64,000 nt of DNA from positions 62,001-126,000 of the IMG/VR virus record IMGVR_UViG_3300045256_000058. One strand, given 5' to 3'. This DNA comes from a virus. This document shows positions 1-64,000 of the stretch, piece after piece. The notes beneath the pieces were generated by a model. The model saw only the letters and a list, made by a program, of their open reading frames with translations, had not been told where the DNA came from and ran no database searches. A program made the translations under genes and the position numbers. How positions within the stretch are numbered: position 1 is the stretch's first letter; each line of letters starts with the position of its first letter.

Positions 1-823
1 CTTGTTGACGTGCTAATTTTTGTTGTTCAGCTTCTTGTAATTTACCTAACTTATCATTAGTCTTTTCTAAGCTACCAAGTCTAGCATTTAAGTTTTCATC
101 AGTACCCGGAATAAGAGTTTTAATTCCAGTAATACCACCATTAACTGTACCTGCAATAGTACCTGAGATACCTCCAAGTGTACCTCCAAGACCTTGACCA
201 ATAATTCCACCTAAGCCAGGTAATACAGCTTCACCAGCTACGTGACCAATACCAGAACCAATTAAACTTCCAGCACCTCCACCAATAATAGCCCCAGTAC
301 CTTTATCAATATAACCAGGAGCAGTTTCTAACACTCTCTTTGCTTTACCGATTGTGTCGTCCACATCCATCTTTCCGATAGATAGAACATCTTTTGCTTG
401 ATTATATAGCCCAGGCTTCTTAATACCTATCGCACCTTGAGTAGCTCTTTGACGTAAAATTCGTTGTCTTAAGGGTTCATTTACTCCAGGTAAACCAGTA
501 GCAGATGCTAACTGATTGATTTGTGAGGGATAATCTTTTCTAATAGCGTCAGTAACTAATCCTGCTCCAGTTCCAAGTAATGCACCAGCACCACTATTGG
601 TCATTACTTTCAACAGTCTTTCGTCTACCGGAACTTCTCGATTATCATCTTGCTCTAATCCACCTTTGGCTAATCCAAGACTTCCTCCCAGTGCTGCTCC
701 TGCAAGTGCCGGATTAAGAAACTGTGCAGTATCTTTTTTAGAGCCAAGAAAGTATCTTAGGTTTTGTTTTGTACTTTTGTTTTTATACAGGTCAAACTGT
801 TTTGCTATAAGACTTTCTTTCAT
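1..823 (-). CDS. Glycine-zipper virion-block protein (partial, runs off the left edge)
   Basis: An open minus-strand frame starts at an ATG whose complement is 821-823 and is still open at base 1, giving 274 residues. After a basic N-terminus comes AQFLNPALAG (residues 33-42), then long Gly/Ala/Ile stretches with GxxxG spacing around residues 40-50, 80-90 and 150-200. The visible C-terminal part is charged and coiled-coil-like. I do not recognise the family. The glycine-zipper segments and the position downstream of the protease in the virion block suggest a membrane-interacting internal or ejection protein; that is inference. It shares an [A][N/Q]F-type motif with several neighbours. Confidence 0.75.
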   Translation of the reverse strand, partial: MKESLIAKQFDLYKNKSTKQNLRYFLGSKKDTAQFLNPALAGAALGGSLGLAKGGLEQDDNREVPVDERLLKVMTNSGAGALLGTGAGLVTDAIRKDYPSQINQLASATGLPGVNEPLRQRILRQRATQGAIGIKKPGLYNQAKDVLSIGKMDVDDTIGKAKRVLETAPGYIDKGTGAIIGGGAGSLIGSGIGHVAGEAVLPGLGGIIGQGLGGTLGGISGTIAGTVNGGITGIKTLIPGTDENLNARLGSLEKTNDKLGKLQEAEQQKLARQQ

Positions 824-866
824 GATTAGTTTTCTATACTTAATATAAGTATACCGTTAGATTGAA

Positions 867-2735
867 TTAGACATATGGATAAGGAGGATAACCAGGATAG
901 ACACTAGGAGCGGGTATAGTAGGTGTCGGAACTGTATCTTTTTTTCTCATTGAGTTAGCTAACATATTACCTCCAAGTAATACACCTCCAGCACCAGCAA
1001 TTGCGGCTCCCGCTTTTAGTAATCCATTATCAGATGAACCAAGTGTTCTTAATTTATTAATTAAATTAGCTCTACCCGCTTGCTCTACTACTTGTTCTCC
1101 CTTTTTGGCAGTAGATGCAGCTTTAGTTCCAACATTAGGTAAATTAGCTGGTATATCAACTGTTCTACCTGTACTTGGTACTTGTGCGGGTGTACCGTCT
1201 GGCATTGTAATGTTAATAGTCAAAGACTTATCTTGAGGAGTAGCTTTACCCCCAGTTTTTATACGTCCTTGTCTAGGTTGTCTTCTACTTGTTGTAGTTG
1301 GTTCTGGAGTTGAAATACTAGAAGCACCTGTAAGTGGGTCTTGTGTAGCAGTATAGTCAATATCAAATGCTGGTTGAGTAGCATTAGGGTCTACTGTTTG
1401 TTGTGTAATTTCACCATTAGTTGATTTAATAGATTTCTCTCCTACAGGTGGTAATCTATTAGGAGCATTAATAAATTCATCTAGCTTCTGTCCAGCATTA
1501 TCACGAAGTCTAGCTAATCGTTGTCCACCAATAGAAGCTAATTGCTTTAATCTATCTGGTGTTAATTGAGATTGAAGTAATTCAGTATCTTGTTTAGCCT
1601 TATCTAATAGATTTGTCTTGCCGTAAACATCATTACCTCCTTCATTATCAAGTAGTCTAATTACTCTACGAATTTTATCTCTACGAGTACGTAAACCAGC
1701 TTGCTTACCTGTAGGAGTGTATTGAATCTCTACAGGTGTTTTTGCTTTAATACCAGTAGGTGAATTATTATCTCTAGCACTAGGAGCAATGTAACTAGGA
1801 GCTACGCTTACTTTGGGATTTACTCCTCTTTGTACAGCGACATCTCTATCGTATATTTGACCTGATGCGATACGGTCAGCTTCTCTTTTATTTCTATCGG
1901 TAACAACTTCTTTAATACTATCTCCAAGACTTCCTTCTGGTAATGCTTCTTTAGTAGTTGGATTCTTACCAGCTAGTACATCAGTAGCAGGTCTAGCATT
2001 ATCAAGCATGTTAGCTAATACATTTGATGTACCTTCAAGTCTTTGAGCTAATTCTCTATTTGTTCGTTGTTGAACAGTAGGTACATTGGTTCCAGCAGCA
2101 CCATAGAAAGGTCTACCTTCACTTTTAGTTAGAAACTGTTGTGCTTGTTTTCTTTCTGACCGAGTAGGTAAACTTAACTTGCCTGCATTAATGTCTGCAA
2201 GTTCTTGAGGAGTTAACTTACCTCTCATCCAACGCTCATATCTATCTACAGTATTTACTGCATCTTGTGTTTGACGCGCAGATGGGTCTGTCCATGTACC
2301 AATAGCGTTTGTTAATATATTTGCATTACTAAACGTTTGAGGTACTCCATCTACAGTAAACTGCTCACCATTGGGCATCATAATAGGTACTTGGTCACGA
2401 AGATTCAAAGCTTGCGCTCTTAACGCATTCTTTCGTCTTACTGCTACCTTTTGAGATGTTTTATATTCTTTTCTAGCTCTAGCACCTAAACGTTTTCTAG
2501 TTTTTACACCTTCTGCATCGTTCTTTGATACTCTTTTCTCTCTTAAATATCCACGAAGACTACGTTCATCAGGAGGTGGATAAATATCTTCTCCAACTAA
2601 TGACTTTTTCTCTTCTGGGTTAGGAGCCGCATAAGGTGGTGTACCTCTCCAGTTAGGGTCTTCTCGCCCGAATGTAGATAGCATACCAGACGTATATGCC
2701 CATGCTACATATGAAGGCTTAACACATAATTTCAT
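867..2735 (-). CDS. Large basic, low-complexity virion-block protein with C-terminal hydrophobic segment
   Basis: 622 residues, no recognised family. The first 120 residues are strongly basic (many Arg/Lys), the middle is Thr/Pro/Gln-rich and looks disordered, and near the C-terminus there is one Gly/Ala/Leu segment (AGAAIAGAGGVLLGG) that could enter a membrane, followed by a Pro/Tyr tail. It lies between the prohead protease and the partial glycine-zipper gene, all reading leftward, so it is probably transcribed with the head genes. A DNA-binding internal head protein or an ejection protein would fit the composition, but nothing in the sequence proves either. Confidence 0.75.
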   Translation of the reverse strand: MKLCVKPSYVAWAYTSGMLSTFGREDPNWRGTPPYAAPNPEEKKSLVGEDIYPPPDERSLRGYLREKRVSKNDAEGVKTRKRLGARARKEYKTSQKVAVRRKNALRAQALNLRDQVPIMMPNGEQFTVDGVPQTFSNANILTNAIGTWTDPSARQTQDAVNTVDRYERWMRGKLTPQELADINAGKLSLPTRSERKQAQQFLTKSEGRPFYGAAGTNVPTVQQRTNRELAQRLEGTSNVLANMLDNARPATDVLAGKNPTTKEALPEGSLGDSIKEVVTDRNKREADRIASGQIYDRDVAVQRGVNPKVSVAPSYIAPSARDNNSPTGIKAKTPVEIQYTPTGKQAGLRTRRDKIRRVIRLLDNEGGNDVYGKTNLLDKAKQDTELLQSQLTPDRLKQLASIGGQRLARLRDNAGQKLDEFINAPNRLPPVGEKSIKSTNGEITQQTVDPNATQPAFDIDYTATQDPLTGASSISTPEPTTTSRRQPRQGRIKTGGKATPQDKSLTINITMPDGTPAQVPSTGRTVDIPANLPNVGTKAASTAKKGEQVVEQAGRANLINKLRTLGSSDNGLLKAGAAIAGAGGVLLGGNMLANSMRKKDTVPTPTIPAPSVYPGYPPYPYV

Positions 2736-2772
2736 TCGTTATTACCACTTCACTTATAAGGAGACGGACAGT

Positions 2773-3882
2773 TTAGATATACAGAGTTGAATACTTATAT
2801 TGTTTTGCGAAGTTAAGTAATCCTTTTGTATTTCTCTTGTAAGATACAGGTTGTTGTGTTGATGGGTCTTGCATACTTGGGTCTGCTACACCTTGCATTT
2901 GAGTTTGTGTTTGCTGCATTTGTTGGTCAGCAGTCATTGTAGCCATTGGGTCATTAGGGTCAGCACCTTGAGACATATCATCGGGTACATCAGTAAGTCC
3001 AAGTAAGTCAACAACTCTAAGTGAGAATCCATTTAATGCTGTGTATACATACTGCTTAAGCATTGTTACATCAGTAATATCAATAGATTCAGAAGTATAG
3101 ATATTATTTAGAAGCTTCCATAACTTTTCATTTAAGTCATCGTATTCTTCTTTTAGGTCTTCGAGTGTTTGTTCATTAGATTCAAGGTCTTCCCAAGTAA
3201 ATACGTTATTGTCATCCATTGAGTTAAAGTTGAATGACGCAGTATTACCAAAACCTGCATATTGAAATAGACCCATGTTAGGGATAGCAGGGATGGGTAC
3301 TAATGATAGCTCAATAATACGATGTTCTTTAGGGTCTAAGTTAAGTCCCATAGAAACAGAAGTAACGATACCATTTCTAACTTTGTCTACGGCATCTTTA
3401 GCTTTTACAACTACATCATCTAGAAATAGACCTAGCTTACCTACTAGATGTTTAGCTCTTGGATTGGGTAAATCGCTTTCTTGAATTACTTTCGTGTAAG
3501 CTTTACCTTCTACCCCACCAACTGTATTAGACACCTTCTTTTCATGGTCAGTACATAAAGGTACAATTTGACCTTCTTCTAATGCTCGATTAGTATGCTC
3601 CGCAATAGTCTCTAATCTATCAGGACTAAAGCTATGAGGTCTACCATCACTATCCTTAAACTCTCCTTCTACCGCAACCAATGCCTTCTTAATTTCTACC
3701 GCAGAGTCACCACTATCATCACCATCTTCAGCGAAGAATAGAGAAGTTTTTGGGTTCCATCCAATAGGTTGAAAGAATGCTACTTTAGGTTGTGACTTTG
3801 AGAAGTTTGCTTTTTGTCTTCTTTTTGTTTGTGCAAGACTCAGTGGTGCTGAAGTTGCGATATTTGTTTTTGTTATTAACAT
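2773..3882 (-). CDS. Prohead protease (phage maturation serine protease-like)
   Basis: 369 residues from the ATG at 3882; a TTG two codons upstream is possible. The central region has the usual prohead-protease layout: a DHEK segment (candidate His), then GIVTSVSMGL (candidate catalytic Ser), an acidic step and RIIELSLVPIPAIPNMG, which matches the conserved ELSLV-x-x-PA strand of S14/S78-type phage proteases. The C-terminal third is acidic then Gln/Met-rich and could be a fused scaffold. Two segments, KANFSKS near the N-terminus and TASFNFNS after the protease core, resemble a motif found in other virion-block proteins and may be self-processing sites (inference). The family's role is cleaving scaffold and capsid precursors inside the prohead. 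Confidence 0.75.
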   Translation of the reverse strand: MLITKTNIATSAPLSLAQTKRRQKANFSKSQPKVAFFQPIGWNPKTSLFFAEDGDDSGDSAVEIKKALVAVEGEFKDSDGRPHSFSPDRLETIAEHTNRALEEGQIVPLCTDHEKKVSNTVGGVEGKAYTKVIQESDLPNPRAKHLVGKLGLFLDDVVVKAKDAVDKVRNGIVTSVSMGLNLDPKEHRIIELSLVPIPAIPNMGLFQYAGFGNTASFNFNSMDDNNVFTWEDLESNEQTLEDLKEEYDDLNEKLWKLLNNIYTSESIDITDVTMLKQYVYTALNGFSLRVVDLLGLTDVPDDMSQGADPNDPMATMTADQQMQQTQTQMQGVADPSMQDPSTQQPVSYKRNTKGLLNFAKQYKYSTLYI

Positions 3883-3908
3883 TTGCAATACTCTAATGGT
3901 ATATAATC

Positions 3909-3936
3909 ATGACATTTCCTAAATCTATTGTATACT
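3909..3936 (+). promoter_or_regulatory. Sigma70-type promoter for the XRE regulator
   Basis: ATGACA at 3909-3914 and TATACT at 3931-3936 are separated by 16 bases. The HTH gene begins 47 bases after the -10 box. The -35 differs from consensus at one base. Confidence 0.45.
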
Positions 3937-3982
3937 AAAAGAAGTAAATACTTGATTGTACCACTATTACTAATACTTTTTC

Positions 3983-4243
3983 ATGCCAACAAGAGAAGTT
4001 GTTTTCAAAGAGAAACTTGGAACTTTATTAAAGAAAGCAAGAACCTCTGTAAATCTATCTCAAGAACAAGTTGCCGCTCATTTCGGTGTCTCTCAAGATA
4101 CTATATCTAAATACGAAAGAGGAAAAGCTAATATTAGCCCGTACAAACTATTAGAATTTTCTAGACTCTACGAAAAACCAGTAACTTTCTTTTTCATGAC
4201 TAATGTGAGTGAGATTAAAGTTGCTCCTAGAAATACTCTCTAA
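3983..4243 (+). CDS. XRE/Cro-CI family helix-turn-helix regulator
   Basis: 86 residues. A standard HTH_3 domain runs from about residue 10 to 65: GTLLKKARTSVNLSQEQVAAHFGVSQDTISKYERGKANIS contains the recognition helix SQDTISKYE and the closing helix around KLLEFSRLYE. It stands alone on the plus strand inside the minus-strand virion block, with its own promoter just upstream, and its stop overlaps the convergent head-morphogenesis gene by four bases. It probably controls a phage transcription switch, but no nearby repeated operator was found. Confidence 0.85.
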   Translation: MPTREVVFKEKLGTLLKKARTSVNLSQEQVAAHFGVSQDTISKYERGKANISPYKLLEFSRLYEKPVTFFFMTNVSEIKVAPRNTL

Positions 4244-5979
4244 ATACGAGCAGTAGTTGCACCAACATTCTGACCACTAATAGTATTTACAAGTACGTCC
4301 TCGAACTCATCAAAGAGTTGGGGATTTTTAATCTCTATCTTAATCGTTCTACCTACTCTAGTTACATCTTGAACTATATCGGTAGCAGTGGGTTGTACTA
4401 CTTCTGGTATAGCCCGGTCTACCTTTTGTAATGTTCTAAAGAATGTTCTCCATGCATTACTGCGAGACATAAGAAATGCACCTCCAACAAGTAATCCAGT
4501 ACCTAATAATGTAGGTAATACATTCTCTTGTGATTGACGTTGTGCCTGTACTTGTGCAAGACTACCTGGATAATTTACATCCTGTATATATTGTTGCTGT
4601 TTAGCCACTGCATCTAAATAACGTTGTCTTCTTAACCAATTAGGTTGAGTCTGAATAGGTGTAATTTCACTTATTTCTTCTTGTACTTCTTCCTCTGTAT
4701 CTAGTGGCTCAATAGTCCAGTAACAACTACAGTTTGGATGGAATGGAATCATTGGATGAGCAGGATTTTTGAAGTCAGTAGAATTACCACTACCTGATTC
4801 ATATCCAAGAATGCCTCGGTCTAAGTTTACCCCTAGAATAAGTAACTCTTTTACTGTAAATACTTTCCCATCCATAAGGGCACAAGCTTTACAAACTTCG
4901 TACCCATCAATCGGTACTACCTTCTTGGTTTGTCTATCTCTTGAATGCTCTAACTCCCAGTCTGCATTCCACCTAACCTTACGAGTTTCATCTGCGGGAC
5001 TGGTAAAACCTGCAAGCTTACCAAAGTTATAAGCAATAGCTAACTCAGTACGAAGAATATTTCTAGCTTTAGCTATTTCACTGTTGTTTTTAATATCCAT
5101 GCCCGCATCTACTAACGTCTCACTAATGTCTCGTCTTAATGTAGTTACCCTAGATGGATTAGTACGTATTTGTCTTACCCCTTCAATGTTCTTGTTTACA
5201 TACGCTGCTAGTTCCTCTTTAATAATGTCGTCATATCTACGAGCATAATCAGCACTAAGGATAGTAATACGTTGATTTAGATAGTTATCCCCAAGAAAAG
5301 TTTTACGAGATGCTTCAGCCTTTTTAGAGTAGTCAGAAATTTCTTGAACTGCACGTAGAAATTCAATACGTTGTTTAATTGTGTATCTAGATGCTTTTGA
5401 TTCAGAGTTAAGTAATTTATTTCTATTAAATATATCTTCTTGAGCTACTAATTTATTTACATTACGTTGAAGAATAGTTAGGTTTCTTCTAGCCCTACCA
5501 ATGATGTACGCAGAGTTATCACTTTCATCTCCGTTTGCAAATTCGGCAGTATTTTCCTCTAAACCAAAATGCGATACTAATGAATCGGATAGTAATGATG
5601 AGAAATTACTAGATGTTTGCTTATCGAAAGTCTTAAACATACCTGTAACATACAGCATATCTTCTATCTGATGATTGATACCTAGTTGATAACTATTTGA
5701 CCATAGTTCTTTTAACAATGAACGAAATTTGTTCATTAGAATATAGTTAACACTTTTGTAAAACTCATCAAACTTTCGCTTAAAGTAAGATTCGGGTAAC
5801 ACTTTTAATTTAGTAAACTCATCTTCACTTAATTTCTTTATGAATTCAATAAACCTGTCAAGGATTAAATCAAATGCAAGCTTACGAATCTCAGGTTTTT
5901 CTAATGTAACTAAAGTCTGACTAATAAGCTTGTAAAAATCATCTTTCTTTCGAGTAGTGTAAACTTTGGAAAACTTCAT
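4240..5979 (-). CDS. SPP1 gp7 / Mu F-like head morphogenesis protein
   Basis: 579 residues from the ATG at 5979 (an in-frame TTG at 6027 would add 16). The diagnostic C-terminal part of the Phage_Mu_F family is clear: RTELAIAYNFGKLAG, then YEVCKACALMDGKVFTV with a CxxC pair, and AHPMIPFHPNCSCYW with the conserved HPNCxC ligand set. After it comes a Gln-rich stretch and one hydrophobic segment (LLGTGLLVGGAFLM). The N-terminal 300 residues are helical and charged. Members of the family are minor head proteins associated with the portal and needed for head assembly. Here the gene sits two genes from the prohead protease, with the HU-like gene divergent. Confidence 0.8.
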   Translation of the reverse strand: MKFSKVYTTRKKDDFYKLISQTLVTLEKPEIRKLAFDLILDRFIEFIKKLSEDEFTKLKVLPESYFKRKFDEFYKSVNYILMNKFRSLLKELWSNSYQLGINHQIEDMLYVTGMFKTFDKQTSSNFSSLLSDSLVSHFGLEENTAEFANGDESDNSAYIIGRARRNLTILQRNVNKLVAQEDIFNRNKLLNSESKASRYTIKQRIEFLRAVQEISDYSKKAEASRKTFLGDNYLNQRITILSADYARRYDDIIKEELAAYVNKNIEGVRQIRTNPSRVTTLRRDISETLVDAGMDIKNNSEIAKARNILRTELAIAYNFGKLAGFTSPADETRKVRWNADWELEHSRDRQTKKVVPIDGYEVCKACALMDGKVFTVKELLILGVNLDRGILGYESGSGNSTDFKNPAHPMIPFHPNCSCYWTIEPLDTEEEVQEEISEITPIQTQPNWLRRQRYLDAVAKQQQYIQDVNYPGSLAQVQAQRQSQENVLPTLLGTGLLVGGAFLMSRSNAWRTFFRTLQKVDRAIPEVVQPTATDIVQDVTRVGRTIKIEIKNPQLFDEFEDVLVNTISGQNVGATTARI

Positions 5980-6043
5980 GATATAGGTAGAAGATACGAT
6001 ATACTTAGGTATATATTGAGTATACAACTAATGTACATATTCT

Positions 6044-6523
6044 ATGGCTAATAAAGTAAACGTGGGCAGATATGGAAGCCCTAAATATATAGAACCAATT
6101 AGAAAGAAGTTCGAAGAAGCATTTCCAAACACAGTACCAACTGATTTCATTATCGACCACTGCCTTAAGTATTTCTGGCAGCATGTAGAAGAACAACTAA
6201 AGAATGAAGAAGAAGTTCAAATCTTTGCTTACGGAACATTCTTTGTAAAATCAGGTATCAGTGAAAGGACTAAGAAGTTTCAGTACTATCCTAAATTTAA
6301 GTTCTCTAGACACTTTGTTCTTCGACTAAGAGATGCTAAAGGTACAACTACTGAGGCGGAACAAAGAGAGATTCAAAAGAAACAAGAATTCATGGCTTCT
6401 ATCTGGGAAAAACGCAAAGACTACATGATTCGCACTAGAGGTAAAATCCCTCAACGTATTCTAGACATTCAAGAAGACTTAAATAAGATTAAAGAGCTTC
6501 AAGAAAAGAACGAAGGTAATTAA
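6044..6523 (+). CDS. HU/IHF-like DNA-binding protein
   Basis: 159 residues. Residues about 35-105 resemble the HU/IHF fold: a helical part DHCLKYFWQHVEEQLKNEEEVQI followed by FAYGTFFVKSG in place of the usual GFGTF, then a basic arm (ERTKKFQYYPKFKFSRH) and a closing FVLRLRDAKG. The remainder is a charged helical extension. It may bend or compact phage DNA. It is a plus-strand island divergent from the head morphogenesis gene, and a TATAC-rich stretch lies between them. The match is by pattern, so the assignment is moderate. Confidence 0.6.
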   Translation: MANKVNVGRYGSPKYIEPIRKKFEEAFPNTVPTDFIIDHCLKYFWQHVEEQLKNEEEVQIFAYGTFFVKSGISERTKKFQYYPKFKFSRHFVLRLRDAKGTTTEAEQREIQKKQEFMASIWEKRKDYMIRTRGKIPQRILDIQEDLNKIKELQEKNEGN

Positions 6524-6538
6524 ATATAATCAAGGTAC

Positions 6539-9500
6539 TTAAATATAAGGACTACTTGGTGGAGTAAAGCTAGATGTATGCAATGCTGTACGTCTATACA
6601 CTAATAGCTCATCAAGATAACAGTTATACCCAGTCGTATTTAATAGATTAGTTCGTTGACCTAGAAGAATTGGGCTATTGTAATCTGAATACTCTAAAGT
6701 ATCTGCAATTGCATTACCTAGCACACCATCTATAAAATAGTAAAGTATTCCATTGCTCTTAGTAATCTCAATGTGATGAAATACACCGCTTGAATTAAAG
6801 AATGTATTTGACAAAATACTAAAGAATAACGCAGCTTCAGGTATATTGTTTCTACCAATGTATAGTGAACTTCCTTTTAGATATATTTGTAAATCAGATT
6901 GTGAATATAAACTTTGTATGTCCCCAGTGGATAATGCTTTGTTTACATTTAACCAGAATGAAATAGTAAAGTCTTCATTTAGAAAAGCATAGTCAGTTTC
7001 ATTGGGTATTTCAATATACTTGCAGATTGAATTAGCAGTTAATATTAGACTAGATGCTCCGAATTTCTTAATAGATGTAGATACACTTGCATTAGTAGTA
7101 AGTGTTTTGTTTGCTGGAGAACTATCAGTAATAACTGAATCAAAATGTAATAGAGTCACATATCTTGCAGGGTCATAGTAGTCTCTAATATATGTATTTA
7201 TCTGTACCGCTTCGTCAAATGTAATGTTTCTATTTAACACAAGTACACAACCGATATATCCTTTTACACTTCGGTCATTAAACAATCTATCTTTTGCAAT
7301 ACTATTAAAGCTTAACGTGCTTGAACTATTAAATACAATCGTATTTAGTACTTTAGGTTTAAGTAAATAAGAATTAGTGACTTCTTTACCATTTACATAT
7401 TTATGACTAGATAGTATCGATGTCGCTGTAATACCTGAATCAAATAGAATACCGTTATTACCAGAACTAAAATCATTAGTACTTGCCTGTCCAAATAGAA
7501 AAGCACGGTCAATACTGCTCTCTTTTCTAACATATCCAACTATAAATCCTTTACCTGAGATAGTAGTTGACCCTTCAAGATAACTACTACCATCAATGTC
7601 AAACTCTGCTACTGATTTATTGTTTAGTGAGGGTAACGTGGATAGAATTACGTCATGTCCTATATACTCATTAGTGTTTAATCTATAATCAGACCAATGA
7701 GTAATATTAGTTGAGCTAAGGGTAAGAGTATCTAAGTCTGGTAATAGTATTAATGTAAATGAATTAGTACCTAATAAACTCTTTAGATTCAAATAAAGAG
7801 GATTAGTACGTAACGTAATATCTACATCAAAATTGAACGTAGAATCTAATGGGATAGTATTTGTAGCTTTTACTGCAAATGTAAGTATTTCATCTCGTTC
7901 ACCAGTAAAACTTAATATGCCATTACTGTCTATTGCAGCATCATAAATGGGTGTGAGTAATTCGTAAGTAAGAGGAAGAGATTGTAAATCAACCACCTTC
8001 TTAGTTAGGTCAATAGTAATATTAGATAAAAAGCGATATTCAGTTTCCGTAGAGAATACATAAGGGGCTAATGATGAGAAATATCGATTTGCTAATACTG
8101 ATACCACTGTATTTAATTCACTATCACTTAATTTAATATTCCAGCTAGTAAAGAAAGCTAACTTACCTCTTAGTTTTTCTAACCCACTAAAGCTAATTGC
8201 AACATCATCAGGTTGTACAGCAGTAATTATGTATAGTCTGTTTAAGTCTAATTTGTAATTAAGTGTGTTAACCAGTACCTTATTACTTCTGGTAGTTAAT
8301 TTAGTAATAGGTGTTTGACCATGAATCTGACTAATAGTAGAAACTGTCCATAGTTGACCTTCTCCTTTTATATCGGAAAAGTCTTTAAGCATTGGTCGAG
8401 TACCATATGAGTCTTGAATATAAACCCATACAAATGTCTTACCAGATACACCAGCAGCTAAGTCTAATTTTTGTATTGCATTAAATTGAACAGCATCATG
8501 GCTATTGAACAAACTAACTGCATCTAACCAATTAGGCTCAAATCCAGTAGTAGCTAGAAGATAGTTAACTTCATTATTAGTAACACCAGCATTAGTTACT
8601 CGTCTAGCATCTTCCCATCTAGTGACTCTATTAGATGAATCCTTAGTAATACCATAAAAACTAGAGTCGATAGGGCTATTTTCGGCACTTAATGCAAGAG
8701 TAATATTAGTTTGCTTAGGTAATAAGGCTACTATAGGGTCAGGTCTACATACCTTTAAGCTAAACTCAAAAGTGCTAGTCATACTTGCTGAGTTAGTTAC
8801 AGCAATCTTTATAGTTCCTTCGTAAGGTGTGGTAATTGAACCACTTAATACTGAACCTGTAAAACTAAGTCCCATATCTAATGGAGTTAATAGCTCATAT
8901 GATGCAATATCAAAAAACTCATCTAATAGAATAGTAGAAAAGTCATAGCTAAAAGCTGCATCAACTAATACTTTGAATGCTGGTGTTGCAGTAGCTACAA
9001 TACCTTGATAGTTAATATACATTTCCACAAGTAATGTTTCTATCTGTTGCGTCAGCGTATTATCAATATCATTCTCAAATGTAATGATTGCAGCTATCTT
9101 ACCTTGCACACTTTGTCTAATACTTTTATTTTCTGCTCCACCTAGTTCTCCACTCTTACCACCATATCCTTGTATTACTTCTTTTTGCTCTGGATTAGAT
9201 ATGTTCTTTACTGTAAGTACTCGTACTCTATTTAACGGAACGAATGTACTAGGTGTAACTACCCTACTGTTAATACGAGACGTAGCATTATAAATAGAAC
9301 TTCCAGTATATAGTTCGTTAGACCACAAAGCATTACCTGTTCTCGGAAATGCATCATAAAATAATACCGATGGACTAGGTGTATTACGCGGAGCATAGAT
9401 AAGATAGGAGTCAGACTGTCTAGTTAGATAAACAATAATAATAGTGCCCACACTAACTGGAAACTTATAGAATAGTTGCTGTAAACTACTATCGTCAAAG

Positions 9501-9805
9501 TTTAATGAGGGGTAATTATTAAATTGTGTGTCGTTAGTAACTATACTCGGAGATGATGAATTATCTGAGCTATATAGATAGTTACCATCCGCCAATAAGT
9601 TATACCAAGTACGTACAATATTGTTAGTGGGACTAAGCGCACCGATATGACTCTCAGTAATATACTCAGGTAATGCTATATAAAATCCATTTAGACTTTC
9701 ATCTGTTCTAACTAAATTCCACAGTTGTCTTAGTTTGGTACTTTGACTGTCGGAAAGAGAGTAACCTGTAGAAAATACGTGATTAAATACTGAGAATAAT
9801 TTCAT
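6539..9805 (-). CDS. Large tail fibre/adhesin-like protein with C-terminal LamG-type domain
   Basis: 1088 residues, rich in Ser/Thr/Asn/Ile with almost no Cys, typical of beta-structured fibres. Repeated units recur about every 300 residues: each has a segment on non-redundant interval wording such as WYNLLADGNYLYSS or WSDYRLNTNEYIG followed by an Ig-like stretch with GxLSFTG or GSVLSGS. The last 200 residues look like a concanavalin/LamG jellyroll: LLHFDSVITDSSPANK, FTISFWLNVN, YFIDGVLG and YLDELLVYRRT. These domains commonly bind glycans in phage receptor proteins. It is first in order after a tail-fibre chaperone and a shorter fibre gene, all on the minus strand. Confidence 0.75.
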   Translation of the reverse strand: MKLFSVFNHVFSTGYSLSDSQSTKLRQLWNLVRTDESLNGFYIALPEYITESHIGALSPTNNIVRTWYNLLADGNYLYSSDNSSSPSIVTNDTQFNNYPSLNFDDSSLQQLFYKFPVSVGTIIIVYLTRQSDSYLIYAPRNTPSPSVLFYDAFPRTGNALWSNELYTGSSIYNATSRINSRVVTPSTFVPLNRVRVLTVKNISNPEQKEVIQGYGGKSGELGGAENKSIRQSVQGKIAAIITFENDIDNTLTQQIETLLVEMYINYQGIVATATPAFKVLVDAAFSYDFSTILLDEFFDIASYELLTPLDMGLSFTGSVLSGSITTPYEGTIKIAVTNSASMTSTFEFSLKVCRPDPIVALLPKQTNITLALSAENSPIDSSFYGITKDSSNRVTRWEDARRVTNAGVTNNEVNYLLATTGFEPNWLDAVSLFNSHDAVQFNAIQKLDLAAGVSGKTFVWVYIQDSYGTRPMLKDFSDIKGEGQLWTVSTISQIHGQTPITKLTTRSNKVLVNTLNYKLDLNRLYIITAVQPDDVAISFSGLEKLRGKLAFFTSWNIKLSDSELNTVVSVLANRYFSSLAPYVFSTETEYRFLSNITIDLTKKVVDLQSLPLTYELLTPIYDAAIDSNGILSFTGERDEILTFAVKATNTIPLDSTFNFDVDITLRTNPLYLNLKSLLGTNSFTLILLPDLDTLTLSSTNITHWSDYRLNTNEYIGHDVILSTLPSLNNKSVAEFDIDGSSYLEGSTTISGKGFIVGYVRKESSIDRAFLFGQASTNDFSSGNNGILFDSGITATSILSSHKYVNGKEVTNSYLLKPKVLNTIVFNSSSTLSFNSIAKDRLFNDRSVKGYIGCVLVLNRNITFDEAVQINTYIRDYYDPARYVTLLHFDSVITDSSPANKTLTTNASVSTSIKKFGASSLILTANSICKYIEIPNETDYAFLNEDFTISFWLNVNKALSTGDIQSLYSQSDLQIYLKGSSLYIGRNNIPEAALFFSILSNTFFNSSGVFHHIEITKSNGILYYFIDGVLGNAIADTLEYSDYNSPILLGQRTNLLNTTGYNCYLDELLVYRRTALHTSSFTPPSSPYI

Positions 9806-9819
9806 TTGTAATACTACTA

Positions 9820-10602
9820 TTAGACAGGCATTGCTGCTAGTATCTCATTCAAATCAAAATCTGTATTTATGTTAAGAAGATTAGCAACAAATTGTTTTCT
9901 ATTAGTAAAATTATAACTTTTCCAAAGCATTAGAAACTGAAACCAACTCAGTGTTTTGTCTGTAGGTTTATAATCTTTGAGATATGCAATTTGTGTGTCA
10001 CTTAAAATCTCATTGTTCGCATTTCTAAGACTTTCAGTATAAATAATAGTCGGAGCTTCAGGAAATGTAACCATATGAGGATACAAAGAGAAATTAATAC
10101 TATCTCGAAGTATCTGTCTATAGAGTTTATACTTTTGTTGAGTTTGAGTAGAAACAATATCACTGCTTTCTATCCAATCAGTATCAGTAAGCAACTTGTT
10201 TCTCTCCGCTCTTTTTGTTTCCCATTCAGTATCTAACTTTTGTTGATTAACAGAGTAACTAACTTTTACTTTCCAACTACTACTATTTGAATCATAATAA
10301 GGACTCGACAATTCTTTGCTCACATACTTAAAAAACTCATTAATATCAATAGTGTCTATGCTGCTATCAACTTCGATAGAAAATGGTTCAATTACATAAT
10401 CAACGACAAAGAAATTAAAGTATCCAAATACCTCATCAGTAATAGTCGCAGAAAAAATAGTACTAGGGAATAATTGTTTCAGATACTCTTTAGCTTGTGC
10501 ATACAAATATAAAGTTGGTGAGACGCTTTGAATATTAGGAGCATACACGTATAGTTTTGGCAGAGTTTCATTAAATATTAATGTAATAGTTTTAGTTGTC
10601 AT
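9820..10602 (-). CDS. Tail-fibre assembly chaperone-like protein
   Basis: 260 residues. The C-terminal half carries a pattern well known from phage tail-fibre assembly proteins: ETKRAERNKLLTDTDW followed by KLYRQILRDSI and FPEAP (compare R-x-x-R-N-x-L-L-x-x-T-D-W ... YRQ-x-LRD ... WPxxP). The N-terminal half is beta-rich and unassigned. The gene overlaps the upstream fibre gene by four bases and is 14 bases from the next, larger fibre gene, which supports a role in folding or attaching these fibres. Confidence 0.65.
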   Translation of the reverse strand: MTTKTITLIFNETLPKLYVYAPNIQSVSPTLYLYAQAKEYLKQLFPSTIFSATITDEVFGYFNFFVVDYVIEPFSIEVDSSIDTIDINEFFKYVSKELSSPYYDSNSSSWKVKVSYSVNQQKLDTEWETKRAERNKLLTDTDWIESSDIVSTQTQQKYKLYRQILRDSINFSLYPHMVTFPEAPTIIYTESLRNANNEILSDTQIAYLKDYKPTDKTLSWFQFLMLWKSYNFTNRKQFVANLLNINTDFDLNEILAAMPV

Positions 10603-11687
10603 GTTACTTTGGCAAGATTTGTAGCTTTCTGAAATAGATAAATAGTAGGTGTAGTAGATTGAGCAGGATAAACAAGATAACCTGTAAGTATGTGATTCTT
10701 ACCTTCTAAGATTGGCGGTATACCATTCTCAAATTGAATAGTATTAGTAAAATTAAGTACTCCAGTAAAATCTTGTATAAAGATAGAGAATGGTTTGAAT
10801 TTACCATACTCCGCATTTGCTTCATTAAAACTACTGCTGACATCGATACTTAAATAATAAACAGTGTTATTACATTTAATAGTAAAAGCATTGTTTAATG
10901 TAACATCTAAACTAGCAGAATCAGAAGCCTCAGTTAAATTCAATAACTGTGTCCCATAAAGTTCATTGACTATAGCATATCCTGATGCATTTAAGTCACC
11001 ACCTAATGTTGGCTTACTATCTCCAACAATAAGTAAAGGTTCAATGTATACGACTCCACCAGATGTTTCATTACTTCTTCGTCTACGTAGTATCTTATAA
11101 GGTGCAGGAGTACCAGTTACATCATCTAATGTAGAAACTCTAGTTGCTTCGGGACGTAATATCCATCGTGCCCACCAATGTCCGTTACGTGATGCAAGTA
11201 TATCTTTAGTAGGGTCATACTCTCCTGCAATAGATGTGAGTGCAAAATTATGATAATCGGCATCTAATGCTGGAAGATTTACATCAGTTAAATCTCCCAC
11301 ATTAAACTCAGGTGCAGCTATATTCTTTAATTTACTTACATCAGAGTCATAACCTAAATAAGTATTATCCAATGGGTCAGTGAACTGTATACCATTGAGT
11401 GCATTTAGATAAAGAAAAGGTAATGAAGTAGTTAAATACAACCTTCTAGCATTACCTTTCTCTTCTATTAATACTCGTAAAAACGCAAAGTTAGAGTTAG
11501 TAGATACTCTGTCAAATCTAAAATCACTGAACTCTACTAATTTTCTTAATGAATTACCTACTATACTTACCTTTGATGTTAAGGTCTTTGTATAAATATG
11601 TTTATTTCTAAAGTTAATAGCAAGCTCACCTATTCTTAAATCAATAGGGTTAGGTGATTTAAGAGAGTCAGAGTGTTTAATAAACAT
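10599..11687 (-). CDS. Tail-fibre-like protein sharing an N-terminal module with the 14.3-16.2 kb gene
   Basis: 362 residues. The N-terminus (HSDSLKSPNPIDLRIGELAINFRNKHIYTKTL) fits the common phage fibre attachment module with GELAIN followed by a Y-x-K-T-L strand. The same module begins the 632-residue gene at 14336-16234 (VAVGELCLSIAGEVGTLYTKTL), and both continue with a NLxDVNL-type segment and a LGGDLNASG / LGGNLNANS step. The rest is beta-rich. This is a shortened paralogue without the LamG end. Confidence 0.65.
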   Translation of the reverse strand: MFIKHSDSLKSPNPIDLRIGELAINFRNKHIYTKTLTSKVSIVGNSLRKLVEFSDFRFDRVSTNSNFAFLRVLIEEKGNARRLYLTTSLPFLYLNALNGIQFTDPLDNTYLGYDSDVSKLKNIAAPEFNVGDLTDVNLPALDADYHNFALTSIAGEYDPTKDILASRNGHWWARWILRPEATRVSTLDDVTGTPAPYKILRRRRSNETSGGVVYIEPLLIVGDSKPTLGGDLNASGYAIVNELYGTQLLNLTEASDSASLDVTLNNAFTIKCNNTVYYLSIDVSSSFNEANAEYGKFKPFSIFIQDFTGVLNFTNTIQFENGIPPILEGKNHILTGYLVYPAQSTTPTIYLFQKATNLAKVT

Positions 11688-11698
11688 GAATGCAATCG

Positions 11699-12850
11699 TT
11701 AGTTAAATCTTGTCGGTCTAACGTTTGTCATTCTTTCAGCACTCTTTACATTGCTTAAAGCCTCTCCTGCTCTTTTTCTAAGTTTAGGATTAGAACTAGC
11801 CAGATTTCCACCTTTAGCTAGTGCATTCTTCACTTTACCTAGTTTATTCGGCATTAATGGTTTGAAGCCAAAGTTAACCATAAATTCAGGTTTTGTGTTA
11901 AATGAATAGTCTGCCATATCATTTCCTCTATTATTAATTGCCGATATTGATGCTCCTACTGCTAAACCAGTTCCAGTTGCAGCAGCACCGATAGCGTATT
12001 TTTGCTGATTTTGATGTATGTGGTCTGCTAGTGTACCTACTTGTGTTGTCTTATGCATTGGATTAGGTGGAACAGGGATAGGAGTTGCCCCTCTTAAGGC
12101 TCTTTTATATCCTACGCCAGCACCCGCAGCAGCAGCACTACCTGCGATAGCTGCATCTGTACCCGCTCTATGAATTATTCTACTTCTAGCTTCTGGGTCT
12201 TCTTGAAATAAATCAATCGCATTATTAGTGGCTTCACTTACATTATGATAAGCATCTTTAATTCCACGTCCAGCACTATTCCATGCCCCTTGAATTGCAT
12301 CAGGTGTTACACTCCACAAGTCTTTGGCATTATCAGCTAGTCCTCTACCAGCATTTATTCCAGTGTTGTATCCATTTCTGGCTACATTAGATACAGCTTC
12401 ACCAATACTACTAGCACCTCGTTGAATAGGGGCAGCAATGTCTCTAGCTGTCTGACCAATTTGATAACCTAGTGGAGCATGAAGGTCAGGTAATGGGGCA
12501 GGATAGGGAACACCAATAGGACGGTCAACATTTCTGTTAAACATATCTTGCACAGTACCACCAATATTATCGGCGGCACTTCTAAATGCATCGGGTAGCC
12601 CAGTAGGAGCAGATAGTACTTGTCTACCTGTATTATATGCACCTTCTAATGCTCGTCCTCCTTGAACACCAATTTCACGAATACCGTGTGCTAACGCTCT
12701 ACCGCCTTGAATAGCGGCATCGTTATATTGTTGACCAGAATCTAAGTATTGATATAGACCGTCAAAAGCTGGGTTAAAGTTTGCTACGCCTCTTCCCTTA
12801 TTAGAATATAAAGCTTCTTTATGAAATCTTGTGTTGCCTACTAACTTCAT
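11699..12850 (-). CDS. Ala/Gly-rich virion-block protein with two membrane-prone segments
   Basis: 383 residues, family not recognised. The N-terminus contains VANFNPAFDGL (residues 22-32). A long Gly/Ala/Arg/Gln region with repeated GGRALxxG and RGLADN-type units follows. Two hydrophobic Ala/Gly runs (AAIAGSAAAAGAGVG and IGAAATGTGLAVGASI) are long enough to cross a membrane. The end is basic. Composition and location between fibre genes and another Ala/Gly-rich gene suggest an internal or ejection protein, which is inference. Confidence 0.7.
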   Translation of the reverse strand: MKLVGNTRFHKEALYSNKGRGVANFNPAFDGLYQYLDSGQQYNDAAIQGGRALAHGIREIGVQGGRALEGAYNTGRQVLSAPTGLPDAFRSAADNIGGTVQDMFNRNVDRPIGVPYPAPLPDLHAPLGYQIGQTARDIAAPIQRGASSIGEAVSNVARNGYNTGINAGRGLADNAKDLWSVTPDAIQGAWNSAGRGIKDAYHNVSEATNNAIDLFQEDPEARSRIIHRAGTDAAIAGSAAAAGAGVGYKRALRGATPIPVPPNPMHKTTQVGTLADHIHQNQQKYAIGAAATGTGLAVGASISAINNRGNDMADYSFNTKPEFMVNFGFKPLMPNKLGKVKNALAKGGNLASSNPKLRKRAGEALSNVKSAERMTNVRPTRFN

Positions 12851-12907
12851 GATATTATGTTACGTTTACTTTGCTACTAACATTATACATAATCATGTCT
12901 GTAAACA

Positions 12908-12944
12908 TAAAAAATCCCCAATATTTCTATCGGAGATTCTTTAT
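12908..12944 (-). terminator. Rho-independent terminator (minus strand)
   Basis: Read on the minus strand, AATCTCC and GGGGATT form an imperfect stem with a 12-base loop, followed by six U. It ends the gene at 12963-13787. Confidence 0.6.
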
Positions 12945-12962
12945 TTATTTAACGTATGGGGC

Positions 12963-13787
12963 TTATCTACCGCGTGAAGAAAAACGTGTTCCGTTTCCTC
13001 TACTAAATGAAGCTACGTATTGATTTAGAGTTGTACGAGCATATTGTGCTTGCTCATCATCTTGTCCTTGTAGTGCATTCATTCCGGCAACACCAGCACC
13101 AAGACCACCAAGAGCTAATGCTCCGAGTCCTACTCTACGAGCCATTGGGTTAGCAGCTAAAGCTTGCGCTCTTTGCATTAAACCAGGAGCTTGTGCAGCA
13201 GCTTGTTGTTGAAGTTGTCTATTTCTAGCAGCATTGCGTAGTCCGAGTCCGCCAGCACCAGCAGCAGCGACACCACCAGCAGCGGCAGCATCAACACCCG
13301 GATGTCCCATTACATATCCTTTAGCTGAATTGAACGCATCACCAATGGCTCCACCAGCTCTTTGAAGGAAACCTTGATTTTGACCAGGCATAATTTCAGA
13401 AATACTTTGAATACCTGAAGTAGAAGGTGCAGGAGGTGGTGCAAAGTTCTCTGCAATATTTTGAATACCTTGATAGATACCTGAAGGTTGTGTAGCACCT
13501 GGGTTATATGGTACAGGAGGACGACCACCTTGTAGTAATCCACCTAGTCTGTTACCTAAACCTTGTAGTTGGTCTACACCAGTAGGAGCAGCTTGTGGAG
13601 CGCCACCAGGAAACATACCTCTAACATTTTGCCATGCTTGACCAGCAGCGTCCATATATGCGCTTGGGTCAGTAGGGTCAAAGAAGTTAGCGATACTAGC
13701 TTGTGGTGCAATAAAGCTCGCAGACCCTCTGTTGGCATGACGGTAGAGTGCGTATCTTGAAGCTTTTTGTCTTGAATACTTATTCAT
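12963..13787 (-). CDS. Ala/Gly/Pro-rich virion-block protein with glycine-zipper segments
   Basis: 274 residues, unknown family. The basic N-terminus is followed by SASFIAPQASIANFFDPTDP (residues 22-41), whose IANFFDP matches TANFFDP in the separate protein at 20711-21304. The middle is Pro/Gln/Gly-rich, then VDAAAAGGVAAAGAGGLGL and VGLGALALGGLGAGVAGM form two glycine-zipper segments. It has its own terminator 20 bases beyond its stop. Role unknown; a membrane-active ejection protein is one possibility. Confidence 0.7.
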   Translation of the reverse strand: MNKYSRQKASRYALYRHANRGSASFIAPQASIANFFDPTDPSAYMDAAGQAWQNVRGMFPGGAPQAAPTGVDQLQGLGNRLGGLLQGGRPPVPYNPGATQPSGIYQGIQNIAENFAPPPAPSTSGIQSISEIMPGQNQGFLQRAGGAIGDAFNSAKGYVMGHPGVDAAAAGGVAAAGAGGLGLRNAARNRQLQQQAAAQAPGLMQRAQALAANPMARRVGLGALALGGLGAGVAGMNALQGQDDEQAQYARTTLNQYVASFSRGNGTRFSSRGR

Positions 13788-13910
13788 ATTGATTTTGTAT
13801 ATTCCTTATCAATCGATTGATGTTGAATTTGAAGTCCACTAATTCGAATTACTTCTATACATAAGTATATACTATCATGAGAATATACGATTTTAGTTCA
13901 ACTATAACTC

Positions 13911-14339
13911 ATGAAATTACTACAAAACAGCAATATCGCTAAATTCAACTTTGCCCAAGGTGCTGCAATTGGTGGAACTCTTGGTACATCACTAGGAATG
14001 GTAGGTGGTGGAGTACTAAATAGACAGCATATTATGAATAGTCTTACTCCAGAAGAACAACAACAGTATGATGATTCAGCTAATAGATTTAATACAGCTA
14101 CCGATGCTTTTCTGGCTAAAAATAGATTTAATATAGGAATTGCTACTCCAAATAGTGATGACCCATTAGCCAGAGACTTCGTAAATAGTGGTCAAGAGTT
14201 TTTAGATAACGACCAAGCAGTGACAAACAAATACTCTAATCCATACTTAACAATGGGATTACCTTTAGCTGGTGCAGCAGTGGGTGGAACACTAGGAGCA
14301 ATGGGTGCTGGTAAATATATTCGTGGATTGAAACGCTAA
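13911..14339 (+). CDS. Small glycine-zipper protein on the opposite strand
   Basis: 142 residues. It begins MKLLQNSNIAKFNFAQGAAIGG, like other virion-block proteins in which a short basic start is followed by an F-rich motif and a Gly/Ala run. Hydrophobic segments AAIGGTLGTSLGMVGGGVL and MGLPLAGAAVGGTLGAMGAG flank a hydrophilic middle, giving a two-segment hairpin topology. It is convergent with the fibre gene at 14336-16234 and overlaps its end by four bases. Function unknown. Confidence 0.65.
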   Translation: MKLLQNSNIAKFNFAQGAAIGGTLGTSLGMVGGGVLNRQHIMNSLTPEEQQQYDDSANRFNTATDAFLAKNRFNIGIATPNSDDPLARDFVNSGQEFLDNDQAVTNKYSNPYLTMGLPLAGAAVGGTLGAMGAGKYIRGLKR

Positions 14340-16234
14340 CAGAATAGAGTATATTCAAATTCTCTATCTAACTGCCAGTAGTAATCCCATACCTGGGCAT
14401 CGAGTATATCATTTGCCCCACCTATGAGTCCAAATCTCATTGCAGGTAGAATAAAGTTTTTATGATAACGTGCATATTCTGTAACACGTACACTGTTTAC
14501 TATGCCTTTTAGATTTATATCGATAGTATTGATGTCAATTGTAGTAATAGGGTCATCTGCTGTATAAGTAATAGGAGTCTGAGCAATACCGTTTACAAAG
14601 AATAATACTGTATGACCGTTGCGTACTAAAGCTAAATGATTATACTCAGTCTCCCTGTCAATAAAGTAGTTAAAAGCATTTGGATACACATAAGTATTAC
14701 TACCTAATGTAATTGTAATAGCTGTATTTTGAAAGATTGTGGGGTTATCTGTTTCGTAAGCAGCTATTTCACCAGTATAAGTAATCGATAAATCATCATC
14801 AGTTAGAAAATAATTATGAGTAATCGAGCTATCGCTTACAAAGTCTGATTTAAGCGGATAGTTAACAAATAGTTCAATAGTAAAATTGCTATCTAAAGTA
14901 ATCGGAGTACTGGCTGCAACATGAATGTAATTGCTATCACTAGAGAACTCAGCTACTTTTTCTTGAATACCAAATGTATATACTGGAATAGCTCGATTTG
15001 TAGTAGTTGTTGTAACTGTATTGGTGTCTAAATCTGATTTATCAGCACTCCATATTCTACTCGTTGAAACTTCTGGTTCAAAGTTAAGTAATAGCTGCAC
15101 ATAATCAAAGTAATCATCGTACAGCCCAGCTTTATCAAAGGTCTGTACTCTAGGATAACGACTTTTATCGTATCGATAAGCAGGTATACCACCTTCACCT
15201 ACTGCTGCCATATTAAGAGCTGTCGCAGTAATGTAACTTGTAGTTGTAATTACTGGAGATAGTCCAGTAGTAGCAGTTTTTTGTACAGTAATGGTTATTA
15301 AATCTGTTTTACCTGTTCCAGATAGTAATATAGACTTACCATCCTCGTACTTAATATTTTCTAACCCACCGATTAATATCACACCAGTATCTTGACGTAT
15401 CTCAAGTATCATTACTGCCGTTGTATTGTTCTTTAGATTAAAGATTGGAGTAAGTATGCATGTCGCATTAGTACCTAGTGGTACACCATTTACTATGTAA
15501 TAGTCTGCCTCAGCATAATCTAATTCAAGTATCGGTGTATTTGCGATAACAGTTTTTACTCGGTAAGAGCTATTGTATATGTAATTGCTATTAGCATTTA
15601 GATTTCCACCTAATGCAGGAGATGTATCTCTTACAATTTGCAAATCCATATTCTCCCAGACTAAATCCTCGTTTAGCATCAGTAATTGGTACTTAGTTTC
15701 TGGGTCTGTAATATTTACATCATCTAAATTTTGTAATTGATTGACTCTTAAACGAGTACTAAACTTTCCTGTGTCATGGTTGTAAACAAGAGTATGATTA
15801 TCCTGTGCTTCTGACTCTAACTCATGTAATGGATTAGCTATATCTACATCTAGTAACTCAAATAATGAGTAAGTAGGATGAAAATTTCTAAATGATAAAT
15901 ACAATGGGTCGTATCTAACATAATCACCAGATGCAGGATTATTGATTTCTACGTCAGCAAGACTACTAATACTACCGATGGTGTTAGTAGCTACAAACTT
16001 ATTACCTTGTTGAATAATGAAACTACCATCTACTGCATTCGTAAGGTCTAAATCTTCTAGCTCAGATAACTTAGTTACACCTTTACCTAACTCTACTATC
16101 TTCCCATCTAACGTTTTGGTATATAACGTACCTACCTCACCAGCAATTGAAAGACATAGTTCACCTACTGCTACTTCATGAGGTAGAGGTGCATCTGTAG
16201 AAAAACCGTGTTTAATAATTTGATTGGTAGTCAT
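14336..16234 (-). CDS. Tail-fibre-like protein with LamG-type C-terminal region
   Basis: 632 residues. The N-terminal module (IIKHGFSTDAPLPHEVAVGEL then LYTKTLDGKIVELG) is the phage fibre attachment pattern shared with the 362-residue paralogue at 10599-11687. Several short repeats of the type LxDVxIxNP follow (SSLADVEINNP, LLDVDIANP, LQNLDDVNITDP). From about residue 375 the sequence resembles a LamG/concanavalin fold: YVQLLLNFEP, IPVYTFGIQEKVAEFSSDSNYIH, FTIELFVNYPL, NHLALVRNGHTVLFFVNGI and GIVNSVRVTEYARYH. Likely a receptor-binding or decoration fibre. Confidence 0.7.
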   Translation of the reverse strand: MTTNQIIKHGFSTDAPLPHEVAVGELCLSIAGEVGTLYTKTLDGKIVELGKGVTKLSELEDLDLTNAVDGSFIIQQGNKFVATNTIGSISSLADVEINNPASGDYVRYDPLYLSFRNFHPTYSLFELLDVDIANPLHELESEAQDNHTLVYNHDTGKFSTRLRVNQLQNLDDVNITDPETKYQLLMLNEDLVWENMDLQIVRDTSPALGGNLNANSNYIYNSSYRVKTVIANTPILELDYAEADYYIVNGVPLGTNATCILTPIFNLKNNTTAVMILEIRQDTGVILIGGLENIKYEDGKSILLSGTGKTDLITITVQKTATTGLSPVITTTSYITATALNMAAVGEGGIPAYRYDKSRYPRVQTFDKAGLYDDYFDYVQLLLNFEPEVSTSRIWSADKSDLDTNTVTTTTTNRAIPVYTFGIQEKVAEFSSDSNYIHVAASTPITLDSNFTIELFVNYPLKSDFVSDSSITHNYFLTDDDLSITYTGEIAAYETDNPTIFQNTAITITLGSNTYVYPNAFNYFIDRETEYNHLALVRNGHTVLFFVNGIAQTPITYTADDPITTIDINTIDINLKGIVNSVRVTEYARYHKNFILPAMRFGLIGGANDILDAQVWDYYWQLDREFEYTLFC

Positions 16235-16235
16235 G

Positions 16236-17810
16236 TTAATCAGCTAATACATCTTTACCGTATTTTTGTAGTAGATAACTATTCTGTGAGTTAGATGTAT
16301 TACCCCTTACTGCTCGGTCAATTAAATCTAAATCAGTAGCATCACTTATTTGTTTTCGTCTATCACCAAGCTTTAGAATATTATCGGCTGCCATTTGTTG
16401 AGTACTAAATCCTTTACGTGCTTTACGTCCTTTCCAATATCCTTCATCAAAAGGTCTAGCTGCTTTAGATTGTTGGTAATCATCTTTAATTATCTTTCTA
16501 CCTTCAAGACCAGTTACCGTATCTTCAAGTATCAAATTGTTTTTATTATATGGTGAATGTATTGATTCTCTAAAGCCCTCGATACTCTGTCTACGACTTT
16601 GACCCTTTAAGTTTTGTAATCTAGGTCTTGTTGATATGAATTCATAATAATCAGACATCTTTGGTTGTTGAAGTGGTTCAACCATATCATGTAACGAGTG
16701 ATGTTGTAGTCCAATATTTGTAGTATCTAAGTCACGTCTTACATTTGCTTGCAACTTACTTCTTTTTAACCAATTTATAGCCGAATCCTTGAGTGCTGGT
16801 AGCCATTCTTGAGTACTAATAATTCCTCTTCGTCTAGCAAAGTTAGCAGTATCAGACATATAGCTAAATAATCCCCCTCTCATCTTTATATTGAAAGGTG
16901 TACGACTATACTTTCTAGCTAACTCGGTAATACGGTCTTTGAATCTGCCTCTTTCAGAGTATAACTCATTACCTTCTGCAATACTATCTAATAATGGATT
17001 TACCATATGTTCAGGTATAGGACGAATACTTAACTCATCACTAATTACATCTGGTTCACTATGTTCTGCAATTTGAGACAGTATATTTTTTGCTGATTGT
17101 TTATGTGCGGTAATTTCAGGGGCTATACCTTTTAATCTTCTTTGCCAATACTTGTTACCTGTTACATCAAAATGTTGAGTAGGTACAGTTTTATACTTAG
17201 GAGGAGTCAATGGAGCATCTATATTACTTAGGTCAATAATATCTAAAGGCTGTAGCTCTTGTCTTGTTCCATGAGTAGGTAAGACTAAGTTCGGTGCAAT
17301 GGGTCTACCTTTATCTATATCTTCACCTAGAGTAGAAAAGTTAGCAGTTTTAGACATATAACTATATGAAAATTTGTTTAACATAACTTTAGACATAGGA
17401 TAACTACCTGGAGCTAATCCATTCTTTTTCTCTACACTATATTTGCCTAAACCTAGTAACGATTGATAGGCTTGTTGAGCAATGGGGTCAGTATTATGTG
17501 CCGCCATTGTATCTCCAACTACACCTGTTTGAACAGATTTAGGTAAAGGTAATCCTTGTAGTATGCCATCCTCTAAATATCGAGCAGCAGCTTCACCTTC
17601 ATTAGATAGAGAGATAGGGTTTTGGCGGCTTAATGAAATCGGGGCACTATGAGAGTAGTCATGAAATGAAGTCTTAAATAAAGGCTTGCCACTACGGTTA
17701 AGAGATGCTTCATTCTCAGCAGTAAACCATCTTTTCTTATCTTTATTGATTTGTATTAGTTTATTTCTAACTTCGGGAGCTAAGTCTCGAATACGAGGCA
17801 TTATAGGCAT
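16236..17810 (-). CDS. Virion-block protein with repeated FSYM-x-x-TANF motif
   Basis: 524 residues, no recognised domain. Its striking feature is an internal duplication of a short motif: SYMSKTANF near residues 150-158 and FSYMSDTANF near 315-324; a diverged copy (FSYMHRTITF) occurs in the neighbouring kinase-like protein. The rest is basic, with many Arg/Lys and His. It overlaps the upstream gene by one base, so the two are translated together. The repeats might be processing or packaging signals (inference). It also resembles the fragmentary substrate side of a kinase/substrate pair, but there is no direct support. Confidence 0.65.
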   Translation of the reverse strand: MPIMPRIRDLAPEVRNKLIQINKDKKRWFTAENEASLNRSGKPLFKTSFHDYSHSAPISLSRQNPISLSNEGEAAARYLEDGILQGLPLPKSVQTGVVGDTMAAHNTDPIAQQAYQSLLGLGKYSVEKKNGLAPGSYPMSKVMLNKFSYSYMSKTANFSTLGEDIDKGRPIAPNLVLPTHGTRQELQPLDIIDLSNIDAPLTPPKYKTVPTQHFDVTGNKYWQRRLKGIAPEITAHKQSAKNILSQIAEHSEPDVISDELSIRPIPEHMVNPLLDSIAEGNELYSERGRFKDRITELARKYSRTPFNIKMRGGLFSYMSDTANFARRRGIISTQEWLPALKDSAINWLKRSKLQANVRRDLDTTNIGLQHHSLHDMVEPLQQPKMSDYYEFISTRPRLQNLKGQSRRQSIEGFRESIHSPYNKNNLILEDTVTGLEGRKIIKDDYQQSKAARPFDEGYWKGRKARKGFSTQQMAADNILKLGDRRKQISDATDLDLIDRAVRGNTSNSQNSYLLQKYGKDVLAD

Positions 17811-18943
17811 TAAATTATATCCTCTAAGTCTTCTAAATCTCGTAAGTTATGTTGTAGATTTCTTGGTCTATTAGGTACATTAAGTCTTCTATTTGCTACA
17901 TAAGCACCAGCTTCAGTAAGCGCATTCTGGTCATCGAACATACGAGTACCCATGTAGTTACCTAGAGGTACTTCCATAAATCCATTTACTTTAGGAAATC
18001 CTACATATTGATTAGCAGATGGGTCAAATCTAATATCTGTGTAGTTTTCAAATCTTTGTTTGTTCTTAATTGTATCCAGATTTCGACGTGATTGCTCCTC
18101 GGCTAGTTCTCCGGCATTATTTAGTTGGTAGTCAATAGCACCTCTACCTCTACCTCTGAGTACACCTCTGAAACTAGGACTGTTGTTATTGCTTCCATGT
18201 ACTAATTGCTGCCTACCTAAGTTTTCTAACCAGGCATTCTTTTTTATTTTATTTAGAGGATTACCAAATGTAATCGTTCGATGCATGTAGCTAAAAGTTC
18301 GTCTAGAATCGTAACCAACTAAGAAAGCTTTTTCGGCAGGAGTATCTTCAAAATCTTCTTTTAGTAGATTAAATCCTTTGTGCTTATTTAAGTTTGACCT
18401 TGATGCATTTTCAATTGCGTTATTATAGTCAATTAATTGAGACTGAGGTTTTGTTTTACCTACATTAGATACAACTATATTTCTAGGAGCTAAATCTGTA
18501 TGTAATATATTGGCTTCATCAAGCAGTCTATTACGTTGTCTAGCTGTTCTATGTCCTAAATAGTACATTTGTTTTGGTGATAAAGTTTTATCATTCATAA
18601 GATGATTAAGACTTTTACCACCATACTCTTGTACAAAACCATATTCATCTCCATGCTTATGTGTTCCATAAATTTTAGGAGAAATACCTAAATCGGCTGC
18701 TCTTGAAGTTATATCTCTTTCAGTATTTATGTCAGCGATACTGCCATCTCTATATGTCTTGACAGTTTTTTGTACACGATTTTGACTAGGTGAATAATAA
18801 ACATTTCGTGTACCTTGTTGTAACTTGACTGGATAAGGAGATGTGGATACCGTATCCATATAAGGAACACGTCTTCTTACTGCATCGACTCCTGTTTGAA
18901 GTAAACCTCTAAAATTATTTTTTATGTTATCAAAATTAGGCAT
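17810..18943 (-). CDS. Protein-kinase-like (RIO/Bud32-type fold) protein in the virion operon
   Basis: 377 residues. Residues 45-210 show a kinase catalytic core: a nucleotide-site Lys in QKTVKTY (about 59-62), a candidate helix-C Glu in NTERDI (76), a hinge after GFVQEYGG, the catalytic loop HTDLAPRNIVV with D150 and N155, and the metal-binding Asp in LIDYNNA (172). The glycine-rich loop is not obvious. After residue 210 comes a basic tail with TFSYMHRTITFGNP, like motifs in the next gene. Kinases are unusual in a head/tail block: it may phosphorylate virion or host proteins, or be a small-molecule kinase. It lies directly after TerL with a four-base gap. Confidence 0.65.
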   Translation of the reverse strand: MPNFDNIKNNFRGLLQTGVDAVRRRVPYMDTVSTSPYPVKLQQGTRNVYYSPSQNRVQKTVKTYRDGSIADINTERDITSRAADLGISPKIYGTHKHGDEYGFVQEYGGKSLNHLMNDKTLSPKQMYYLGHRTARQRNRLLDEANILHTDLAPRNIVVSNVGKTKPQSQLIDYNNAIENASRSNLNKHKGFNLLKEDFEDTPAEKAFLVGYDSRRTFSYMHRTITFGNPLNKIKKNAWLENLGRQQLVHGSNNNSPSFRGVLRGRGRGAIDYQLNNAGELAEEQSRRNLDTIKNKQRFENYTDIRFDPSANQYVGFPKVNGFMEVPLGNYMGTRMFDDQNALTEAGAYVANRRLNVPNRPRNLQHNLRDLEDLEDII

Positions 18944-18947
18944 TAGT

Positions 18948-20639
18948 CTACCACTCTAGAGTTCTTAAATCATCTGCATGAGGAAAGTCACTAAAGATTT
19001 CAATACTGTTATGGTCTAATTTATCAATAGTATTTGTATTGATACCCATTTCTTTGAATCTAGCCTTAGTCCAATCATCTTCAGCTATTTTTATTTTAGC
19101 TCCTTTAGTAATGAAACCTACTGACTCATTTCCAAATTCAGCAAGATACTGAACACCATATGCTATACAATCTACGATGTCATCATGAGAACCAATAGGG
19201 AATGACTTAAGTTCAGCTTTAATTGCTGCGGGGTCATATGTAGTTTCAAGCTTTAAGTCTGTTTGAAAAGGATTATAGATAACTATCTTCTTATCTCTGA
19301 AGTAGGTAAGGATGGAACCAAGTCTTTGTTCCTTACTACCACCAAATTTACGTGGGTCAAAAGCATAGATATTGTTTATCTCTCTTTCTAATAGAGACAT
19401 TGCAGCATGACCATTTGCTTTAGCTTCAATACCGATACGACTCTTTGGATACTTCTTCTTTAATTTTCTAATTGCATCTAATTGCTCAGGAATACTACAT
19501 TTGTTTCGATACATATCTACAATGTAGTACTTGTCATCCATCTTACATAGAACTAATCCAACTGTATATGAAGAAGTAGGAGATTCATTAAAGCTTAAAT
19601 CCCATACAGTCATCATCGTACTGTAGTTAATAGGTCTAGCATCTGTTTCTATAAGCCATTCTTCTTTGATTAAGTTACCGTCACCAGTTGCAGTAGGGTC
19701 TTGTTGATAACGAGTGTTATAAATAATTGGATTCTTTGCTTGCGCTGATAGAAAACTGTCAGGTAAACGATGAGGGTCTAGTAATTCGTTACGTACTTTA
19801 CGAATATCATTAAACTTAATCGGACTAACAAATGTTTTCTCAGGTATATATTTAGCAGGAAGACTTAATAGGAACCAACCCTGGTCGCCATAGGTTTCCA
19901 TAATGTAACCAGTAATATCGTTTTCTGCAAGTCTTTGCATTACAAGAATAATTACATCATTGTTTACATCATTTGAACGGTTTAAGAATGTCTGAGTAAA
20001 CCAATCATTAACTCCTTTAATCATGTTTGGATTATTTGATTCTTCAGAGTCAAGTATGTCATCAAGTATTGCAACTGTGTATCCAGTTCCTAGTACTTTC
20101 GATGTAGGAGAACAACCAAGAATATATCCATTCATATCATTATCGATACGCTTCTTGGTATTACTATCTGTAGCTAATGAGTATCTGAAGTAATCTTCAT
20201 TTTTAGGGTCACACCATCTGTCTTTGTAAAGAGGATGCTCAAGAATACGTCTACCATAAATAATGTTCTGCATGAATAGACGTTCAGAGTGAGAAGCTAA
20301 CCAGAATTTCTCTTGAGGATGATTTATCCACCACCATACAGGAGCAGTAATAGAAGCAGTAGTTGATTTACTACTACGTGGAGGAATATTAATGATTAGT
20401 CTTCGTATGTTTCTATTGAGTGCAGCTTGTATATGTTCGCATAAGCATTCAATGTGCCAGTTATTTACAAGAGGTTGAGGGTCAAAGGTATTCCAAAAAT
20501 TAATGAAGAATTGATATAGACTTCTTTCTGATTTTTCATACATTTCTTCTTGAAGTAACTCTTCAAGCATAAAGAGTTCTTCATCAAACTTCTCATCATA
20601 AAAGCCAGGGTCATCAGGTGTAAGTATTTTCTTAGGCAT
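18948..20639 (-). CDS. terL: Terminase large subunit (ATPase and nuclease)
   Basis: 563 residues from the ATG at 20639. Walker A is PPRSSKST (residues 86-93), preceded by RRLIINI; Walker B with the catalytic acid is VAILDDIL, and the motif III-like region LNRSNDVNNDVIILVMQRLAENDITG follows. The nuclease half has the RNase H-like acids: TVWDLSF, IGIEAKANG and SHDDIVDCIAYG, the last being the usual terminal DD motif. Length and motif order are normal for TerL. It pumps DNA into the prohead and cuts concatemers. It is expressed with the putative TerS and downstream head genes. Confidence 0.93.
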   Translation of the reverse strand: MPKKILTPDDPGFYDEKFDEELFMLEELLQEEMYEKSERSLYQFFINFWNTFDPQPLVNNWHIECLCEHIQAALNRNIRRLIINIPPRSSKSTTASITAPVWWWINHPQEKFWLASHSERLFMQNIIYGRRILEHPLYKDRWCDPKNEDYFRYSLATDSNTKKRIDNDMNGYILGCSPTSKVLGTGYTVAILDDILDSEESNNPNMIKGVNDWFTQTFLNRSNDVNNDVIILVMQRLAENDITGYIMETYGDQGWFLLSLPAKYIPEKTFVSPIKFNDIRKVRNELLDPHRLPDSFLSAQAKNPIIYNTRYQQDPTATGDGNLIKEEWLIETDARPINYSTMMTVWDLSFNESPTSSYTVGLVLCKMDDKYYIVDMYRNKCSIPEQLDAIRKLKKKYPKSRIGIEAKANGHAAMSLLEREINNIYAFDPRKFGGSKEQRLGSILTYFRDKKIVIYNPFQTDLKLETTYDPAAIKAELKSFPIGSHDDIVDCIAYGVQYLAEFGNESVGFITKGAKIKIAEDDWTKARFKEMGINTNTIDKLDHNSIEIFSDFPHADDLRTLEW

Positions 20640-20668
20640 AGTCAATGTTCATAGGTTGTAGTATATCT

Positions 20669-20674
20669 TATAAT
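20669..20674 (+). promoter_or_regulatory. Consensus -10 box upstream of a plus-strand gene
   Basis: A perfect TATAAT lies 36 bases before the plus-strand gene at 20711, in the gap divergent from terL. No good -35 was found at the right spacing, so this is tentative. Confidence 0.35.
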
Positions 20675-20710
20675 ATTACTATGAATTTACTTTTAGAGAC
20701 AGAATAGACT

Positions 20711-21304
20711 ATGGTATTACCTCTTTCTTTACCTTTCATGAGTCTTGGCTGGGCAAATCGAGCAAGACTTGTAAAAGAAAACAAAGCATTACAACAACAG
20801 CTAATGCATAATGCAAAAAGCTTACAAGATATTTCCAATCCATTTTCTAACCTACTTCCTAAGTTAGGAGTTGCTGGTGTAGGATTAGCTGGAGCAAAGG
20901 TAGCATCAGATACTATCTCTTCTCCTAAACAAAGACAACAAATGGCTAGTATGGCAGAAGACTTACCTACTGGTTACATACCTAGATATAACTATGCAGC
21001 TAATCGAAGCACTGACTTCTCATTTGCGGCATCAGGTAATGGAGTTACTGCTAACTTCTTTGACCCTCTCACTATGCTTATGGGATTAGAGAATGGTGCA
21101 GCATCTTTGCATTGGAATCTAAAGAATGGTAAGTTACGAAATACTAATAAGATGCTAGAACAAGAGTTACTTCGTAAAAGAGCAAATAGTAACAAAACAT
21201 TAGGTGCAATTGGTATAGGAACTGCGGCACTTGCTACTCCTGCGTTAGCATATATGAATGGCAGAAAACCAAGCAATAGTAATCAGTATTCATCTGCGAT
21301 GTAA
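20711..21304 (+). CDS. Virion-block-type protein with TANFFDP motif and two Gly/Ala segments
   Basis: 197 residues on the plus strand. It has an amphipathic start, a coiled-coil-prone segment (LVKENKALQQQLMHN), a hydrophobic run (LGVAGVGLAGAKVA), then TDFSFAASGNGVTANFFDP (residues 101-119) and a second hydrophobic run near the C-terminus (LGAIGIGTAALATPALAYM). The ANFFDP motif is shared with the gene at 12963-13787. Its stop codon lies inside the first copy of a 24-bp tandem duplication. Function unknown; composition links it to the other membrane-prone virion-block proteins. Confidence 0.65.
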   Translation: MVLPLSLPFMSLGWANRARLVKENKALQQQLMHNAKSLQDISNPFSNLLPKLGVAGVGLAGAKVASDTISSPKQRQQMASMAEDLPTGYIPRYNYAANRSTDFSFAASGNGVTANFFDPLTMLMGLENGAASLHWNLKNGKLRNTNKMLEQELLRKRANSNKTLGAIGIGTAALATPALAYMNGRKPSNSNQYSSAM

Positions 21305-21332
21305 TCAGCAGTATTCATCTGCGATGTAATCA
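21284..21332 (+). repeat. Tandem duplication of 24 bp spanning a stop codon
   Basis: CAGTATTCATCTGCGATGTA followed by ATCA occurs at 21284-21307 and again, identically, at 21309-21332, a 25-bp period. The first copy contains the end of the 20711-21304 coding sequence including its TAA. Confidence 0.95.
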
Positions 21333-21849
21333 ATCTTTACCAACTGAAACTGGATATTAGAGAGTAATGGTGTTAGTATATAGATAGGTAGCAAATGAAG
21401 GTGCTAACCTATGGTACTCAGAAATGATACCTAAAGGTCTTAGGTGGGAAGCACATGAAGCATTCAGTTAGGAATAGTCAAGCTAACAAGAATGATATAC
21501 CACTTCCTAAATTAGCAAGTCCTATAGAAAGGATAGAAAACAGATAGCAGCCTAACGCCAGTACATCCTTCACCTCTCTCATGGCATTGAGAAGTAAGAG
21601 GTTTACATAAAATTTTACATCCCCTCTTAGTAAGGGGTTAGGGAAACCTAGTACCTACGATAGGAAATGATACTATATGCGTACCTGTAGCTATTAGGTT
21701 GCTAATGTATTAAGTTGCTTCCGAGGTTACGAGACTACCAGAGAAGGTAGTTGAGTAAGTGAGAGATAGAATGAATGTTTGAAAGAGCATTAAGGAAATA
21801 TACACAGATAAGATGGTAAGATGTTTGCGATATTAGCGAACATCTTTTT
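21333..21849 (+). ncRNA. Candidate large structured RNA (about 0.5 kb) ending in a strong terminator
   Basis: About 590 bases between the plus-strand gene ending at 21304 and the convergent gene at 21893 hold no plausible coding sequence. The tract has purine-rich, hairpin-forming segments (for example CCCCTCTTAGTAAGGGG near 21633) and ends in a 10-bp stem with a U-tract, which marks a transcript end on the plus strand. Size, phage location and strand resemble the ornate large RNAs described in phages (ROOL, GOLLD), but I cannot match any consensus by eye. It could also be a long 3' UTR of the upstream gene. Confidence 0.5.
21819..21849 (+). terminator. Strong rho-independent terminator
   Basis: AGATGTTTGC pairs with GCGAACATCT across a seven-base loop (one G-U pair), followed directly by TTTTT. 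Confidence 0.85.
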
Positions 21850-21892
21850 AGTAAATGTAGGTTTTTCGGCTTTAGATATTCGAATAGCTAGT

Positions 21893-22468
21893 TCAAATAA
21901 TAAAGTGTAAGTTAGACGGTATATTCGGAAACTTATTTCTTTGTATTCTATATAGTCGGTCTAAAGATGATGTAGCTCCAGCAATCATATGATTCTGAGT
22001 TGGATTATTATTAGCATGATTTATCATAGTTTCTATCATTCCTTTAGCTCCGTAATTCTTATATTTAGGATGAGTTACAGTTTCTCCCCACATTTCAAAG
22101 CCATCGGTAGAATGAAGTGAGTAAGGAGTAGAGTAATCTCTCATTCCAGTCATTTTACGTAACCCAATAGTTGTTGGTTTACCTTCTATTGAAGTAGTTA
22201 GAGGTATTGTTTGATGTAATACTCCTCCTCCCATACTTAATGTTGGAGAAACAGGAGAAGTTAGCATACCTTGTGTATACTTTTTAGCTAACTTAGCATT
22301 TTCATATCGAGGATTTAGTGGATGGTTAGGTAAATCTATTCCTGGTTCATTATCACCAAAGTCTCTAAGTATCTCTGTATACTTATTGTCTAATCCTCTA
22401 GCATATTTTCTAACTACTCTGTCATTCATTGGAACGAATGCAAAGGTAGCCATATAATAGTATCTCAT
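21893..22468 (-). CDS. Possible GNAT-type acyltransferase
   Basis: 191 residues. The segment VTHPKYKNYGAKGMIETMINHA resembles motif A of GNAT acyltransferases (V-x-P-x-x-x-x-x-G-x-G/A-x-x-L-I), followed by HMIAGATSSLDRLYR, like the motif B region. The N-terminal half is not recognisable. The start at 22468 has AAGGAAA nine bases upstream; an ATG five codons later is an alternative. The gene sits between the putative small terminase and TerL genes, reading with them. The GNAT call is weak: motif A lacks the full Q/R-x-x-G-x-G/A. Confidence 0.4.
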   Translation of the reverse strand: MRYYYMATFAFVPMNDRVVRKYARGLDNKYTEILRDFGDNEPGIDLPNHPLNPRYENAKLAKKYTQGMLTSPVSPTLSMGGGVLHQTIPLTTSIEGKPTTIGLRKMTGMRDYSTPYSLHSTDGFEMWGETVTHPKYKNYGAKGMIETMINHANNNPTQNHMIAGATSSLDRLYRIQRNKFPNIPSNLHFII

Positions 22469-22508
22469 TTAGTGTATTTCCTTAGTGTGTAAATAGATGT
22501 ATATGATA

Positions 22509-23495
22509 TTACATGACTTCTTCAGTCTCTCTTTCTAACTCGTATACTACTGGAGCATCTAATACTGCACTCACTTCAATAGTCTCAGGTTCAGATGAAG
22601 GTTTAAGGTCACTAGCATTTAGTTTTCTACCTAGCTTTGCTTCGAGTCTCTTGATAGCTGCTTGTCTTTCTTGAGGAGTTTTGAATTTATGAGACTTAGT
22701 TTCTATTTGGAATAGTTCCATATCTTCTTTTGGAGCATTCTCATAGATTTGTCTTTGTAGCTTATAGATGTTACTAGCTACAGTAATTGCTTCTTTTACT
22801 TCATTTAGAAAGATTGGAGTACCTGTTTTGTTATTTACCATATTCATGTACTCTTTTGTTTCTTCTGATAGATAGTTAGGATTATCTAAGTCTTCAGAGG
22901 CATCTAGTACCTCTCCAAACTTATGTTCGATATATCTATCTAGAACTACACCTAATTTATTACAAGCATTTACAGCAGCTATTTCAGCTTGATAATTCTC
23001 TTGTACATATAAACCTAGCTCTTGTCCTATATTTCTTTCATTTACTCTAGCTAAATAAGCTTTACGAAGATGTTGCCATTTATCTTTATGTACTTTATCT
23101 CTTAGTGTGGTAAAGTTTACTTCAAACTTCTCTGCAAATTCTTTGTAAGTATAATCTTCAGATGCAAATGTACCATCTTCTAACTGAATTCTTTTTCCAA
23201 GTACCCAATGTTTACGTAACTCTGTCCAGTTATACTTCTTAGTTGTTTTACCATAGATATGCTTTAGACGAGGATTTTGTTCAGGAGGTAGAGGTACTTC
23301 ACTAGAACTCTCATAGTTCATGATTGTATTGAGTTCTTTAATTTCTTCTAACTCTTTTGCTACTCTTGAAGTATCCGATAGCTTTACTTTCTTTAGAGTA
23401 GTATATGGTCTAGCATCTGAATCTTTCTTACGAGGATTTGGTCTAGCAATTAATGAATACGTTGTACCTGATTCATTGAATATTTTCTTAGGCAT
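22509..23495 (-). CDS. Putative terminase small subunit
   Basis: 328 residues. The N-terminal region includes a DNA-binding helix-turn-helix: YTYKEFAEKFEVNFTTLRDKVHKDKWQHLRKAYLARV, a layout common in phage small terminases and phage HTH adaptors. A long helical middle (QELGLYVQENYQAEIAAVNACNKLGVVLDRYI) and an acidic C-terminus follow. It lies upstream of terL in the same operon, separated by one small gene, as expected for TerS. The HTH and position support the role; no specific family was matched. Confidence 0.55.
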   Translation of the reverse strand: MPKKIFNESGTTYSLIARPNPRKKDSDARPYTTLKKVKLSDTSRVAKELEEIKELNTIMNYESSSEVPLPPEQNPRLKHIYGKTTKKYNWTELRKHWVLGKRIQLEDGTFASEDYTYKEFAEKFEVNFTTLRDKVHKDKWQHLRKAYLARVNERNIGQELGLYVQENYQAEIAAVNACNKLGVVLDRYIEHKFGEVLDASEDLDNPNYLSEETKEYMNMVNNKTGTPIFLNEVKEAITVASNIYKLQRQIYENAPKEDMELFQIETKSHKFKTPQERQAAIKRLEAKLGRKLNASDLKPSSEPETIEVSAVLDAPVVYELERETEEVM

Positions 23496-23898
23496 GAGTT
23501 TGCAAGTTGTATAGTGTTTCGTTAGATATAAGAGTGTGTGCAGAAGTAAATATTAGATTGGGTATAGATATTTGACTATATGCACTTGGTAAATTGCGAT
23601 GCTTAAAGTTGTAGGAGAAGTAGATTATTTCTAACTTAGTTGCATCTGGATGAAATAGAAAATAGGATTGTATTTGACCTATTGCATGTTTTATAGAGTT
23701 AAATTCCTTTACTTCTATTAGTCTTTTTTCATTTCTAAATGTTCTCTCACTGTTTGAGTAGAGTGGTTCATCTTTATGTATGATTAGGTCAATTAGTCCT
23801 ACAGGAGTCTTTACTTCTCTAGCAACAGAATACCCTTGGTTAGAAAAATATGCTGCTAGAGCTTTTTGAACTGTAGCTTCGGATAGTTTCGTCTTCAT
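23488..23898 (-). CDS. PD-(D/E)XK-type nuclease domain protein
   Basis: 136 residues. The catalytic pattern is visible: TVQKALAAYFSNQGYSVAREVKTPVGLIDLIIHK (helix, strand and the metal-binding Asp in GLIDLII), then RLIEVKEFNSIKHAIGQIQSYFLFHP with E-x-K and the following helix with Q-x-x-x-Y/F typical of VRR-Nuc/Card1-like and restriction-type domains. Its stop overlaps the putative small-terminase start by eight bases. It may process DNA during packaging or degrade host DNA; sequence alone does not choose. Confidence 0.65.
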   Translation of the reverse strand: MKTKLSEATVQKALAAYFSNQGYSVAREVKTPVGLIDLIIHKDEPLYSNSERTFRNEKRLIEVKEFNSIKHAIGQIQSYFLFHPDATKLEIIYFSYNFKHRNLPSAYSQISIPNLIFTSAHTLISNETLYNLQTHA

Positions 23899-23901
23899 GT
23901 T

Positions 23902-24291
23902 CTAGATAAGTGGACTCATTTCTGTGTTACTGTTAATGTCTTTGTTTCTCTTTATTGTTTTGTTTAGAGAGACAGGAAGGACAGGAACTTTCATTTCTTT
24001 TCTTCTTGAAATTTGATAATCTTTTTCAAGTTTCTTTTGTTCAAGTTTATTGTCTTTTCTTACAATTCGATAACGTTTTACTTCCTGCTCACTGTCTACA
24101 GGAAGATTTAATGCTGCTGAAACTTTTTGTCTGTCTTCAGGTTTCATTGGTTTGATATTATTTCCAACTGTTCCATTATTTCCAGGAGCATTCCCTCTAG
24201 GATTTGCAGGAGTAGGTGTGTTGGTTAGAGAAGCTTGGGCTAATAAGTCTGCTGCTCCGAAGTTAGAAAAAGCTTGTTTAAGAAGTTTCAT
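23902..24291 (-). CDS. Small basic protein at the start of the virion operon
   Basis: 129 residues from the ATG at 24291, chosen because it is preceded by AAGGATAA; an upstream start at 24321 would add 10. It begins MKLLKQAFSNFGAADLL, like other virion-block proteins with an SNF/ANF motif near the start. An Asn/Pro/Gly-rich linker is followed by a strongly basic C-terminal half (VKRYRIVRKDNKLEQKKLEK). No family recognised. It is the promoter-proximal gene of the leftward block. Confidence 0.6.
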   Translation of the reverse strand: MKLLKQAFSNFGAADLLAQASLTNTPTPANPRGNAPGNNGTVGNNIKPMKPEDRQKVSAALNLPVDSEQEVKRYRIVRKDNKLEQKKLEKDYQISRRKEMKVPVLPVSLNKTIKRNKDINSNTEMSPLI

Positions 24292-24660
24292 GTGATTCAA
24301 AATTATCCTTGATGTTTTCAATAATCTCTTCGTTTACAGTTTTGTGACTGCGTTTACTACAATTAGTTTAGCATTTCGTGCATGAAAAATATGCCGGGAT
24401 TTCTGTGCTTTTTTTATTCTCTTTATGATTTAGGTGAGTTTGAATTATTGGGTTGGAAGCAGCCCCTTAAAAAACATCCTATCACACTCTGAAACCCCTG
24501 TCAAATAAGGCTTTCAGCCATTTTACCTCTCAATCCATAAGCTACACTTATAGTACAGATGTACGGTTAGGTATAGAGTATTCTCTATAGTAACTATAGA
24601 AAACTTTACATAGTAAATAGGTATAAATACTCTATACAATCCTGTTGAAAACTGCGATAC

Positions 24661-24680
24661 TGTTTACAGGTTGGATAAGA
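24661..24680 (+). repeat. First copy of TGTTTACA(A)GGTTGG repeat
   Basis: TGTTTACAGGTTGGATAAGA here and TGTTTACAAGGTTGGTTATG at 24841-24860 share 14 leading bases apart from one inserted A, 180 bases apart in the divergent control region. This is possibly a regulator-binding site. Confidence 0.5.
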
Positions 24681-24840
24681 GATAAGGAGGTTAAAGGATA
24701 AAACACTATGAACAATTAAATATTCTTATGGGATTGCAAGGGCTATTGCTCTTGACTTTCACAGGATAACTGTGCTTAAAATCCCGGCTAGAAAATTGGG
24801 TATTTATGCCTATTGCGTTTTCTATCCGTATCCCCTAAGA

Positions 24841-24860
24841 TGTTTACAAGGTTGGTTATG
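24841..24860 (+). repeat. Second copy of TGTTTACA(A)GGTTGG repeat
   Basis: See the copy at 24661. Here GGTTG also pairs with CAACC about 10 bases downstream to form a small hairpin shortly before the first rightward gene. Confidence 0.5.
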
Positions 24861-24944
24861 AGACAACCGACAATCAAACGATAGATTCCAAGCTATCACC
24901 CTATCAAAATTTATTCGCAGAGTCAAACTGCAAAAGGAGTACCT

Positions 24945-25427
24945 ATGGCTAAAGCCAGAAGTGTAGCTCTCCGTAAGACCTTCGCCTATGGTGTATTGGC
25001 TGTTACAAAGTCAACCGTATGGAAAGAGAAAGGTAATCCCGAAGCGGGTACGGAGGTAGTCTACTCAGTTCGCTTTAAGGTAAAGTCAGAAGTCTTAGAG
25101 CGTCTTAAAGCTCAAGGTGTGAAAAATCCTCTCAAGGATAATCCATTCCTTTTGATGCAAGATGGGGCTTCTTTCAAAAGGTTCTTTTCTAATGGTAGTG
25201 AGAAAATTACTACCTATATAAAGACTACTGACTATGCTAAAGCTGAGGAAGTTTTTAAGCGTGTAGTCTCTAGTATGAGTAGGGGTGTTAAGCCTACTAA
25301 AAAAGCTGTGATTCAAGATGTGCTGCCATCTGGTATGCGTATTGTTGAGCGTTCACAGTCTGAGTTTAGTAAAGCTTTGCTTTCTCCCTCCACACCATCT
25401 AAAAAACTATCCTTTAGCGTGAGATAA
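24945..25427 (+). CDS. Unassigned 160-aa protein, first gene of the rightward block
   Basis: A good Shine-Dalgarno (AAAGGAG at about 24932) precedes the ATG. The protein is basic, with Lys-rich ends, a charged middle (SVRFKVKSEVLERLKAQGVKNPL) and a Ser/Pro-rich C-terminus. No family recognised. As the first gene next to the control region it is a candidate early or regulatory protein, which is inference from position only. Confidence 0.7.
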   Translation: MAKARSVALRKTFAYGVLAVTKSTVWKEKGNPEAGTEVVYSVRFKVKSEVLERLKAQGVKNPLKDNPFLLMQDGASFKRFFSNGSEKITTYIKTTDYAKAEEVFKRVVSSMSRGVKPTKKAVIQDVLPSGMRIVERSQSEFSKALLSPSTPSKKLSFSVR

Positions 25428-25430
25428 GCC

Positions 25431-25691
25431 ATGAAGTATGCTGTCTTAAAAACTGGCAATCACTATGCCCGTATGAATTACGCATATCAACCATGCTGTA
25501 ATACGGGTTTAGTAGAGATTGATGAGTCTATCCCTACGGATGACTATGGCAATCCCATTACTGTTGCAGACTATAAGCTAGTTGATGATTTAGCTCTAGC
25601 TACAGTTTTCCCTAAGAAGTTGGCTAAACGTTTAGTTAGGGCTGATTTATTTCTTGAGGTTATGACTGTTCAGCGTGTAATGTTCGTTTAG
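25431..25691 (+). CDS. Unassigned 86-aa protein
   Basis: Begins three bases after the preceding stop, so probably translated with it. Contains NYAYQPCCNTGLVEID with a vicinal Cys pair and a Leu/Lys-rich C-terminal helix. No recognised family. It is the last coding gene before the long non-coding tract. Confidence 0.6.
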   Translation: MKYAVLKTGNHYARMNYAYQPCCNTGLVEIDESIPTDDYGNPITVADYKLVDDLALATVFPKKLAKRLVRADLFLEVMTVQRVMFV

Positions 25692-25704
25692 GTATTTCTT
25701 CTTA

Positions 25705-25733
25705 TTGACTTCTGCCCATATTGGCTGTATTGT
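25705..25733 (+). promoter_or_regulatory. Sigma70-type promoter for the giant non-coding tract
   Basis: TTGACT (25705-25710), 17-base spacer, TATTGT (25728-25733). It lies 13 bases after the last stop and directly before the hairpin-rich tract. Confidence 0.5.
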
Positions 25734-25739
25734 GTTTAT

Positions 25740-27640
25740 AGGTTGGTTTTCTAACCTGTATTCCATGCTCTAGAGTTCGACTCTCTAGTGGGCACTGGGC
25801 TTTACGATGTACTTCGTTTATGCCCTATTAATAGCCTTGCTGTGAGGTTAAACACAGTGACATACTCTCCTGACAGAGAGGATTGGGCGTTCATAGCGCA
25901 AATTTACACTGCTACGGTAGCGGTATTGCTATCTACAGAGTGTTCTACAGTGCTTTCAATGTGCTGTAACATTAAATCGGGCTTAATATACCCGTCAAAT
26001 GTTGACAGTTTGCGATAGCTGTATGATTCACTCGCTTTTGTAGCTAAATGAACCGTAGTTTCTATGTGTAATATTTGCCGTATCTTATAACGATAGGATT
26101 GAATGCTGTGGTTGGTAGTGGTCTATATGACTAAGTAGCTAACGTGTTCCTGATGGCATATCACGGGGTATGAATAGGGGTGAGTTACTATGAACCGTAA
26201 ACTACAAATCTCGATAGCGAGCTAATCGTAACATTCGGTTAGTATATGCTTTCATCTGGCGATAGGTGCTAGTGTCCCCATAGGGGTGCTAGTATTCAAT
26301 AAGCTCGGTAGTACCATGAGGGAACGGGTGTGGAGTGCTGTTAGCCTAACAGTGCATTGATGCGTCCTAGTATGCTTGGGAATCCTAATGCTCAGACTTT
26401 ATCCGGGTAGGTGCGGAATGAGTTGCTTCTAAGGATGACTGTATAGAAAGCTGAGTCTGTAAATGTGAGCTAGAGAGGTTGCGGCTAGGGGTAGAGCTTT
26501 ATGCTACTACTTTCTACCGACTAAGTGTGCCTGCTTGAAACGGTCTTAATAAAACCGTCAAAGCGGATAACGGATGTATATCCTAGCTTAGTTATGGGGA
26601 CTGTAGTGTGTATAAAGTATATGCTGTTAGCCTAGAAGGTGTAGTGAGACTGGGAACTGATTGAAAGGGTTTGTATGATTCCCTTCCCCATTGGGATGAT
26701 TCTTATTTGAGTAGGCAGTTGCATCTTTACAGTTTGGACAGTTGGTAAGTATCGTGTAGCGGAATACACTAGACAATACCCGTATATACAAATATTACTT
26801 CCCGTCATAGTACGGGCTTTTCGGGGTACGTCAGTCACTATCCTAGTCTATGCAATGGAGAATGCGGCAATACAAGCCTTTCCTCGATTCACTATCATAG
26901 CCTATACTTACACCAAAGCGTCCCTAAATGTAAAGATAAATTGTATCCCCGGTATTCCCATATAAACAATATCGTGTTACCGCTTCCTAATGCACAATGA
27001 TGCTGTGGGGGCTGTTTTGTGCTGTCTGGAAGTATTGCACGGTATTGGGGATAAGGTAGACTCTACTACTCTTCACTATGAAGAAAAGTAGGCTCTATGG
27101 AAGGGCAGTAAGTAAGTATCTAGCTATATGTCCTCTCTTTGGACATGGCTCCCTACATAAGCGTAGTATAAGGATTATCTCAAGCATAATTCTTCGACTT
27201 ACCTATGGCTATGGGTTCGAGAATAAGTGTGAAGCGAAGCTAACAAGGAGTACGGCTATTTACGGAAAGCTGCGTCTGTCATTGCGATAGGCTGCAAACT
27301 GACCATAGAGACAAAATGAATCGGAACGCTGAGTGTGTAGTGTTCTATTGAGGTATTGCATTCTAGTTCATGTTACTCCTGACTAGCGTGTAAGTTCCAT
27401 ATCGGGTGATGGCTGTCTCAGTAATTATAAATGCGCGAAGTAACATTCCAATGCGCTATGGAGGGAGGTAGGGTAATGAGAGACAGTCATGGGAGTTCAT
27501 TATACAGATAGTCCCTCTCTTCCAAAAGGGGCTTCTGTTATCTCTTAAGTAATCCCAGTGAGAGAGTATATAGTATGAGTTAGCAATAACTCTAGCTAGT
27601 TAGAAATAGGTTAATAGCTTGTTTCTACCTAGTGAAAGAT
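25740..27640 (+). ncRNA. Candidate giant structured non-coding RNA (about 1.9 kb)
   Basis: This long stretch has no convincing gene: open frames are short, lack ribosome-binding sites and have unlikely composition. It is visibly less AT-rich than its surroundings and dense in short hairpins, for example GGTT/AACC at 25741-25756, CTAGAG/CTCTAG at 25770-25788, CGGG/CCCG at 25978-25994, CCCC/GGGG with an ATA loop at 26276-26286, ACGGT/ACCGT at 26540-26558 and CCCGT/ACGGG at 26801-26816. A promoter stands at its left edge. It resembles in size and setting the giant ornate phage RNAs (GOLLD-like), but no consensus could be checked. The 3' end is uncertain because no clear U-tract ends it. Confidence 0.55.
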
Positions 27641-27778
27641 ACTGTGTACTCTCAATATTCTGGTTACGCTTACCTTCTGGTGCAAGTCCAGATAGAGGTA
27701 TGGGTATCGTACCCTATAGAGTCTAGGCTATTACGGCTTAGGCTCAATTTGTCATGCAAACTTATTGAGGTCAGTCTC

Positions 27779-27976
27779 ATGTCTCTTTGGCTTGTTGCTC
27801 CTACTTCTCTAAATGGAATCTTTGCTCACAAGCAATCCGTTTGGAAGGAAGACATCTACGAAATTGTAGAAGGAACAATAGAGGATGATGTTACTTTTCT
27901 ATTGTTCATGGATGGTAAGCCCTATTGTGTGGGTACTGACCTTGATGAATTAAAAGACTATGCTCTAAACGGCTAG
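27779..27976 (+). CDS. Unassigned 65-aa protein
   Basis: Starts at an internal ATG (MSLWLVAPTSLNG) of a longer open frame whose upstream part looks non-coding. The C-terminal half (IVEGTIEDDVTFLLFMDGKPYCVGTDLDELKDYALNG) is acidic and has ordinary protein composition. No family recognised. Confidence 0.5.
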   Translation: MSLWLVAPTSLNGIFAHKQSVWKEDIYEIVEGTIEDDVTFLLFMDGKPYCVGTDLDELKDYALNG

Positions 27977-28216
27977 TCTAATTAGTCGAGTAATAGAGAT
28001 TTATAACCTCTATCACTACTATAAGTAATCAATACAGGATGCTGGTTGTAGCTACAAGATTTCGTATGCTCCTAGCTCCTAATTTGTGTTGACTGTAGTG
28101 TGTTAGTTATGTTCTCTGTTGCTCTCTTCTGTATGACTGTTCACCTTATCTAGTCATGCTAGGAGGGGTAATGACTTGTGATGCCTGCTCGTAGTCCACC
28201 TTATTTTCTAACCATC

Positions 28217-28450
28217 ATGGTTGTTCAATTTTACAACGGACACAAAAACATTCATCTTAATGTTGAACTGGATAGGCTGCATCCTGACTGTAATGTAAGA
28301 GCTATTGGAAGAGTGGGTAGAGATAAGTATTCTGAGCTTCCTACTTTTGAATCCGATAATTTTACTAGCTGTCTGGTAAAAGCTTCTCAATGGTGTGCAT
28401 TGAATGGATTCTTTCCGGTAGAAAACGGCAAAGTAGTTGAATACGTCTAG
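28217..28450 (+). CDS. Unassigned 77-aa protein
   Basis: The ATG at 28217 (MVVQFYNGHKNIHLN) is preferred to one 39 bases upstream, because the upstream part (PARSPPYF) looks untranslated and the ATCATGG context recurs at other starts in this block. Ends in VENGKVVEYV. No family recognised. Followed after 12 bases by the next gene, with AAGGAG between them. Confidence 0.55.
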   Translation: MVVQFYNGHKNIHLNVELDRLHPDCNVRAIGRVGRDKYSELPTFESDNFTSCLVKASQWCALNGFFPVENGKVVEYV

Positions 28451-28462
28451 CTAAGGAGAAAC

Positions 28463-28879
28463 ATGGAAGGTAAACCCATCGAACTAAATATCTCAAATGA
28501 GTTTCCTGCTAACGGGGAAATTGTTATTCGAGTTCGATACGTTGCTAAAGATGCAAGACGAAAAGCAATGTTGTCTGTGTACGTTAGTGAGAACTGGTTA
28601 GCTGAGTGGGGATTGCATTCTACCGCTCGTTTCATGAATCAACGGCTCCAAAAAGATTGGGGTAATCCTCCTCTAGAGGTAGAAGCCTCCAATAAAGGCT
28701 ATCGAGTAGCTAGGCAAGCTGTGTTTGGTGATAAAGATAACTCTCCTTGGTCACACATTCAAATTGCGGCTTTTAGAGAGATGGTAGATATACTCTCTGA
28801 GTTTCAAGCTCATACTGCCTATCTAGATGCCCTTCGCAGTTCGGTTCCTGATGAAATGTTCTTTACTCTGGTGAAGTAA
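28463..28879 (+). CDS. Unassigned 138-aa protein
   Basis: Preceded by AAGGAGAAAC. The sequence has an alternating beta-like N-terminus (IELNISNEFPANGEIVIRVRYVAKDARRKAML) and a helical C-terminus. Its stop and the next start overlap as TAATG. No family recognised. Confidence 0.6.
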   Translation: MEGKPIELNISNEFPANGEIVIRVRYVAKDARRKAMLSVYVSENWLAEWGLHSTARFMNQRLQKDWGNPPLEVEASNKGYRVARQAVFGDKDNSPWSHIQIAAFREMVDILSEFQAHTAYLDALRSSVPDEMFFTLVK

Positions 28880-29334
28880 TGCGTGTAATCGGTCAAGAAT
28901 CAAATTCAGCTTTTCAACAAGAAGCTGAACCACTATTAGCGGCAAACGGGATTTTAATTGTCCCTACTGTGTTTGATATGTCTAGCACTGGGTCTAAAGG
29001 TGTAGCAATTCGAGTCTACATTACGAATCACAGTCTGGATATAATTAGTCAACGTCAGAGTCTTTCTGAGCCTCCCATTTTGCCTTTACTTGGTTATGTG
29101 TCTTCTAGCTGGGGTGAAGCATCTCATGTATTTCCAGAGAGTAGAAACATTGCTTTCGAGAAGGATTTTGCTCCTGATGTTCCTGGTCATTTCATTGACC
29201 GTTGGATAAAGAATTTCTCTACTCAAGTCTTAGAAGAGTGGAGTTTCATTCTTTCTCATGTGCAAAAGAACACATCGGTTACGGTCACTCCTTCTGAGTT
29301 CCAAAATGGATTCTTTGGGATTACCTCTGCTTAG
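28879..29334 (+). CDS. Unassigned 151-aa protein
   Basis: Overlaps the preceding stop by one base, so translationally coupled. Mixed alpha/beta composition, with SSSWGEASHVFPESRNI and a helical stretch near DRWIKNFSTQVLEEWSFILSH. No family recognised. Confidence 0.6.
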   Translation: MRVIGQESNSAFQQEAEPLLAANGILIVPTVFDMSSTGSKGVAIRVYITNHSLDIISQRQSLSEPPILPLLGYVSSSWGEASHVFPESRNIAFEKDFAPDVPGHFIDRWIKNFSTQVLEEWSFILSHVQKNTSVTVTPSEFQNGFFGITSA

Positions 29335-29371
29335 TTCGTTCATTACGTCCACATCATCAAGGTACAAAATT

Positions 29372-29737
29372 ATGACTTCTGCTACACTTGTACGTCCTGC
29401 CTATACTCCTGTTCTCAAAGCCGACTTAGAACAAGGGGAAGAAAAGATTTCCAAGCTCGTTGATAAGTGGAAAGCTCTAAACCCCGGCAAAAGTGTGAAT
29501 CTCCGAATTACCTTTGCAATGTTTAACTCTGCTGAGAGCCTTACTCAAAAGTATGAGGCTGCAAAAACTCGGCTTCAACATTGGTATCAGGATGCAATCA
29601 TTACTGAGCGTCAAATGAAAGAAGCGCTATCTGAAATCGGTAAACTGTATCGAACATTCATCGGTATCTCTGCTAACTACGCAAATAAGCGTCAGTACAA
29701 CGGCAAAACCGAAAACATTGTTTGGATGGAATTCTAG
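29372..29737 (+). CDS. Unassigned 121-aa helical protein
   Basis: Start chosen at MTSATLVRPAYTPVL, 38 bases after the previous stop; longer reading frames extend back into that gene without support. The centre (EKISKLVDKWKALNPGKSVNLRITFAMFNSAESLTQKYEAAKTRLQHWYQDAIITERQMKEALSEIGKLY) is charged and helical, coiled-coil-like. A strong terminator follows. Function unknown. Confidence 0.6.
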   Translation: MTSATLVRPAYTPVLKADLEQGEEKISKLVDKWKALNPGKSVNLRITFAMFNSAESLTQKYEAAKTRLQHWYQDAIITERQMKEALSEIGKLYRTFIGISANYANKRQYNGKTENIVWMEF

Positions 29738-29769
29738 TTTTTGTGTGGGTTACTTCTCCTTACCCTAAT

Positions 29770-29800
29770 GGGGTTGCTCTTAGCGAGTGACCCCTTTTTT
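29770..29800 (+). terminator. Strong rho-independent terminator
   Basis: GGGGTTGCTC pairs with GAGTGACCCC over a five-base loop (ten pairs including two G-U), followed by TTTTTT. Confidence 0.9.
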
Positions 29801-29851
29801 CTTAAGAGAAAGTTCCTTTTTTCATGCAAACCTTTACCTTTTTCTACCATC

Positions 29852-30241
29852 ATGGCAAGCACTGGAATTACTGACCTTGAAACCCTTCATTCTTTGAAAG
29901 AGGAGTATTTTCCTCACGACACCCCTACTCTTCCTGATTCCGTTATCTATGCGGAAGATGCTGAACTGCTAATGCGTCTTTCAACACACGACCCTGTGCA
30001 TGGTTATCGGATTGTAAATGAATGGAAGCCCGTAGCAGCAGATGAAACCTACTGTCATGTGCAGGAAGTGAATTTCAAGATGTTCACTGTAACCCCTCGC
30101 TTAGATACTTCTGACCGTGCTGCAAGCCACTATCTGACTCCACAAGAGCGGGATATGTTGTTCCGTACTTGGTTATATCGTGGTTTTTCTCCTGCTGTGT
30201 CCATTCATCCGTATCTTCAGCCTGCACAGGATATTCTGTAA
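29852..30241 (+). CDS. Unassigned 129-aa protein
   Basis: Start at MASTGITDLETLH with the recurring ACCATCATGG context, first gene after the terminator. Acidic N-terminal half, then HVQEVNFKMFTVTPRLDTS and a Tyr/Arg-rich end. Its stop overlaps the next start (TAATG). No family recognised. Confidence 0.6.
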   Translation: MASTGITDLETLHSLKEEYFPHDTPTLPDSVIYAEDAELLMRLSTHDPVHGYRIVNEWKPVAADETYCHVQEVNFKMFTVTPRLDTSDRAASHYLTPQERDMLFRTWLYRGFSPAVSIHPYLQPAQDIL

Positions 30242-30498
30242 TGTCAGAATCAATACCATCTCACTCTATGAAATATCTCCCTCTTTTTCTGGTGTTTTTA
30301 ACATCTGTAACCATTAGCACGTTCGAGCTATTGGCTATGGGTATTTCAGGATGGCTACTATATGCTCTCCCATTATGGAAAGCCGCAATTGCAGTAGCTC
30401 TAGGGTTGTTATCAACCTACGTCATGATTGATGCTTTCTCCAAGCTTCAGATTCAGCTCAACAAACACATTACTCGGAAATTACAGAATGATTCTTGA
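30241..30498 (+). CDS. Small two-helix membrane protein
   Basis: 85 residues starting MSESIPSHSMKYLP. Two hydrophobic segments, LFLVFLTSVTISTFELLAMG and WKAAIAVALGLLSTYVMIDA, form a helical hairpin; the C-terminal tail is basic. No family recognised. Translationally coupled to its neighbours; it could be a small inner-membrane protein affecting the host envelope, which is inference. Confidence 0.6.
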   Translation: MSESIPSHSMKYLPLFLVFLTSVTISTFELLAMGISGWLLYALPLWKAAIAVALGLLSTYVMIDAFSKLQIQLNKHITRKLQNDS

Positions 30499-30613
30499 CT
30501 TCATTGCTGTTGGGTTGGTGGGGATGGTCTTACGTCCCCTATTTGACCGTTATGTAGTCAATCCTATTGCTGCATGGATTACGATTTGTCAAATGAATGA
30601 TTGTGGAGACTAA
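30488..30613 (+). CDS. Small 41-aa membrane protein
   Basis: MILDFIAVGLVGMVLRPLFDRYVV starts inside the end of the preceding gene. It has one membrane segment followed by a short hydrophilic tail with Cys. Short, but placed in a tightly overlapping series, so probably real. Confidence 0.45.
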   Translation: MILDFIAVGLVGMVLRPLFDRYVVNPIAAWITICQMNDCGD

Positions 30614-30829
30614 ATGCACTATCACGTTCTTGAGTCTGAAGGTAAGTTCATTGCACACCCTATGATTCGTGTAATTCACGGTGTGCTGACTTCTGATATT
30701 CAAAAGGCACAGGTCTACCCGTTAGAAACTGATGCCATTACCTCAATCGCCTATCTTCAGGAACACTACCCAGAATTAACTGGTAAGCCCTTAGTTCCGA
30801 GAGCTATCTCTATTGGATTGGAGGAATGA
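30614..30829 (+). CDS. Unassigned 71-aa protein
   Basis: Begins right after the preceding stop (TAAATG). Sequence HYHVLESEGKFIAHPMIRVIHGVLTSDIQKAQVYPLETDAI has the feel of a small alpha/beta phage protein. The final GAGGAATGA overlaps the next start. Function unknown. Confidence 0.6.
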   Translation: MHYHVLESEGKFIAHPMIRVIHGVLTSDIQKAQVYPLETDAITSIAYLQEHYPELTGKPLVPRAISIGLEE

Positions 30830-31047
30830 AATACAACCTTCATCTATACAAACTCGTAGTTGCAAACTACAGCACACAGACTTCTAGAGAGACTTTAATT
30901 ACCGATAAAGCAGAGTATGACAGAGAGGTACTGTCTTACTTGTCTTTGCCGTATTCGGTAAGAGTGTCTTTACAGAAGCTTAATCATCTTGCTTTATGGC
31001 AAACGATTAAGTCGGTTACGGTCAATCACTTTGATGAAACTTTCTAA
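30826..31047 (+). CDS. Unassigned 73-aa protein
   Basis: Overlaps the preceding stop (ATGA), with GGAGG just before it. Begins MKYNLHLYKLVVANYSTQ; mixed composition, no family recognised. Confidence 0.6.
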   Translation: MKYNLHLYKLVVANYSTQTSRETLITDKAEYDREVLSYLSLPYSVRVSLQKLNHLALWQTIKSVTVNHFDETF

Positions 31048-31062
31048 CTTCGGAGGAATCCA

Positions 31063-31341
31063 ATGAGTCTATTTTCTGGTGGATTGCGTACTGCCTTGAA
31101 ACCAATCAAGGTTCGTATTCTATCCAACGGTTCCAACTTTGCTTTACAGCAACAACAAACGTTCTTCGGGTTTCCCTACTGGTCAGTGATGACCCGTTGG
31201 GATATTCACCCAATTACCGGACAAGCTTCCAAGCTTCCGGCTAAGTTCGATACGATTACAGATGCTCAAGAACATCTTGCTGCTCTAAAAGCATCTCGTC
31301 AGTCACTTGTCTGGGATGTAACCGATACGGTTGAAATCTAG
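31063..31341 (+). CDS. Unassigned 92-aa protein
   Basis: Shine-Dalgarno CGGAGG seven bases before the ATG. Contains a Phe/Gln-rich N-terminal half and DTITDAQEHLAALKASRQSLVWDV. Followed directly by a terminator. No family recognised. Confidence 0.6.
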   Translation: MSLFSGGLRTALKPIKVRILSNGSNFALQQQQTFFGFPYWSVMTRWDIHPITGQASKLPAKFDTITDAQEHLAALKASRQSLVWDVTDTVEI

Positions 31342-31348
31342 TCAATCG

Positions 31349-31386
31349 GGGTAGTTAGTGTTTGCTGGCTACCCTTTGCTTTTTCT
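31349..31386 (+). terminator. Rho-independent terminator with TTGCTTTTTCTATCC tail
   Basis: GGGTAG pairs with CTACCC over a 14-base loop, followed by TTTGCTTTTTCT. The 15-base tail is repeated exactly after the hairpin near 38405. Confidence 0.75.
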
Positions 31387-31410
31387 ATCCACCATTATAA
31401 GGAAACAATC

Positions 31411-32466
31411 ATGGCAACTACAACTGCGAAAAAGAAGACTACTTCTCCTACGAAGACTACTAAATCAACTGCAACTAAAGCTAAGGTGACTAAACCTGCT
31501 GAAACTGAAGCACCCCGTGAGCCTGGTAAGCTCCAAGTAAGACTGGATGCGCTCACTGCTGATGTAATCAAAGCAATGGAGCAAGGCACTTTTGGTAGCT
31601 GGGTAAAGAAATGGTCAGAATCACCATTCTCTATCGGTACAAATTTTTCTACTCAACATCAGTACACAGGGTCTAATGCCCTGATTACTGCCTGGTACTC
31701 TATGGCTCAGTCTAAGCCTAATATTTGGGGTACGATGAATGCTGGTTATAGCATGGGATGGAAATTGCGTAAAGGTAGCCAACAAATTCCTTTGCTGCGT
31801 CCCAAACAAGTTGTAATCTCAGCAGAAGAATCAAGTACAGGAAAAGAAGTTCGGTTTACACGGTTTAGTTTATTCGGTGTTTCTAACCTGCTCGACTTCG
31901 ATGCCAATCCAAATGCAAAGATGTCTCCAGTAGAGTTTCTACAGGAGTTAGAAAAGGCTACAAAGAGACTCTCTGAAAAACAGAGAATTGCTCATGCTGA
32001 GAAGTTTCTAAATGCCGCAATTAAGCAATCAGGTGTCAAGATGCTCGGCAATGGTAATCCTTCCTATGCTCCTAAGCTTGATGGAATTTGGATGCCTGAC
32101 TTCAAGACCTTTCATGCTCCTGAGTATTATTACAGCACTCTTGGGCACGAACTCATTCACTCAACTGGTGCGGAATCCCGACTAGCCCGTAAGGGAATTA
32201 CAGAATTTGACCACTTTGGTTCTCCTCAATATGCTCAGGAAGAACTGATTGCTGAGTTGGGTAGCTTATTTCTAATGGCGTACCTCGGTCTTGAGTACGA
32301 TTTAATGCACAAGACTTCATATCTCGCAAGTTGGCTAAACGGATTGAAGGAAAACCCCCAATATCTGTGGAAGTCAGCAGCAAAAGCTCAAGCGGCTTAC
32401 AAGTTTGTTCGTGAAATGGGTGGCGACCCTATTCCTGAAAACAAGAAACAGGAAAACGAAAAATAG
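31411..32466 (+). CDS. ardC: ArdC-like antirestriction protein (ssDNA-binding plus zincin-like metallopeptidase)
   Basis: 351 residues. After a Lys/Thr/Ala-rich leader, residues 41-160 match the ArdC N-terminal domain: DVIKAMEQGTFGSWVKKW, a YTGSNALITAW segment, GWKLRKGSQQIPLLRPKQV and FSLFGVSNL. The C-terminal domain has the zincin signature LGHELIHSTG (H246, E247, H250) and the downstream AELGSLF helix likely to supply a third ligand. ArdC proteins protect incoming DNA from type I and some type II restriction. Flanked by terminators on both sides, it forms a single-gene transcription unit. Confidence 0.85.
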   Translation: MATTTAKKKTTSPTKTTKSTATKAKVTKPAETEAPREPGKLQVRLDALTADVIKAMEQGTFGSWVKKWSESPFSIGTNFSTQHQYTGSNALITAWYSMAQSKPNIWGTMNAGYSMGWKLRKGSQQIPLLRPKQVVISAEESSTGKEVRFTRFSLFGVSNLLDFDANPNAKMSPVEFLQELEKATKRLSEKQRIAHAEKFLNAAIKQSGVKMLGNGNPSYAPKLDGIWMPDFKTFHAPEYYYSTLGHELIHSTGAESRLARKGITEFDHFGSPQYAQEELIAELGSLFLMAYLGLEYDLMHKTSYLASWLNGLKENPQYLWKSAAKAQAAYKFVREMGGDPIPENKKQENEK

Positions 32467-32486
32467 ATTTCCTTGGTGGACTAGAT

Positions 32487-32522
32487 GAGAGTGGGTTTTT
32501 CTCCTTTTCCCACTCTCTTTTT
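32487..32522 (+). terminator. Rho-independent terminator
   Basis: GAGAGTGGG pairs with CCCACTCTC (nine pairs) over a 13-base loop, followed by TTTTT. It ends the ardC unit. Confidence 0.9.
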
Positions 32523-32529
32523 CTTAACT

Positions 32530-32625
32530 ATGAAACCTTTAACTAATCAAAAGCCTTATGTCCTAGTTTGGATACTAGATAACGGTTACATTTACGACAT
32601 AAAAGTTTCTCGTAGATTTAATTAA
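32530..32625 (+). CDS. Short 31-aa open reading frame
   Basis: MKPLTNQKPYVLVWILDNGY begins eight bases after the terminator U-tract. Plausible but short; no Shine-Dalgarno is evident. Confidence 0.3.
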   Translation: MKPLTNQKPYVLVWILDNGYIYDIKVSRRFN

Positions 32626-32671
32626 AACTACTTATTGGCATCCTCAAAGACTCTTCATTCCCTTTGGAGGT

Positions 32672-32806
32672 ATGCACTATTACAGTTTTGAAGACTTTGA
32701 TAGAAAGTATCACAAAGAGTATCCTGCTTTGATTCATGGCATAAAAGCGGCACTTACTAATGGGATTACCAGAATACAGTTTGATTATCCTGTAGTTGCA
32801 CTATGA
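32672..32806 (+). CDS. Unassigned 44-aa protein
   Basis: Starts with GGAGGT immediately before the ATG and ends in an ATGA overlap with the next gene, which supports translation. MHYYSFEDFDRKYHKEYPAL is followed by an Ile/Thr stretch. Function unknown. Confidence 0.45.
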   Translation: MHYYSFEDFDRKYHKEYPALIHGIKAALTNGITRIQFDYPVVAL

Positions 32807-33228
32807 AGTTTTACGAGTTTATTCTAAAAATAAATAACGAGTTAGTTTTTCCTGCAATACAAAACAAGATAAACATAGACCACTTAGTTGATGACTTTAG
32901 ATTTGAGTCCGATGCAATTTGGGCACTATATCACTTTATTCCTAGAATTATAAAGAGAGTAGTGAACCCAAAATTCAATCTCTCGTATCATCTAAACGGT
33001 GAAAGTAACTACTCTAGATGGTTATTCTATCTCGACCATGAGAATTTCAGTGTTCTAACTCCTGAAACTATGAAAGAGATTAGTTTGCCTAGTATTTATA
33101 ATACCCCTGAAAAAAGAGAGTGGTTCTACAAGTTGGTAAACGGTACTCTTAGTGAGACATACTATTTACGAGAGTTTGAAAGAATGAAAGCATATCTCAA
33201 GGATAGGTATCATGTCGAGATTTACTAA
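32803..33228 (+). CDS. Unassigned 141-aa protein, paralogue of the next gene
   Basis: Shares a pattern with the 150-residue neighbour: HFIPRIIKRVVNPKFNLSYHL here and HLHPRIMRKIDPSFTVAKYV there, and SETYYLREFERMKAYLKD against SDTYYRRRFDDMFKYVCE. The two overlap by 17 bases. Likely a recent tandem duplication; family not recognised. Confidence 0.6.
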   Translation: MKFYEFILKINNELVFPAIQNKINIDHLVDDFRFESDAIWALYHFIPRIIKRVVNPKFNLSYHLNGESNYSRWLFYLDHENFSVLTPETMKEISLPSIYNTPEKREWFYKLVNGTLSETYYLREFERMKAYLKDRYHVEIY

Positions 33229-33664
33229 ACATCTTTTACATTTCATTGAAAGGTCTAGTCCTATTGTTTTAGTAGGAACTAAAGATGTAACCGATTTTGT
33301 TGACTTTTACGATGTTGCTTTTGACGAAACACATTTAGTGTTTCATTTACATCCTCGAATTATGAGAAAGATAGACCCCTCATTCACAGTGGCAAAGTAT
33401 GTTAGTCGCTATGAACGTTGGCTAGAAGCATTTGGAAACTATTTTCTAACAAATTACTTCACTCCTCATCGTATTGAGGAAACGGGATTTGCTATCCCAT
33501 CTCTTAGGTCGAATATTTACGAAGAATTGTTTGGTCAAATGTCTGATACATACTATCGTCGAAGATTTGACGATATGTTTAAGTACGTCTGCGAGGAATT
33601 CGATTGTGCAACTCAGTTGTCAGAAAGTGAGGGAGAGCAATCCCTTATCTTGTTTGGTAGGTAA
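33212..33664 (+). CDS. Unassigned 150-aa protein, paralogue of the preceding gene
   Basis: See the preceding gene for the shared HxxPRIxxK and S-x-T-Y-Y-x-R-x-F blocks. The C-terminus is acidic with two Cys. Function unknown. Confidence 0.6.
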   Translation: MSRFTKHLLHFIERSSPIVLVGTKDVTDFVDFYDVAFDETHLVFHLHPRIMRKIDPSFTVAKYVSRYERWLEAFGNYFLTNYFTPHRIEETGFAIPSLRSNIYEELFGQMSDTYYRRRFDDMFKYVCEEFDCATQLSESEGEQSLILFGR

Positions 33665-33875
33665 GTTAATTTTAGGAATCAAACACAATTTACTTGACTT
33701 ATATGGTGATGAAAGTACGGTTGTCGATTTCTATGAACTCATCGTAAAGGATATTCTTTCGGGAATCGTAGAAACGGGTTACATTCTGTCCGGTACTTTC
33801 TATAGTAAGGTTTATACCGATAAATCTGAGATAGAAAGTTTGTATCCAGATTCAAAAATTGTGGAGAAATCATAA
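33654..33875 (+). CDS. Unassigned 73-aa protein with TTG start
   Basis: No ATG lies near the start of the protein-like part (KLILGIKHNLLDLYGDESTVVDFYELIVKDILSG). A TTG at 33654, overlapping the preceding gene by 11 bases, is the likely start; purines (GAGGGAG) lie about 25 bases upstream. Ends in a TAATG overlap with the next gene. Content resembles a third, shortened member of the preceding paralogue pair (VVDFYELI against DVTDFVDFYDV). Confidence 0.4.
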   Translation: MVGKLILGIKHNLLDLYGDESTVVDFYELIVKDILSGIVETGYILSGTFYSKVYTDKSEIESLYPDSKIVEKS

Positions 33876-34396
33876 TGCCAGTTTTGCATCAACTCGCAAC
33901 TACCTTCCTACAGACAGACGTTTGCACACTGAAAGCACTTCCTAACCGGGATGTTTTTGTCCTTATCGATGCTCTTAATGATTTGCTTCTAGAACACGAT
34001 TTGTTCGATGCCGCATTTGAGTGTGTAACTCAAGAGCCATACAACTCAATCGAAGAGTTAGCGGCAGATTTCGAGGTTACTCGCGTTCTAAAGGTCAAGT
34101 ATCGTGAAGCAACACTAATTCCCGCAAATGTTTATACATTCTTTCGGGGTGTTCATGACCTTATTCATCACTACAAGATGGGTTTCACGTTTGAACCTAC
34201 CGATGAATTTCGTGCTGGAATGCACTTAGCAAGCTTACTTTGGTCGAAGTCGGAACTAGCTGCGTCGTATGCGTTCTGCGATGTAGCTGGATTCAATGCG
34301 GTCTACGAGTTAGACCCTTCTCTCTGGGAACAATTGCATCCTAAATTGGATGTAAGACTTCTCAATCCGTACACTTGGCAACCCTTAGCGCATTAA
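33875..34396 (+). CDS. Unassigned 173-aa protein
   Basis: Coupled to the preceding stop. Mixed helical, with HDLIHHYKMGFTFEPTDEFRAGMHLASLLWSKSEL in the second half. Such a segment (IHHYKMGFTFEPTDEFRAGMHLASLLW) is reminiscent of small phage proteins of unknown role that precede AAA/VWA genes. No family recognised. Confidence 0.6.
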   Translation: MPVLHQLATTFLQTDVCTLKALPNRDVFVLIDALNDLLLEHDLFDAAFECVTQEPYNSIEELAADFEVTRVLKVKYREATLIPANVYTFFRGVHDLIHHYKMGFTFEPTDEFRAGMHLASLLWSKSELAASYAFCDVAGFNAVYELDPSLWEQLHPKLDVRLLNPYTWQPLAH

Positions 34397-34403
34397 TAAC
34401 AAA

Positions 34404-34835
34404 ATGTCTCTTACGCCTTCATCTCAATGGTCGGATAGAACACATGATTTTCTGATGTTTGATACAGAGCATGAGCCTGTAGCAGTAACAGAAGTCACTC
34501 TTCATGATAATACCCCAGCAACTCTGTTTTCGCTGGCAAATCATCAGGAGGAACACTTTGAAATGCTTCTAGTGGTCAGTGACCATGAGCCTATTACTCT
34601 TGATACTCTTACTTGTCCGATTAAGACAGTGTATCGTCACTTTATTTACGGAGAAGTGTTACCGCAATTGACTTTAACCACTATTGAACAAATTGCGGGT
34701 ATCTTTCCTAAGTATGTAGAAGCTAATTTCCCTGCTTCTTGGAATCTTGACCGAGAAGAATCAGTTCATGAACATCTGGGTAAAGCAATGCTTGCCAAAC
34801 TCACTGGCAACTTTGTTCCGATTCATCTCATTTAG
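34404..34835 (+). CDS. Unassigned 143-aa protein
   Basis: Seven bases after the preceding stop. Acidic, with EVTLHDNTPATLFSLANHQEEHFEMLLVVSDHEPITLDTL and a helical end. Lies directly upstream of the AAA+ ATPase. Function unknown. Confidence 0.6.
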   Translation: MSLTPSSQWSDRTHDFLMFDTEHEPVAVTEVTLHDNTPATLFSLANHQEEHFEMLLVVSDHEPITLDTLTCPIKTVYRHFIYGEVLPQLTLTTIEQIAGIFPKYVEANFPASWNLDREESVHEHLGKAMLAKLTGNFVPIHLI

Positions 34836-34883
34836 TTTCGAGTTCACTTTTTCTAACTAATCAATTTACGGAGATTCAAATCA

Positions 34884-36062
34884 ATGGTATCTATTCCTTC
34901 TCTTCGCAATCGTCTTGCTGGCAGATTCGTTAACTCGCAAGAAGTGGCTCAAACTATTTCGTTATCGATGGTTTCTAACATCCCCCTGATTCTTAAGGGT
35001 AAAGGTGGTTATGGTAAAACCGAAAGCATTTTGGAAGCGATGAAAGTCGTTGACGGTTGGAAATGGGGTATGCTTGAAGCTACTCCAGAAACAACTGCTT
35101 CTGATTTTCTGGGTGGTGCAGTTGCTAAGACTGAGAAATTCGAGAAGTACGATATTACTCGCGCTTCTTACGATGTTCAACGTTCTTTGCTAACGAAAGA
35201 TGCGTTCTTCATCGAGGAAATGATGGATGCTTCGTTCAATGCGCTGTCTGCTCTCAAGGCGATTATCACCAATAAAGGTGCTACCGTCAATGATGAGTGG
35301 GTTCCTTCTAATCTGAAATGGCTTGTGGCTGCAACCAACGTTGACCCTGTTACGTTCTTGCAATCGCTTCCTCCTACTCACCAGAATTCTTACGATGCTC
35401 TGCTGCAACGATTTTTGGTGGTCAATCAGGAATGGAAAACTCATACTGCTAACGATTACAAGCAGTTGATTACTTTCGTTCCTACTGACAGCGAGGATAA
35501 CTTCAGCCTCGACGATTTGGAAGCTTATCGTCAACTTCGTGAGCAAGTCATCGTTACGAAAGATGTTGCTGAGTTAATTTCTGAGCTTGCTGCTCGTTCT
35601 ACCGAGCAAGGTTCGGTTGTCTCTCCACGTTCGTTCATGTGGGCACTGAATCTCATCAAATCCAGTGCGGTTCTCAACAATCGTGACCGTACTCATCAGG
35701 ATGACATTCATGTTGTGCAATATGTTACCTCTTTTGACCCCCTGCTTATGGATGGTCTTAAAGAAGAGATTGAACGCAAGCGCAAACTGTCGATTGCAAT
35801 GGACAAACTGGCAGAATACGAAGGCAAACTGTCTCAACTCGAAGAACACCTTCGCAAAAATCCGAAGTCTCTGCATCCTCACTTCCTTGCTCTATCTGTT
35901 GCTCAATCTATCGATGCAATGCTCGACAATTTGGGCAAAGAATTGCACTATGACGACAGCATGAGTCAGCAAGTCTCGAAGTTCCGTGACAAGGCTTACA
36001 ATCTGCGTGAAACTTCCGAGATTGAAGCCAAGAAGCACTTCAACGCTTATCAGCTTATCTAG
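34884..36062 (+). CDS. MoxR-type AAA+ ATPase
   Basis: 392 residues. Walker A is GKGGYGKTES (39-48), Walker B with the hydrolytic Glu pair is AFFIEEMMDAS (about 107-117), sensor 1 is KWLVAATNVDP and an arginine-containing segment RSFMWALNLIKSS lies in the lid. This matches the MoxR/AAA_5 class, which works as a chaperone with a VWA-domain partner. The next gene encodes such a partner. The good SD ACGGAGA lies 13 bases upstream. Codon use is visibly richer in GC-ending codons than in the neighbours, consistent with strong expression. Role in the phage cycle unknown. Confidence 0.85.
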   Translation: MVSIPSLRNRLAGRFVNSQEVAQTISLSMVSNIPLILKGKGGYGKTESILEAMKVVDGWKWGMLEATPETTASDFLGGAVAKTEKFEKYDITRASYDVQRSLLTKDAFFIEEMMDASFNALSALKAIITNKGATVNDEWVPSNLKWLVAATNVDPVTFLQSLPPTHQNSYDALLQRFLVVNQEWKTHTANDYKQLITFVPTDSEDNFSLDDLEAYRQLREQVIVTKDVAELISELAARSTEQGSVVSPRSFMWALNLIKSSAVLNNRDRTHQDDIHVVQYVTSFDPLLMDGLKEEIERKRKLSIAMDKLAEYEGKLSQLEEHLRKNPKSLHPHFLALSVAQSIDAMLDNLGKELHYDDSMSQQVSKFRDKAYNLRETSEIEAKKHFNAYQLI

Positions 36063-36071
36063 TTCAGTAAT

Positions 36072-36092
36072 GGGGGTGCTTAATGTGCCCCC
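36072..36092 (+). terminator. Weak hairpin between the ATPase and VWA genes
   Basis: GGGGG with CCCCC and inner wobble pairs; the following tract TGCTCTCTTTCT is only moderately U-rich, so it may attenuate rather than stop transcription. Confidence 0.4.
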
Positions 36093-36116
36093 TGCTCTCT
36101 TTCTGAGGTTTTTCCA

Positions 36117-37511
36117 ATGGTTCAAAGAACTAAGAATGATACATATCTTCTCACCGAACGTGAGGTAGTCGAGTTTGGTAAACGTCTGAAGAAAAAGCTG
36201 AATTACAGCCCTTCTCTCGCGCTTGATATTGCAAATCTGATTGAAGGTGGTGAGATTCTTCCCACTCCTGACATCAAATCTCAGATTCGTAAGCAATTAA
36301 GCAAACAATTAACTTTGAAAGCCGATGCTTCCGGTCAATATCGTGATGTGAAGGGTGAGAAGGTTCCCTCTTATGCAGATGCAATGGATTCGTATGTTGA
36401 TGAACACTTCAAAGTTCAGAAAAATACGGTAGAATTTCTGCAAGAACTGAAATCTGGCGGAGATTTGAACAAAGTTCCTGGTAGAACACCGTTAGAAAAG
36501 ACGTTTACTCTTCTACGGATGCTCGATAAGAACGATGGCAAATCAAGCTCTCCCATGCCTACTGGTGGTGGAGGTGGTGGCGAATTCATGCCTACTTTCT
36601 CTGGTGGTAATAGTCGAGGTTCTGCTTCTGCACGTAATCTTCATGACCAACTTGAGTTTCTAGACAAAATTACTCCTGAGAGTAAGGAACTCATGTCTAC
36701 TCTGGAGAATGATATGTATGACGATGGCACAGAAGAGGATGAAGATACTCAGAATGCCATTAGTATTGCCAGCAATGTTTATCGTGAAATTCTCAAGTCT
36801 GCATCGATGCTTGACAGAGTTACGGCTATTCACACTAAGCCGACTTCTCGATTAATTCCAGATGTAACTGGCGACCGTATCGAACATAGAGCAATTCGTG
36901 GCTTTGAAGAGACTGGCAAAATTCATGCTAAAGAGTTCATTCGTCCTCGTCCAGTAATGCTCTCTCGAATTATTGAGCATCAAACTCAGGTCAAACAAAT
37001 CTATCGACAAGAACAGTCAATGCCGATTATTGCCCTTCTTATTGATGATTCTGGTTCTATGAACGAGAATTACAAACGAGAAAAAGCACTCGGTATTCTT
37101 CACAATATGCTTGAGCGTGTAATGAAGAGTGAGACTTGGTTATTATTCTCTTTCTTTGAGAAACAAGCTCACAAATTCTACACTTTTGAAGCTGGCGATG
37201 TCGAAGCTGTCAAGAAGTTCTATCGAGGTGCTGTCAAACATAAATTTGATACTGGTGGAACTTACGTTGGTGGTGCTGCTCAACGGGCACTTGAAGAACT
37301 TGACAAAATCTACGACAAATATACGGAGATTGACTTCTCTCGTCGTGACCGTCACTTGATTCTTGTAAATGATGGTCAAGATGATGCGTCTAATCTTACT
37401 CTTCAGATGTTAAATGGTGCAAAGCTTCATGCTTTTGTACTTGATTCCGATAATGAAGAGTTACGAAGATTGGCAATTCAGTCAGGTGGTTCGTATCGGA
37501 GCAAATTGTAA
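36117..37511 (+). CDS. VWA-domain protein, partner of the MoxR-type ATPase
   Basis: 464 residues. The first 130 residues are helical and charged, residues 145-170 are a Gly/Ser-rich linker, and residues 180-240 are acidic. The C-terminal VWA domain contains the MIDAS motif DDSGSM (310-315) after PIIALLI, the conserved Thr in FDTGGTYVGGAA and the Asp in RHLILVNDGQDDAS. AAA+/VWA pairs of the MoxR/CoxE or RavA/ViaA type act together as metal-dependent chaperones. It follows the ATPase by 54 bases and is coupled to the next small gene. Confidence 0.85.
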   Translation: MVQRTKNDTYLLTEREVVEFGKRLKKKLNYSPSLALDIANLIEGGEILPTPDIKSQIRKQLSKQLTLKADASGQYRDVKGEKVPSYADAMDSYVDEHFKVQKNTVEFLQELKSGGDLNKVPGRTPLEKTFTLLRMLDKNDGKSSSPMPTGGGGGGEFMPTFSGGNSRGSASARNLHDQLEFLDKITPESKELMSTLENDMYDDGTEEDEDTQNAISIASNVYREILKSASMLDRVTAIHTKPTSRLIPDVTGDRIEHRAIRGFEETGKIHAKEFIRPRPVMLSRIIEHQTQVKQIYRQEQSMPIIALLIDDSGSMNENYKREKALGILHNMLERVMKSETWLLFSFFEKQAHKFYTFEAGDVEAVKKFYRGAVKHKFDTGGTYVGGAAQRALEELDKIYDKYTEIDFSRRDRHLILVNDGQDDASNLTLQMLNGAKLHAFVLDSDNEELRRLAIQSGGSYRSKL

Positions 37512-37750
37512 TGACTCTTGTTGACAGACAGAGAATCCTGACAGTATTAGAGAGATTTCTGTATCATCATCCAGAGATACAGAGTCTCCCTCTGTCAGAA
37601 AAAATTTCCAAGTTGGTTGAGTTCTTTCCTGCAATGGTGGTAAATGTCCGAGATTATACCTCGGAGGAGTATTCAAAAATCAAGTATTTACCATTGTACT
37701 GCGGAAATGAGCAAGGTGGTTGGGTTGCAGAGGTTTACTCACTTACATAA
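37511..37750 (+). CDS. Unassigned 79-aa protein
   Basis: Overlaps the VWA stop (TAATG). Begins MTLVDRQRILTVLERFLYHHPEI; helical N-terminus, then DYTSEEYSKIKYLPLYCGNEQGGWVAEVYSL. May be a small accessory to the ATPase/VWA pair by position only. Confidence 0.55.
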   Translation: MTLVDRQRILTVLERFLYHHPEIQSLPLSEKISKLVEFFPAMVVNVRDYTSEEYSKIKYLPLYCGNEQGGWVAEVYSLT

Positions 37751-37759
37751 GGAGGCTCT

Positions 37760-37942
37760 ATGACTACGGTAAAGAGAGGCAATTACACTATAACTACTCG
37801 TAATTCGGGTACTACATGGTTCGTAAAATGTCTTTTGAATGCTAAGGTTCGTATCTCCGAACGAGTAAAACAAATGTACGGTTGTTTCAACACAGAGGAA
37901 GAGGATGATGAACTTGTCTTCGGCTTTGATGACGGTTCGTGA
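37760..37942 (+). CDS. Unassigned 60-aa protein
   Basis: AAGGAGGC lies six to seven bases before the ATG. Begins MTTVKRGNYTITTRNSG, ends acidic (EEEDDELVFGFDDGS). Function unknown. Confidence 0.5.
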   Translation: MTTVKRGNYTITTRNSGTTWFVKCLLNAKVRISERVKQMYGCFNTEEEDDELVFGFDDGS

Positions 37943-38318
37943 CATTGTTTCTTCTCTAGCTACAGGGAAGAAACAAAATTGTAGGCATACTGCTTACGTT
38001 GACCTATTTGATGGTCATTTACTATACATTTCAACCTTTTCTATTAGTGATTCTTTCCATGAAACAGCTATTTTTCTAGTTGTAAATGGTAAGGTCACTA
38101 CTTGGGAAGAAATGTATCGAGAGGATTATTGCAATGCGGATGACGCAACAAAGCGACATGAAATAATCGTAGGGCAACTCTCAAACTTAGCTCGTTGGCT
38201 AAGACAGAGAAGGGAGCAAGGGGCTATACTACCTACTCCACTTCTTACTGCTGTAGAGACAGAGATAAAAATTTTACTCCCTCTGACTCGAAGCAGACAT
38301 GAATGTAATGAACAGTAA
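37905..38318 (+). CDS. Unassigned 137-aa protein
   Basis: Starts inside the end of the preceding gene behind AGAGGAAGAGG; ATG codons at 37905, 37908 and 37929 are all possible. Alpha/beta composition with NCRHTAYVDLFDGHLLYISTFSISDSFHETAIFLVV. No family recognised. Confidence 0.55.
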   Translation: MMNLSSALMTVRDIVSSLATGKKQNCRHTAYVDLFDGHLLYISTFSISDSFHETAIFLVVNGKVTTWEEMYREDYCNADDATKRHEIIVGQLSNLARWLRQRREQGAILPTPLLTAVETEIKILLPLTRSRHECNEQ

Positions 38319-38404
38319 ATAAGAAGCCTGTACAGATTACCGACTGCTGTATGGGTTAAGTATGAGTCGGAATTATATATTATATGAACGCTTGCTTTCC
38401 TCTG

Positions 38405-38440
38405 TGAGTAGTCAAAGGTAGATTACTCATATTGCTTTTT
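38405..38440 (+). terminator. Rho-independent terminator with the TTGCTTTTTCTATCC tail
   Basis: TGAGTA pairs with TACTCA over a 13-base loop, followed by TATTGCTTTTT. The tail 38432-38446 is identical to 31376-31390. The intergenic stretch 38319-38555 holds only this and the leader of the next gene. Confidence 0.6.
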
Positions 38441-38555
38441 CTATCCGTTCGATAAAGGTAATCGAATGATTCAGTTAGAAAAAGTAACAAGTGTATTACC
38501 GCTCGATAGAAGTAAAGAGTAGTGTATCGCTGTCAACCATCATCTCGGAGTCTTT

Positions 38556-39143
38556 ATGACCACGCCAAATCTTTCACTTCTTGTTCACATCTACGACAAT
38601 CACACCACAGTTCAAACTGCTAAATCTGGCGGAGCTTTCGGTAAACTCAACACTCTTCCGGTCGGTGCAAATCAACTCTTTCCTTCTGCTCCTGTAGTAG
38701 AAGATAACTCAGTCTATTTGATTGAGGGACACGATTTCACAAGTGACGCAATTTACTTCGTTGCATACAACGGTGCGAATCGTGAGCTTGCGGTTAGCTG
38801 GAAAACTAACACTGAAGCTGTTTACGTCTACGAAAATATCCCTCTGGAACTATTGACCCGATTTCTTGCTGCTAAAAGCAAGGGTTCATTTGTTTCCAGT
38901 CAAATTGTAGGCAAACAAAAGCTGAGTCGAATTACGAATCCTGCTGAGTTTACTCGCAACAAGCTATTTGAAGCGATTGGAACCAAGACAAAAGCACCCA
39001 CTTACGTTCGTGAGCCTCGCAATGCTTCAAATCCTGCCTCATCGAAAGCTAACCCAGGTAACAAGCAAGTTTCGGATGCCCAGCTAGAGCAAATGGCTCA
39101 GTATATCTTTGAAACTCTTGGTAGTTTGCCTAAGTTTCGGTAG
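38556..39143 (+). CDS. Unassigned 195-aa protein with a KTSC-like segment
   Basis: Residues about 85-125 (ELAVSWKTNTEAVYVYENIPLELLTRFLAAKSKGSFVSSQIVGK) follow the KTSC pattern: strand, VYVYENIP, a helix with A-x-S-x-G and F-x-x-x-I. The KTSC domain is a small module of unknown role found in phage and host proteins. An N-terminal beta-rich part and a basic Ser/Asn-rich tail surround it. Preceded by TCGGAG, 12 bases before the ATG. Confidence 0.55.
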   Translation: MTTPNLSLLVHIYDNHTTVQTAKSGGAFGKLNTLPVGANQLFPSAPVVEDNSVYLIEGHDFTSDAIYFVAYNGANRELAVSWKTNTEAVYVYENIPLELLTRFLAAKSKGSFVSSQIVGKQKLSRITNPAEFTRNKLFEAIGTKTKAPTYVREPRNASNPASSKANPGNKQVSDAQLEQMAQYIFETLGSLPKFR

Positions 39144-39219
39144 AATGGATATATAAGTTGAACTTATGTTCTCATACTCGATACTTTAAGTCGAGTTATG
39201 TCCCCTATTCGGTACTCAA

Positions 39220-39570
39220 ATGTTAGCTACAAAAATTGGCATTCAAGTTACTCCTCCTTCTGAGAAAGATTCGGTGGATGTAAACATCAATCTGCACAGC
39301 ACATTACCAGTCGGAACAAGATTGTATCTCGCCTCTGAAATGCGAAAGCTATTGGAGCATCGTGACAGTGACCGAGTAATTGCATCTTTTGTTTCCGATA
39401 CAGAGTATGCAAAGCTCTTTCTATCTCTCATGTCTTCTCGTAAAGAGGCTGAAGACTTCATTCTTAAACTAATGTCCTACAAGTCAAACGTTGATTATGC
39501 GAGTCTCAATGCGGTATCAAGCGAGAACGGGCAAACTTCAGAAACCCAATCGAAAAACAAGTGGGTCTAA
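39220..39570 (+). CDS. Unassigned 116-aa protein
   Basis: Begins MLATKIGIQVTPPSEKDSV; central helices (LYLASEMRKLLEHRDSDRVIASFV, AKLFLSLMSSRKEAEDFILKLM). Function unknown. The 77 bases after it encode nothing recognised. Confidence 0.55.
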   Translation: MLATKIGIQVTPPSEKDSVDVNINLHSTLPVGTRLYLASEMRKLLEHRDSDRVIASFVSDTEYAKLFLSLMSSRKEAEDFILKLMSYKSNVDYASLNAVSSENGQTSETQSKNKWV

Positions 39571-39647
39571 GGGCAGGTTACGAGCAGTAAAGCAACGAAC
39601 ACAAGCGACTAGGCGAATACTACAACAATTAAGCAGAGAATGGGAAA

Positions 39648-39884
39648 ATGGTTCAACTGATTAACTGGTTCATGTTAGTTACGGGTGTTTCTACCATCTT
39701 TCTAGGTGGTATGAGCATTTACGAAAACTCAATCTACACAAACTCACCACTACCAAGTGTAGGTATGGAGAGTAAGGTTCAGTCAGAAGCCTATAGTGAT
39801 ACAGGGAAAACAAGTGCAGCCGTTTTTCTAGGTTTATTCCTGCTTCGTTGGGGACTCATTGATATTCAAAGTGAAAGATACTAA
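39648..39884 (+). CDS. Small two-segment membrane protein
   Basis: 78 residues with hydrophobic segments LINWFMLVTGVSTIFLGGMSI and TSAAVFLGLFLLRWGLI, separated by a polar loop. Overlaps the next start (TAATG). Function unknown. Confidence 0.55.
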   Translation: MVQLINWFMLVTGVSTIFLGGMSIYENSIYTNSPLPSVGMESKVQSEAYSDTGKTSAAVFLGLFLLRWGLIDIQSERY

Positions 39885-40630
39885 TGAGCATGGAAATTTA
39901 TTTAACCGGAGGAGCAGTAAGAGACGCTCATATTTATGGTAATTTCACTTCCCATAAAGATTGGGATTTTGTAATTATTGCTCCTTCCTTTGAGGACATG
40001 GTAGCGCAATTTGAAGCTTCTGGTGGAAAAGTTTACAAATTGCAACCAGAGTTCGGTAGATTACGTGGTTTCTGGAAAGGTTATAACGGGGATTTCATGG
40101 TAGGTCGAATAGACGGTTTCTACCCTGATGGTCGTCATCCCGAAACTATTCAGATTGCGGAATCTATCGAACTAGATTTACAACGTAGGGATTTGGCTTT
40201 CAATGCAATGGCTGTTCCTGTTGACCCTGAAACTGGTGTTATTTACTGGAATGAAGTAATCGATTTGTTCGGAGGTCTTGACGACATTAGAAATAAAGTC
40301 ATTCGTCCAGTGGGTAACATTATTCACCGTGTAACTGAAGATGCTTTACGTTTAATGCGTTGGTATCGCTTTCAAGCTCAGTTACCAGGATTTACTCCTG
40401 ATTTAATGACAGTTGGAATGATAGAAAGTGAAGCGGAGATGTTAGGTCATGCCCTTTCTAAAATTTCATCTGATAGAAGAAGAGGCGAATTGTATCTAAT
40501 GTTTCAAGCAGATAGTATTCGCTCCATTCACATCCTATCGAGAATTCATATTGCAATTCTAAATGCAATGTTTTCTGGTGGGATTAAGTTATCACCAACC
40601 AATCGGATTCTAAAGGAAAAACTACAATGA
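39884..40630 (+). CDS. Minimal CCA-adding-type tRNA nucleotidyltransferase
   Basis: 248 residues. Class II nucleotidyltransferase head: YLTGGAVRDAHIYG (GG-x-VRD, residues 8-14), catalytic DWD at 26-28, then QRRDLAFNAMAV matching the RRDFTxNAM nucleobase region and DLFGGLDDIRNKVIRPVGN and EDALRLMRWYRFQAQ of the neck. CCA enzymes usually reach 370-450 residues; this one stops shortly after the neck, so body and tail are nearly absent. None of the window's tRNA genes encodes CCA, so a phage-supplied enzyme is reasonable. Poly(A) polymerase activity is the alternative within the family. Confidence 0.8.
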   Translation: MSMEIYLTGGAVRDAHIYGNFTSHKDWDFVIIAPSFEDMVAQFEASGGKVYKLQPEFGRLRGFWKGYNGDFMVGRIDGFYPDGRHPETIQIAESIELDLQRRDLAFNAMAVPVDPETGVIYWNEVIDLFGGLDDIRNKVIRPVGNIIHRVTEDALRLMRWYRFQAQLPGFTPDLMTVGMIESEAEMLGHALSKISSDRRRGELYLMFQADSIRSIHILSRIHIAILNAMFSGGIKLSPTNRILKEKLQ

Positions 40631-40833
40631 AGAAACGAGAGGACGCTCCTGCTGCTCACGCCCCAGTTGCATCAGATGAAGCGCTTTACAACAAGGATGA
40701 CCCCCGACATGAGGAAGCTGTGCAAATGTATAATCACATCGCTTCTCAAGCTGAACCAGATGAAGTGTTTATGTACACACTTCTTGAACCAGTAGAAGGT
40801 GCTGTTGATATTTCTACATCAAAACAGAAATGA
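40627..40833 (+). CDS. Unassigned 68-aa acidic protein
   Basis: ATGA overlap with the nucleotidyltransferase stop. Ala/Asp/Glu-rich and probably disordered (DAPAAHAPVASDEALYNKDDPRHEEA). Function unknown. Confidence 0.5.
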   Translation: MKKREDAPAAHAPVASDEALYNKDDPRHEEAVQMYNHIASQAEPDEVFMYTLLEPVEGAVDISTSKQK

Positions 40834-41051
40834 AACGAAGTCATTCACGACATTCGTATCCAATAGGTAAGCACATTCCAATTTCGGCAGTTCGTCCTGC
40901 TTCAAAACTATCTTGCCGATATGAAAGATTGCTCCCTCAATTTCGGCACTCTACGCAAGAGCAACGTAGAGCCATCAAAAGAATGCACACTCGAAAAAAC
41001 AGATACACCCTTCGTCATGAAACAACAAGCTACGAACCCGCTGATTGGTAA
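40830..41051 (+). CDS. Unassigned 73-aa basic protein
   Basis: ATGA overlap with the preceding stop. Very rich in Arg/His/Ser (KRSHSRHSYPIGKHIP); could bind nucleic acid. Overlaps the next gene by 35 bases in another frame, so its far end is uncertain. Confidence 0.4.
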   Translation: MKRSHSRHSYPIGKHIPISAVRPASKLSCRYERLLPQFRHSTQEQRRAIKRMHTRKNRYTLRHETTSYEPADW

Positions 41052-41313
41052 GCGATTTAAGTTCAATCACAACGGAGTGACGGAAACTGCTGAGATTTTT
41101 CAGCATAATATTCGTCCTCAAGGTAATACTTACGGAGTAATCATTCTTCGTGACCCTGATTTACCTCTTTCTACCTCTAACTCCAAATGGTTTTTCTCGA
41201 TTCCAGAAGATAGAGCGCAAGAGATTGTAAGTCGATTAGTCGTCCTATCGCTATCGCCAAATCAACCTTCTAAAAAGAAAAAGAAAGTCATTACTGTAGG
41301 TAGTAGAAAGTGA
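41017..41313 (+). CDS. Unassigned 98-aa protein
   Basis: Start placed at MKQQATNPLIGKRFKFNHNG because the longer frame upstream is occupied by the preceding gene. Contains a beta-rich middle (GNTYGVIILRDPDLPL) and a Lys-rich tail. Function unknown. Confidence 0.5.
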   Translation: MKQQATNPLIGKRFKFNHNGVTETAEIFQHNIRPQGNTYGVIILRDPDLPLSTSNSKWFFSIPEDRAQEIVSRLVVLSLSPNQPSKKKKKVITVGSRK

Positions 41314-41516
41314 GCTATATCTATCTTGCAGGTCAACAGGATACTCTCACATTTGCTCCAAACGTATTCTATGCCTCCTGTGATGAGCAGGAAGTAATGA
41401 GTAGGGCAAGAGAGTACCTTGATTCTTTACCTTCTGGCAGCAGAGTGGTAGTTCATCGTATTGAACTGAACACTCAAAATCCCCAAAAAGCAATGATTTT
41501 TCAAGGGTTAAAGTAA
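41310..41516 (+). CDS. Unassigned 68-aa protein
   Basis: Starts with GTG at 41310, overlapping the preceding stop. MSYIYLAGQQDTLTF then EQEVMSRAREYLDSLPSGSRVVVHRIEL. Overlaps the next start (TAATG). Function unknown. Confidence 0.5.
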   Translation: MSYIYLAGQQDTLTFAPNVFYASCDEQEVMSRAREYLDSLPSGSRVVVHRIELNTQNPQKAMIFQGLK

Positions 41517-41668
41517 TGAAACGTGGTAAAAAGATTGAAGCTGCGTTACAAAGACGCAAAAAAGCTTGGCAATTAATGCAAACTGATGCCTCTTGGCGTG
41601 GGGATGCGTTTCGCAAACACGGTATTGAAGGCTTTCGTGAGCCTGGTTCTCGTAAATTTCGCGGTTAA
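41516..41668 (+). CDS. Unassigned 50-aa basic protein
   Basis: MKRGKKIEAALQRRKKAWQL followed by WRGDAFRKHGIEGFREPGSRKFRG. Coupled to the preceding stop and strongly basic; a small nucleic-acid-binding protein is possible. Confidence 0.5.
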   Translation: MKRGKKIEAALQRRKKAWQLMQTDASWRGDAFRKHGIEGFREPGSRKFRG

Positions 41669-41699
41669 GTAAATCTATTGTTGTTGTTGAGGTCAAAAT

Positions 41700-42050
41700 A
41701 TGTTACGCACTGACAATTATCGAGTTAAGTTTCATCACGTTGAATTTGCCAAACGTGATAAAAATGTTCCGGGTGAATATCGTGCAAAGCGTGGAACAAT
41801 TGCAAAAATCTATCCTGCTCCTGCTCCTGGGGTTCAATTAGGTGAGCCTATCGTAGTAGGTTGGGCAGCTTGTTCACCCAAAGAAAAAACCTTCAATAAG
41901 GCAATCGGTCGATTTCTATCACTCTTTCGTGCATTACAAATTCACGGTTTTGATAGAGCCGCAAAGAAGGAAATCATGAATGCTTTCTGGGAAACCACAC
42001 CTCCTTCAAAAGTCTTTAACGATTCTGGTCTGTCCGAGTTCGACTATTAA
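41700..42050 (+). CDS. Unassigned 116-aa protein
   Basis: Beta-rich N-terminus (VKFHHVEFAKRDKNVPGEYRAKRGTIAKIYPAPAPGVQLGEPIVVGWAAC) and helical C-terminus. The pattern is of a small phage protein seen with single-stranded-DNA or replication genes, but no family was matched. Confidence 0.55.
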   Translation: MLRTDNYRVKFHHVEFAKRDKNVPGEYRAKRGTIAKIYPAPAPGVQLGEPIVVGWAACSPKEKTFNKAIGRFLSLFRALQIHGFDRAAKKEIMNAFWETTPPSKVFNDSGLSEFDY

Positions 42051-42086
42051 CTCTCACTGCAAACACTAAATTTACCGGAGATTACT

Positions 42087-42446
42087 ATGCCACTCAATTT
42101 GAAAATGTTCAAGCCTGTTCTCGGTGTCAAAAAAGTAACGAAAGAAGCAGGTGTTCTACCTGAAACTCTTCTTACTGTTGAAGAGGCTGAGAAACTTGCT
42201 GAAGGAAATGCGTTTGTTCGAGCTTTTCTGGATGACGATGATGTAGATGAAGCCAGCGTAATGTCCATCGCCACTGGTTTCAGCTACCGATTCAGCAAAA
42301 AATTCACACCTGAATTTAAGGCAAAACACGCCCATGCAATGCTCGATGAACTTCTAAGTCGCATGGAGAAAGAAAGCATGGGTATGAGTCAAGCGCTGGA
42401 TGCTGTTCAAGATATTGGCGAAGGATTCCGATTCAAGAGCGAATGA
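42087..42446 (+). CDS. Unassigned 119-aa acidic helical protein
   Basis: Preceded by CCGGAG. Begins MPLNLKMFKPVLGVKKV; central DDDDVDEASVMSIATGFSYRF and helices. Function unknown. Confidence 0.55.
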   Translation: MPLNLKMFKPVLGVKKVTKEAGVLPETLLTVEEAEKLAEGNAFVRAFLDDDDVDEASVMSIATGFSYRFSKKFTPEFKAKHAHAMLDELLSRMEKESMGMSQALDAVQDIGEGFRFKSE

Positions 42447-42455
42447 GGTAAACTT

Positions 42456-42587
42456 ATGTTACGCGATTTAGGACTGATGGCTATTTTCTTCCTTCTAGGA
42501 TGGAAAGCTGGCGACCAAATTGTTGAAAAAATGACTGGCTTTGCTAAGTCTGTTTCTGACGAAATCAAAAAACAACAAGATTCGTAG
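42456..42587 (+). CDS. Small 43-aa protein with hydrophobic N-terminal segment
   Basis: MLRDLGLMAIFFLLGWKAGD then a charged helix. One short membrane-prone segment. Preceded by GAGGTAAAC. Confidence 0.45.
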   Translation: MLRDLGLMAIFFLLGWKAGDQIVEKMTGFAKSVSDEIKKQQDS

Positions 42588-42596
42588 GACTAACCG

Positions 42597-42953
42597 ATGA
42601 AACCGATTCGAGTTCATGTCAATATCACCAATGAAGACATTAGAACAGGTGAGATTGCTCATGCTGGTAAGTGTCCGTTAGCTTATGCTTCTGCAAGGGC
42701 ATTGGCTGAGAATGAAGAGATTCCCGCTTGTGAAGTTCGAGTAATTGAATCACTTTATTTCTACTATGATTTGGAAACAAAAAGCAAGTGGATTAAGGTG
42801 GCTGAGTTACCCCAGCAAGTAAAAGAATGGGTATCTCGATTTGATAGCAAAAAGCAAGTTGAACCGATTGCGTTTGACATCGATGTTTACTTGCCTACTC
42901 AGAATGAATTGGATTCCAAAACGGAATTCATTTATGACCGAAAGTTGAACTAA
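42597..42953 (+). CDS. Unassigned 118-aa protein
   Basis: Starts MKPIRVHVNITNEDIRTGEIAHAGKCPLAYASARALAENEE; the VNITNEDI...G......CPLA...AR pattern is known from short phage and bacterial proteins of unknown function that begin with a beta strand and an invariant Cys-Pro-hydrophobic turn. Function unknown. Confidence 0.6.
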   Translation: MKPIRVHVNITNEDIRTGEIAHAGKCPLAYASARALAENEEIPACEVRVIESLYFYYDLETKSKWIKVAELPQQVKEWVSRFDSKKQVEPIAFDIDVYLPTQNELDSKTEFIYDRKLN

Positions 42954-42956
42954 TCT

Positions 42957-43139
42957 ATGAACGTATTACCTCTCTCAGAACACAATATACAGTTACTTAG
43001 CCAGTTTTATGACTATTGGGTAGCTGTTGAAGAAGTAATTTCACATAATGCTTCTCTTTACATTAAGTTAAGAGATGATATTGTGTCTGACCTTCCTAAA
43101 CCTCTGAGAGGGGTAGTTCACGTTCTTAACGGGACATAA
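42957..43139 (+). CDS. Unassigned 60-aa protein
   Basis: Begins three bases after the preceding stop. MNVLPLSEHNIQLLSQFYDYW then a helical stretch. Function unknown. Confidence 0.45.
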   Translation: MNVLPLSEHNIQLLSQFYDYWVAVEEVISHNASLYIKLRDDIVSDLPKPLRGVVHVLNGT

Positions 43140-43143
43140 AGTT

Positions 43144-43569
43144 ATGAAAGTTTATACATATAATGAACGCTTTTTTAACGAGTTGGAAAATGTAGACGAT
43201 AACGTTGTTGAATCACGACTCGTTCCTTTTGGTACGCTTTCGGTTGGAACTAAATTTATACTTCCTAATACAAAAACTAAAAAGTATCGTGGTAATACTC
43301 ATTCAATAGATATTAGAACTACTGAGCCAATAGAAACAGTAACAACTGTGTCATCGGTTTACGGAGCAATAAATACTGCTATTAAATATAAATATGAAAC
43401 AAAAACTAAGTTTCAACCTTATATTTATGTAAAGATTTCTCCAAGAAAAAGACCGAATTACGGCTTTGAGTATAACGCTAAGATAGATAGACACTCTTAC
43501 AATCGAGAATATCTCTCAGGTTTTATTTCTGACGATACTTTAGTTCTACCACTTGACAAGAGGGAATGA
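43144..43569 (+). CDS. Unassigned 141-aa beta-rich protein
   Basis: Lys/Thr/Tyr-rich with FGTLSVGTKFILPNTKTKKYRGNTHS and YKYETKTKFQPYIYVKISPRKRPNYGFEYNAKI. No family recognised. Confidence 0.55.
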   Translation: MKVYTYNERFFNELENVDDNVVESRLVPFGTLSVGTKFILPNTKTKKYRGNTHSIDIRTTEPIETVTTVSSVYGAINTAIKYKYETKTKFQPYIYVKISPRKRPNYGFEYNAKIDRHSYNREYLSGFISDDTLVLPLDKRE

Positions 43570-43613
43570 AATGTTTAGTATTAGGTTAGGTGATTTCAGG
43601 ATAACGATTGAAA

Positions 43614-44216
43614 ATGCAAAGCTTCAACCTGACCCCGGTACAGTACTCCGGTCAAAAGTACACAATCGATGCAGTCCCACTAGGCGCAAAGCGAAATGGC
43701 GGAAATCTGTCTCTCGTCTCGGCTCCAAAGGGGTTAGGAAATGGTGAGTACATTACTCTTGAAACATCGGGTACTGGAAGACCGAAAATCAGCAGAGCTA
43801 ATTATGACTCAGATTTACCTGTGTCTTGGTTAGCTAAACTATCTGCAAAGAACAAACAGGCTCTAGGTAAAGGGATTATTTACATTCCTCGCATTGACTT
43901 TCATACCGTACAGATTCTTTCCTACGGGGTTGGTTACTATAATCCAACTAAATCTGAAGGGTATTTAGAGTTATTGCTTCATGTAAAACCTTCTCCTGGT
44001 TATTCGATTCCAATCATTGTTGACGATGGTTGTCCTGTTTGTTATGAGAGCAATCGAAGAAATATTCGAGGATATGTATTCAGCACTGCGGAAGTTGCAA
44101 TATTAGATTTCGAGACACTTTACGGACTTACTGATATTAGCTCTCTCGATACACCAAGCAACTCGTATATAAAGCTGAGTATTGATTCATTACCAGAGGT
44201 TCAAAATGCCGCGTAA
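43614..44216 (+). CDS. Unassigned 200-aa protein with a Cys pair
   Basis: ATG at 43614 (MQSFNLTPVQYSGQKY); a TTG two codons upstream is also possible. Contains VDDGCPVCYESNRRNIRG with a CxxC pair that might bind a metal. Overlaps the next start by 11 bases. No family recognised. Confidence 0.55.
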   Translation: MQSFNLTPVQYSGQKYTIDAVPLGAKRNGGNLSLVSAPKGLGNGEYITLETSGTGRPKISRANYDSDLPVSWLAKLSAKNKQALGKGIIYIPRIDFHTVQILSYGVGYYNPTKSEGYLELLLHVKPSPGYSIPIIVDDGCPVCYESNRRNIRGYVFSTAEVAILDFETLYGLTDISSLDTPSNSYIKLSIDSLPEVQNAA

Positions 44217-44649
44217 AACAATGCGACCTTCTCAAGAGGAGATTTTAGAGCAACAACGTGCAGAGTACGCTCAATTTTATGCAATGCTTCCTTGTTCTAT
44301 TATTCAATTAATGGGTGAAGCAGAAAGAGTTGGGATTTCAGCCGTTGTCCATAAGTACGAAAACGGTAAGTTAAGTGTAACTTTTGAATTCGCACAAGTT
44401 CAGTTTGAAGTTCCTTTATGGGATATGAGTTCAACAGTGGGTAATCAACTTTCTATCGAGGGTGAAACTCATTGGTCACAACGGGACGCTGTACAAGCTG
44501 TAATCAATGCAATTGAAGATTACAAATATGAGCTAGAGCAAGAACATCAACAAGAGAAACTCTATCACTCTGCTCTTTCCAAATTAACTCCCGAAGAAGC
44601 TCATATTCTTCAAGAAAGATTTATGAGACTTGGTAGATGCTTAGTGTAA
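44206..44649 (+). CDS. Unassigned 147-aa protein
   Basis: Starts MPRKTMRPSQEEILEQQRAEY, preceded by GAGG. A beta-rich middle (AVVHKYENGKLSVTFEFAQVQFEVPLWDM) between helical ends. Overlaps the macro-domain gene by 13 bases. Function unknown. Confidence 0.55.
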   Translation: MPRKTMRPSQEEILEQQRAEYAQFYAMLPCSIIQLMGEAERVGISAVVHKYENGKLSVTFEFAQVQFEVPLWDMSSTVGNQLSIEGETHWSQRDAVQAVINAIEDYKYELEQEHQQEKLYHSALSKLTPEEAHILQERFMRLGRCLV

Positions 44650-45107
44650 TTGAAGGAGATATTACCAAATTGAATCACTCGTTTGGTATTATCCACGTTG
44701 TTAATGATTCGGGTGTATTTAATGCTGGTGTTGCTAAAGCTATTGCACAAGAGTTTCCAGTTGCAAAACAAGCATATCTAGCGAAGACTGAATACACCCT
44801 CGGTAATATTCAATGTGTGCCCGTTCTAAACCTCGATGAGGACAAAAGAATGGGCTTTATTGTAAATATGATTTCTCAACATGGTTACGGTAATCCTAAG
44901 AAAACTGGAAAAGTTTACCTAGATTATCAAGCTTTTGAGAAGTGTATTTCTAAAGTTGTCTATTGGTGGTCAGGTGTAATGTATAAACCTTTTCCACTGT
45001 ATGCTCCGTATGGCATGGGAGCAGGATACGCTGGTGGTGATTGGGAAAAAATACTAGATATACTTGAATATCATTTACCTGAATTAACTTTGGTTAAAAA
45101 GATATGA
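44637..45107 (+). CDS. Macro-domain protein (ADP-ribose-binding/hydrolase fold)
   Basis: 156 residues, one complete macro domain: the opening VIEGDITKL, the ribose-loop region HVVNDSGVFNAGVAKAIAQEFP, VNMISQHGYG (in place of IAQxG/xxNxxxQ), and PLYAPYGMGAGYAGGDWEKI as the diphosphate loop. Relatives remove ADP-ribose from proteins or hydrolyse ADP-ribose-1''-phosphate, the by-product of tRNA splicing/ligation. In a phage, a counter-defence role against ADP-ribose signalling or modification is plausible; the tRNA-processing context is an alternative. Confidence 0.85.
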   Translation: MLSVIEGDITKLNHSFGIIHVVNDSGVFNAGVAKAIAQEFPVAKQAYLAKTEYTLGNIQCVPVLNLDEDKRMGFIVNMISQHGYGNPKKTGKVYLDYQAFEKCISKVVYWWSGVMYKPFPLYAPYGMGAGYAGGDWEKILDILEYHLPELTLVKKI

Positions 45108-45955
45108 AAATTCAGAGTAACTTTAAGGACTATTACGATAATGTACTTGTATATGGAACGGATGCTGAGTTAATTTACAAAAGATTTACTACAGTAATTC
45201 ATGAAATTCCATCTGAAGTAATTGAATTTATTAATACTATTCCAAAAGGAAGCATTCATTATAGTTCTCGTAAAAGTCTAGTGCCTAGAGTATTAGGCTT
45301 TGCTGGAAAGTTATATCCTCTCTGGGAGTTTGAAAATGACCCGAAGAATATAATAGAGAATGGATGGGAGCATGGAACAGTATTTTATAACTCGGATAGT
45401 ATTCTTAAGGGACTTTACACTGAATTAGCAGAAGTTGATTCTAAATATGCAACTATGCCCGCTATTGGTGCTAGTCACAAGAAGTACCTCAGTTTAGCCA
45501 TATCTAGTTTTCTAACTATTCCTAGTTATAACTGGAAATCTTTGGATGACCCATCTAGCGGGTATCCTAGTTCTCCTCGAAAACACAAGATTGACAAATT
45601 TCTAGAATCTAATTTCGGTAAGAAAGTTTCGGATTCAATATTTCAAGACTTAGGTGTTCCAGTATTTCTGGTTATTCCTACTTCTAGATACGGAGCTAGA
45701 GAAAAAAACCAACTAATTCTAAATCCTAAGTTAGAAAATATTGGAGTGCCGCAATTTATCGATTCATATACTGCTTACCAAGAGCTAAGTATGTATGTCG
45801 GTGGTGTTCTCACAACTGAAAAAGAGATTGTAAAGATTACTGACGACAAAATTCTAGCTGCTAAACATGGTTATGATAAACATTCTTTTCGTCAAGTTGC
45901 TCCAGGTGAGAAAAAAGCACGACGAAAATTGAATAGGGAGAGAAAGAAAAAATGA
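45104..45955 (+). CDS. Unassigned 283-aa protein of a widespread phage type
   Basis: Overlaps the macro-domain stop by four bases. Begins MKIQSNFKDYYDNV and ends with KHGYDKHSFRQVAPGEKKARRKLNRERKKK; both ends match a pattern I associate with conserved phage proteins of unknown function. Central LGVPVFLVIPTSRYG and LKLENIGVPQFIDSYTAYQELSMYV-type segments are alpha/beta. Function unknown. Confidence 0.65.
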   Translation: MKIQSNFKDYYDNVLVYGTDAELIYKRFTTVIHEIPSEVIEFINTIPKGSIHYSSRKSLVPRVLGFAGKLYPLWEFENDPKNIIENGWEHGTVFYNSDSILKGLYTELAEVDSKYATMPAIGASHKKYLSLAISSFLTIPSYNWKSLDDPSSGYPSSPRKHKIDKFLESNFGKKVSDSIFQDLGVPVFLVIPTSRYGAREKNQLILNPKLENIGVPQFIDSYTAYQELSMYVGGVLTTEKEIVKITDDKILAAKHGYDKHSFRQVAPGEKKARRKLNRERKKK

Positions 45956-46140
45956 GTTTACCCTTCGTTAGATATAGAATTGATATTGATATTCCTCCTA
46001 CTTTTACGGAGGCTGAGAAAGATAAGGTAACTGAAATTCTTTCTCATTTGGACTTAGAGCATGAATTGGAAAGATTTCTTTACGATAAGATTCTAAAGTA
46101 CTTTCATGCTGAAATTGACGTTGAAGAGGTTTATAAGTAA
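45952..46140 (+). CDS. Unassigned 62-aa protein
   Basis: ATGA overlap with the preceding stop and TAATG with the next start. Acidic, helical second half (EAEKDKVTEILSHLDLEHELERFLYD). Function unknown. Confidence 0.5.
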   Translation: MSLPFVRYRIDIDIPPTFTEAEKDKVTEILSHLDLEHELERFLYDKILKYFHAEIDVEEVYK

Positions 46141-46607
46141 TGAAAGTACAAATTCACTCCAGACAATCTGTGGTAACTTCACTTCCACCAGGAACACAGT
46201 ATGCGATTATTTCAATTACTGACCCTGAAAGCACCTTTGCATTGACTCCTACTACTCCATCTAGGGCTGCATTACATCTTAAGTTTCACGATGTAGAAGA
46301 AAGTTGGGGTTCAGGATACCGTGTAATTAGCGATGAGCAAGCAGAAGCAATTGCGGCTTTCGTAAAAGCGGTAAAAGATGATGTCGATTTGTTCGTAATT
46401 AACTGTGATGCAGGTATTTCTAGAAGCTCTGCGACTGCTGCTGTTGTTTCGGAATATTTGGGACTGGATACTTTGTGGATTCTTCAGAATTCTCATTATT
46501 TTCCCAATGCAACGGTAATGAGAAAACTTCGTAAGGCTTTTGGTATTGATTTGCAATCCTACTTAGAGGGACAACAATATGTTAGTGAGCAGTCACAGTC
46601 CGAATAG
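46140..46607 (+). CDS. Cysteine-based phosphatase (dual-specificity/PTP-like)
   Basis: 155 residues. The signature loop C-x5-R is INCDAGISRSSATAAVVSEYLG (Cys89, Arg95, with the following Ser-Ser), preceded by a strand VDLFVI. An upstream acid near LKFHDVEES (Asp51) can serve as general acid. This fits small dual-specificity phosphatase-like proteins in phages and bacteria. Substrate unknown; together with the macro domain two genes upstream it suggests removal of phosphate or ADP-ribose marks. Confidence 0.75.
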   Translation: MKVQIHSRQSVVTSLPPGTQYAIISITDPESTFALTPTTPSRAALHLKFHDVEESWGSGYRVISDEQAEAIAAFVKAVKDDVDLFVINCDAGISRSSATAAVVSEYLGLDTLWILQNSHYFPNATVMRKLRKAFGIDLQSYLEGQQYVSEQSQSE

Positions 46608-47028
46608 ATTAATCGTAAAGAATCTAACCATCGGTGATTTACTTTCTGAGGTGGAGTTTAGCGAGGATGACTTACCTACTCCAGAATATTATGAATCAGA
46701 GATTGCCGCTACTGTTGCTGGATTACTTTACAAATTTCCAACAGGGACATTAGTGGGTACTTATCTAGATGAAAGTAACACTAAGTATAATATCAATATT
46801 GTTGGATACGATAAGATTAGATTTCTTCATCTATTCGTAAACAAAAATATAAAACTTAGTGAAGATTCACATCTAATGCCTCAACACAGACAAAAGACTT
46901 TCATGGATTTATCTATGGAAGATAGAAATCTAATTCTTCAAAAAAGAGTAGATGTCTATTTGATTCCACATGAAGACGACAATGCACATGACTTTTTTGA
47001 GTCAGTAATGTACTATCACTTTCAATAG
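46579..47028 (+). CDS. Unassigned 149-aa protein
   Basis: Overlaps the phosphatase gene by 29 bases. Acidic, alpha/beta (EYYESEIAATVAGLLYKFPTGTLVGTYLDE). Function unknown. Confidence 0.55.
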   Translation: MLVSSHSPNRLIVKNLTIGDLLSEVEFSEDDLPTPEYYESEIAATVAGLLYKFPTGTLVGTYLDESNTKYNINIVGYDKIRFLHLFVNKNIKLSEDSHLMPQHRQKTFMDLSMEDRNLILQKRVDVYLIPHEDDNAHDFFESVMYYHFQ

Positions 47029-47037
47029 GAGCTAACA

Positions 47038-47526
47038 ATGGAAGAATTAGAACTAGAACAGATTCAAACAGATGAATCTCAACCCGTTAATGATGCTGAT
47101 TTACTAAAGCAATTTGAACACTATTCTGCTGCTCAATTATTGCTCGGTAGCAAGTTGGCTGAAGCCTTTAAGACTCACCCCAATTCAGCCTCTATCGTTG
47201 ATTCGATGTCTGCTCGTATCCCTGATGGCGAGGATTTAGATTTCTACGATGGTATTGCCGCTGGATTACTTTACGCAGCATTAGTCATTCAATCTAATGA
47301 ATGGGAAGATGAAATGCTAGGGAATCTGTCGCTAATGCTAACTGCATTAAGTGAATATACGGATACCCCTGGTTTGGATTTACTGCATGAGTCTGAAGTA
47401 TTAGCACTTCTTCGTCAAGTTCCTGATTTGGATGAGAATTACGACGAAACAATGCAAGAGATTAACGCAATGCTCGATTCAGAAGGTCTGGAACTCGAAA
47501 CTGAGTTGTTTTCCAACGAAGAATAG
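47038..47526 (+). CDS. Unassigned 162-aa acidic helical protein
   Basis: Preceded by AGGAG. Strongly acidic at both ends (ELELEQIQTDESQPVNDADLL; DEN..DETMQEINAMLDSEGLELETELFSNEE). Function unknown. Confidence 0.55.
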   Translation: MEELELEQIQTDESQPVNDADLLKQFEHYSAAQLLLGSKLAEAFKTHPNSASIVDSMSARIPDGEDLDFYDGIAAGLLYAALVIQSNEWEDEMLGNLSLMLTALSEYTDTPGLDLLHESEVLALLRQVPDLDENYDETMQEINAMLDSEGLELETELFSNEE

Positions 47527-47541
47527 AGTAGAATGATATAG

Positions 47542-47563
47542 GGGAGTTCTTACTTCCCTTTTT
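47542..47563 (+). terminator. Likely terminator directly before tRNA-Arg
   Basis: GGGAG and CTTCCC form an imperfect stem (one bulge) followed by TTTTT; the tRNA starts at the next base. Confidence 0.45.
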
Positions 47564-47637
47564 CCCCTCTTCGTTCAATGGATTCAGGACACGGTGCTTC
47601 TAACGCTGGAATAGAGGTTCGACTCCTCTAGAGGGGG
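47564..47637 (+). tRNA. tRNA-Arg, anticodon TCT
   Basis: Acceptor CCCCTCT/AGAGGGG, anticodon stem CGGTG/CGCTG with two wobbles around CTTCTAA, T-arm AGAGG-TTCGACT-CCTCT. No encoded CCA. Reads AGA codons. Confidence 0.85.
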
Positions 47638-47658
47638 TTTTATATTGCGGAGAATATT

Positions 47659-48264
47659 ATGGAAAGCGACTTCGATGATAACATTGACGCTCAGTTTTCT
47701 GTGAGTGAAAATGGAGATTTGCTTCTTAATGAAAAAGGTGAAACTAAGTTAAAGGAATTAAAATTACCTTTACAGCCTGCAACTAGAAAAGTATTTTTAA
47801 GGTCATTAGGTTTACCTGCTAAAGAATTTCTGGAGTGGAAAGAAAACAAAAAACCGGAAATTAATGATTCTTTGGTTTTTAATGGTGCAGAATATTACGA
47901 GATAAAAAGACTTCAGTTTCAAATCGAACCTATTATTTATAAGTTCATTTGGAATATGTTTAGAATCTCCCATAAAGATGTTCTTATGATTGTTTATTAT
48001 GACACTTATTTAGATGAAGATGATACAAAAAGATTATCTTTACCTGGAGTAGAATTAATGAACAGAATGAGAGATATTGTTCCAGATTATTTAGTTAGAA
48101 ACGGATTTGTAATTCATGTGGATATTAAAGGGCAACGAGGTTTTGACCCTGATATGATTACCGATGAGTTACGAATTCATATTCTAAGTGATGGCTCTAA
48201 ACCCACAGTAGTAAATCATTGGCGTAGAAAAGATAAAGATGACGACTTCGAGAAGCCTTTCTAG
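47659..48264 (+). CDS. Unassigned 201-aa protein
   Basis: First gene after tRNA-Arg. Beta then alpha composition; contains YPYYDTYLDEDDTKRL-like acidic and LVRNGFVIHVDIKGQRGFDPDMITDEL segments. No family recognised. Confidence 0.55.
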   Translation: MESDFDDNIDAQFSVSENGDLLLNEKGETKLKELKLPLQPATRKVFLRSLGLPAKEFLEWKENKKPEINDSLVFNGAEYYEIKRLQFQIEPIIYKFIWNMFRISHKDVLMIVYYDTYLDEDDTKRLSLPGVELMNRMRDIVPDYLVRNGFVIHVDIKGQRGFDPDMITDELRIHILSDGSKPTVVNHWRRKDKDDDFEKPF

Positions 48265-48266
48265 CT

Positions 48267-48599
48267 ATGGAAAACTATACTCCTAAACACACATTCTTTA
48301 GTTCGTTTTTTCGTGACATTCCGGTACACATACATACGAAAGCTAGTATAGACGCAAAAAAGTATGTTCAAGCTGTATATGCTTACCATAAAGACGACTA
48401 TATTAGAAAAGTAATTGTTGTTCCGCATAGAAGGAAAGACGGAATACTAACTGAGTTAGAGGTAAGAGTTAGCTACCTAGATAAACGTAGTGTTGTCGAA
48501 GCAACTAAACAATGTGAAGCAGCAATATACTATGACGTTCTTATAGATGAACAAGTGAAGCGTAATGGTGTCCGATATGTAGATTGTTGGGAACTATGA
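48267..48599 (+). CDS. Unassigned 110-aa protein
   Basis: Two bases after the preceding stop. Beta-rich, basic, with VIVVPHRRKDGILTELEVRVSYLDKRSVVEATKQCEAAIYYDVLI. Function unknown. Overlaps the next gene by four bases. Confidence 0.55.
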   Translation: MENYTPKHTFFSSFFRDIPVHIHTKASIDAKKYVQAVYAYHKDDYIRKVIVVPHRRKDGILTELEVRVSYLDKRSVVEATKQCEAAIYYDVLIDEQVKRNGVRYVDCWEL

Positions 48600-49237
48600 A
48601 TATATTTCAAACTTGTCAGAGTCCTGTAGTAGCTGCTAATTGGTTGTGTAAGGAGCATTTACATAAAATGCCCGTAGAGAGTGCCCAATTACTTTCCACA
48701 GGACTTCACGAACTCAGCAACGATAGCTACGAGTTCCTAATTAATGAAGTTGGTATCTATAAACCAGTTCATGTTGGTCATCCCTCTAGACTCTGGATTT
48801 CTGAATCTCCGAACAATTTTGCTTGGCTAATTAATCATGCAACTCGGATGTTTGGTATTCGTAAATCGATTGGTAGAAAAGAGCATAAAAGCGAAGCAAT
48901 CATACAGCGAATCTTTCAGTATTTCTCTGAAAATATGATGGAACTTCGATTCAAAGAATCAGGAGTAACTCCTATTCTATTTGCTTTTGGTGATGGTACT
49001 AAACCAGATAAATTTCTAGACATTAAGCAACAGTTTGGAAATATTATTCGTCCCGCTACCAAAACTACTCAAGATTTGTATAGAGCTAATTCTTTTGATG
49101 AAGGCTATCTAGCTTATCAAGAGTATATTCGTAGAAAACAGTTTGAACCTACTACTAAATATGGTAGGGAGCATCACATTCTTCGTAGACCTACGTGGGT
49201 AAACGATACGCCTCCTAAATGGTACTATCCAGTATGA
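48596..49237 (+). CDS. Conserved phage protein resembling the pyrimidine-dimer glycosylase-like family
   Basis: 213 residues from the ATG at 48596. The pattern MNIFQTCQSPVVAANWLCKEHLHKMPVESAQLLSTGLHEL ... YKPVHVGHPSRLWISESPNNFAWLI ... EHKSEAII ... YLAYQEYIRRK ... WVNDTPPKWYYPV matches a widespread phage family with conserved H-x-x-K-M, AQLLS, HP-x-x-x-W and WYY blocks; some members are annotated as pyrimidine-dimer DNA glycosylase-like. That name is from memory and unverified. Activity unknown. Confidence 0.6.
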   Translation: MNIFQTCQSPVVAANWLCKEHLHKMPVESAQLLSTGLHELSNDSYEFLINEVGIYKPVHVGHPSRLWISESPNNFAWLINHATRMFGIRKSIGRKEHKSEAIIQRIFQYFSENMMELRFKESGVTPILFAFGDGTKPDKFLDIKQQFGNIIRPATKTTQDLYRANSFDEGYLAYQEYIRRKQFEPTTKYGREHHILRRPTWVNDTPPKWYYPV

Positions 49238-49413
49238 CTGATGAATCCTGTAAAGTTCTGCTTAAAAAAGTAGCAGCACTTCTTAATAAGATTGACGACA
49301 TGATGGCTTATCACGAAGCGATAGAGTTACTAGCTAATACTGAAGAATATTTAGGGTTAGAAAATCTAGTACATGATATTCTCATGCGGAGAGAGAGTAA
49401 TGGCGATTCCTAA
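49234..49413 (+). CDS. Unassigned 59-aa protein
   Basis: Overlaps the preceding stop. MTDESCKVLLKKVAALLNKI then a helical acidic remainder. Function unknown. Confidence 0.45.
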   Translation: MTDESCKVLLKKVAALLNKIDDMMAYHEAIELLANTEEYLGLENLVHDILMRRESNGDS

Positions 49414-49633
49414 AGAAGTCGGTCACTATATTTATTCCAGCGGAGTACTTATCGACTTAATGAATCAAGGTGCTTTTCCAGGTACTATGACTCTTGATGA
49501 GTTAATGGAGCAAGATGAATATGTTTATGCTGTTGTAGCTGGTCAACATCTATTTGAAGTAATTGATGAGATTAAAGACTCCCAATTAAAAGCTGATATT
49601 GAAGAATTGAAGGAAAGGATTGTTTATTTCTAA
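49400..49633 (+). CDS. Unassigned 77-aa protein
   Basis: Start at MAIPKEVGHYIYSSG behind GGAGAGAG; overlaps the preceding gene by 14 bases. Acidic and helical. Function unknown. Confidence 0.5.
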   Translation: MAIPKEVGHYIYSSGVLIDLMNQGAFPGTMTLDELMEQDEYVYAVVAGQHLFEVIDEIKDSQLKADIEELKERIVYF

Positions 49634-49635
49634 CT

Positions 49636-49848
49636 ATGTCTATTAAACGTATGTCTATTAAACGAACTCAAGATAATTTTGTTAGAGTCTCTTTCTATGA
49701 TGAATCTTTATCAGATGCTTTAAGAAATTTAGCAGATTACATAGAAAGTAATAAATATAATGCTTACTACACAATGACCTCGAACTATAATGTCGAGTTA
49801 CATAAGTGGGAAGTAATTGTATTCTTCATTCCAAATCCAGTCAAATAG
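49636..49848 (+). CDS. Unassigned 70-aa protein with duplicated start
   Basis: The first ten residues repeat MSIKRMSIKR, from a 15-bp tandem duplication (ATGTCTATTAAACGT twice), so two starts five codons apart exist. Rest: DNFVRVSFYDESLSDALRNLADYIESN. Function unknown. Confidence 0.5.
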   Translation: MSIKRMSIKRTQDNFVRVSFYDESLSDALRNLADYIESNKYNAYYTMTSNYNVELHKWEVIVFFIPNPVK

Positions 49849-49856
49849 GAGTAAAT

Positions 49857-50240
49857 ATGTCATCTAAATCATTAGTACCGATTCACGCAGCTAAATTGAG
49901 ACGAATGGCTCAAAATACTCTCGATTCGATACCTCAGTTTCGTGAGCAAGCATTAAATGACTATCTTCAAGATATTTTGAAATCAAGAAATAAAGACCGT
50001 ACTGGTAAAGGTATCTTTGGAAGATTTAATAAACCTTATTCTTCAGTTGAAGATATGCGTGAAAAAGGTGGTATGAGTGACTCTGATGACCTTATCTATC
50101 AATGGATGAAAAGCAATTTATTCAAAGATGATGAAAGAATTGCGCGACAGTTATTACGTGCAGCAAATACATCTCCTGACAAAGAGATTCTTGTTTCCGT
50201 GAGCGATTTAGCATATCTCGTTTCAGATGTCAAGGCTTGA
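49857..50240 (+). CDS. Unassigned 127-aa helical protein
   Basis: Start at MSSKSLVPIHAAKLRRM behind AGGAG. Helical with GKGIFGRFNKPYSSVEDMREKGG in the middle and Arg/Leu-rich helix ERIARQLLRAA. No family recognised. Confidence 0.55.
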   Translation: MSSKSLVPIHAAKLRRMAQNTLDSIPQFREQALNDYLQDILKSRNKDRTGKGIFGRFNKPYSSVEDMREKGGMSDSDDLIYQWMKSNLFKDDERIARQLLRAANTSPDKEILVSVSDLAYLVSDVKA

Positions 50241-50266
50241 CTTTCCACTTTTTTCCATGCTAAGAT
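50237..50266 (+). promoter_or_regulatory. Sigma70-type promoter
   Basis: TTGACT (50237-50242), 18-base spacer, TAAGAT (50261-50266). Faces the genes from 50322. Confidence 0.45.
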
Positions 50267-50321
50267 GCGTTGGGGGACTGGAAAGGAGGCGACGGTTCCT
50301 AAACACACTCTTATTCTTAGT

Positions 50322-50474
50322 ATGAAAATTAGGTTTTACAAAGCTCCATTTCAAATGTTACCGGACATTATAGAGATAGAAACATATTATGAATCGATTC
50401 ACTTATGGTTCTTTCCTCTAAGACGTAAAAATTTTACTTGGTTAAGAATTTCAGTTTTCAAAGCGAGGAAATAA
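50322..50474 (+). CDS. Unassigned 50-aa protein, first of three related tandem genes
   Basis: MKIRFYKAPFQMLPDIIEIE shares the pattern APxxxxxLPDxIxI with the next gene and LPA...PDEIHV with the broken third copy. Aromatic-rich end. Function unknown. Confidence 0.5.
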   Translation: MKIRFYKAPFQMLPDIIEIETYYESIHLWFFPLRRKNFTWLRISVFKARK

Positions 50475-50677
50475 TGTATTTCGATTTCTCTCCTGCTCCT
50501 TACAGGTTCCATAAATTCTTACCTGATGTAATAGATGTCAGTATTAAGAATCTGTACTTCGGTTTTTATTTCTATCCATTTTCACAATGGTTATGGAACG
50601 GATTCGGTTATCAAGTTAGAAGTAAAAAGGATTTCACTCTATTTTTTCCTTCGATGAGCGTAGTAATAAATTGGTGA
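50474..50677 (+). CDS. Unassigned 67-aa protein, second of three related tandem genes
   Basis: MYFDFSPAPYRFHKFLPDVIDVSIKNLYFGFYFYPFSQW: the LPDVIDV block and the aromatic strand FGFYFYPF recur in neighbours. Coupled to the previous stop (TAATG). Function unknown. Confidence 0.5.
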   Translation: MYFDFSPAPYRFHKFLPDVIDVSIKNLYFGFYFYPFSQWLWNGFGYQVRSKKDFTLFFPSMSVVINW

Positions 50678-50683
50678 ACACAA

Positions 50684-50945
50684 TGAGAATTCGTCTTTTA
50701 CCTGCTGTCAAAACACACGAACCCGATGAAATTCATGTTCTGTTCAATTCGGTAGAAATAACTCTCAAGCAATTGATTTTGCTTTCTACCCAGTAACAGC
50801 TATCACACCACAATTTGAATTTCATTCACTAGGATACGGATACTTTCATCTCTATCTTCCATTAACCGATGTTTATATTAGTTTAGGAAGAGAATGGGCA
50901 GAAAAGTACATGAGTTTTCTCAATCTTTTCAAATTGGGAAGATAG
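50684..50945 (+). pseudogene. Third tandem copy, split by a -1 frameshift
   Basis: Frame 1 reads MRIRLLPAVKTHEPDEIHVL and stops at 50797. From about 50757 another frame continues with NNSQAIDFAFYPVTAI... FHLYLPLTDVYISLGREW and ends at 50945, aligning with FGFYFYPF...FTLFFPSMSVVINW in the second copy. Restoring one A to the AAA at 50756-50758 joins the two. This is a real mutation, a programmed shift or an assembly error; the continuation overlaps the next gene's start. Confidence 0.6.
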
Positions 50946-51385
50946 GAGAAACATTAATGAGAGATTACTTTGAAAGTTTAGGTTTTCAAGTATATTCTCT
51001 TAACAAAAAAGAACAAAAAGAATACCTTTATGATTTACGAATATCTAAAGGTAATCGAATTTATGGGGTTGAAGTAAAAACCGAGTTGAAAGGTGAGCAA
51101 ACGGGTAATATCTTTTACGAAACAGAAGTAGATGGTAAACCTGGATGGACTCAAAAATATTCAGATGATTCTAAAGTTGTAATTGTATGGGTATTACCTA
51201 TTTCTCTTAAAGCATATATGCTTCCAGCTTCTAAGTTACTCGAAATACCTTATGAAGACTATGAAAAGAGAGAAGTATTAAATCCTAGATATTCAGCAAT
51301 TGGATATAAAGTTCCTCTTTCAATCGTAAAACCACTCTGTAAAGAAATCGATTTAAGTAAATTTGCGGAGAATTTAGCGGCATGA
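50894..51385 (+). CDS. PD-(D/E)XK-type nuclease
   Basis: 163 residues. A helix QSFQIGKIGETLMRDYFESLGFQVYSLNKKEQKE leads into YLYDLRISKGNRIYGVEVKTELKG: Asp then E-V-K, the catalytic triad of the fold. Further Trp/Tyr-rich text ends in LCKEIDLSKF. Domain layout matches small restriction-like endonucleases; specificity is unknown. It may degrade host DNA or act in recombination. Confidence 0.65.
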   Translation: MGRKVHEFSQSFQIGKIGETLMRDYFESLGFQVYSLNKKEQKEYLYDLRISKGNRIYGVEVKTELKGEQTGNIFYETEVDGKPGWTQKYSDDSKVVIVWVLPISLKAYMLPASKLLEIPYEDYEKREVLNPRYSAIGYKVPLSIVKPLCKEIDLSKFAENLAA

Positions 51386-51810
51386 GTGATACTATCACGC
51401 ACAGTGTTTATGAAGACATATATAAACAGTATGCGTCGGATGAAAGTACAGACTATGTTCTTGTTAAATATGACGTTACCGTAGGTGATGCGGATTTTGA
51501 TGTCACAGGTCTTGCATTGATAAAACTTTCAGATTGGCTAGACCTAGTAGAAAATGTTCGCCAACATTATGCTAACGATGGCAGAGTATTGGCTGACCGT
51601 TTTGGTGAATCAGATTTTGTTGAATTCGACACATTTGATGATTGGGTATCAAGTTATTCTATTACTTTAGTTCGTAATGGAGATTACGAGGTACTTAGTA
51701 AATACATTCGACCAGGATATAACAGTTCATTCTATTATCCAGAGGATTTAGAAACTGATGAACACATTAAGTGGATGGAAGAACATGGATACTACAGCAA
51801 GCAAGACTAA
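51382..51810 (+). CDS. Unassigned 142-aa protein, paralogue of the next gene
   Basis: DYVLVKYDVTVGDADFDVTGLALIKLSDWLDLVENVRQHYANDGRVLADRFGESDFVEFDTFDDWVSSYSITL aligns with the next gene (KYVLVSYEGDW...TFDAWQETMEEVKEHFDKGGTLSHSIGSNEEIEYDQYRSWISDYKV). ATGA overlap with the nuclease stop. Function unknown; acidic. Confidence 0.6.
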   Translation: MSDTITHSVYEDIYKQYASDESTDYVLVKYDVTVGDADFDVTGLALIKLSDWLDLVENVRQHYANDGRVLADRFGESDFVEFDTFDDWVSSYSITLVRNGDYEVLSKYIRPGYNSSFYYPEDLETDEHIKWMEEHGYYSKQD

Positions 51811-52138
51811 ATACGTTCTTGTTTCCTATGAGGGAGATTGGGCAGATGAAGTAACCGTAAAAGGTTTTATGGCTACTACGTTTGATGCTTGGCAAGAAAC
51901 TATGGAAGAAGTGAAAGAACACTTCGATAAAGGCGGCACTTTAAGTCATAGTATTGGTAGTAACGAAGAGATTGAATACGACCAGTATAGGTCTTGGATT
52001 AGTGATTACAAAGTTCGACCTTTATCTGAAGAAGAGTTTCAAGCTTTTCAATTGGTAAAATCTCTTACTAATGATGACTTAGACTATCACTTTTACTATC
52101 CTGACATTGACGCTTACTTCGAGGAAGATGACTACTAA
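51785..52138 (+). CDS. Unassigned 117-aa acidic protein, paralogue of the preceding gene
   Basis: Start at MDTTASKTKYVLVSYEG. Shares the block listed under the preceding gene, including the W-[VI]-S-x-Y step. Overlap of 26 bases. Acidic tail (FEEDDY). Such acidic small proteins could mimic DNA, but this is speculation. Confidence 0.6.
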   Translation: MDTTASKTKYVLVSYEGDWADEVTVKGFMATTFDAWQETMEEVKEHFDKGGTLSHSIGSNEEIEYDQYRSWISDYKVRPLSEEEFQAFQLVKSLTNDDLDYHFYYPDIDAYFEEDDY

Positions 52139-52144
52139 TACGGA

Positions 52145-52173
52145 TTGACATAGAAAACATTCTCCTCTATACT
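52145..52173 (+). promoter_or_regulatory. Strong sigma70-type promoter
   Basis: TTGACA (52145-52150), 17-base spacer, TATACT (52168-52173). Starts a new transcription unit with the gene at 52207. Confidence 0.8.
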
Positions 52174-52206
52174 AAGACTATAGGTACAGTACTTGGAGTC
52201 CTAGTG

Positions 52207-52386
52207 ATGAAAAAAAGTGAATTCAAATGTCAGAATGACCTATGGTGGTATAAACCTCCCGTCAGAAGAAAGATGAAAGCTAACGCTCACAAGAGACTAC
52301 GAAGAAAAACAAGCTCAATGCTTAGTCAAAACATTAAGTATAAAGAGCTTGAACGATTTGAGCCTGTAATTTTAGCTACTCGCTAG
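52207..52386 (+). CDS. Unassigned 59-aa basic protein
   Basis: MKKSEFKCQNDLWWYKPPVR, then Lys/Arg-rich. First gene after the strong promoter, with TTGGAG upstream. Might bind nucleic acid. Function unknown. Confidence 0.5.
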   Translation: MKKSEFKCQNDLWWYKPPVRRKMKANAHKRLRRKTSSMLSQNIKYKELERFEPVILATR

Positions 52387-52405
52387 TAGCCCTGCGGAGG
52401 TCGAA

Positions 52406-52717
52406 ATGGAAAACGGAATTGAGTATTTAGAATCTATTCCGGGATATGAAGGATTAAAAATACCTAGATGGATAGAACACTTTGATGTTTCTAACCTTGA
52501 CTGGGTTACAGACATTTTTCTTCTCGGAATGGAAGAATTAGCAGAGAATGATGAGTACGTGGATTTATTTGATTGGCTTGGTTCAAAAATATTTCCGTAT
52601 GTTGAAGAAGAGTCTCATGTTCTGGAAATTGCTTGGGGATTCGGAGTACTAAGCTCTGTAGATGCTTCTAAGATGTACTATCAAATGCTAGATGGGGAAT
52701 TAAGTGATGGAGAATGA
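52406..52717 (+). CDS. Unassigned 103-aa acidic protein; possible small-RNA target
   Basis: MENGIEYLESIPGYEGLKIP then acidic helices. Its ribosome-binding region TGCGGAGGTC (52393-52402) plus AAATGG over the start is complementary to the small RNA at 61271-61341. Function unknown. Confidence 0.55.
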   Translation: MENGIEYLESIPGYEGLKIPRWIEHFDVSNLDWVTDIFLLGMEELAENDEYVDLFDWLGSKIFPYVEEESHVLEIAWGFGVLSSVDASKMYYQMLDGELSDGE

Positions 52718-53015
52718 AGAAGATTCTAAACCTCTTGTGTTGGAGGATGTATTAGAAATAATCGTAAACCATATTGATACGTTAGAAAATTTTAAGAGTA
52801 AAGCTTTAGCTGCTGAAATTGAAGATAATGTTAATATCTGGAGTCAAGTTTACGATTTAGGTTTTCGTCTATATCGTATTGAGATTTCCCCAAGACTTAG
52901 GGCATTAGGTATCAGATTTGATTGGTATGACCCTGATACGACAGAGAAAGAGGATATTCTTGCTCTTATTAATGCACTCTCTGAGTTGAAATCAAAACTA
53001 AAGAGGTTAGTATGA
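52707..53015 (+). CDS. Unassigned 102-aa helical protein
   Basis: Overlaps the preceding gene by 11 bases. MENEEDSKPLVLEDVLEIIVNHIDTLENFKSKALAAEIED; ends in a helical Leu/Lys stretch. Function unknown. Confidence 0.5.
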   Translation: MENEEDSKPLVLEDVLEIIVNHIDTLENFKSKALAAEIEDNVNIWSQVYDLGFRLYRIEISPRLRALGIRFDWYDPDTTEKEDILALINALSELKSKLKRLV

Positions 53016-53224
53016 GTACGTTACTTGTTCATACAGATACCGACTCTGATATGAAACTTCTAAAAAGAGTTTTAGATTCATCACATTTTCTAGAATTACT
53101 TCAAATCTATACGGATGAAGCTTATAGTAATTCAGGTGATGTAAACCTTGAGTTCGGTAGTGAAGGTAAATACGATGCACTTCACTTTTATGTTTCTCGA
53201 AAGTTAACAGAGGAAGATTTATAA
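53012..53224 (+). CDS. Unassigned 70-aa protein
   Basis: ATGA overlap with the previous stop and TAATG with the next start, so tightly coupled to the VWA gene that follows. MSTLLVHTDTDSDMKLLKRVL. Function unknown. Confidence 0.5.
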   Translation: MSTLLVHTDTDSDMKLLKRVLDSSHFLELLQIYTDEAYSNSGDVNLEFGSEGKYDALHFYVSRKLTEEDL

Positions 53225-53880
53225 TGACGAATCCTAATTATACGCATATTGCTCTTGTTCTTGACCGTAGTGGTTCAATGGGTGCAATTAAAGATGAAAC
53301 TATCGGAGGAGTAAATCTATTCTTCTCTAAACAACGGGAACTTGTAAAACCTGGAACAAAGATTACTGTTACATTAAATCAATTCGATACCGAGTTTGAC
53401 TCTATTTATGATTTTGTAGATATTTCTAAAGTAGAAGATAGAAACTCTAAGAACTACGAACCTAGAGCATTAACTGCTCTCTATGATGCTATTGCAAAAA
53501 CAATTATTCAAGTCGGTAAAAAGCTCTCCGAATTACCTGAAACTGATAGACCTGGCTCAGTATTAGTAGCCATTGTTACTGATGGTGAAGAAAATTCCTC
53601 CAGTGATTATAAAGACTTCAAAAAGATTGCTGAGATGATTAAGCATCAAACTGATGTCTATAACTGGGAGTTTGTATTTATTGGTTCAGATTTGAAAGGT
53701 ATGGAGCAAGCTAGAGAATTGAGTGTCTCCAATCGATTGAATTATAAGGCAACTAAAGAAGGTACTTCTGATGCGTTTGCTAAAGTAGCCAGATATGCTT
53801 CTGCTTATACTATGTCAACTAGAGATGGTAGCTACGAAAAAGGTACATTCTTTAAGGGCGACGAAGATGAGGATAAGTAA
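53224..53880 (+). CDS. Stand-alone VWA-domain protein
   Basis: 218 residues, essentially one VWA domain. The MIDAS motif is LVLDRSGSM (D14, S16, S18); the Thr position lies in RALTALYDAI and the distal Asp in VLVAIVTDGEENSS. The conserved GSV-x-VAIVTDGEEN and WEFVFIGSD blocks match bacterial VWA proteins of the TerY/YfbK size class. Binding partner unknown. It is distinct from the MoxR partner at 36 kb and from the DUF2828 VWA at 59 kb, giving three VWA genes. Confidence 0.85.
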   Translation: MTNPNYTHIALVLDRSGSMGAIKDETIGGVNLFFSKQRELVKPGTKITVTLNQFDTEFDSIYDFVDISKVEDRNSKNYEPRALTALYDAIAKTIIQVGKKLSELPETDRPGSVLVAIVTDGEENSSSDYKDFKKIAEMIKHQTDVYNWEFVFIGSDLKGMEQARELSVSNRLNYKATKEGTSDAFAKVARYASAYTMSTRDGSYEKGTFFKGDEDEDK

Positions 53881-54165
53881 ATGTTACTCGATTATCCTGA
53901 AGATGACAAAAACAAAGATGTCATTCCTGAGTATGTAGAAGATACTACACCAGCAGCTTTAACTCTCGAACAACAATTTCATTACACTACATTCTGTTCG
54001 ACTGTAGATAAGATGAGTCGAGAGCAAGCAATTGATATGCTAAAACAAGTCCATAAGCAAATGCTTCATAAAGAGAACTTATATAAGCATTTTATTAAGT
54101 TCAATTGGGGACTTGGTGAAAACTCATTCAAACCTTCTCTTGGTGATGCCAATGAAACCACTTAG
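53881..54165 (+). CDS. Unassigned 94-aa protein
   Basis: Starts directly after the VWA stop. Acidic N-terminus then helical (CSTVDKMSREQAIDMLKQVHKQMLHKENLYKHFIKFN). The REQAIDMLKQVHKQMLHKENLYKHFIK pattern resembles small phage nblA-like helical proteins, though NblA cannot be claimed from this. Function unknown. Confidence 0.5.
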   Translation: MLLDYPEDDKNKDVIPEYVEDTTPAALTLEQQFHYTTFCSTVDKMSREQAIDMLKQVHKQMLHKENLYKHFIKFNWGLGENSFKPSLGDANETT

Positions 54166-54772
54166 ATATTTACTTCCCTTATTTGTAGGGGTAACTCTTG
54201 CAGCATGTAATGGGAATCAAGCTGATACGAATGTTCAACCATATCAGATTCCTATTTCTTCACCTAGTCCTTCCGAGACACCTTCTCCGTCTCCAAGTCC
54301 TAGTGTGTCGCCTTCTCCAGTAGTAGAGAAAACACCTGAGCCTGAAGCTTCTTCTGAATCTGTAGAAACTCCTACAGCTAAAGAAGCACCAGTAGTAAAA
54401 CCTGCGACAAAAACTCCGGTAGCAAAAGCTAAACCAGTACCCGCAGTGAAAGCAAAGCCTACACCTGTTCCTACTCCTGAAATAGTTGTACCTTCTCCTC
54501 CTTCAAACGATACACCAGAGACTTCCGGTACTGATGAGGTTGGTGGTCACGAAGAAGAAGCTCCTACTTATACACCGGAAGCGGAACCCTCTGAGACACC
54601 ATCTCCAAGTTCAGATGATTTTCCTACCCCAACCGAAAGTCCTCAAACTTTTCGTCCAGGTTTTTCTTCTTCGGGTAATCCCGGTATGACTTTAACTCCC
54701 GGTAGTCCCGCAATGGGCTTAGAGCTTAAACCAGATGGAACCACAAATCTTACGATAATATCTCCTTTTTAG
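54152..54772 (+). CDS. Pro/Ser-rich lipoprotein
   Basis: 206 residues from the ATG at 54152. Signal peptide MKPLRYLLPLFVGVTLAAC with lipobox LAAC (Cys19). The mature part is an extended Pro/Ser/Thr/Glu/Ala-rich stalk with (PS)n and KPxPVxKAKP-like repeats and no folded domain. Overlaps the preceding gene by 14 bases. Phage lipoproteins often block superinfection or alter the envelope; that role is inferred. Confidence 0.75.
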   Translation: MKPLRYLLPLFVGVTLAACNGNQADTNVQPYQIPISSPSPSETPSPSPSPSVSPSPVVEKTPEPEASSESVETPTAKEAPVVKPATKTPVAKAKPVPAVKAKPTPVPTPEIVVPSPPSNDTPETSGTDEVGGHEEEAPTYTPEAEPSETPSPSSDDFPTPTESPQTFRPGFSSSGNPGMTLTPGSPAMGLELKPDGTTNLTIISPF

Positions 54773-54803
54773 TCGATTGGTTCATAGTTTACTCCTGTAG
54801 ACA

Positions 54804-54832
54804 GGGCTTTCGTAATTGGAAGCCCATTTTTT
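54804..54832 (+). terminator. Rho-independent terminator
   Basis: GGGCTTTC pairs with GGAAGCCC (one T-G) over a six-base loop, followed by ATTTTTT. It ends the lipoprotein unit; the tRNA begins at the next base. Confidence 0.85.
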
Positions 54833-54924
54833 GCCCCTGTAGCTCAATGGTAGAGCGGGAAGCTTATATCTTCCGTATGCACCCGATTAGTGCGCGGTTG
54901 GCGGTTCGAGTCCGTCCAGGGGTA
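54833..54924 (+). tRNA. Atypical tRNA: Ile-like (anticodon TAT) with long variable arm, or class I with inserted hairpin
   Basis: Acceptor GCCCCTG/CAGGGGT, D-arm GCTC-GAGC and T-arm GGCGG-TTCGAGT-CCGTC are clear. Reading A: anticodon arm GGAAG-CTTATAT-CTTCC (anticodon TAT, with U33) and a 25-base variable region containing GCAC/GTGC. Reading B: a 20-base hairpin inserted after the D-arm, anticodon arm TGCAC-CCGATTA-GTGCG (anticodon GAT, but C at 33) and an ordinary five-base variable loop. Reading A keeps U33 and is favoured. Both give an Ile anticodon. No encoded CCA. Confidence 0.75.
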
Positions 54925-54946
54925 TCTCTAACTACGAGGTAGTAGT

Positions 54947-55126
54947 ATGGACATAATGGAATTTATTGTCGAAACAATTCGGCAAGATATGAATGATATT
55001 TTAAGTGAAAGACCTACTTACGGTGATACGGAAATAGATGTAGCACATTTAAGAGGTAAGCAAGCTGTAGCCGAAGACATTCTAGAGTTTATTAGAAAGT
55101 ATGTCCCTAACTCAAGTATTAGCTGA
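54947..55126 (+). CDS. Unassigned 59-aa protein
   Basis: MDIMEFIVETIRQDMNDILS, acidic helical; ends in KYVPNSSIS. Preceded by GAGG about 11 bases upstream. Overlaps the next gene. Confidence 0.5.
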   Translation: MDIMEFIVETIRQDMNDILSERPTYGDTEIDVAHLRGKQAVAEDILEFIRKYVPNSSIS

Positions 55127-55259
55127 ACTAGGTTTCAAGTACGAAAATATACTTGCAGATAAATTCAGTGATTATATTAGGTGTGTGGAAGAATTTAGAT
55201 TTGCAGAGGCACTTAGCCTTTTATTTGAGGTCATAAAAAATGAAGCTAAATTACGGTGA
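55101..55259 (+). CDS. Unassigned 52-aa protein
   Basis: MSLTQVLAELGFKYENILAD, helical. Overlaps genes on both sides (26 and 20 bases), typical of this block. Confidence 0.45.
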   Translation: MSLTQVLAELGFKYENILADKFSDYIRCVEEFRFAEALSLLFEVIKNEAKLR

Positions 55260-55575
55260 AGTTTGTTATAAACAGACTAATTATAATGATTTACAGAATT
55301 TTCTATCTTTTCACATTGGTACTAATGTAGAAATAATGTGGAGAGGAAATGATACCGATGAAACTTACACAGTAGAAAAAGATAATCAGTTTTGGGATGA
55401 GGAAGAGTACAAAGAACTTCTAGCTAGAGAACGTATTCCAGCTAAGAGTTATGGAACGCTAACCATTCCTGAATCGGTTAACTATGAAGAATATGAAGTA
55501 GGTACTCTTCTTGAAGGTCTATGTAGAGAAGGAAAATTAGAAGAAGGTAGTTATTTAGTTACTGTAAGTTGGTAG
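55240..55575 (+). CDS. Unassigned 111-aa acidic protein
   Basis: MKLNYGEVCYKQTNYNDLQNFLSF then beta-rich acidic text. Function unknown. Confidence 0.55.
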   Translation: MKLNYGEVCYKQTNYNDLQNFLSFHIGTNVEIMWRGNDTDETYTVEKDNQFWDEEEYKELLARERIPAKSYGTLTIPESVNYEEYEVGTLLEGLCREGKLEEGSYLVTVSW

Positions 55576-55586
55576 GAGAGTACATA

Positions 55587-55826
55587 ATGGGAATTGTTAC
55601 ACATGGATTGGCTCAAATTGAGTTTGAAACTTATGCTTCTCAATTTGACCGTAGATTTGATAAGCTTATTGACCGCATTATTGAAGACTTAGTAAACAAT
55701 GGTATTCCTTTTGCTGATAAAGTTACAATGCGGTCTGTTGCTTTAAGTCAAAAAGCAAGAAAAGAAAAAGACTATTTGAACACATTACATAGAGCGAGAT
55801 ATGAAGCTAATCGGATTCGCGGGTAA
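55587..55826 (+). CDS. Unassigned 79-aa helical protein
   Basis: Start at MGIVTHGLAQIEFETYASQF behind GGAGAG. Basic C-terminal helix. Overlaps the nucleotide-kinase start by 26 bases. Confidence 0.5.
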   Translation: MGIVTHGLAQIEFETYASQFDRRFDKLIDRIIEDLVNNGIPFADKVTMRSVALSQKARKEKDYLNTLHRARYEANRIRG

Positions 55827-56427
55827 TATTGAAAGTGGTAAGGATACTGCTGCTGAATATTTCAATACAAAAGATGTAAACAATATTCATTTGAAGTTTG
55901 CAAACGGTATTCGAGATACTGTTGCCGTACTTGCGGGTATTTACAAGGACGATAAATCACACAGAAAACTATTCGATGACCGCAATTGGAAAGAAACTTA
56001 TCCTCTTATGGTTATTGATGGTGTTGTGTTTACTCCGAGAGTTTTAATGCAAAAAGTCGGCACAGATTGTATGCGTCACGGATTGCATGACAATATTTGG
56101 GTAGCAAAAGTACAAGCTGAAATTGATGTGACTCCTAAAGCTCACTTTGTTTCAGTGTCCGATGTTCGCCATCCAAATGAATACACTTGGTTACAGACCT
56201 ATGATACAAGTGTTCTTGTTTATATCGATGTACCAATTGCTTCAACTGATGAACGTACACAACACAGTTCAGAAGCATATCAAGATTTCCTCAAACAGCG
56301 GGCACAAATTATTCTAGCTAATGATAAGACATCAGGTTTAGATGCTTATGCAGAGAAGTTAGAAAAGCTGTATAAGATTATTGAGTCTGAAGAATATTTA
56401 ACCACTGAGGACAAAATTTATGTTTGA
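55801..56427 (+). CDS. Deoxynucleoside monophosphate kinase
   Basis: 208 residues. P-loop GNIESGKDT (8-16) after the strand KLIGFA; LMQKVGTDCMRHGLHDNIWV and HFVSVSDVRHPNEYTW match the T4 gp1-type phage dNMP kinase, where the DxRxxxE/N step closes on the nucleotide. It phosphorylates deoxynucleotides for phage DNA synthesis. Length is normal for the family. Overlaps neighbours on both sides. Confidence 0.85.
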   Translation: MKLIGFAGNIESGKDTAAEYFNTKDVNNIHLKFANGIRDTVAVLAGIYKDDKSHRKLFDDRNWKETYPLMVIDGVVFTPRVLMQKVGTDCMRHGLHDNIWVAKVQAEIDVTPKAHFVSVSDVRHPNEYTWLQTYDTSVLVYIDVPIASTDERTQHSSEAYQDFLKQRAQIILANDKTSGLDAYAEKLEKLYKIIESEEYLTTEDKIYV

Positions 56428-56548
56428 GGTTTTGACTACCTATTTGACGCTTCAACCTATTTACTCTGTAGATATTGAAGCAATCGGTTTGATTACACTG
56501 GGCATAGCCTGTATAGGTATTGTTCTAGCTCTTATCTTTAGTGATTAA
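56420..56548 (+). CDS. Small 42-aa single-span membrane protein
   Basis: MFEVLTTYLTLQPIYSVDIE followed by a hydrophobic helix (AIGLITLGIACIGIVLALIF). Overlaps the kinase end by eight bases. Function unknown. Confidence 0.45.
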   Translation: MFEVLTTYLTLQPIYSVDIEAIGLITLGIACIGIVLALIFSD

Positions 56549-56550
56549 TT

Positions 56551-57003
56551 ATGACTACTGCGGAACGTCAAAAAAGAGTTCGGATTCCAAAAGAACCAAC
56601 TCGTCAATTTATTATCGAGGATATTGCACACCCCGTCATTCAGAACTTTGGTTCAGTTCCCGATGGTTCTTATGTCATTATGTATCGTGAGAAACCTCGT
56701 AAAGATGGAATTCTATTTCACGGACAAAATGAATGGGAAACTACTTATGACTCTACGGCTCGTAAGTACAATCGTAGACTTTTAGGTTTTGTTCCTTTTA
56801 TTTATCGAAAGGAAGAAACTAATCGAACAAAGATTTCTGGCATGGCTACTAATGCTCGTAGATACTATGGAAGTATGTGGAGAGGTATTGAGAAGCTTCA
56901 ATTCTACAGTAGAAGTAAGGGTTACATTCCTCCTGATACAGCGGTAATTGTTCTCTCACCTGAAATAGTTCAAAAGCATCAGCTCGCTAGATATACATGG
57001 TAG
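56551..57003 (+). CDS. Unassigned 150-aa basic protein
   Basis: Begins MTTAERQKRVRIPKEPTRQF; beta-rich, then basic Arg/Tyr-rich (RKYNRRLLGFVPFIYRKEETNR). Immediately followed by RNA element E1. No family recognised. Confidence 0.55.
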   Translation: MTTAERQKRVRIPKEPTRQFIIEDIAHPVIQNFGSVPDGSYVIMYREKPRKDGILFHGQNEWETTYDSTARKYNRRLLGFVPFIYRKEETNRTKISGMATNARRYYGSMWRGIEKLQFYSRSKGYIPPDTAVIVLSPEIVQKHQLARYTW

Positions 57004-57011
57004 TCTAGATA

Positions 57012-57064
57012 AGAGGGTTTCAGCAATTCAACTGCTTTTTATTGCAAAGCCAAAAAACCCTCTG
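57012..57064 (+). ncRNA. RNA element E1 (TCAGCAA family)
   Basis: Eight-bp terminal stem AGAGGGTT (57012-57019) / AACCCTCT (57056-57063). Inside: TCAGCAA at 57020-57026 with a CAG/CTG mini-hairpin, then GCTTT-TTATTGC-AAAGC (5-bp stem, 7-base loop), then A-run. The loop has U33-like and purine-37-like positions, as in an anticodon arm. Lies between two genes. Confidence 0.6.
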
Positions 57065-57085
57065 TAATTCTTTTGAGACATTTTC

Positions 57086-57265
57086 ATGAAGACTAAACAA
57101 CTCGACTTGGCTAAATCAGTATTCAAGTTTGAGTCATCAGATAAAACTTCTCTAGATTATCTGGAGTTATGTTATGCGTTCTATCAAGCAGTAAGAAAAC
57201 CTTATGCGCTATCGATGGAAGAATTCGCGGAGGCACTAGATTATGCAGTTCACAGACGAGACTGA
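57086..57265 (+). CDS. Unassigned 59-aa protein
   Basis: MKTKQLDLAKSVFKFESSDK then helical text. Follows E1 by about 20 bases. Overlaps the next gene by 23 bases. Confidence 0.45.
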   Translation: MKTKQLDLAKSVFKFESSDKTSLDYLELCYAFYQAVRKPYALSMEEFAEALDYAVHRRD

Positions 57266-57596
57266 AAAACGTGAATACCAACGAACAGTTGAGTTAGAAA
57301 ACGTATCTACGGAAGAGTTAGTAAGATTAATGGTTAAATATACTATTGCCTTACTAAGAAACAAGGATTCGATTACTGGTCGTTTTGCTGCTGAATTAAC
57401 AAATAATAAAGCAGAGCAGACTAGATTAGGTCTAATTACCGATTGCTGTATTATTCCTTACGGTAATGCAAGCGTATCGGATGTAGTTCGTTCCATGATG
57501 TCAGAAATTACTCCAGCAGTAAGTAATGACATTATCTTTCGAGATGCGATGATAGCTTTAATTATCTGGTATGAGTTGAGGCAAGTCGATGAATAG
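57243..57596 (+). CDS. Unassigned 117-aa helical protein
   Basis: Overlaps the preceding gene; SD-like GCGGAGG about nine bases upstream. Helical throughout (EELVRLMVKYTIALLRNKDS). Function unknown. Confidence 0.55.
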   Translation: MQFTDETEKREYQRTVELENVSTEELVRLMVKYTIALLRNKDSITGRFAAELTNNKAEQTRLGLITDCCIIPYGNASVSDVVRSMMSEITPAVSNDIIFRDAMIALIIWYELRQVDE

Positions 57597-57915
57597 GGAT
57601 ATAGAATGGCGTAATTTTAGACTTGTTACGATGAAAGGCAAAGTAAATCCACTTTATATTCATCTAACTAAATATAAAATTGAGCCAGGTCGTATCGGAA
57701 TGACTGAGACTATGTTCCCAAATCGTAATGAACGAGAAAGCATAGATATAACGTGGTTTGGATTCAAAAATCTAAAGCATGGTTATTGGAAGTTCATTCG
57801 TGAGGGTAAAAAATATTGGCAAGGAAAGTGGGAAAGGTGGGATTGGATTACTCCCCTTTTTAGCATCACTTTAACAGTTAGACGGGACTTATGGACAGAT
57901 GGAACCTATCACTAG
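57589..57915 (+). CDS. Unassigned 108-aa basic protein
   Basis: Overlaps the preceding gene by eight bases. Beta-rich and Trp/Lys-rich (NLKHGYWKFIREGKKYWQGKWERWDW). Function unknown. The promoter of the E2/E3/DUF2828 unit lies just after it. Confidence 0.55.
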   Translation: MNRDIEWRNFRLVTMKGKVNPLYIHLTKYKIEPGRIGMTETMFPNRNERESIDITWFGFKNLKHGYWKFIREGKKYWQGKWERWDWITPLFSITLTVRRDLWTDGTYH

Positions 57916-57927
57916 ATGTTATAGGTA

Positions 57928-57956
57928 TTGACATTAGCTATAAGTTTCGCTAATAT
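57928..57956 (+). promoter_or_regulatory. Strong promoter whose start point falls at the first base of E2
   Basis: TTGACA (57928-57933), 17-base spacer, TAATAT (57951-57956). The predicted start, about seven bases after the -10 box, is at 57963, exactly where the E2 terminal stem begins. Confidence 0.8.
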
Positions 57957-57962
57957 GATATA

Positions 57963-58026
57963 AGAGGAATTCAGCAATCTACTTATCCCTTTGATTCATA
58001 CTCAAAAACGGAAAAAAATTCCTCTG
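57963..58026 (+). ncRNA. RNA element E2 (TCAGCAA family)
   Basis: Nine-bp terminal stem AGAGGAATT (57963-57971) / AATTCCTCT (58017-58025). Core TCAGCAA at 57971-57977; hairpin TTTGA-TTCATAC-TCAAA (5-bp, 7-base loop, CAT at the anticodon position) at 57990-58006; A-rich strand. It starts at the predicted transcription start of the DUF2828 unit. Confidence 0.65.
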
Positions 58027-58038
58027 CTTAAAGATTTT

Positions 58039-58095
58039 GGGGATTCAGCAACTCACTGTATTATTTCGCCAAACTTGGAATAAAAACAATCCCCT
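58039..58095 (+). ncRNA. RNA element E3 (TCAGCAA family)
   Basis: Seven-bp terminal stem GGGGATT (58039-58045) / AATCCCC (58088-58094). Core TCAGCAA at 58045-58051 with CAG/CTG mini-hairpin; inner hairpin TTATTTCG/TTGGAATAA-like with seven-base loop CCAAACT; AAAAA before the 3' strand. It follows E2 by 13 bases and precedes the DUF2828 gene by 32. Confidence 0.6.
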
Positions 58096-58126
58096 AGTTA
58101 ACCTTCATTGATTTTTGGAGTGTATT

Positions 58127-59701
58127 ATGGTCGTGTCAAAATTGAAGAATCTGAAATATTCACCAGCAGTTCCGTTTACTTACACGGAAAATGGTGCAAT
58201 TACATACAAAACAACTGGAAGTGCCGTACTTGACTTATTCTCCAGAGGCGCAGCAATGCGTATGGGAGGTCGGTCTTCTGAGCGTGATATTACGGGCATA
58301 TTTCGACCAGCGTTTCAAGAGAACGCAGCACTCGCTATGGCTACTCTTTTTTACATTCGAGATATTCCTCGTAAAGGAAAGGGTGGGCAAGGTGAACGTA
58401 ATTTCTTTCGTCTTGCATTTACTTGGGTAGCAAATAACTATCCTGAGCTTGCAAAAGAATTACTAAAGTTTATTCCTGAGTACGGAACTTGGAAGGACGT
58501 TCTCTATGCAACTAGAGGTACTCCGGTGTATGAAAATGCACTGAGTTTAATGGGTTATCAATTAGCTGTAGATGCTCTTGCATTGTCAGAAGGTAAAACA
58601 AATATCTCTCTAGCAGCTAAATGGAGTCCAAATGAATCATCAGGAAAACTATCTCAAAAGATGGCAGTTGAGCTTGCTACTCATTTAGGTCTTTCAATGA
58701 AAGGCTATCGCAACTTAACTAGCCCTCTGAGAAAGCATCTGAAGCTGGTAGAAACAGCTATGTCTTCTGGTAATTGGCATGAAATCGATTACGAAAAAGT
58801 GCCTTCAAGAGCTATGAAGATGTATCGTAAAGCATTTTATAAGAGAGATGAATCAAGATTCTCTGCTTATATTGCTGCTGCGGTAATGGGTGCAAAGAAA
58901 ATTAACTCTACTACTCTGTATCCATACGAAATCATTAAGGATTTAATCCCTTATGGTAGACCGATGGCTTACGGGTCATCTACGGATGAAAAAGCTCTGG
59001 AAGCAATGTGGAATGCTTTACCTAACTATCTAGAAGGTCAAGCTCTAAATGCTTTAGTTGTAGTGGATGTGTCCGGTTCAATGGCAGGCGACCCAATGTA
59101 TGTTTCGACATCATTAGGTCTATACGTCGCAGAACGTAACGAACACCCTCTATGGAAAAACCACTTCATTACCTTTTCTGCGGAGCCTAAGCTTCAAAAG
59201 ATTACGGGTAAGAGCTTTAAGGATAGAGTGTCATCATTGTTTAAGAATGCTGGTTACAACACAAATTTACAGGCTGTGTTTGACTTAATTCTTGACAAAG
59301 CAAAATCAGCCAAGCTATCTCAATCAGACTTGCCGGAAACAGTTTATATTGTTTCGGATATGGAATTCGACCAAATCGAAGATGGGTATGGCGGATATGG
59401 CTGGTACTCTTCGTCTTCTGCTGCATCTAAGAAAGCAAAGACTAATCTCTCTGCAATTAGAGCGAAGTTTAAGAAGGCAGGTTACGAAATGCCTAAGATT
59501 GTGTTCTGGAACGTAAGAGCAGCAAATATGCAATCTCCTGCAACCTTTAACGAGGATGGAGTTGCAATGTTCTCTGGACTGTCTCCAACTATCTTTCAAG
59601 CGGCATTGACTGGTAATTTTGACCCACTTTCAGCAATGCTGGAAACGATTGCGTCAGAAAGATACCGTCCAATTATCGATACAACTGTGTCGAGCTTGTA
59701 G
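58127..59701 (+). CDS. DUF2828-type protein with Ro60-like architecture (helical N-terminal region plus VWA)
   Basis: 524 residues from the ATG at 58127 (GGAG at about 58117). Conserved DUF2828 blocks: AVLDLFSRGAAMRM, LFYIRDIPRKGKGGQGERNFFR (72-95), IPEYGTWKDVLYATRG, LAAKWSPNESS, VPSRAM and TTLYPYEII. The C-terminal VWA has MIDAS ALVVVDVSGSM (D314, S316, S318) and VYIVSDMEFDQI. Ro60/TROVE proteins share this order: an HEAT-like helical ring, then VWA, with Y RNA bound outside and RNA ends inside. Two RNA elements precede it on the same transcript and a third follows in a tRNA-like gene, so I infer an RNA-binding role. No TROVE homology is claimed by sequence. Confidence 0.8.
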   Translation: MVVSKLKNLKYSPAVPFTYTENGAITYKTTGSAVLDLFSRGAAMRMGGRSSERDITGIFRPAFQENAALAMATLFYIRDIPRKGKGGQGERNFFRLAFTWVANNYPELAKELLKFIPEYGTWKDVLYATRGTPVYENALSLMGYQLAVDALALSEGKTNISLAAKWSPNESSGKLSQKMAVELATHLGLSMKGYRNLTSPLRKHLKLVETAMSSGNWHEIDYEKVPSRAMKMYRKAFYKRDESRFSAYIAAAVMGAKKINSTTLYPYEIIKDLIPYGRPMAYGSSTDEKALEAMWNALPNYLEGQALNALVVVDVSGSMAGDPMYVSTSLGLYVAERNEHPLWKNHFITFSAEPKLQKITGKSFKDRVSSLFKNAGYNTNLQAVFDLILDKAKSAKLSQSDLPETVYIVSDMEFDQIEDGYGGYGWYSSSSAASKKAKTNLSAIRAKFKKAGYEMPKIVFWNVRAANMQSPATFNEDGVAMFSGLSPTIFQAALTGNFDPLSAMLETIASERYRPIIDTTVSSL

Positions 59702-59733
59702 AAAAAACTAGGAGGTGAAAGTCCTCCTCTCAT

Positions 59734-59855
59734 GCGGCGTTGGTGTAATGGTAGCATCTAACAGCAAAAACCCCTCTTAGTGTAGAGGTTCAGCAATTTA
59801 ATTAGCTTATTTTCTTTGAACGAAAAAGGAGAGGGTTCGAGTCCCTCACGCCGCT
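59734..59855 (+). tRNA. tRNA-like gene with Ser anticodon TGA and a 51-base insert between D- and anticodon arms
   Basis: Acceptor GCGGCGT/ACGCCGC, D-arm GTGT-GCAT, anticodon arm TTTTC-TTTGAAC-GAAAA (anticodon TGA), T-arm GAGGG-TTCGAGT-CCCTC, discriminator T. Between C59758 and T59810 lies an unpaired-to-tRNA insert carrying the E4 element. The variable loop is short, unusual for a Ser tRNA, which is normally class II. CCA is not encoded. Directly downstream of the DUF2828 gene, it is either an intron-like-interrupted tRNA or a tRNA mimic in the manner of bacterial YrlA RNAs. Confidence 0.7.
59766..59826 (+). ncRNA. RNA element E4 (TCAGCAA family), circularly permuted inside the tRNA-like gene
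   Basis: The parts of E1-E3 appear in rotated order: A-run (59766-59770), 3'-type strand CCCCTCT, closing loop TAGTGT, 5'-type strand AGAGGT, core TCAGCAA (59790-59796), then the 5-bp/7-base hairpin (59810-59826) that doubles as the tRNA anticodon arm. The core-to-second-A-run distance of 33 bases is as in E2 and E5. Confidence 0.6.
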
Positions 59856-59878
59856 TACCATTATTAAGGAGGTAATAT

Positions 59879-60292
59879 ATGGGTTATCAAACTAAGTTTT
59901 CTATTTCGATAGAACCTATGGATAAGAGTTTGGTTGCATCTCCATCAAATAAGCCACTATTGTTTGAAGAATACACTAACCCTGCCATTTATATTCCCAA
60001 TCAAATCTCAGAAGCGATTGCAAAAGAAATGGGAGTGGATGATATTAGAACATACGATGACCTGCAAGATATGTTCGATAATGATTCTATGAAATGGTAC
60101 TCTTACAAAAAAGATGTTGTAAAAGTGAGTGCTAAGTTTCCTGGCTGGTTAATTACAATTAGCGGAGAAGGTGAGCAAACAGAGGATGTGTGGAATACAT
60201 ATTTTCTTGACGGTAAGTATCAGCACGCACAGGCTGTATTTTCTATCGAACCATTTGATGAATCAAGACTTGTATCCTTGAATCGTATCTAG
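59879..60292 (+). CDS. Unassigned 137-aa protein of a recurring phage type
   Basis: SD AAGGAGG precedes the start. The block KWYSYKKDVVKVSAKFPGWLITISGEGEQTEDVWNTYFLDGKYQHAQAVFSIEPFD follows a pattern I recall in phage and bacterial hypothetical proteins (KWYDxxxD...LSxxFP...LxGEGEE..D.W..YFxxGK). Function unknown. Confidence 0.6.
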   Translation: MGYQTKFSISIEPMDKSLVASPSNKPLLFEEYTNPAIYIPNQISEAIAKEMGVDDIRTYDDLQDMFDNDSMKWYSYKKDVVKVSAKFPGWLITISGEGEQTEDVWNTYFLDGKYQHAQAVFSIEPFDESRLVSLNRI

Positions 60293-60329
60293 TAGTAAAA
60301 TATTAGATATACTTCAATTAGGTTACTCG

Positions 60330-60524
60330 ATGAAAGTAGAACAAATTAAACGCATCTGCAAGTCTTTTGGATACAATTCAAGCTTCGTAGTTAATTATTT
60401 TCTAACTAAGAAAGACACTGAAGTACCAGTAGTTACTCAAGTATCTGGGTTAAGAAAGAAACATTGGGAGTATTTTATGAAGAATTATATTACTCCTAAG
60501 TACGGTGCAAGTTTGGATGACTAA
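60330..60524 (+). CDS. Unassigned 64-aa basic protein
   Basis: MKVEQIKRICKSFGYNSSFV then basic helical text. Function unknown. Confidence 0.5.
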   Translation: MKVEQIKRICKSFGYNSSFVVNYFLTKKDTEVPVVTQVSGLRKKHWEYFMKNYITPKYGASLDD

Positions 60525-60538
60525 TTAGGAGTACAAAA

Positions 60539-60700
60539 ATGGCAAATACAATGGTAATTTCATGTTCTTGTGACCATGAATTTCAAAACAATGAATACGG
60601 AAACGGTAAGAGACTAGCCAATCTAAATGAAAAAGCTGGTAAAGCTAACTGTACGGTATGCGGTAAGCAACACATCTACAAAACCCCAAGCACTAAGTAA
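60539..60700 (+). CDS. Small zinc-ribbon-like protein
   Basis: 53 residues: VISCSCDHEFQNNEYGNGKR with C-x-C and later CTVCGKQH with C-x-x-C, a plausible four-Cys zinc site. The pattern CxCxH..Q...YG.G.R..N recurs in small phage zinc ribbons. SD AGGAG upstream. Confidence 0.6.
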   Translation: MANTMVISCSCDHEFQNNEYGNGKRLANLNEKAGKANCTVCGKQHIYKTPSTK

Positions 60701-60702
60701 AT

Positions 60703-60894
60703 ATGTATGGAATTGTTCCCCCAGGTCTAGAGCCTAAAGTAGAAAACTTTTACAGAGAAGGTACAGATAAAGCTGTACTATTTGATACACTTACTGCCGC
60801 AGTAAAGTACATCGAATCTCTTCCTGTAGCTAATAAGTTTCTCTTCAAGATAGTTTACGTTTCTCTTTCAATCGAAAAAATTATTACGAGGTAA
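60703..60894 (+). CDS. Unassigned 63-aa protein
   Basis: MYGIVPPGLEPKVENFYREG; helical middle and an Ile-rich end. Two bases after the preceding stop. Function unknown. Confidence 0.45.
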   Translation: MYGIVPPGLEPKVENFYREGTDKAVLFDTLTAAVKYIESLPVANKFLFKIVYVSLSIEKIITR

Positions 60895-60899
60895 TTCAA

Positions 60900-61226
60900 A
60901 TGCGTAAGTTCACTCTTCCTGCCGTAGCAGGTGTTCTCGCTCTTTCTTTGGCTGCATGTGGTCTGTCTGCTCAACAAATTCGTGCAAATGCAATTGCAAA
61001 TGCTAATGATTTTGCTGGTCGTAGTCAAGGACGTTACAGTGTAGTTGATTGTTCTGGTCGTGATTCTGATAAGGAAGGTACTCCTGGTTACGGTTATGTA
61101 ACTTGTACTCTTTTAGATGCGAAGGATAACGGTAAGTCTGTAAATGCAGAATGTGGTTATCTTGAACTTGGTATTGGATGTAAGATTAAGGAAGATAAAA
61201 CTCCTGTAGTCATTCAAAAATCATAG
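60900..61226 (+). CDS. Small Cys-containing lipoprotein
   Basis: 108 residues. Signal peptide MRKFTLPAVAGVLALSLAAC with lipobox LAAC (Cys20). The mature domain (RYSVVDCSGRDSDKEGTPGYGYVTCTLLDAKDNGKSVNAECGYLELGIGCKI) has four Cys, probably two disulphides, as expected for an envelope-exposed domain. Likely an outer-membrane lipoprotein; exclusion of other phages is a guess based on other phage lipoproteins. Confidence 0.75.
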   Translation: MRKFTLPAVAGVLALSLAACGLSAQQIRANAIANANDFAGRSQGRYSVVDCSGRDSDKEGTPGYGYVTCTLLDAKDNGKSVNAECGYLELGIGCKIKEDKTPVVIQKS

Positions 61227-61235
61227 TTCAAACAG

Positions 61236-61264
61236 TTGACAACTTCATTCTCAATTGCTAATAT
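61236..61264 (+). promoter_or_regulatory. Strong promoter for the small RNA
   Basis: TTGACA (61236-61241), 17-base spacer, TAATAT (61259-61264). No gene follows; a terminator lies 47 bases after the -10 box. Confidence 0.8.
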
Positions 61265-61270
61265 AGTAAT

Positions 61271-61341
61271 AAGGATGATTTAGTCATCTCCATTTTTGAC
61301 CTCCGCAACTGGCTCTTAGAATCGACCCTGAGAGCCTTTTT
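61271..61341 (+). ncRNA. Candidate trans-acting small RNA with anti-ribosome-binding-site sequence
   Basis: Bounded by a consensus promoter and a terminator, about 70 bases. A 5' hairpin (GATGA/TCATC) is followed by single-stranded CCATTTTTGACCTCCGCA (61290-61307), then the terminator. The segment is complementary to TGCGGAGGTC and AAATGG at 52393-52409, the ribosome-binding site and start codon of the gene at 52406, with one base opposite two between the two blocks. Confidence 0.65.
61311..61341 (+). terminator. Rho-independent terminator
   Basis: GGCTCT pairs with AGAGCC across a 14-base loop, followed by TTTTT. The tRNA-Trp gene starts at the next base. Confidence 0.8.
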
Positions 61342-61412
61342 ACTTCAATGGTGTAGTGGTAGCACAGGAGATTCCAAACCTCTTAGCCTGGGTTCGATTC
61401 CTAGTTGTCGTG
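61342..61412 (+). tRNA. tRNA-Trp, anticodon CCA, with mismatched acceptor stem
   Basis: D-arm GTGT-GCAC, anticodon arm GGAGA-TTCCAAA-CCTCT (one mismatch, anticodon CCA), T-arm CTGGG-TTCGATT-CCTAG. The acceptor ACTTCAA/TTGTCGT has two internal mismatches, so the gene may be degenerate or rely on editing. No encoded CCA. Confidence 0.65.
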
Positions 61413-61437
61413 TTTTTTTTAAGTTCGGATAATCAAT

Positions 61438-61659
61438 ATGAAACTTAAATTTTGGTTTCATTCTCTATTTTGTGGGATTACATTTCGAGTAGGTAAATAT
61501 ACTTTAGGAATGTTTGGAAGTAACAAAAGAGAATATGAAAGAGGCGGTAGTACAGATTTTACATTTGATAACGGTACTACTCGTTGGGAATTATATCTTT
61601 ACAATTACGGCGGTAAGCCTTGTTTAGATACGAACAGTATGCCTAGTTGGTATCACTAA
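61438..61659 (+). CDS. Unassigned 73-aa aromatic-rich protein
   Basis: MKLKFWFHSLFCGITFRVGK; beta-rich. Similar opening to the small aromatic-rich tandem genes at 50.3-50.7 kb (MKIRFY, LWFFPL). Function unknown. Confidence 0.5.
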   Translation: MKLKFWFHSLFCGITFRVGKYTLGMFGSNKREYERGGSTDFTFDNGTTRWELYLYNYGGKPCLDTNSMPSWYH

Positions 61660-61796
61660 TGTCTAAAGAACAAAACAAAGAAGTAAAAACAACAACCCCT
61701 CCTGCTGCCCCTGTGCCCAATGTAACAGTGGTAACTGGTCAAGGACAATCTACAAACGAGGATGAAGGTTCAACTAGAACTGTATATTGGAGTTAA
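61659..61796 (+). CDS. Unassigned 45-aa protein
   Basis: TAATG overlap with the preceding stop. MSKEQNKEVKTTTPPAAPVP, then a Thr/Val/Gly-rich disordered end. Function unknown. Confidence 0.45.
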   Translation: MSKEQNKEVKTTTPPAAPVPNVTVVTGQGQSTNEDEGSTRTVYWS

Positions 61797-61798
61797 AA

Positions 61799-61954
61799 AT
61801 GGGTACAAGAGATATTCAGTTAGAAACACTAACTAAGTTGTGGCTTGAGAGAAAAAATGCGGCACTTAAATTACCGGAAAGTGAAGCAAAAATTACTCTA
61901 CTTAAGCTAATTGAAGAAGAAAGAGTTTATTTAGGTATTCCAGAAGAAGCCTAA
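61799..61954 (+). CDS. Unassigned 51-aa helical protein
   Basis: MGTRDIQLETLTKLWLERKN, then charged helical text. Ends directly before E5. Function unknown. Confidence 0.45.
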   Translation: MGTRDIQLETLTKLWLERKNAALKLPESEAKITLLKLIEEERVYLGIPEEA

Positions 61955-61962
61955 ACAATCTT

Positions 61963-62027
61963 GGAGGGAGTCAGCAATCTAATTATGGATTACAATGTGA
62001 TGTAAAAAACCAAACAAACTTCCTCCG
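61963..62027 (+). ncRNA. RNA element E5 (TCAGCAA family)
   Basis: Nine-bp terminal stem GGAGGGAGT (61963-61971) / ACTTCCTCC (62018-62026), one G-U. Core TCAGCAA at 61971-61977; hairpin TTACA-ATGTGA-TGTAA at 61990-62005; AAAAAA then a 12-base A/C-rich strand. It ends five bases before tRNA-Gly. Confidence 0.6.
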
Positions 62028-62031
62028 TTAT

Positions 62032-62102
62032 TCGGGTATGGTGTAATGGTAACATAAGAGTCTTCCAAACTTTTGTTACGAGTTCGAGTCTCGTTACCCG
62101 AT
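62032..62102 (+). tRNA. tRNA-Gly, anticodon TCC
   Basis: Acceptor TCGGGTA/TACCCGA, D-arm GTGT-ACAT, anticodon arm AGAGT-CTTCCAA-ACTTT, T-arm ACGAG-TTCGAGT-CTCGT. No encoded CCA. Confidence 0.9.
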
Positions 62103-62168
62103 TCGTGAGCCTCTTTCGATGACCTTACGGCAGGTAGAAAGATGTGCCATGAAAGATGGGTCGCCGTT

Positions 62169-62196
62169 TTTACATAGGTTATACTACTTATGTAAA
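62169..62196. promoter_or_regulatory. Inverted repeat, possible operator
   Basis: TTTACATA and TATGTAAA are perfect inverted repeats of eight bases with a 12-base spacer that contains TATACT, a -10-like hexamer. It lies 21 bases before the gene at 62217. Confidence 0.5.
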
Positions 62197-62216
62197 TACC
62201 CATACCAAATCACATT

Positions 62217-62453
62217 ATGTCTGAAACTAGATTGAACTGGTTAAACACTAAAAAAGATTATATTCGTTACCTGTTTGCTCAAGCATTTGGTAATGCGGTA
62301 GCCGAAGTTGTAGCACAAGAGTTACGCTTCGGCTTTCGTATGGAAGACAGATATGAGGATGTAATTAAATCATGCTGGCAAATGGCAGAAACAGCTACAC
62401 AATTATTAGTTACGGAGGATGACGATGGAGAGTCTAGAGGAAAAGATATTTAA
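62217..62453 (+). CDS. Unassigned 78-aa protein
   Basis: MSETRLNWLNTKKDYIRYLF; helical acidic. Overlaps the next gene by 29 bases. Function unknown. Confidence 0.5.
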   Translation: MSETRLNWLNTKKDYIRYLFAQAFGNAVAEVVAQELRFGFRMEDRYEDVIKSCWQMAETATQLLVTEDDDGESRGKDI

Positions 62454-62607
62454 CTATATTCGAGACAACCTTGACATTAGCCTGGAAAGAAGCTACGATA
62501 GTGATTATGGTAGTTATAATACAGGACTACATCTTACAGTCTTTCTAACAAATCCTAAGACTGGACAGCAAGAAAGAATTATTTCTGAATATGTAACTCT
62601 AGATTAA
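62425..62607 (+). CDS. Unassigned 60-aa protein
   Basis: The ATG at 62425 is chosen over 62419 because of its spacing from ACGGAGG. MESLEEKIFNYIRDNLDISL, then beta-rich text. Function unknown. Confidence 0.5.
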   Translation: MESLEEKIFNYIRDNLDISLERSYDSDYGSYNTGLHLTVFLTNPKTGQQERIISEYVTLD

Positions 62608-62613
62608 GAGTTT

Positions 62614-62686
62614 GCTTCTTGATGCAGCTAGTGAAGCGACTTGTCTTACAAACAAGGACTGAGAGGGGCGGAACCTCTAAGAAGCA
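62614..62686 (+). tRNA. tRNA-Val-like, anticodon TAC, with non-canonical T-loop
   Basis: Acceptor GCTTCTT/AAGAAGC, D-stem weak (TGC/GCG), anticodon arm CTTGT-CTTACAA-ACAAG, T-stem AGAGG/CCTCT. The T-loop is GGCGGAA instead of TTCRANY, and the D-loop lacks GG. Possibly a degenerate or specialised tRNA. Confidence 0.65.
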
Positions 62687-62855
62687 TATCGAAACCCTGG
62701 TCACAATCGAAATTCATAATGCCCTTGAATAGGAGAGGGAGATAAAGAATTACCAGATGCAGCGTTGTAGAGAGCCTCTTAAGAACAGGACGATACAACT
62801 CTTAGGTGGACGCATAGCTTATGCTGGTTTCGAGAGTATTATTACGGTGACAATT

Positions 62856-63179
62856 ATGAGAGATGATAGTAAGTTACTTTTACAATACTTTCTTCGTCAT
62901 GGAGATGTAGTTGAGAAAGCATTGATTGATTCTGTGACAGAGGGTTCATCGTGGGATAATGAGCTGTCTGTAAATACTTGGTTATTGTCCACAATATTAA
63001 TTGATTATTTTTGGACAAGGTTTGTTAAGTTACTTGAGTCTATTCCCGATGCAGAGGATAGAGACTTATTTATTTCCATTGCAAAGTATGTAGTTGGGAG
63101 TAATTTGGGGTTCAAAGAAGTTTCAACTGAGTTTATTAACAGAAAGATAGAGCAGACTAAACATGCGAGTATGGCGTAA
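62856..63179 (+). CDS. Unassigned 107-aa protein overlapping tRNA-Leu
   Basis: Start chosen at MRDDSKLLLQYFLRHGD; the longer frame upstream looks non-coding and contains no good ribosome-binding site. Helical (NELSVNTWLLSTILIDYFWTRFVKLLESIP). The last 15 bases lie inside the tRNA-Leu gene. Function unknown. The 62687-62855 gap holds small hairpins only. Confidence 0.5.
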   Translation: MRDDSKLLLQYFLRHGDVVEKALIDSVTEGSSWDNELSVNTWLLSTILIDYFWTRFVKLLESIPDAEDRDLFISIAKYVVGSNLGFKEVSTEFINRKIEQTKHASMA

Positions 63180-63245
63180 TGGTAGCCGCGTCAGTCTTAG
63201 AAACTGATGTCTTCGGGCGTGTAGGTTCGACTCCTATTACTCGCA
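63165..63245 (+). tRNA. tRNA-Leu, anticodon TAG (class II)
   Basis: Acceptor GCGAGTA/TACTCGC, D-arm GGC-GCC, anticodon arm TCAGT-CTTAGAA-ACTGA, long variable arm with GTC-TTCG-GGC, T-arm GTAGG-TTCGACT-CCTAT. No encoded CCA. It overlaps the upstream coding sequence. Confidence 0.9.
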
Positions 63246-63284
63246 TCCCCTTCGTAAATTGCAAACACCTTTAACAAGTGAATG

Positions 63285-63425
63285 TAATTTATCGGGACAC
63301 ATCACCCTATGTGAGACGTGGGTACTACGGATTCCCAATTTTGTGTAGGTCGTGTAATTCAAAATTGGTGGTTATAACGTACCAAATAGCGCTAAACGTT
63401 AGACAGGGAGTGGAGTCATGAATTC
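63285..63425 (+). ncRNA. Structured spacer between tRNAs, possible small RNA
   Basis: Contains CACAT/ATGTG, an 8-bp hairpin CCAATTTT/AAAATTGG (63337-63365) and GAGTG/CACTC just before tRNA-Arg. No coding sequence. Could be processed leader/spacer RNA of the tRNA cluster or another RNA. Confidence 0.35.
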
Positions 63426-63435
63426 ACTCTCACTT

Positions 63436-63508
63436 CGAGCAGTAGTGTAATGGATTAGCACGAAGCGCTACGAACGCTTTAGTTTGGGTTCGAGTCCTGA
63501 TTGCTCGG
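63436..63508 (+). tRNA. tRNA-Arg, anticodon ACG
   Basis: Acceptor CGAGCAG/TTGCTCG, D-arm GTGT-GCAC, anticodon arm AAGCG-CTACGAA-CGCTT, T-arm TTGGG-TTCGAGT-CCTGA. No encoded CCA. Confidence 0.85.
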
Positions 63509-63529
63509 TTGAGCCAGTACCTCTAAGCT

Positions 63530-63688
63530 GCTTGCTCACCCAACGACTGTTGAGGGTTACTAGACAGCAGATATTTGATAATTTTTGCTGAGTAAAATTA
63601 TACGCAATACTCATAACTTATACGGTTGTTAGAGGGCTATGCAAAGTTAGGGAGTATGCTTCGACATCTTAAGCACTGTCGAGGCTAT
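63530..63688 (+). other. Structured spacer between tRNA-Arg and tRNA-Glu
   Basis: No gene. Contains CAGCA/TGCTG around an A/T-rich loop (about 63564-63590) and TTCGACA/TGTCGAG (63660-63681). Function not visible; possibly tRNA-processing or small-RNA sequence. Confidence 0.3.
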
Positions 63689-63759
63689 GGAGCATAACGC
63701 AATGGGTGCGCGGCTTGGCTTTCAACCAAGTGTAAAGGGTTCGAGTCCCTTATGCTCTT
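63689..63759 (+). tRNA. tRNA-Glu, anticodon TTC
   Basis: Acceptor GGAGCAT/ATGCTCT, short D-arm CGC-GCG, anticodon arm CTTGG-CTTTCAA-CCAAG, T-arm AAGGG-TTCGAGT-CCCTT. No encoded CCA. Confidence 0.85.
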
Positions 63760-63789
63760 TTCGGTTTGCGTTATATAGGAGAAACCAGT

Positions 63790-63975
63790 ATGGGAAAAAC
63801 TATTCAAGATTTTCTCATGGAATCAGGAGCGAAATATTCGTCATTGTTAGGTGAATGCTACGAGACTTTCGTTTCAGATGTACTTGAGGGGAATTATGAT
63901 TTAGCTTTAGAATTATTATTAACTTGCTCTTCTGAAAAAGCAGTAGAAGCTGAAAAGGTTATCAGTCTACTGTAG
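63790..63975 (+). CDS. Unassigned 61-aa protein
   Basis: Start MGKTIQDFLMESGAKYSSLL behind AGGAGA. Helical, acidic (ALELLLTCSSEKAVEAEKV). Function unknown. Confidence 0.55.
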   Translation: MGKTIQDFLMESGAKYSSLLGECYETFVSDVLEGNYDLALELLLTCSSEKAVEAEKVISLL

Positions 63976-64000
63976 AAGTGATATGCGGGGCTTGTGAGGA

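Follow-up and report, generated by a model that had tools for sequence, protein, structure and literature searches.

A kinase-like protein joined to a candidate head-cargo tag beside the terminase gene of a cyanophage-like virus

In phage T4, a 10-residue capsid targeting sequence brings unrelated internal proteins into the head, and Alt, once gp21 has processed its two termini, is ejected and modifies the host RNA polymerase; sites also lie close to the ends of the T4 head protease itself (PMC9026906). Similar cleavage motifs occur on ejected proteins of giant phages (PMC5694885). The known phage kinases are the T7 kinase, the phage 933W kinase and the HipA-like kinases of 'Gratiaviridae', as named in PMC8008677, and JSS1_004 (PMC12345140). 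The initial annotation of the DNA analyzed here stated that kinases in the head operon are rarely described, which is a fair statement, with one precedent in the HipA-like kinases of 'Gratiaviridae' (PMC8008677). Among cellular kinases, PRPK, the human Bud32, has no activation loop (PMC7864929).

We analyzed a window of 64,000 nucleotides, positions 62001-126000 of a 146,347-bp virus record (G000), in which a kinase-like gene directly follows TerL (Table 1). Only 4 nt separate the TerL stop from the start of this gene. Family searches with the 524-aa product of the next gene gave no match in Pfam or PHROG. Homologues of the kinase-like protein were found in the Pseudanabaena phages PA-SR01 (QIW88440) and Pam2 (Pam2_189), at 28-30% identity, and in nine IMG/VR contigs; all of them come from Pseudanabaena-phage-like genomes and sit close to TerL. 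They were found only with alignments, as neither the kinase nor TerL matched any viral contig when used as a single query; a genome-contig scan returned no relatives in bacteria or prophages. The window TerL is 39% identical to that of PA-SR01 and Pam2, and the nuclease-like, small-terminase-like and fibre-like neighbours of the relatives have homologues in the window. In PA-SR01, the QIW88441 gene sits between the kinase and TerL. The nearest relatives by MCP (about 80% identity) are L082 and L083, incomplete records in which TerL and the kinase are absent.

Table 1. Features of the window at and around the kinase-like gene (window positions; assignments are predictions from sequence).
Feature	Position	Strand	Remarks
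Mu-I-like prohead protease/scaffold (putative)	2773..3888	-	tag-like sites RQKANF, GNTASFNF, GLLNFA
524-aa protein, no assigned function	16236..17810	-	ATG overlaps kinase stop by one base (TAATG)
Candidate tag FSYMSDTANF in 524-aa protein, residues 315-324	16839..16868	-	
Candidate tag YSYMSKTANF in 524-aa protein, residues 149-158	17337..17366	-	
Kinase-like gene	17810..18943	-	ATG start, 377 aa, coordinates include stop; ORF, translation, homologues
C-terminal tail, residues 227-377	17813..18265	-	homologous to free-standing tagged protein; YVGFP..GFMEVPLG module
Candidate internal tag TFSYMHRTITFGNP, residues 216-229, at kinase/tail junction	18257..18298	-	same place as MQHFANF in relatives
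Kinase-like domain, residues ~46-214	18302..18808	-	HHalign and sub-threshold Pfam/NCBIfam/PHROG kinase matches
Metal-binding 'DFG-equivalent' motif LIDYNNA, residues 170-176	18416..18436	-	L, D invariant in 12 homologues
Catalytic-loop motif HTDLAPRN, residues 148-155	18479..18502	-	H, D, N invariant in 12 homologues
Candidate helix-C Glu E75	18719-18721	-	kept in all 12
Candidate beta-3 Lys K59 (VQK)	18767-18769	-	
TerL	18948..20645	-	directly upstream of kinase-like gene, same transcription direction; PHROG 38, E 6e-77
191-aa protein beginning with tag MRYYYMATFAF	21893..22468	-	no Pfam match
Putative small terminase / DNA-binding protein	22509..23495	-	homologue of PA-SR01 QIW88441; weak PHROG matches

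This arrangement would also suit a kinase that acts at assembly in the infected cell, phosphorylating TerL, the 524-aa neighbour or the scaffold to time packaging, and that is never delivered. The stop-start overlap with the 524-aa gene, the 4-nt spacing to TerL and the position near TerL in all relatives are in line with such a role. However, PA-SR01 and Pam2 yielded no convincing homologue of the 524-aa neighbour (best E 0.04), whereas the kinase is conserved in both phages, and the tag described below ties the kinase to many proteins and not to TerL. We consider an assembly-time role quite unlikely. The narrower proposal of the initial annotation, that the kinase and the 524-aa protein form a kinase/substrate pair, found no specific support: of the two, only the kinase has a convincing counterpart in these phages.

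Two side observations were made on the neighbouring genes of the relatives. In L008 (10057-12171, and also in L020), TerL contains about 140 extra aa, inserted in frame at the ATPase motif, with Cys first and VSHN last, followed by Ser, which looks like a mini-intein. In Pam2 (ON014754.1), the proteins at 2064-3905 and 57601-58398 are both publicly annotated as 'botulinum neurotoxin'. The former is a homologue of the 632-aa protein of the window (14336-16234), which has only a weak Laminin_G_3 match (E 0.015), so the name looks misannotated there.

That the product of the gene at 17810-18943 is kinase-like in sequence is well supported, and profile comparison supports a kinase-like fold. Compared by HHalign with eight bacterial Ser/Thr kinases, the window domain alone scored 97.3% probability (E 1.7e-11, residues 90-181) against 0.3% for a reversed control, and the 11 relatives, taken without the window protein, scored 86% (E 5e-6) against bacterial Ser/Thr kinases. 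Database matches were consistent in kind and low in score. In Pfam, the protein matched Pkinase (E 9.7e-4) as well as Choline_kinase, Kdo and APH, all below the cut-off (for PF00069, 19 bits where the gathering cut-off is 31.7); in PHROG, it matched a serine-threonine kinase (E 5e-4, below the curated cut-off); and the PDB chains matched were all kinases and all weak. When the 146-kb genome was searched in six frames with PF00069, the sole match was the kinase-like gene (E 3e-5, below the cut-off). The best-matching atypical kinase models were those of Bud32/PRPK in NCBIfam, TIGR03724 and NF011464, matched by 7/10 and 5/10 members with best E values of 5.6e-4 and 8.8e-5, although at 19.5 bits versus a cut-off of 125 these matches are far below threshold. 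The Pfam matches of the relatives include RIO1 and ABC1. Together, the Pfam, NCBIfam and HHalign results suggest that the domain is kinase-like and nearest to the atypical Bud32/RIO kinases, and that it is a member of no family by that family's cut-off.

Canonical ePKs have an activation segment that ends in APE, as well as helices F-I; by inspection, no APE follows D172 here, and the tag starts about 45 residues past D172. Neither AlphaFold2 model was usable (pLDDT 35 for the whole protein and 36 for the trimmed domain), since the alignment offered just 10 rows and nine of these were nearly alike. A Bud32-like RGR tail (RGRGRG, residues ~263-268) was considered and is not counted, as this stretch aligns with the Gly-rich tail that the relatives have.

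The residues expected of a kinase were then read from the alignment of the 12 homologues, the window protein included. H148, D150, N155, D172 and E75 are invariant in 12/12. The initial annotation had called the protein kinase-like, and both the HHalign comparison and the invariant Asp/Asn set bear this out; the Asp residues, whose loss in homologues it had named as evidence to the contrary, are kept throughout. It had also described a complete set of Asp, Asn and Asp with a candidate Lys and Glu. This is correct for the window protein and does not extend to the relatives: K59 is opposite Ile in the other 11 when beta-3 is read without a gap, and the alignment contains no conserved Lys at the beta-3 strand of these 11. 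Because this Lys is missing, what the family conserves may be something other than activity.

A pseudokinase or ATP-binding scaffold, whose fold serves binding and not phosphotransfer and which merely delivers or organises the tail, would account for replacement of the Lys in 11/12 members, and viral kinase subfamilies that have lost N-terminal elements are known (PMC1821047). Against this, the HxD, Asn and DFG-Asp residues are invariant, the window protein has a complete candidate set, and some kinase families tolerate the loss of the beta-3 Lys or compensate for it, the latter being so in Wnk and CAK-chloro kinases (PMC1821047). In addition, the kinase part is under purifying selection in the relatives: across about 50 pairs, many with dS near saturation, the median dN/dS was 0.15 for the kinase part and 0.32 for the tail. 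We regard a pseudokinase as rather unlikely. The substrate might instead be a small molecule, a host metabolite or surface sugar phosphorylated by an enzyme like Kdo kinase, APH or choline kinase. Sub-threshold matches to Kdo, Choline_kinase and APH and the match of 4/10 members to the Kdo kinase model PRK01723 point in that direction, but the best and most frequent matches are to Bud32/RIO and protein kinases, which makes a small-molecule kinase very unlikely.

The C-terminal part of the kinase-like protein resembles a free-standing protein of the same genome (G000:14810-15475, 221 aa) that has the tag MTYSYMVDIATFGNP at its start. Residues 201-377 of the kinase gave a Smith-Waterman score of 89 with this protein, and shuffled sequences gave 34 +/- 5.7, with 0/2000 as high. 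The free-standing protein has MTYSYMVDIATFGNPQNRQLKKAW near its N-terminus, where the Met at residue 12 is a candidate internal start, and the module RYDIDSRQYVAFPHGGMGEEPIP farther along; its N-terminus corresponds to the internal tag of the kinase. The YVGFP..GFMEVPLG module was also found in three tagged proteins of PA-SR01 and Pam2. This homology suggests that in the window kinase, too, the domain has been fused to a tagged protein; its tail is unlike that of PA-SR01. We take the joining of a kinase domain to a tagged tail to be a well-supported reading of the sequences.

The initial annotation had pointed out a version of an FSYM motif in the kinase and two in the next protein, and all three were recovered (residues 216-229, and residues 149-158 and 315-324, respectively). 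The pattern [YF]xY[ML]x(0-5)[ATI][NDTS]F was counted 8 times among the proteins of G000, where shuffling gives 0.34 expected (maximum 3 in 200), a count that somewhat overstates the significance because the pattern was written after the examples had been seen. It begins within the first 13 residues of four proteins and occurs twice in the 524-aa neighbour. Of the copies, that in the window kinase (TITFG) departs most from the canonical form. The pattern plays no part in the homology with the free-standing protein.

In the PA-SR01-like phages the tag has another form. HF[ATVS][NDHS]F occurs 9 times in PA-SR01 and 11 times in Pam2, versus 0.03 expected from shuffling, usually in the form M(Q/K/E/I)HFANF at the very start of otherwise unrelated proteins and sometimes at their very end. 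It is N- or C-terminal in most tagged proteins and internal in the kinase, where in PA-SR01 and Pam2 it is preceded by Met and stands at the point where a glycine-zipper-like tail joins the kinase domain. Other tagged proteins include L013:3927-4511 (MKHFTNF) and L064:37932-38654 (MQHFADF); the former has a weak match to JAB-type metalloproteases (E 0.03) and may be another protein-modifying enzyme among the cargo. Gly/Ala-rich, glycine-zipper-like stretches were also seen in tagged or tag-like proteins at 12963-13787 and 13911-14339 of the window and at L063:24377-25084, and one tagged protein of PA-SR01 matched Pfam Gly-zipper_Omp at 4e-5, just below the cut-off. It is possible that these glycine-zipper-like tagged proteins are ejected and insert into the membrane.

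Comparison of the gene slot among the relatives showed two states. In L009, L013 and L016, it holds the tag and tail without the kinase and starts at the Met of the tag, whereas in 11 other phages it holds kinase, tag and tail, and the fusion retains this Met. These data suggest that either a tagged protein gained the kinase domain by in-frame fusion or such a fusion has lost it, and that the domain is dispensable.

We also looked at where the tag occurs with respect to the phage head. The prohead protease of the window is 47% identical to a PA-SR01 protein annotated as Mu-like prophage I. In four phages (the window phage, L110, PA-SR01 and Pam2), the prohead protease has tag-like sites near both termini, and in three there is one just past the protease domain; these sites differ in sequence (STANF, MTANF, TASFNF, LAQF and LLNF). 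A scaffold-like protein carries TANFSASL and VANFSASL, and the five TANF sites of G000 are all confined to its head/packaging region, which makes up a quarter of the proteome. No tag was found at the MCP ends examined. In Pam2 (L064:17009-18931), a 640-aa protein has four KSANF/KSASF sites, a pattern to be expected if it is a scaffold or core protein that is cut into pieces.

From these distributions, a role of the tag as a head signal is a reasonable inference. The same motif could be a binding or localisation peptide, for example one that docks onto a phage or host protein, with the kinase remaining cytosolic; tagged genes outside the structural block, among them a DEAD-box helicase in PA-SR01, fit such a peptide. 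The confinement of the five TANF sites to the head/packaging quarter of the genome and the similar sites that four phages have at the two termini of their prohead protease argue against it, and we judge this alternative unlikely on balance. The suggestion of the initial annotation that the kinase and the 524-aa protein are packaged together gained indirect support, as FSYM belongs to a tag set that has related sites in the prohead protease and in candidate internal proteins.

The reading we prefer, with a probability of about 0.5, is that a small atypical kinase has been fused to a head-cargo and protease tag and is packaged, cut and ejected in the manner of T4 Alt. Since the tag is common to many proteins of the group, including the head protease, the kinase is probably inside the head and delivered with the DNA. 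The kinase-like domain, nearest to Bud32/RIO by profile, is fused in frame to a tag-led tail and would be made together with TerL. The tag ([YF]xYMx..[AT]xF here, M(Q/K)HFANF in PA-SR01-like phages) would mark proteins that enter the prohead and would draw the kinase in. The Mu-I-like prohead protease, with similar sites at its own ends, probably recognises the tag and perhaps cuts there, which would free the kinase from its tail. The kinase would then be ejected with the DNA and phosphorylate host targets at once, as T4 Alt does by ADP-ribosylation. We infer packaging, cleavage, ejection, catalysis and the target of the kinase from the features described above. Several observations speak against this reading: the tag is internal in the kinase and terminal in most other tagged proteins, its window copy is far from canonical, the relatives lack the beta-3 Lys, some have no kinase domain in the slot, the MCP has no tag, and some tagged genes are outside the structural block. 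Our broader proposal is more tentative, and we put it at somewhat less than an even chance: that in a lineage of large cyanophage-like viruses the short peptide HFANF / SYMxxTANF is an undescribed modular tag for admission to the head and release, here fused to a Bud32-like kinase that is injected with the genome.

If this is true, the cell would receive a phage kinase as a protein, ahead of all phage gene expression, and one could test which host proteins are the first to be modified by a cyanophage. The tag would be a sequence rule that lists the injected proteins of a poorly known group of freshwater cyanophages, a cyanobacterial-phage counterpart of the T4 capsid targeting sequence. We found no description of a tagged, head-borne phage kinase in the open-licence papers searched, which is weak evidence of novelty.

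The closest counterparts are the kinases of PA-SR01 (QIW88440) and Pam2 (Pam2_189, 'casein kinase I-like protein 1'). Like the window kinase, they lie near TerL, have the tag at the same place and share the catalytic residues, the beta-3 Lys excepted; their tail is a glycine-zipper-like module, whereas that of the window protein is the YVGFP module. They are annotated by similarity only, and PMC10286775 and PMC9382816 give no function for them. T7 gp0.7 and JSS1_004 are, like the window kinase, phage-encoded protein kinases, and they act on host proteins (PMC8008677, PMC12345140). They differ in being expressed early from the genome, from genes outside the head operon. To our knowledge, no cargo tag is known in either. 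The HipA-like kinases of 'Gratiaviridae' resemble the window kinase in that their gene is inside the structural block, but they belong to another kinase family and lie between the portal and MCP genes, and no tag is described for them in the available part of PMC8008677. With PRPK, the window kinase shares a short domain and the lack of a recognisable activation segment (PMC7864929), but unlike Bud32 it is fused to a phage tag and tail. Its likeness to T4 Alt and the internal proteins is in the overall scheme: a short peptide common to unrelated proteins, a protein-modifying enzyme among them, and a protease with sites at its ends. The differences are that the tag sequence is unrelated to the T4 motif, that the tag is internal in the kinase, that the enzyme is a putative kinase rather than an ADP-ribosyltransferase, and that its packaging is a prediction.
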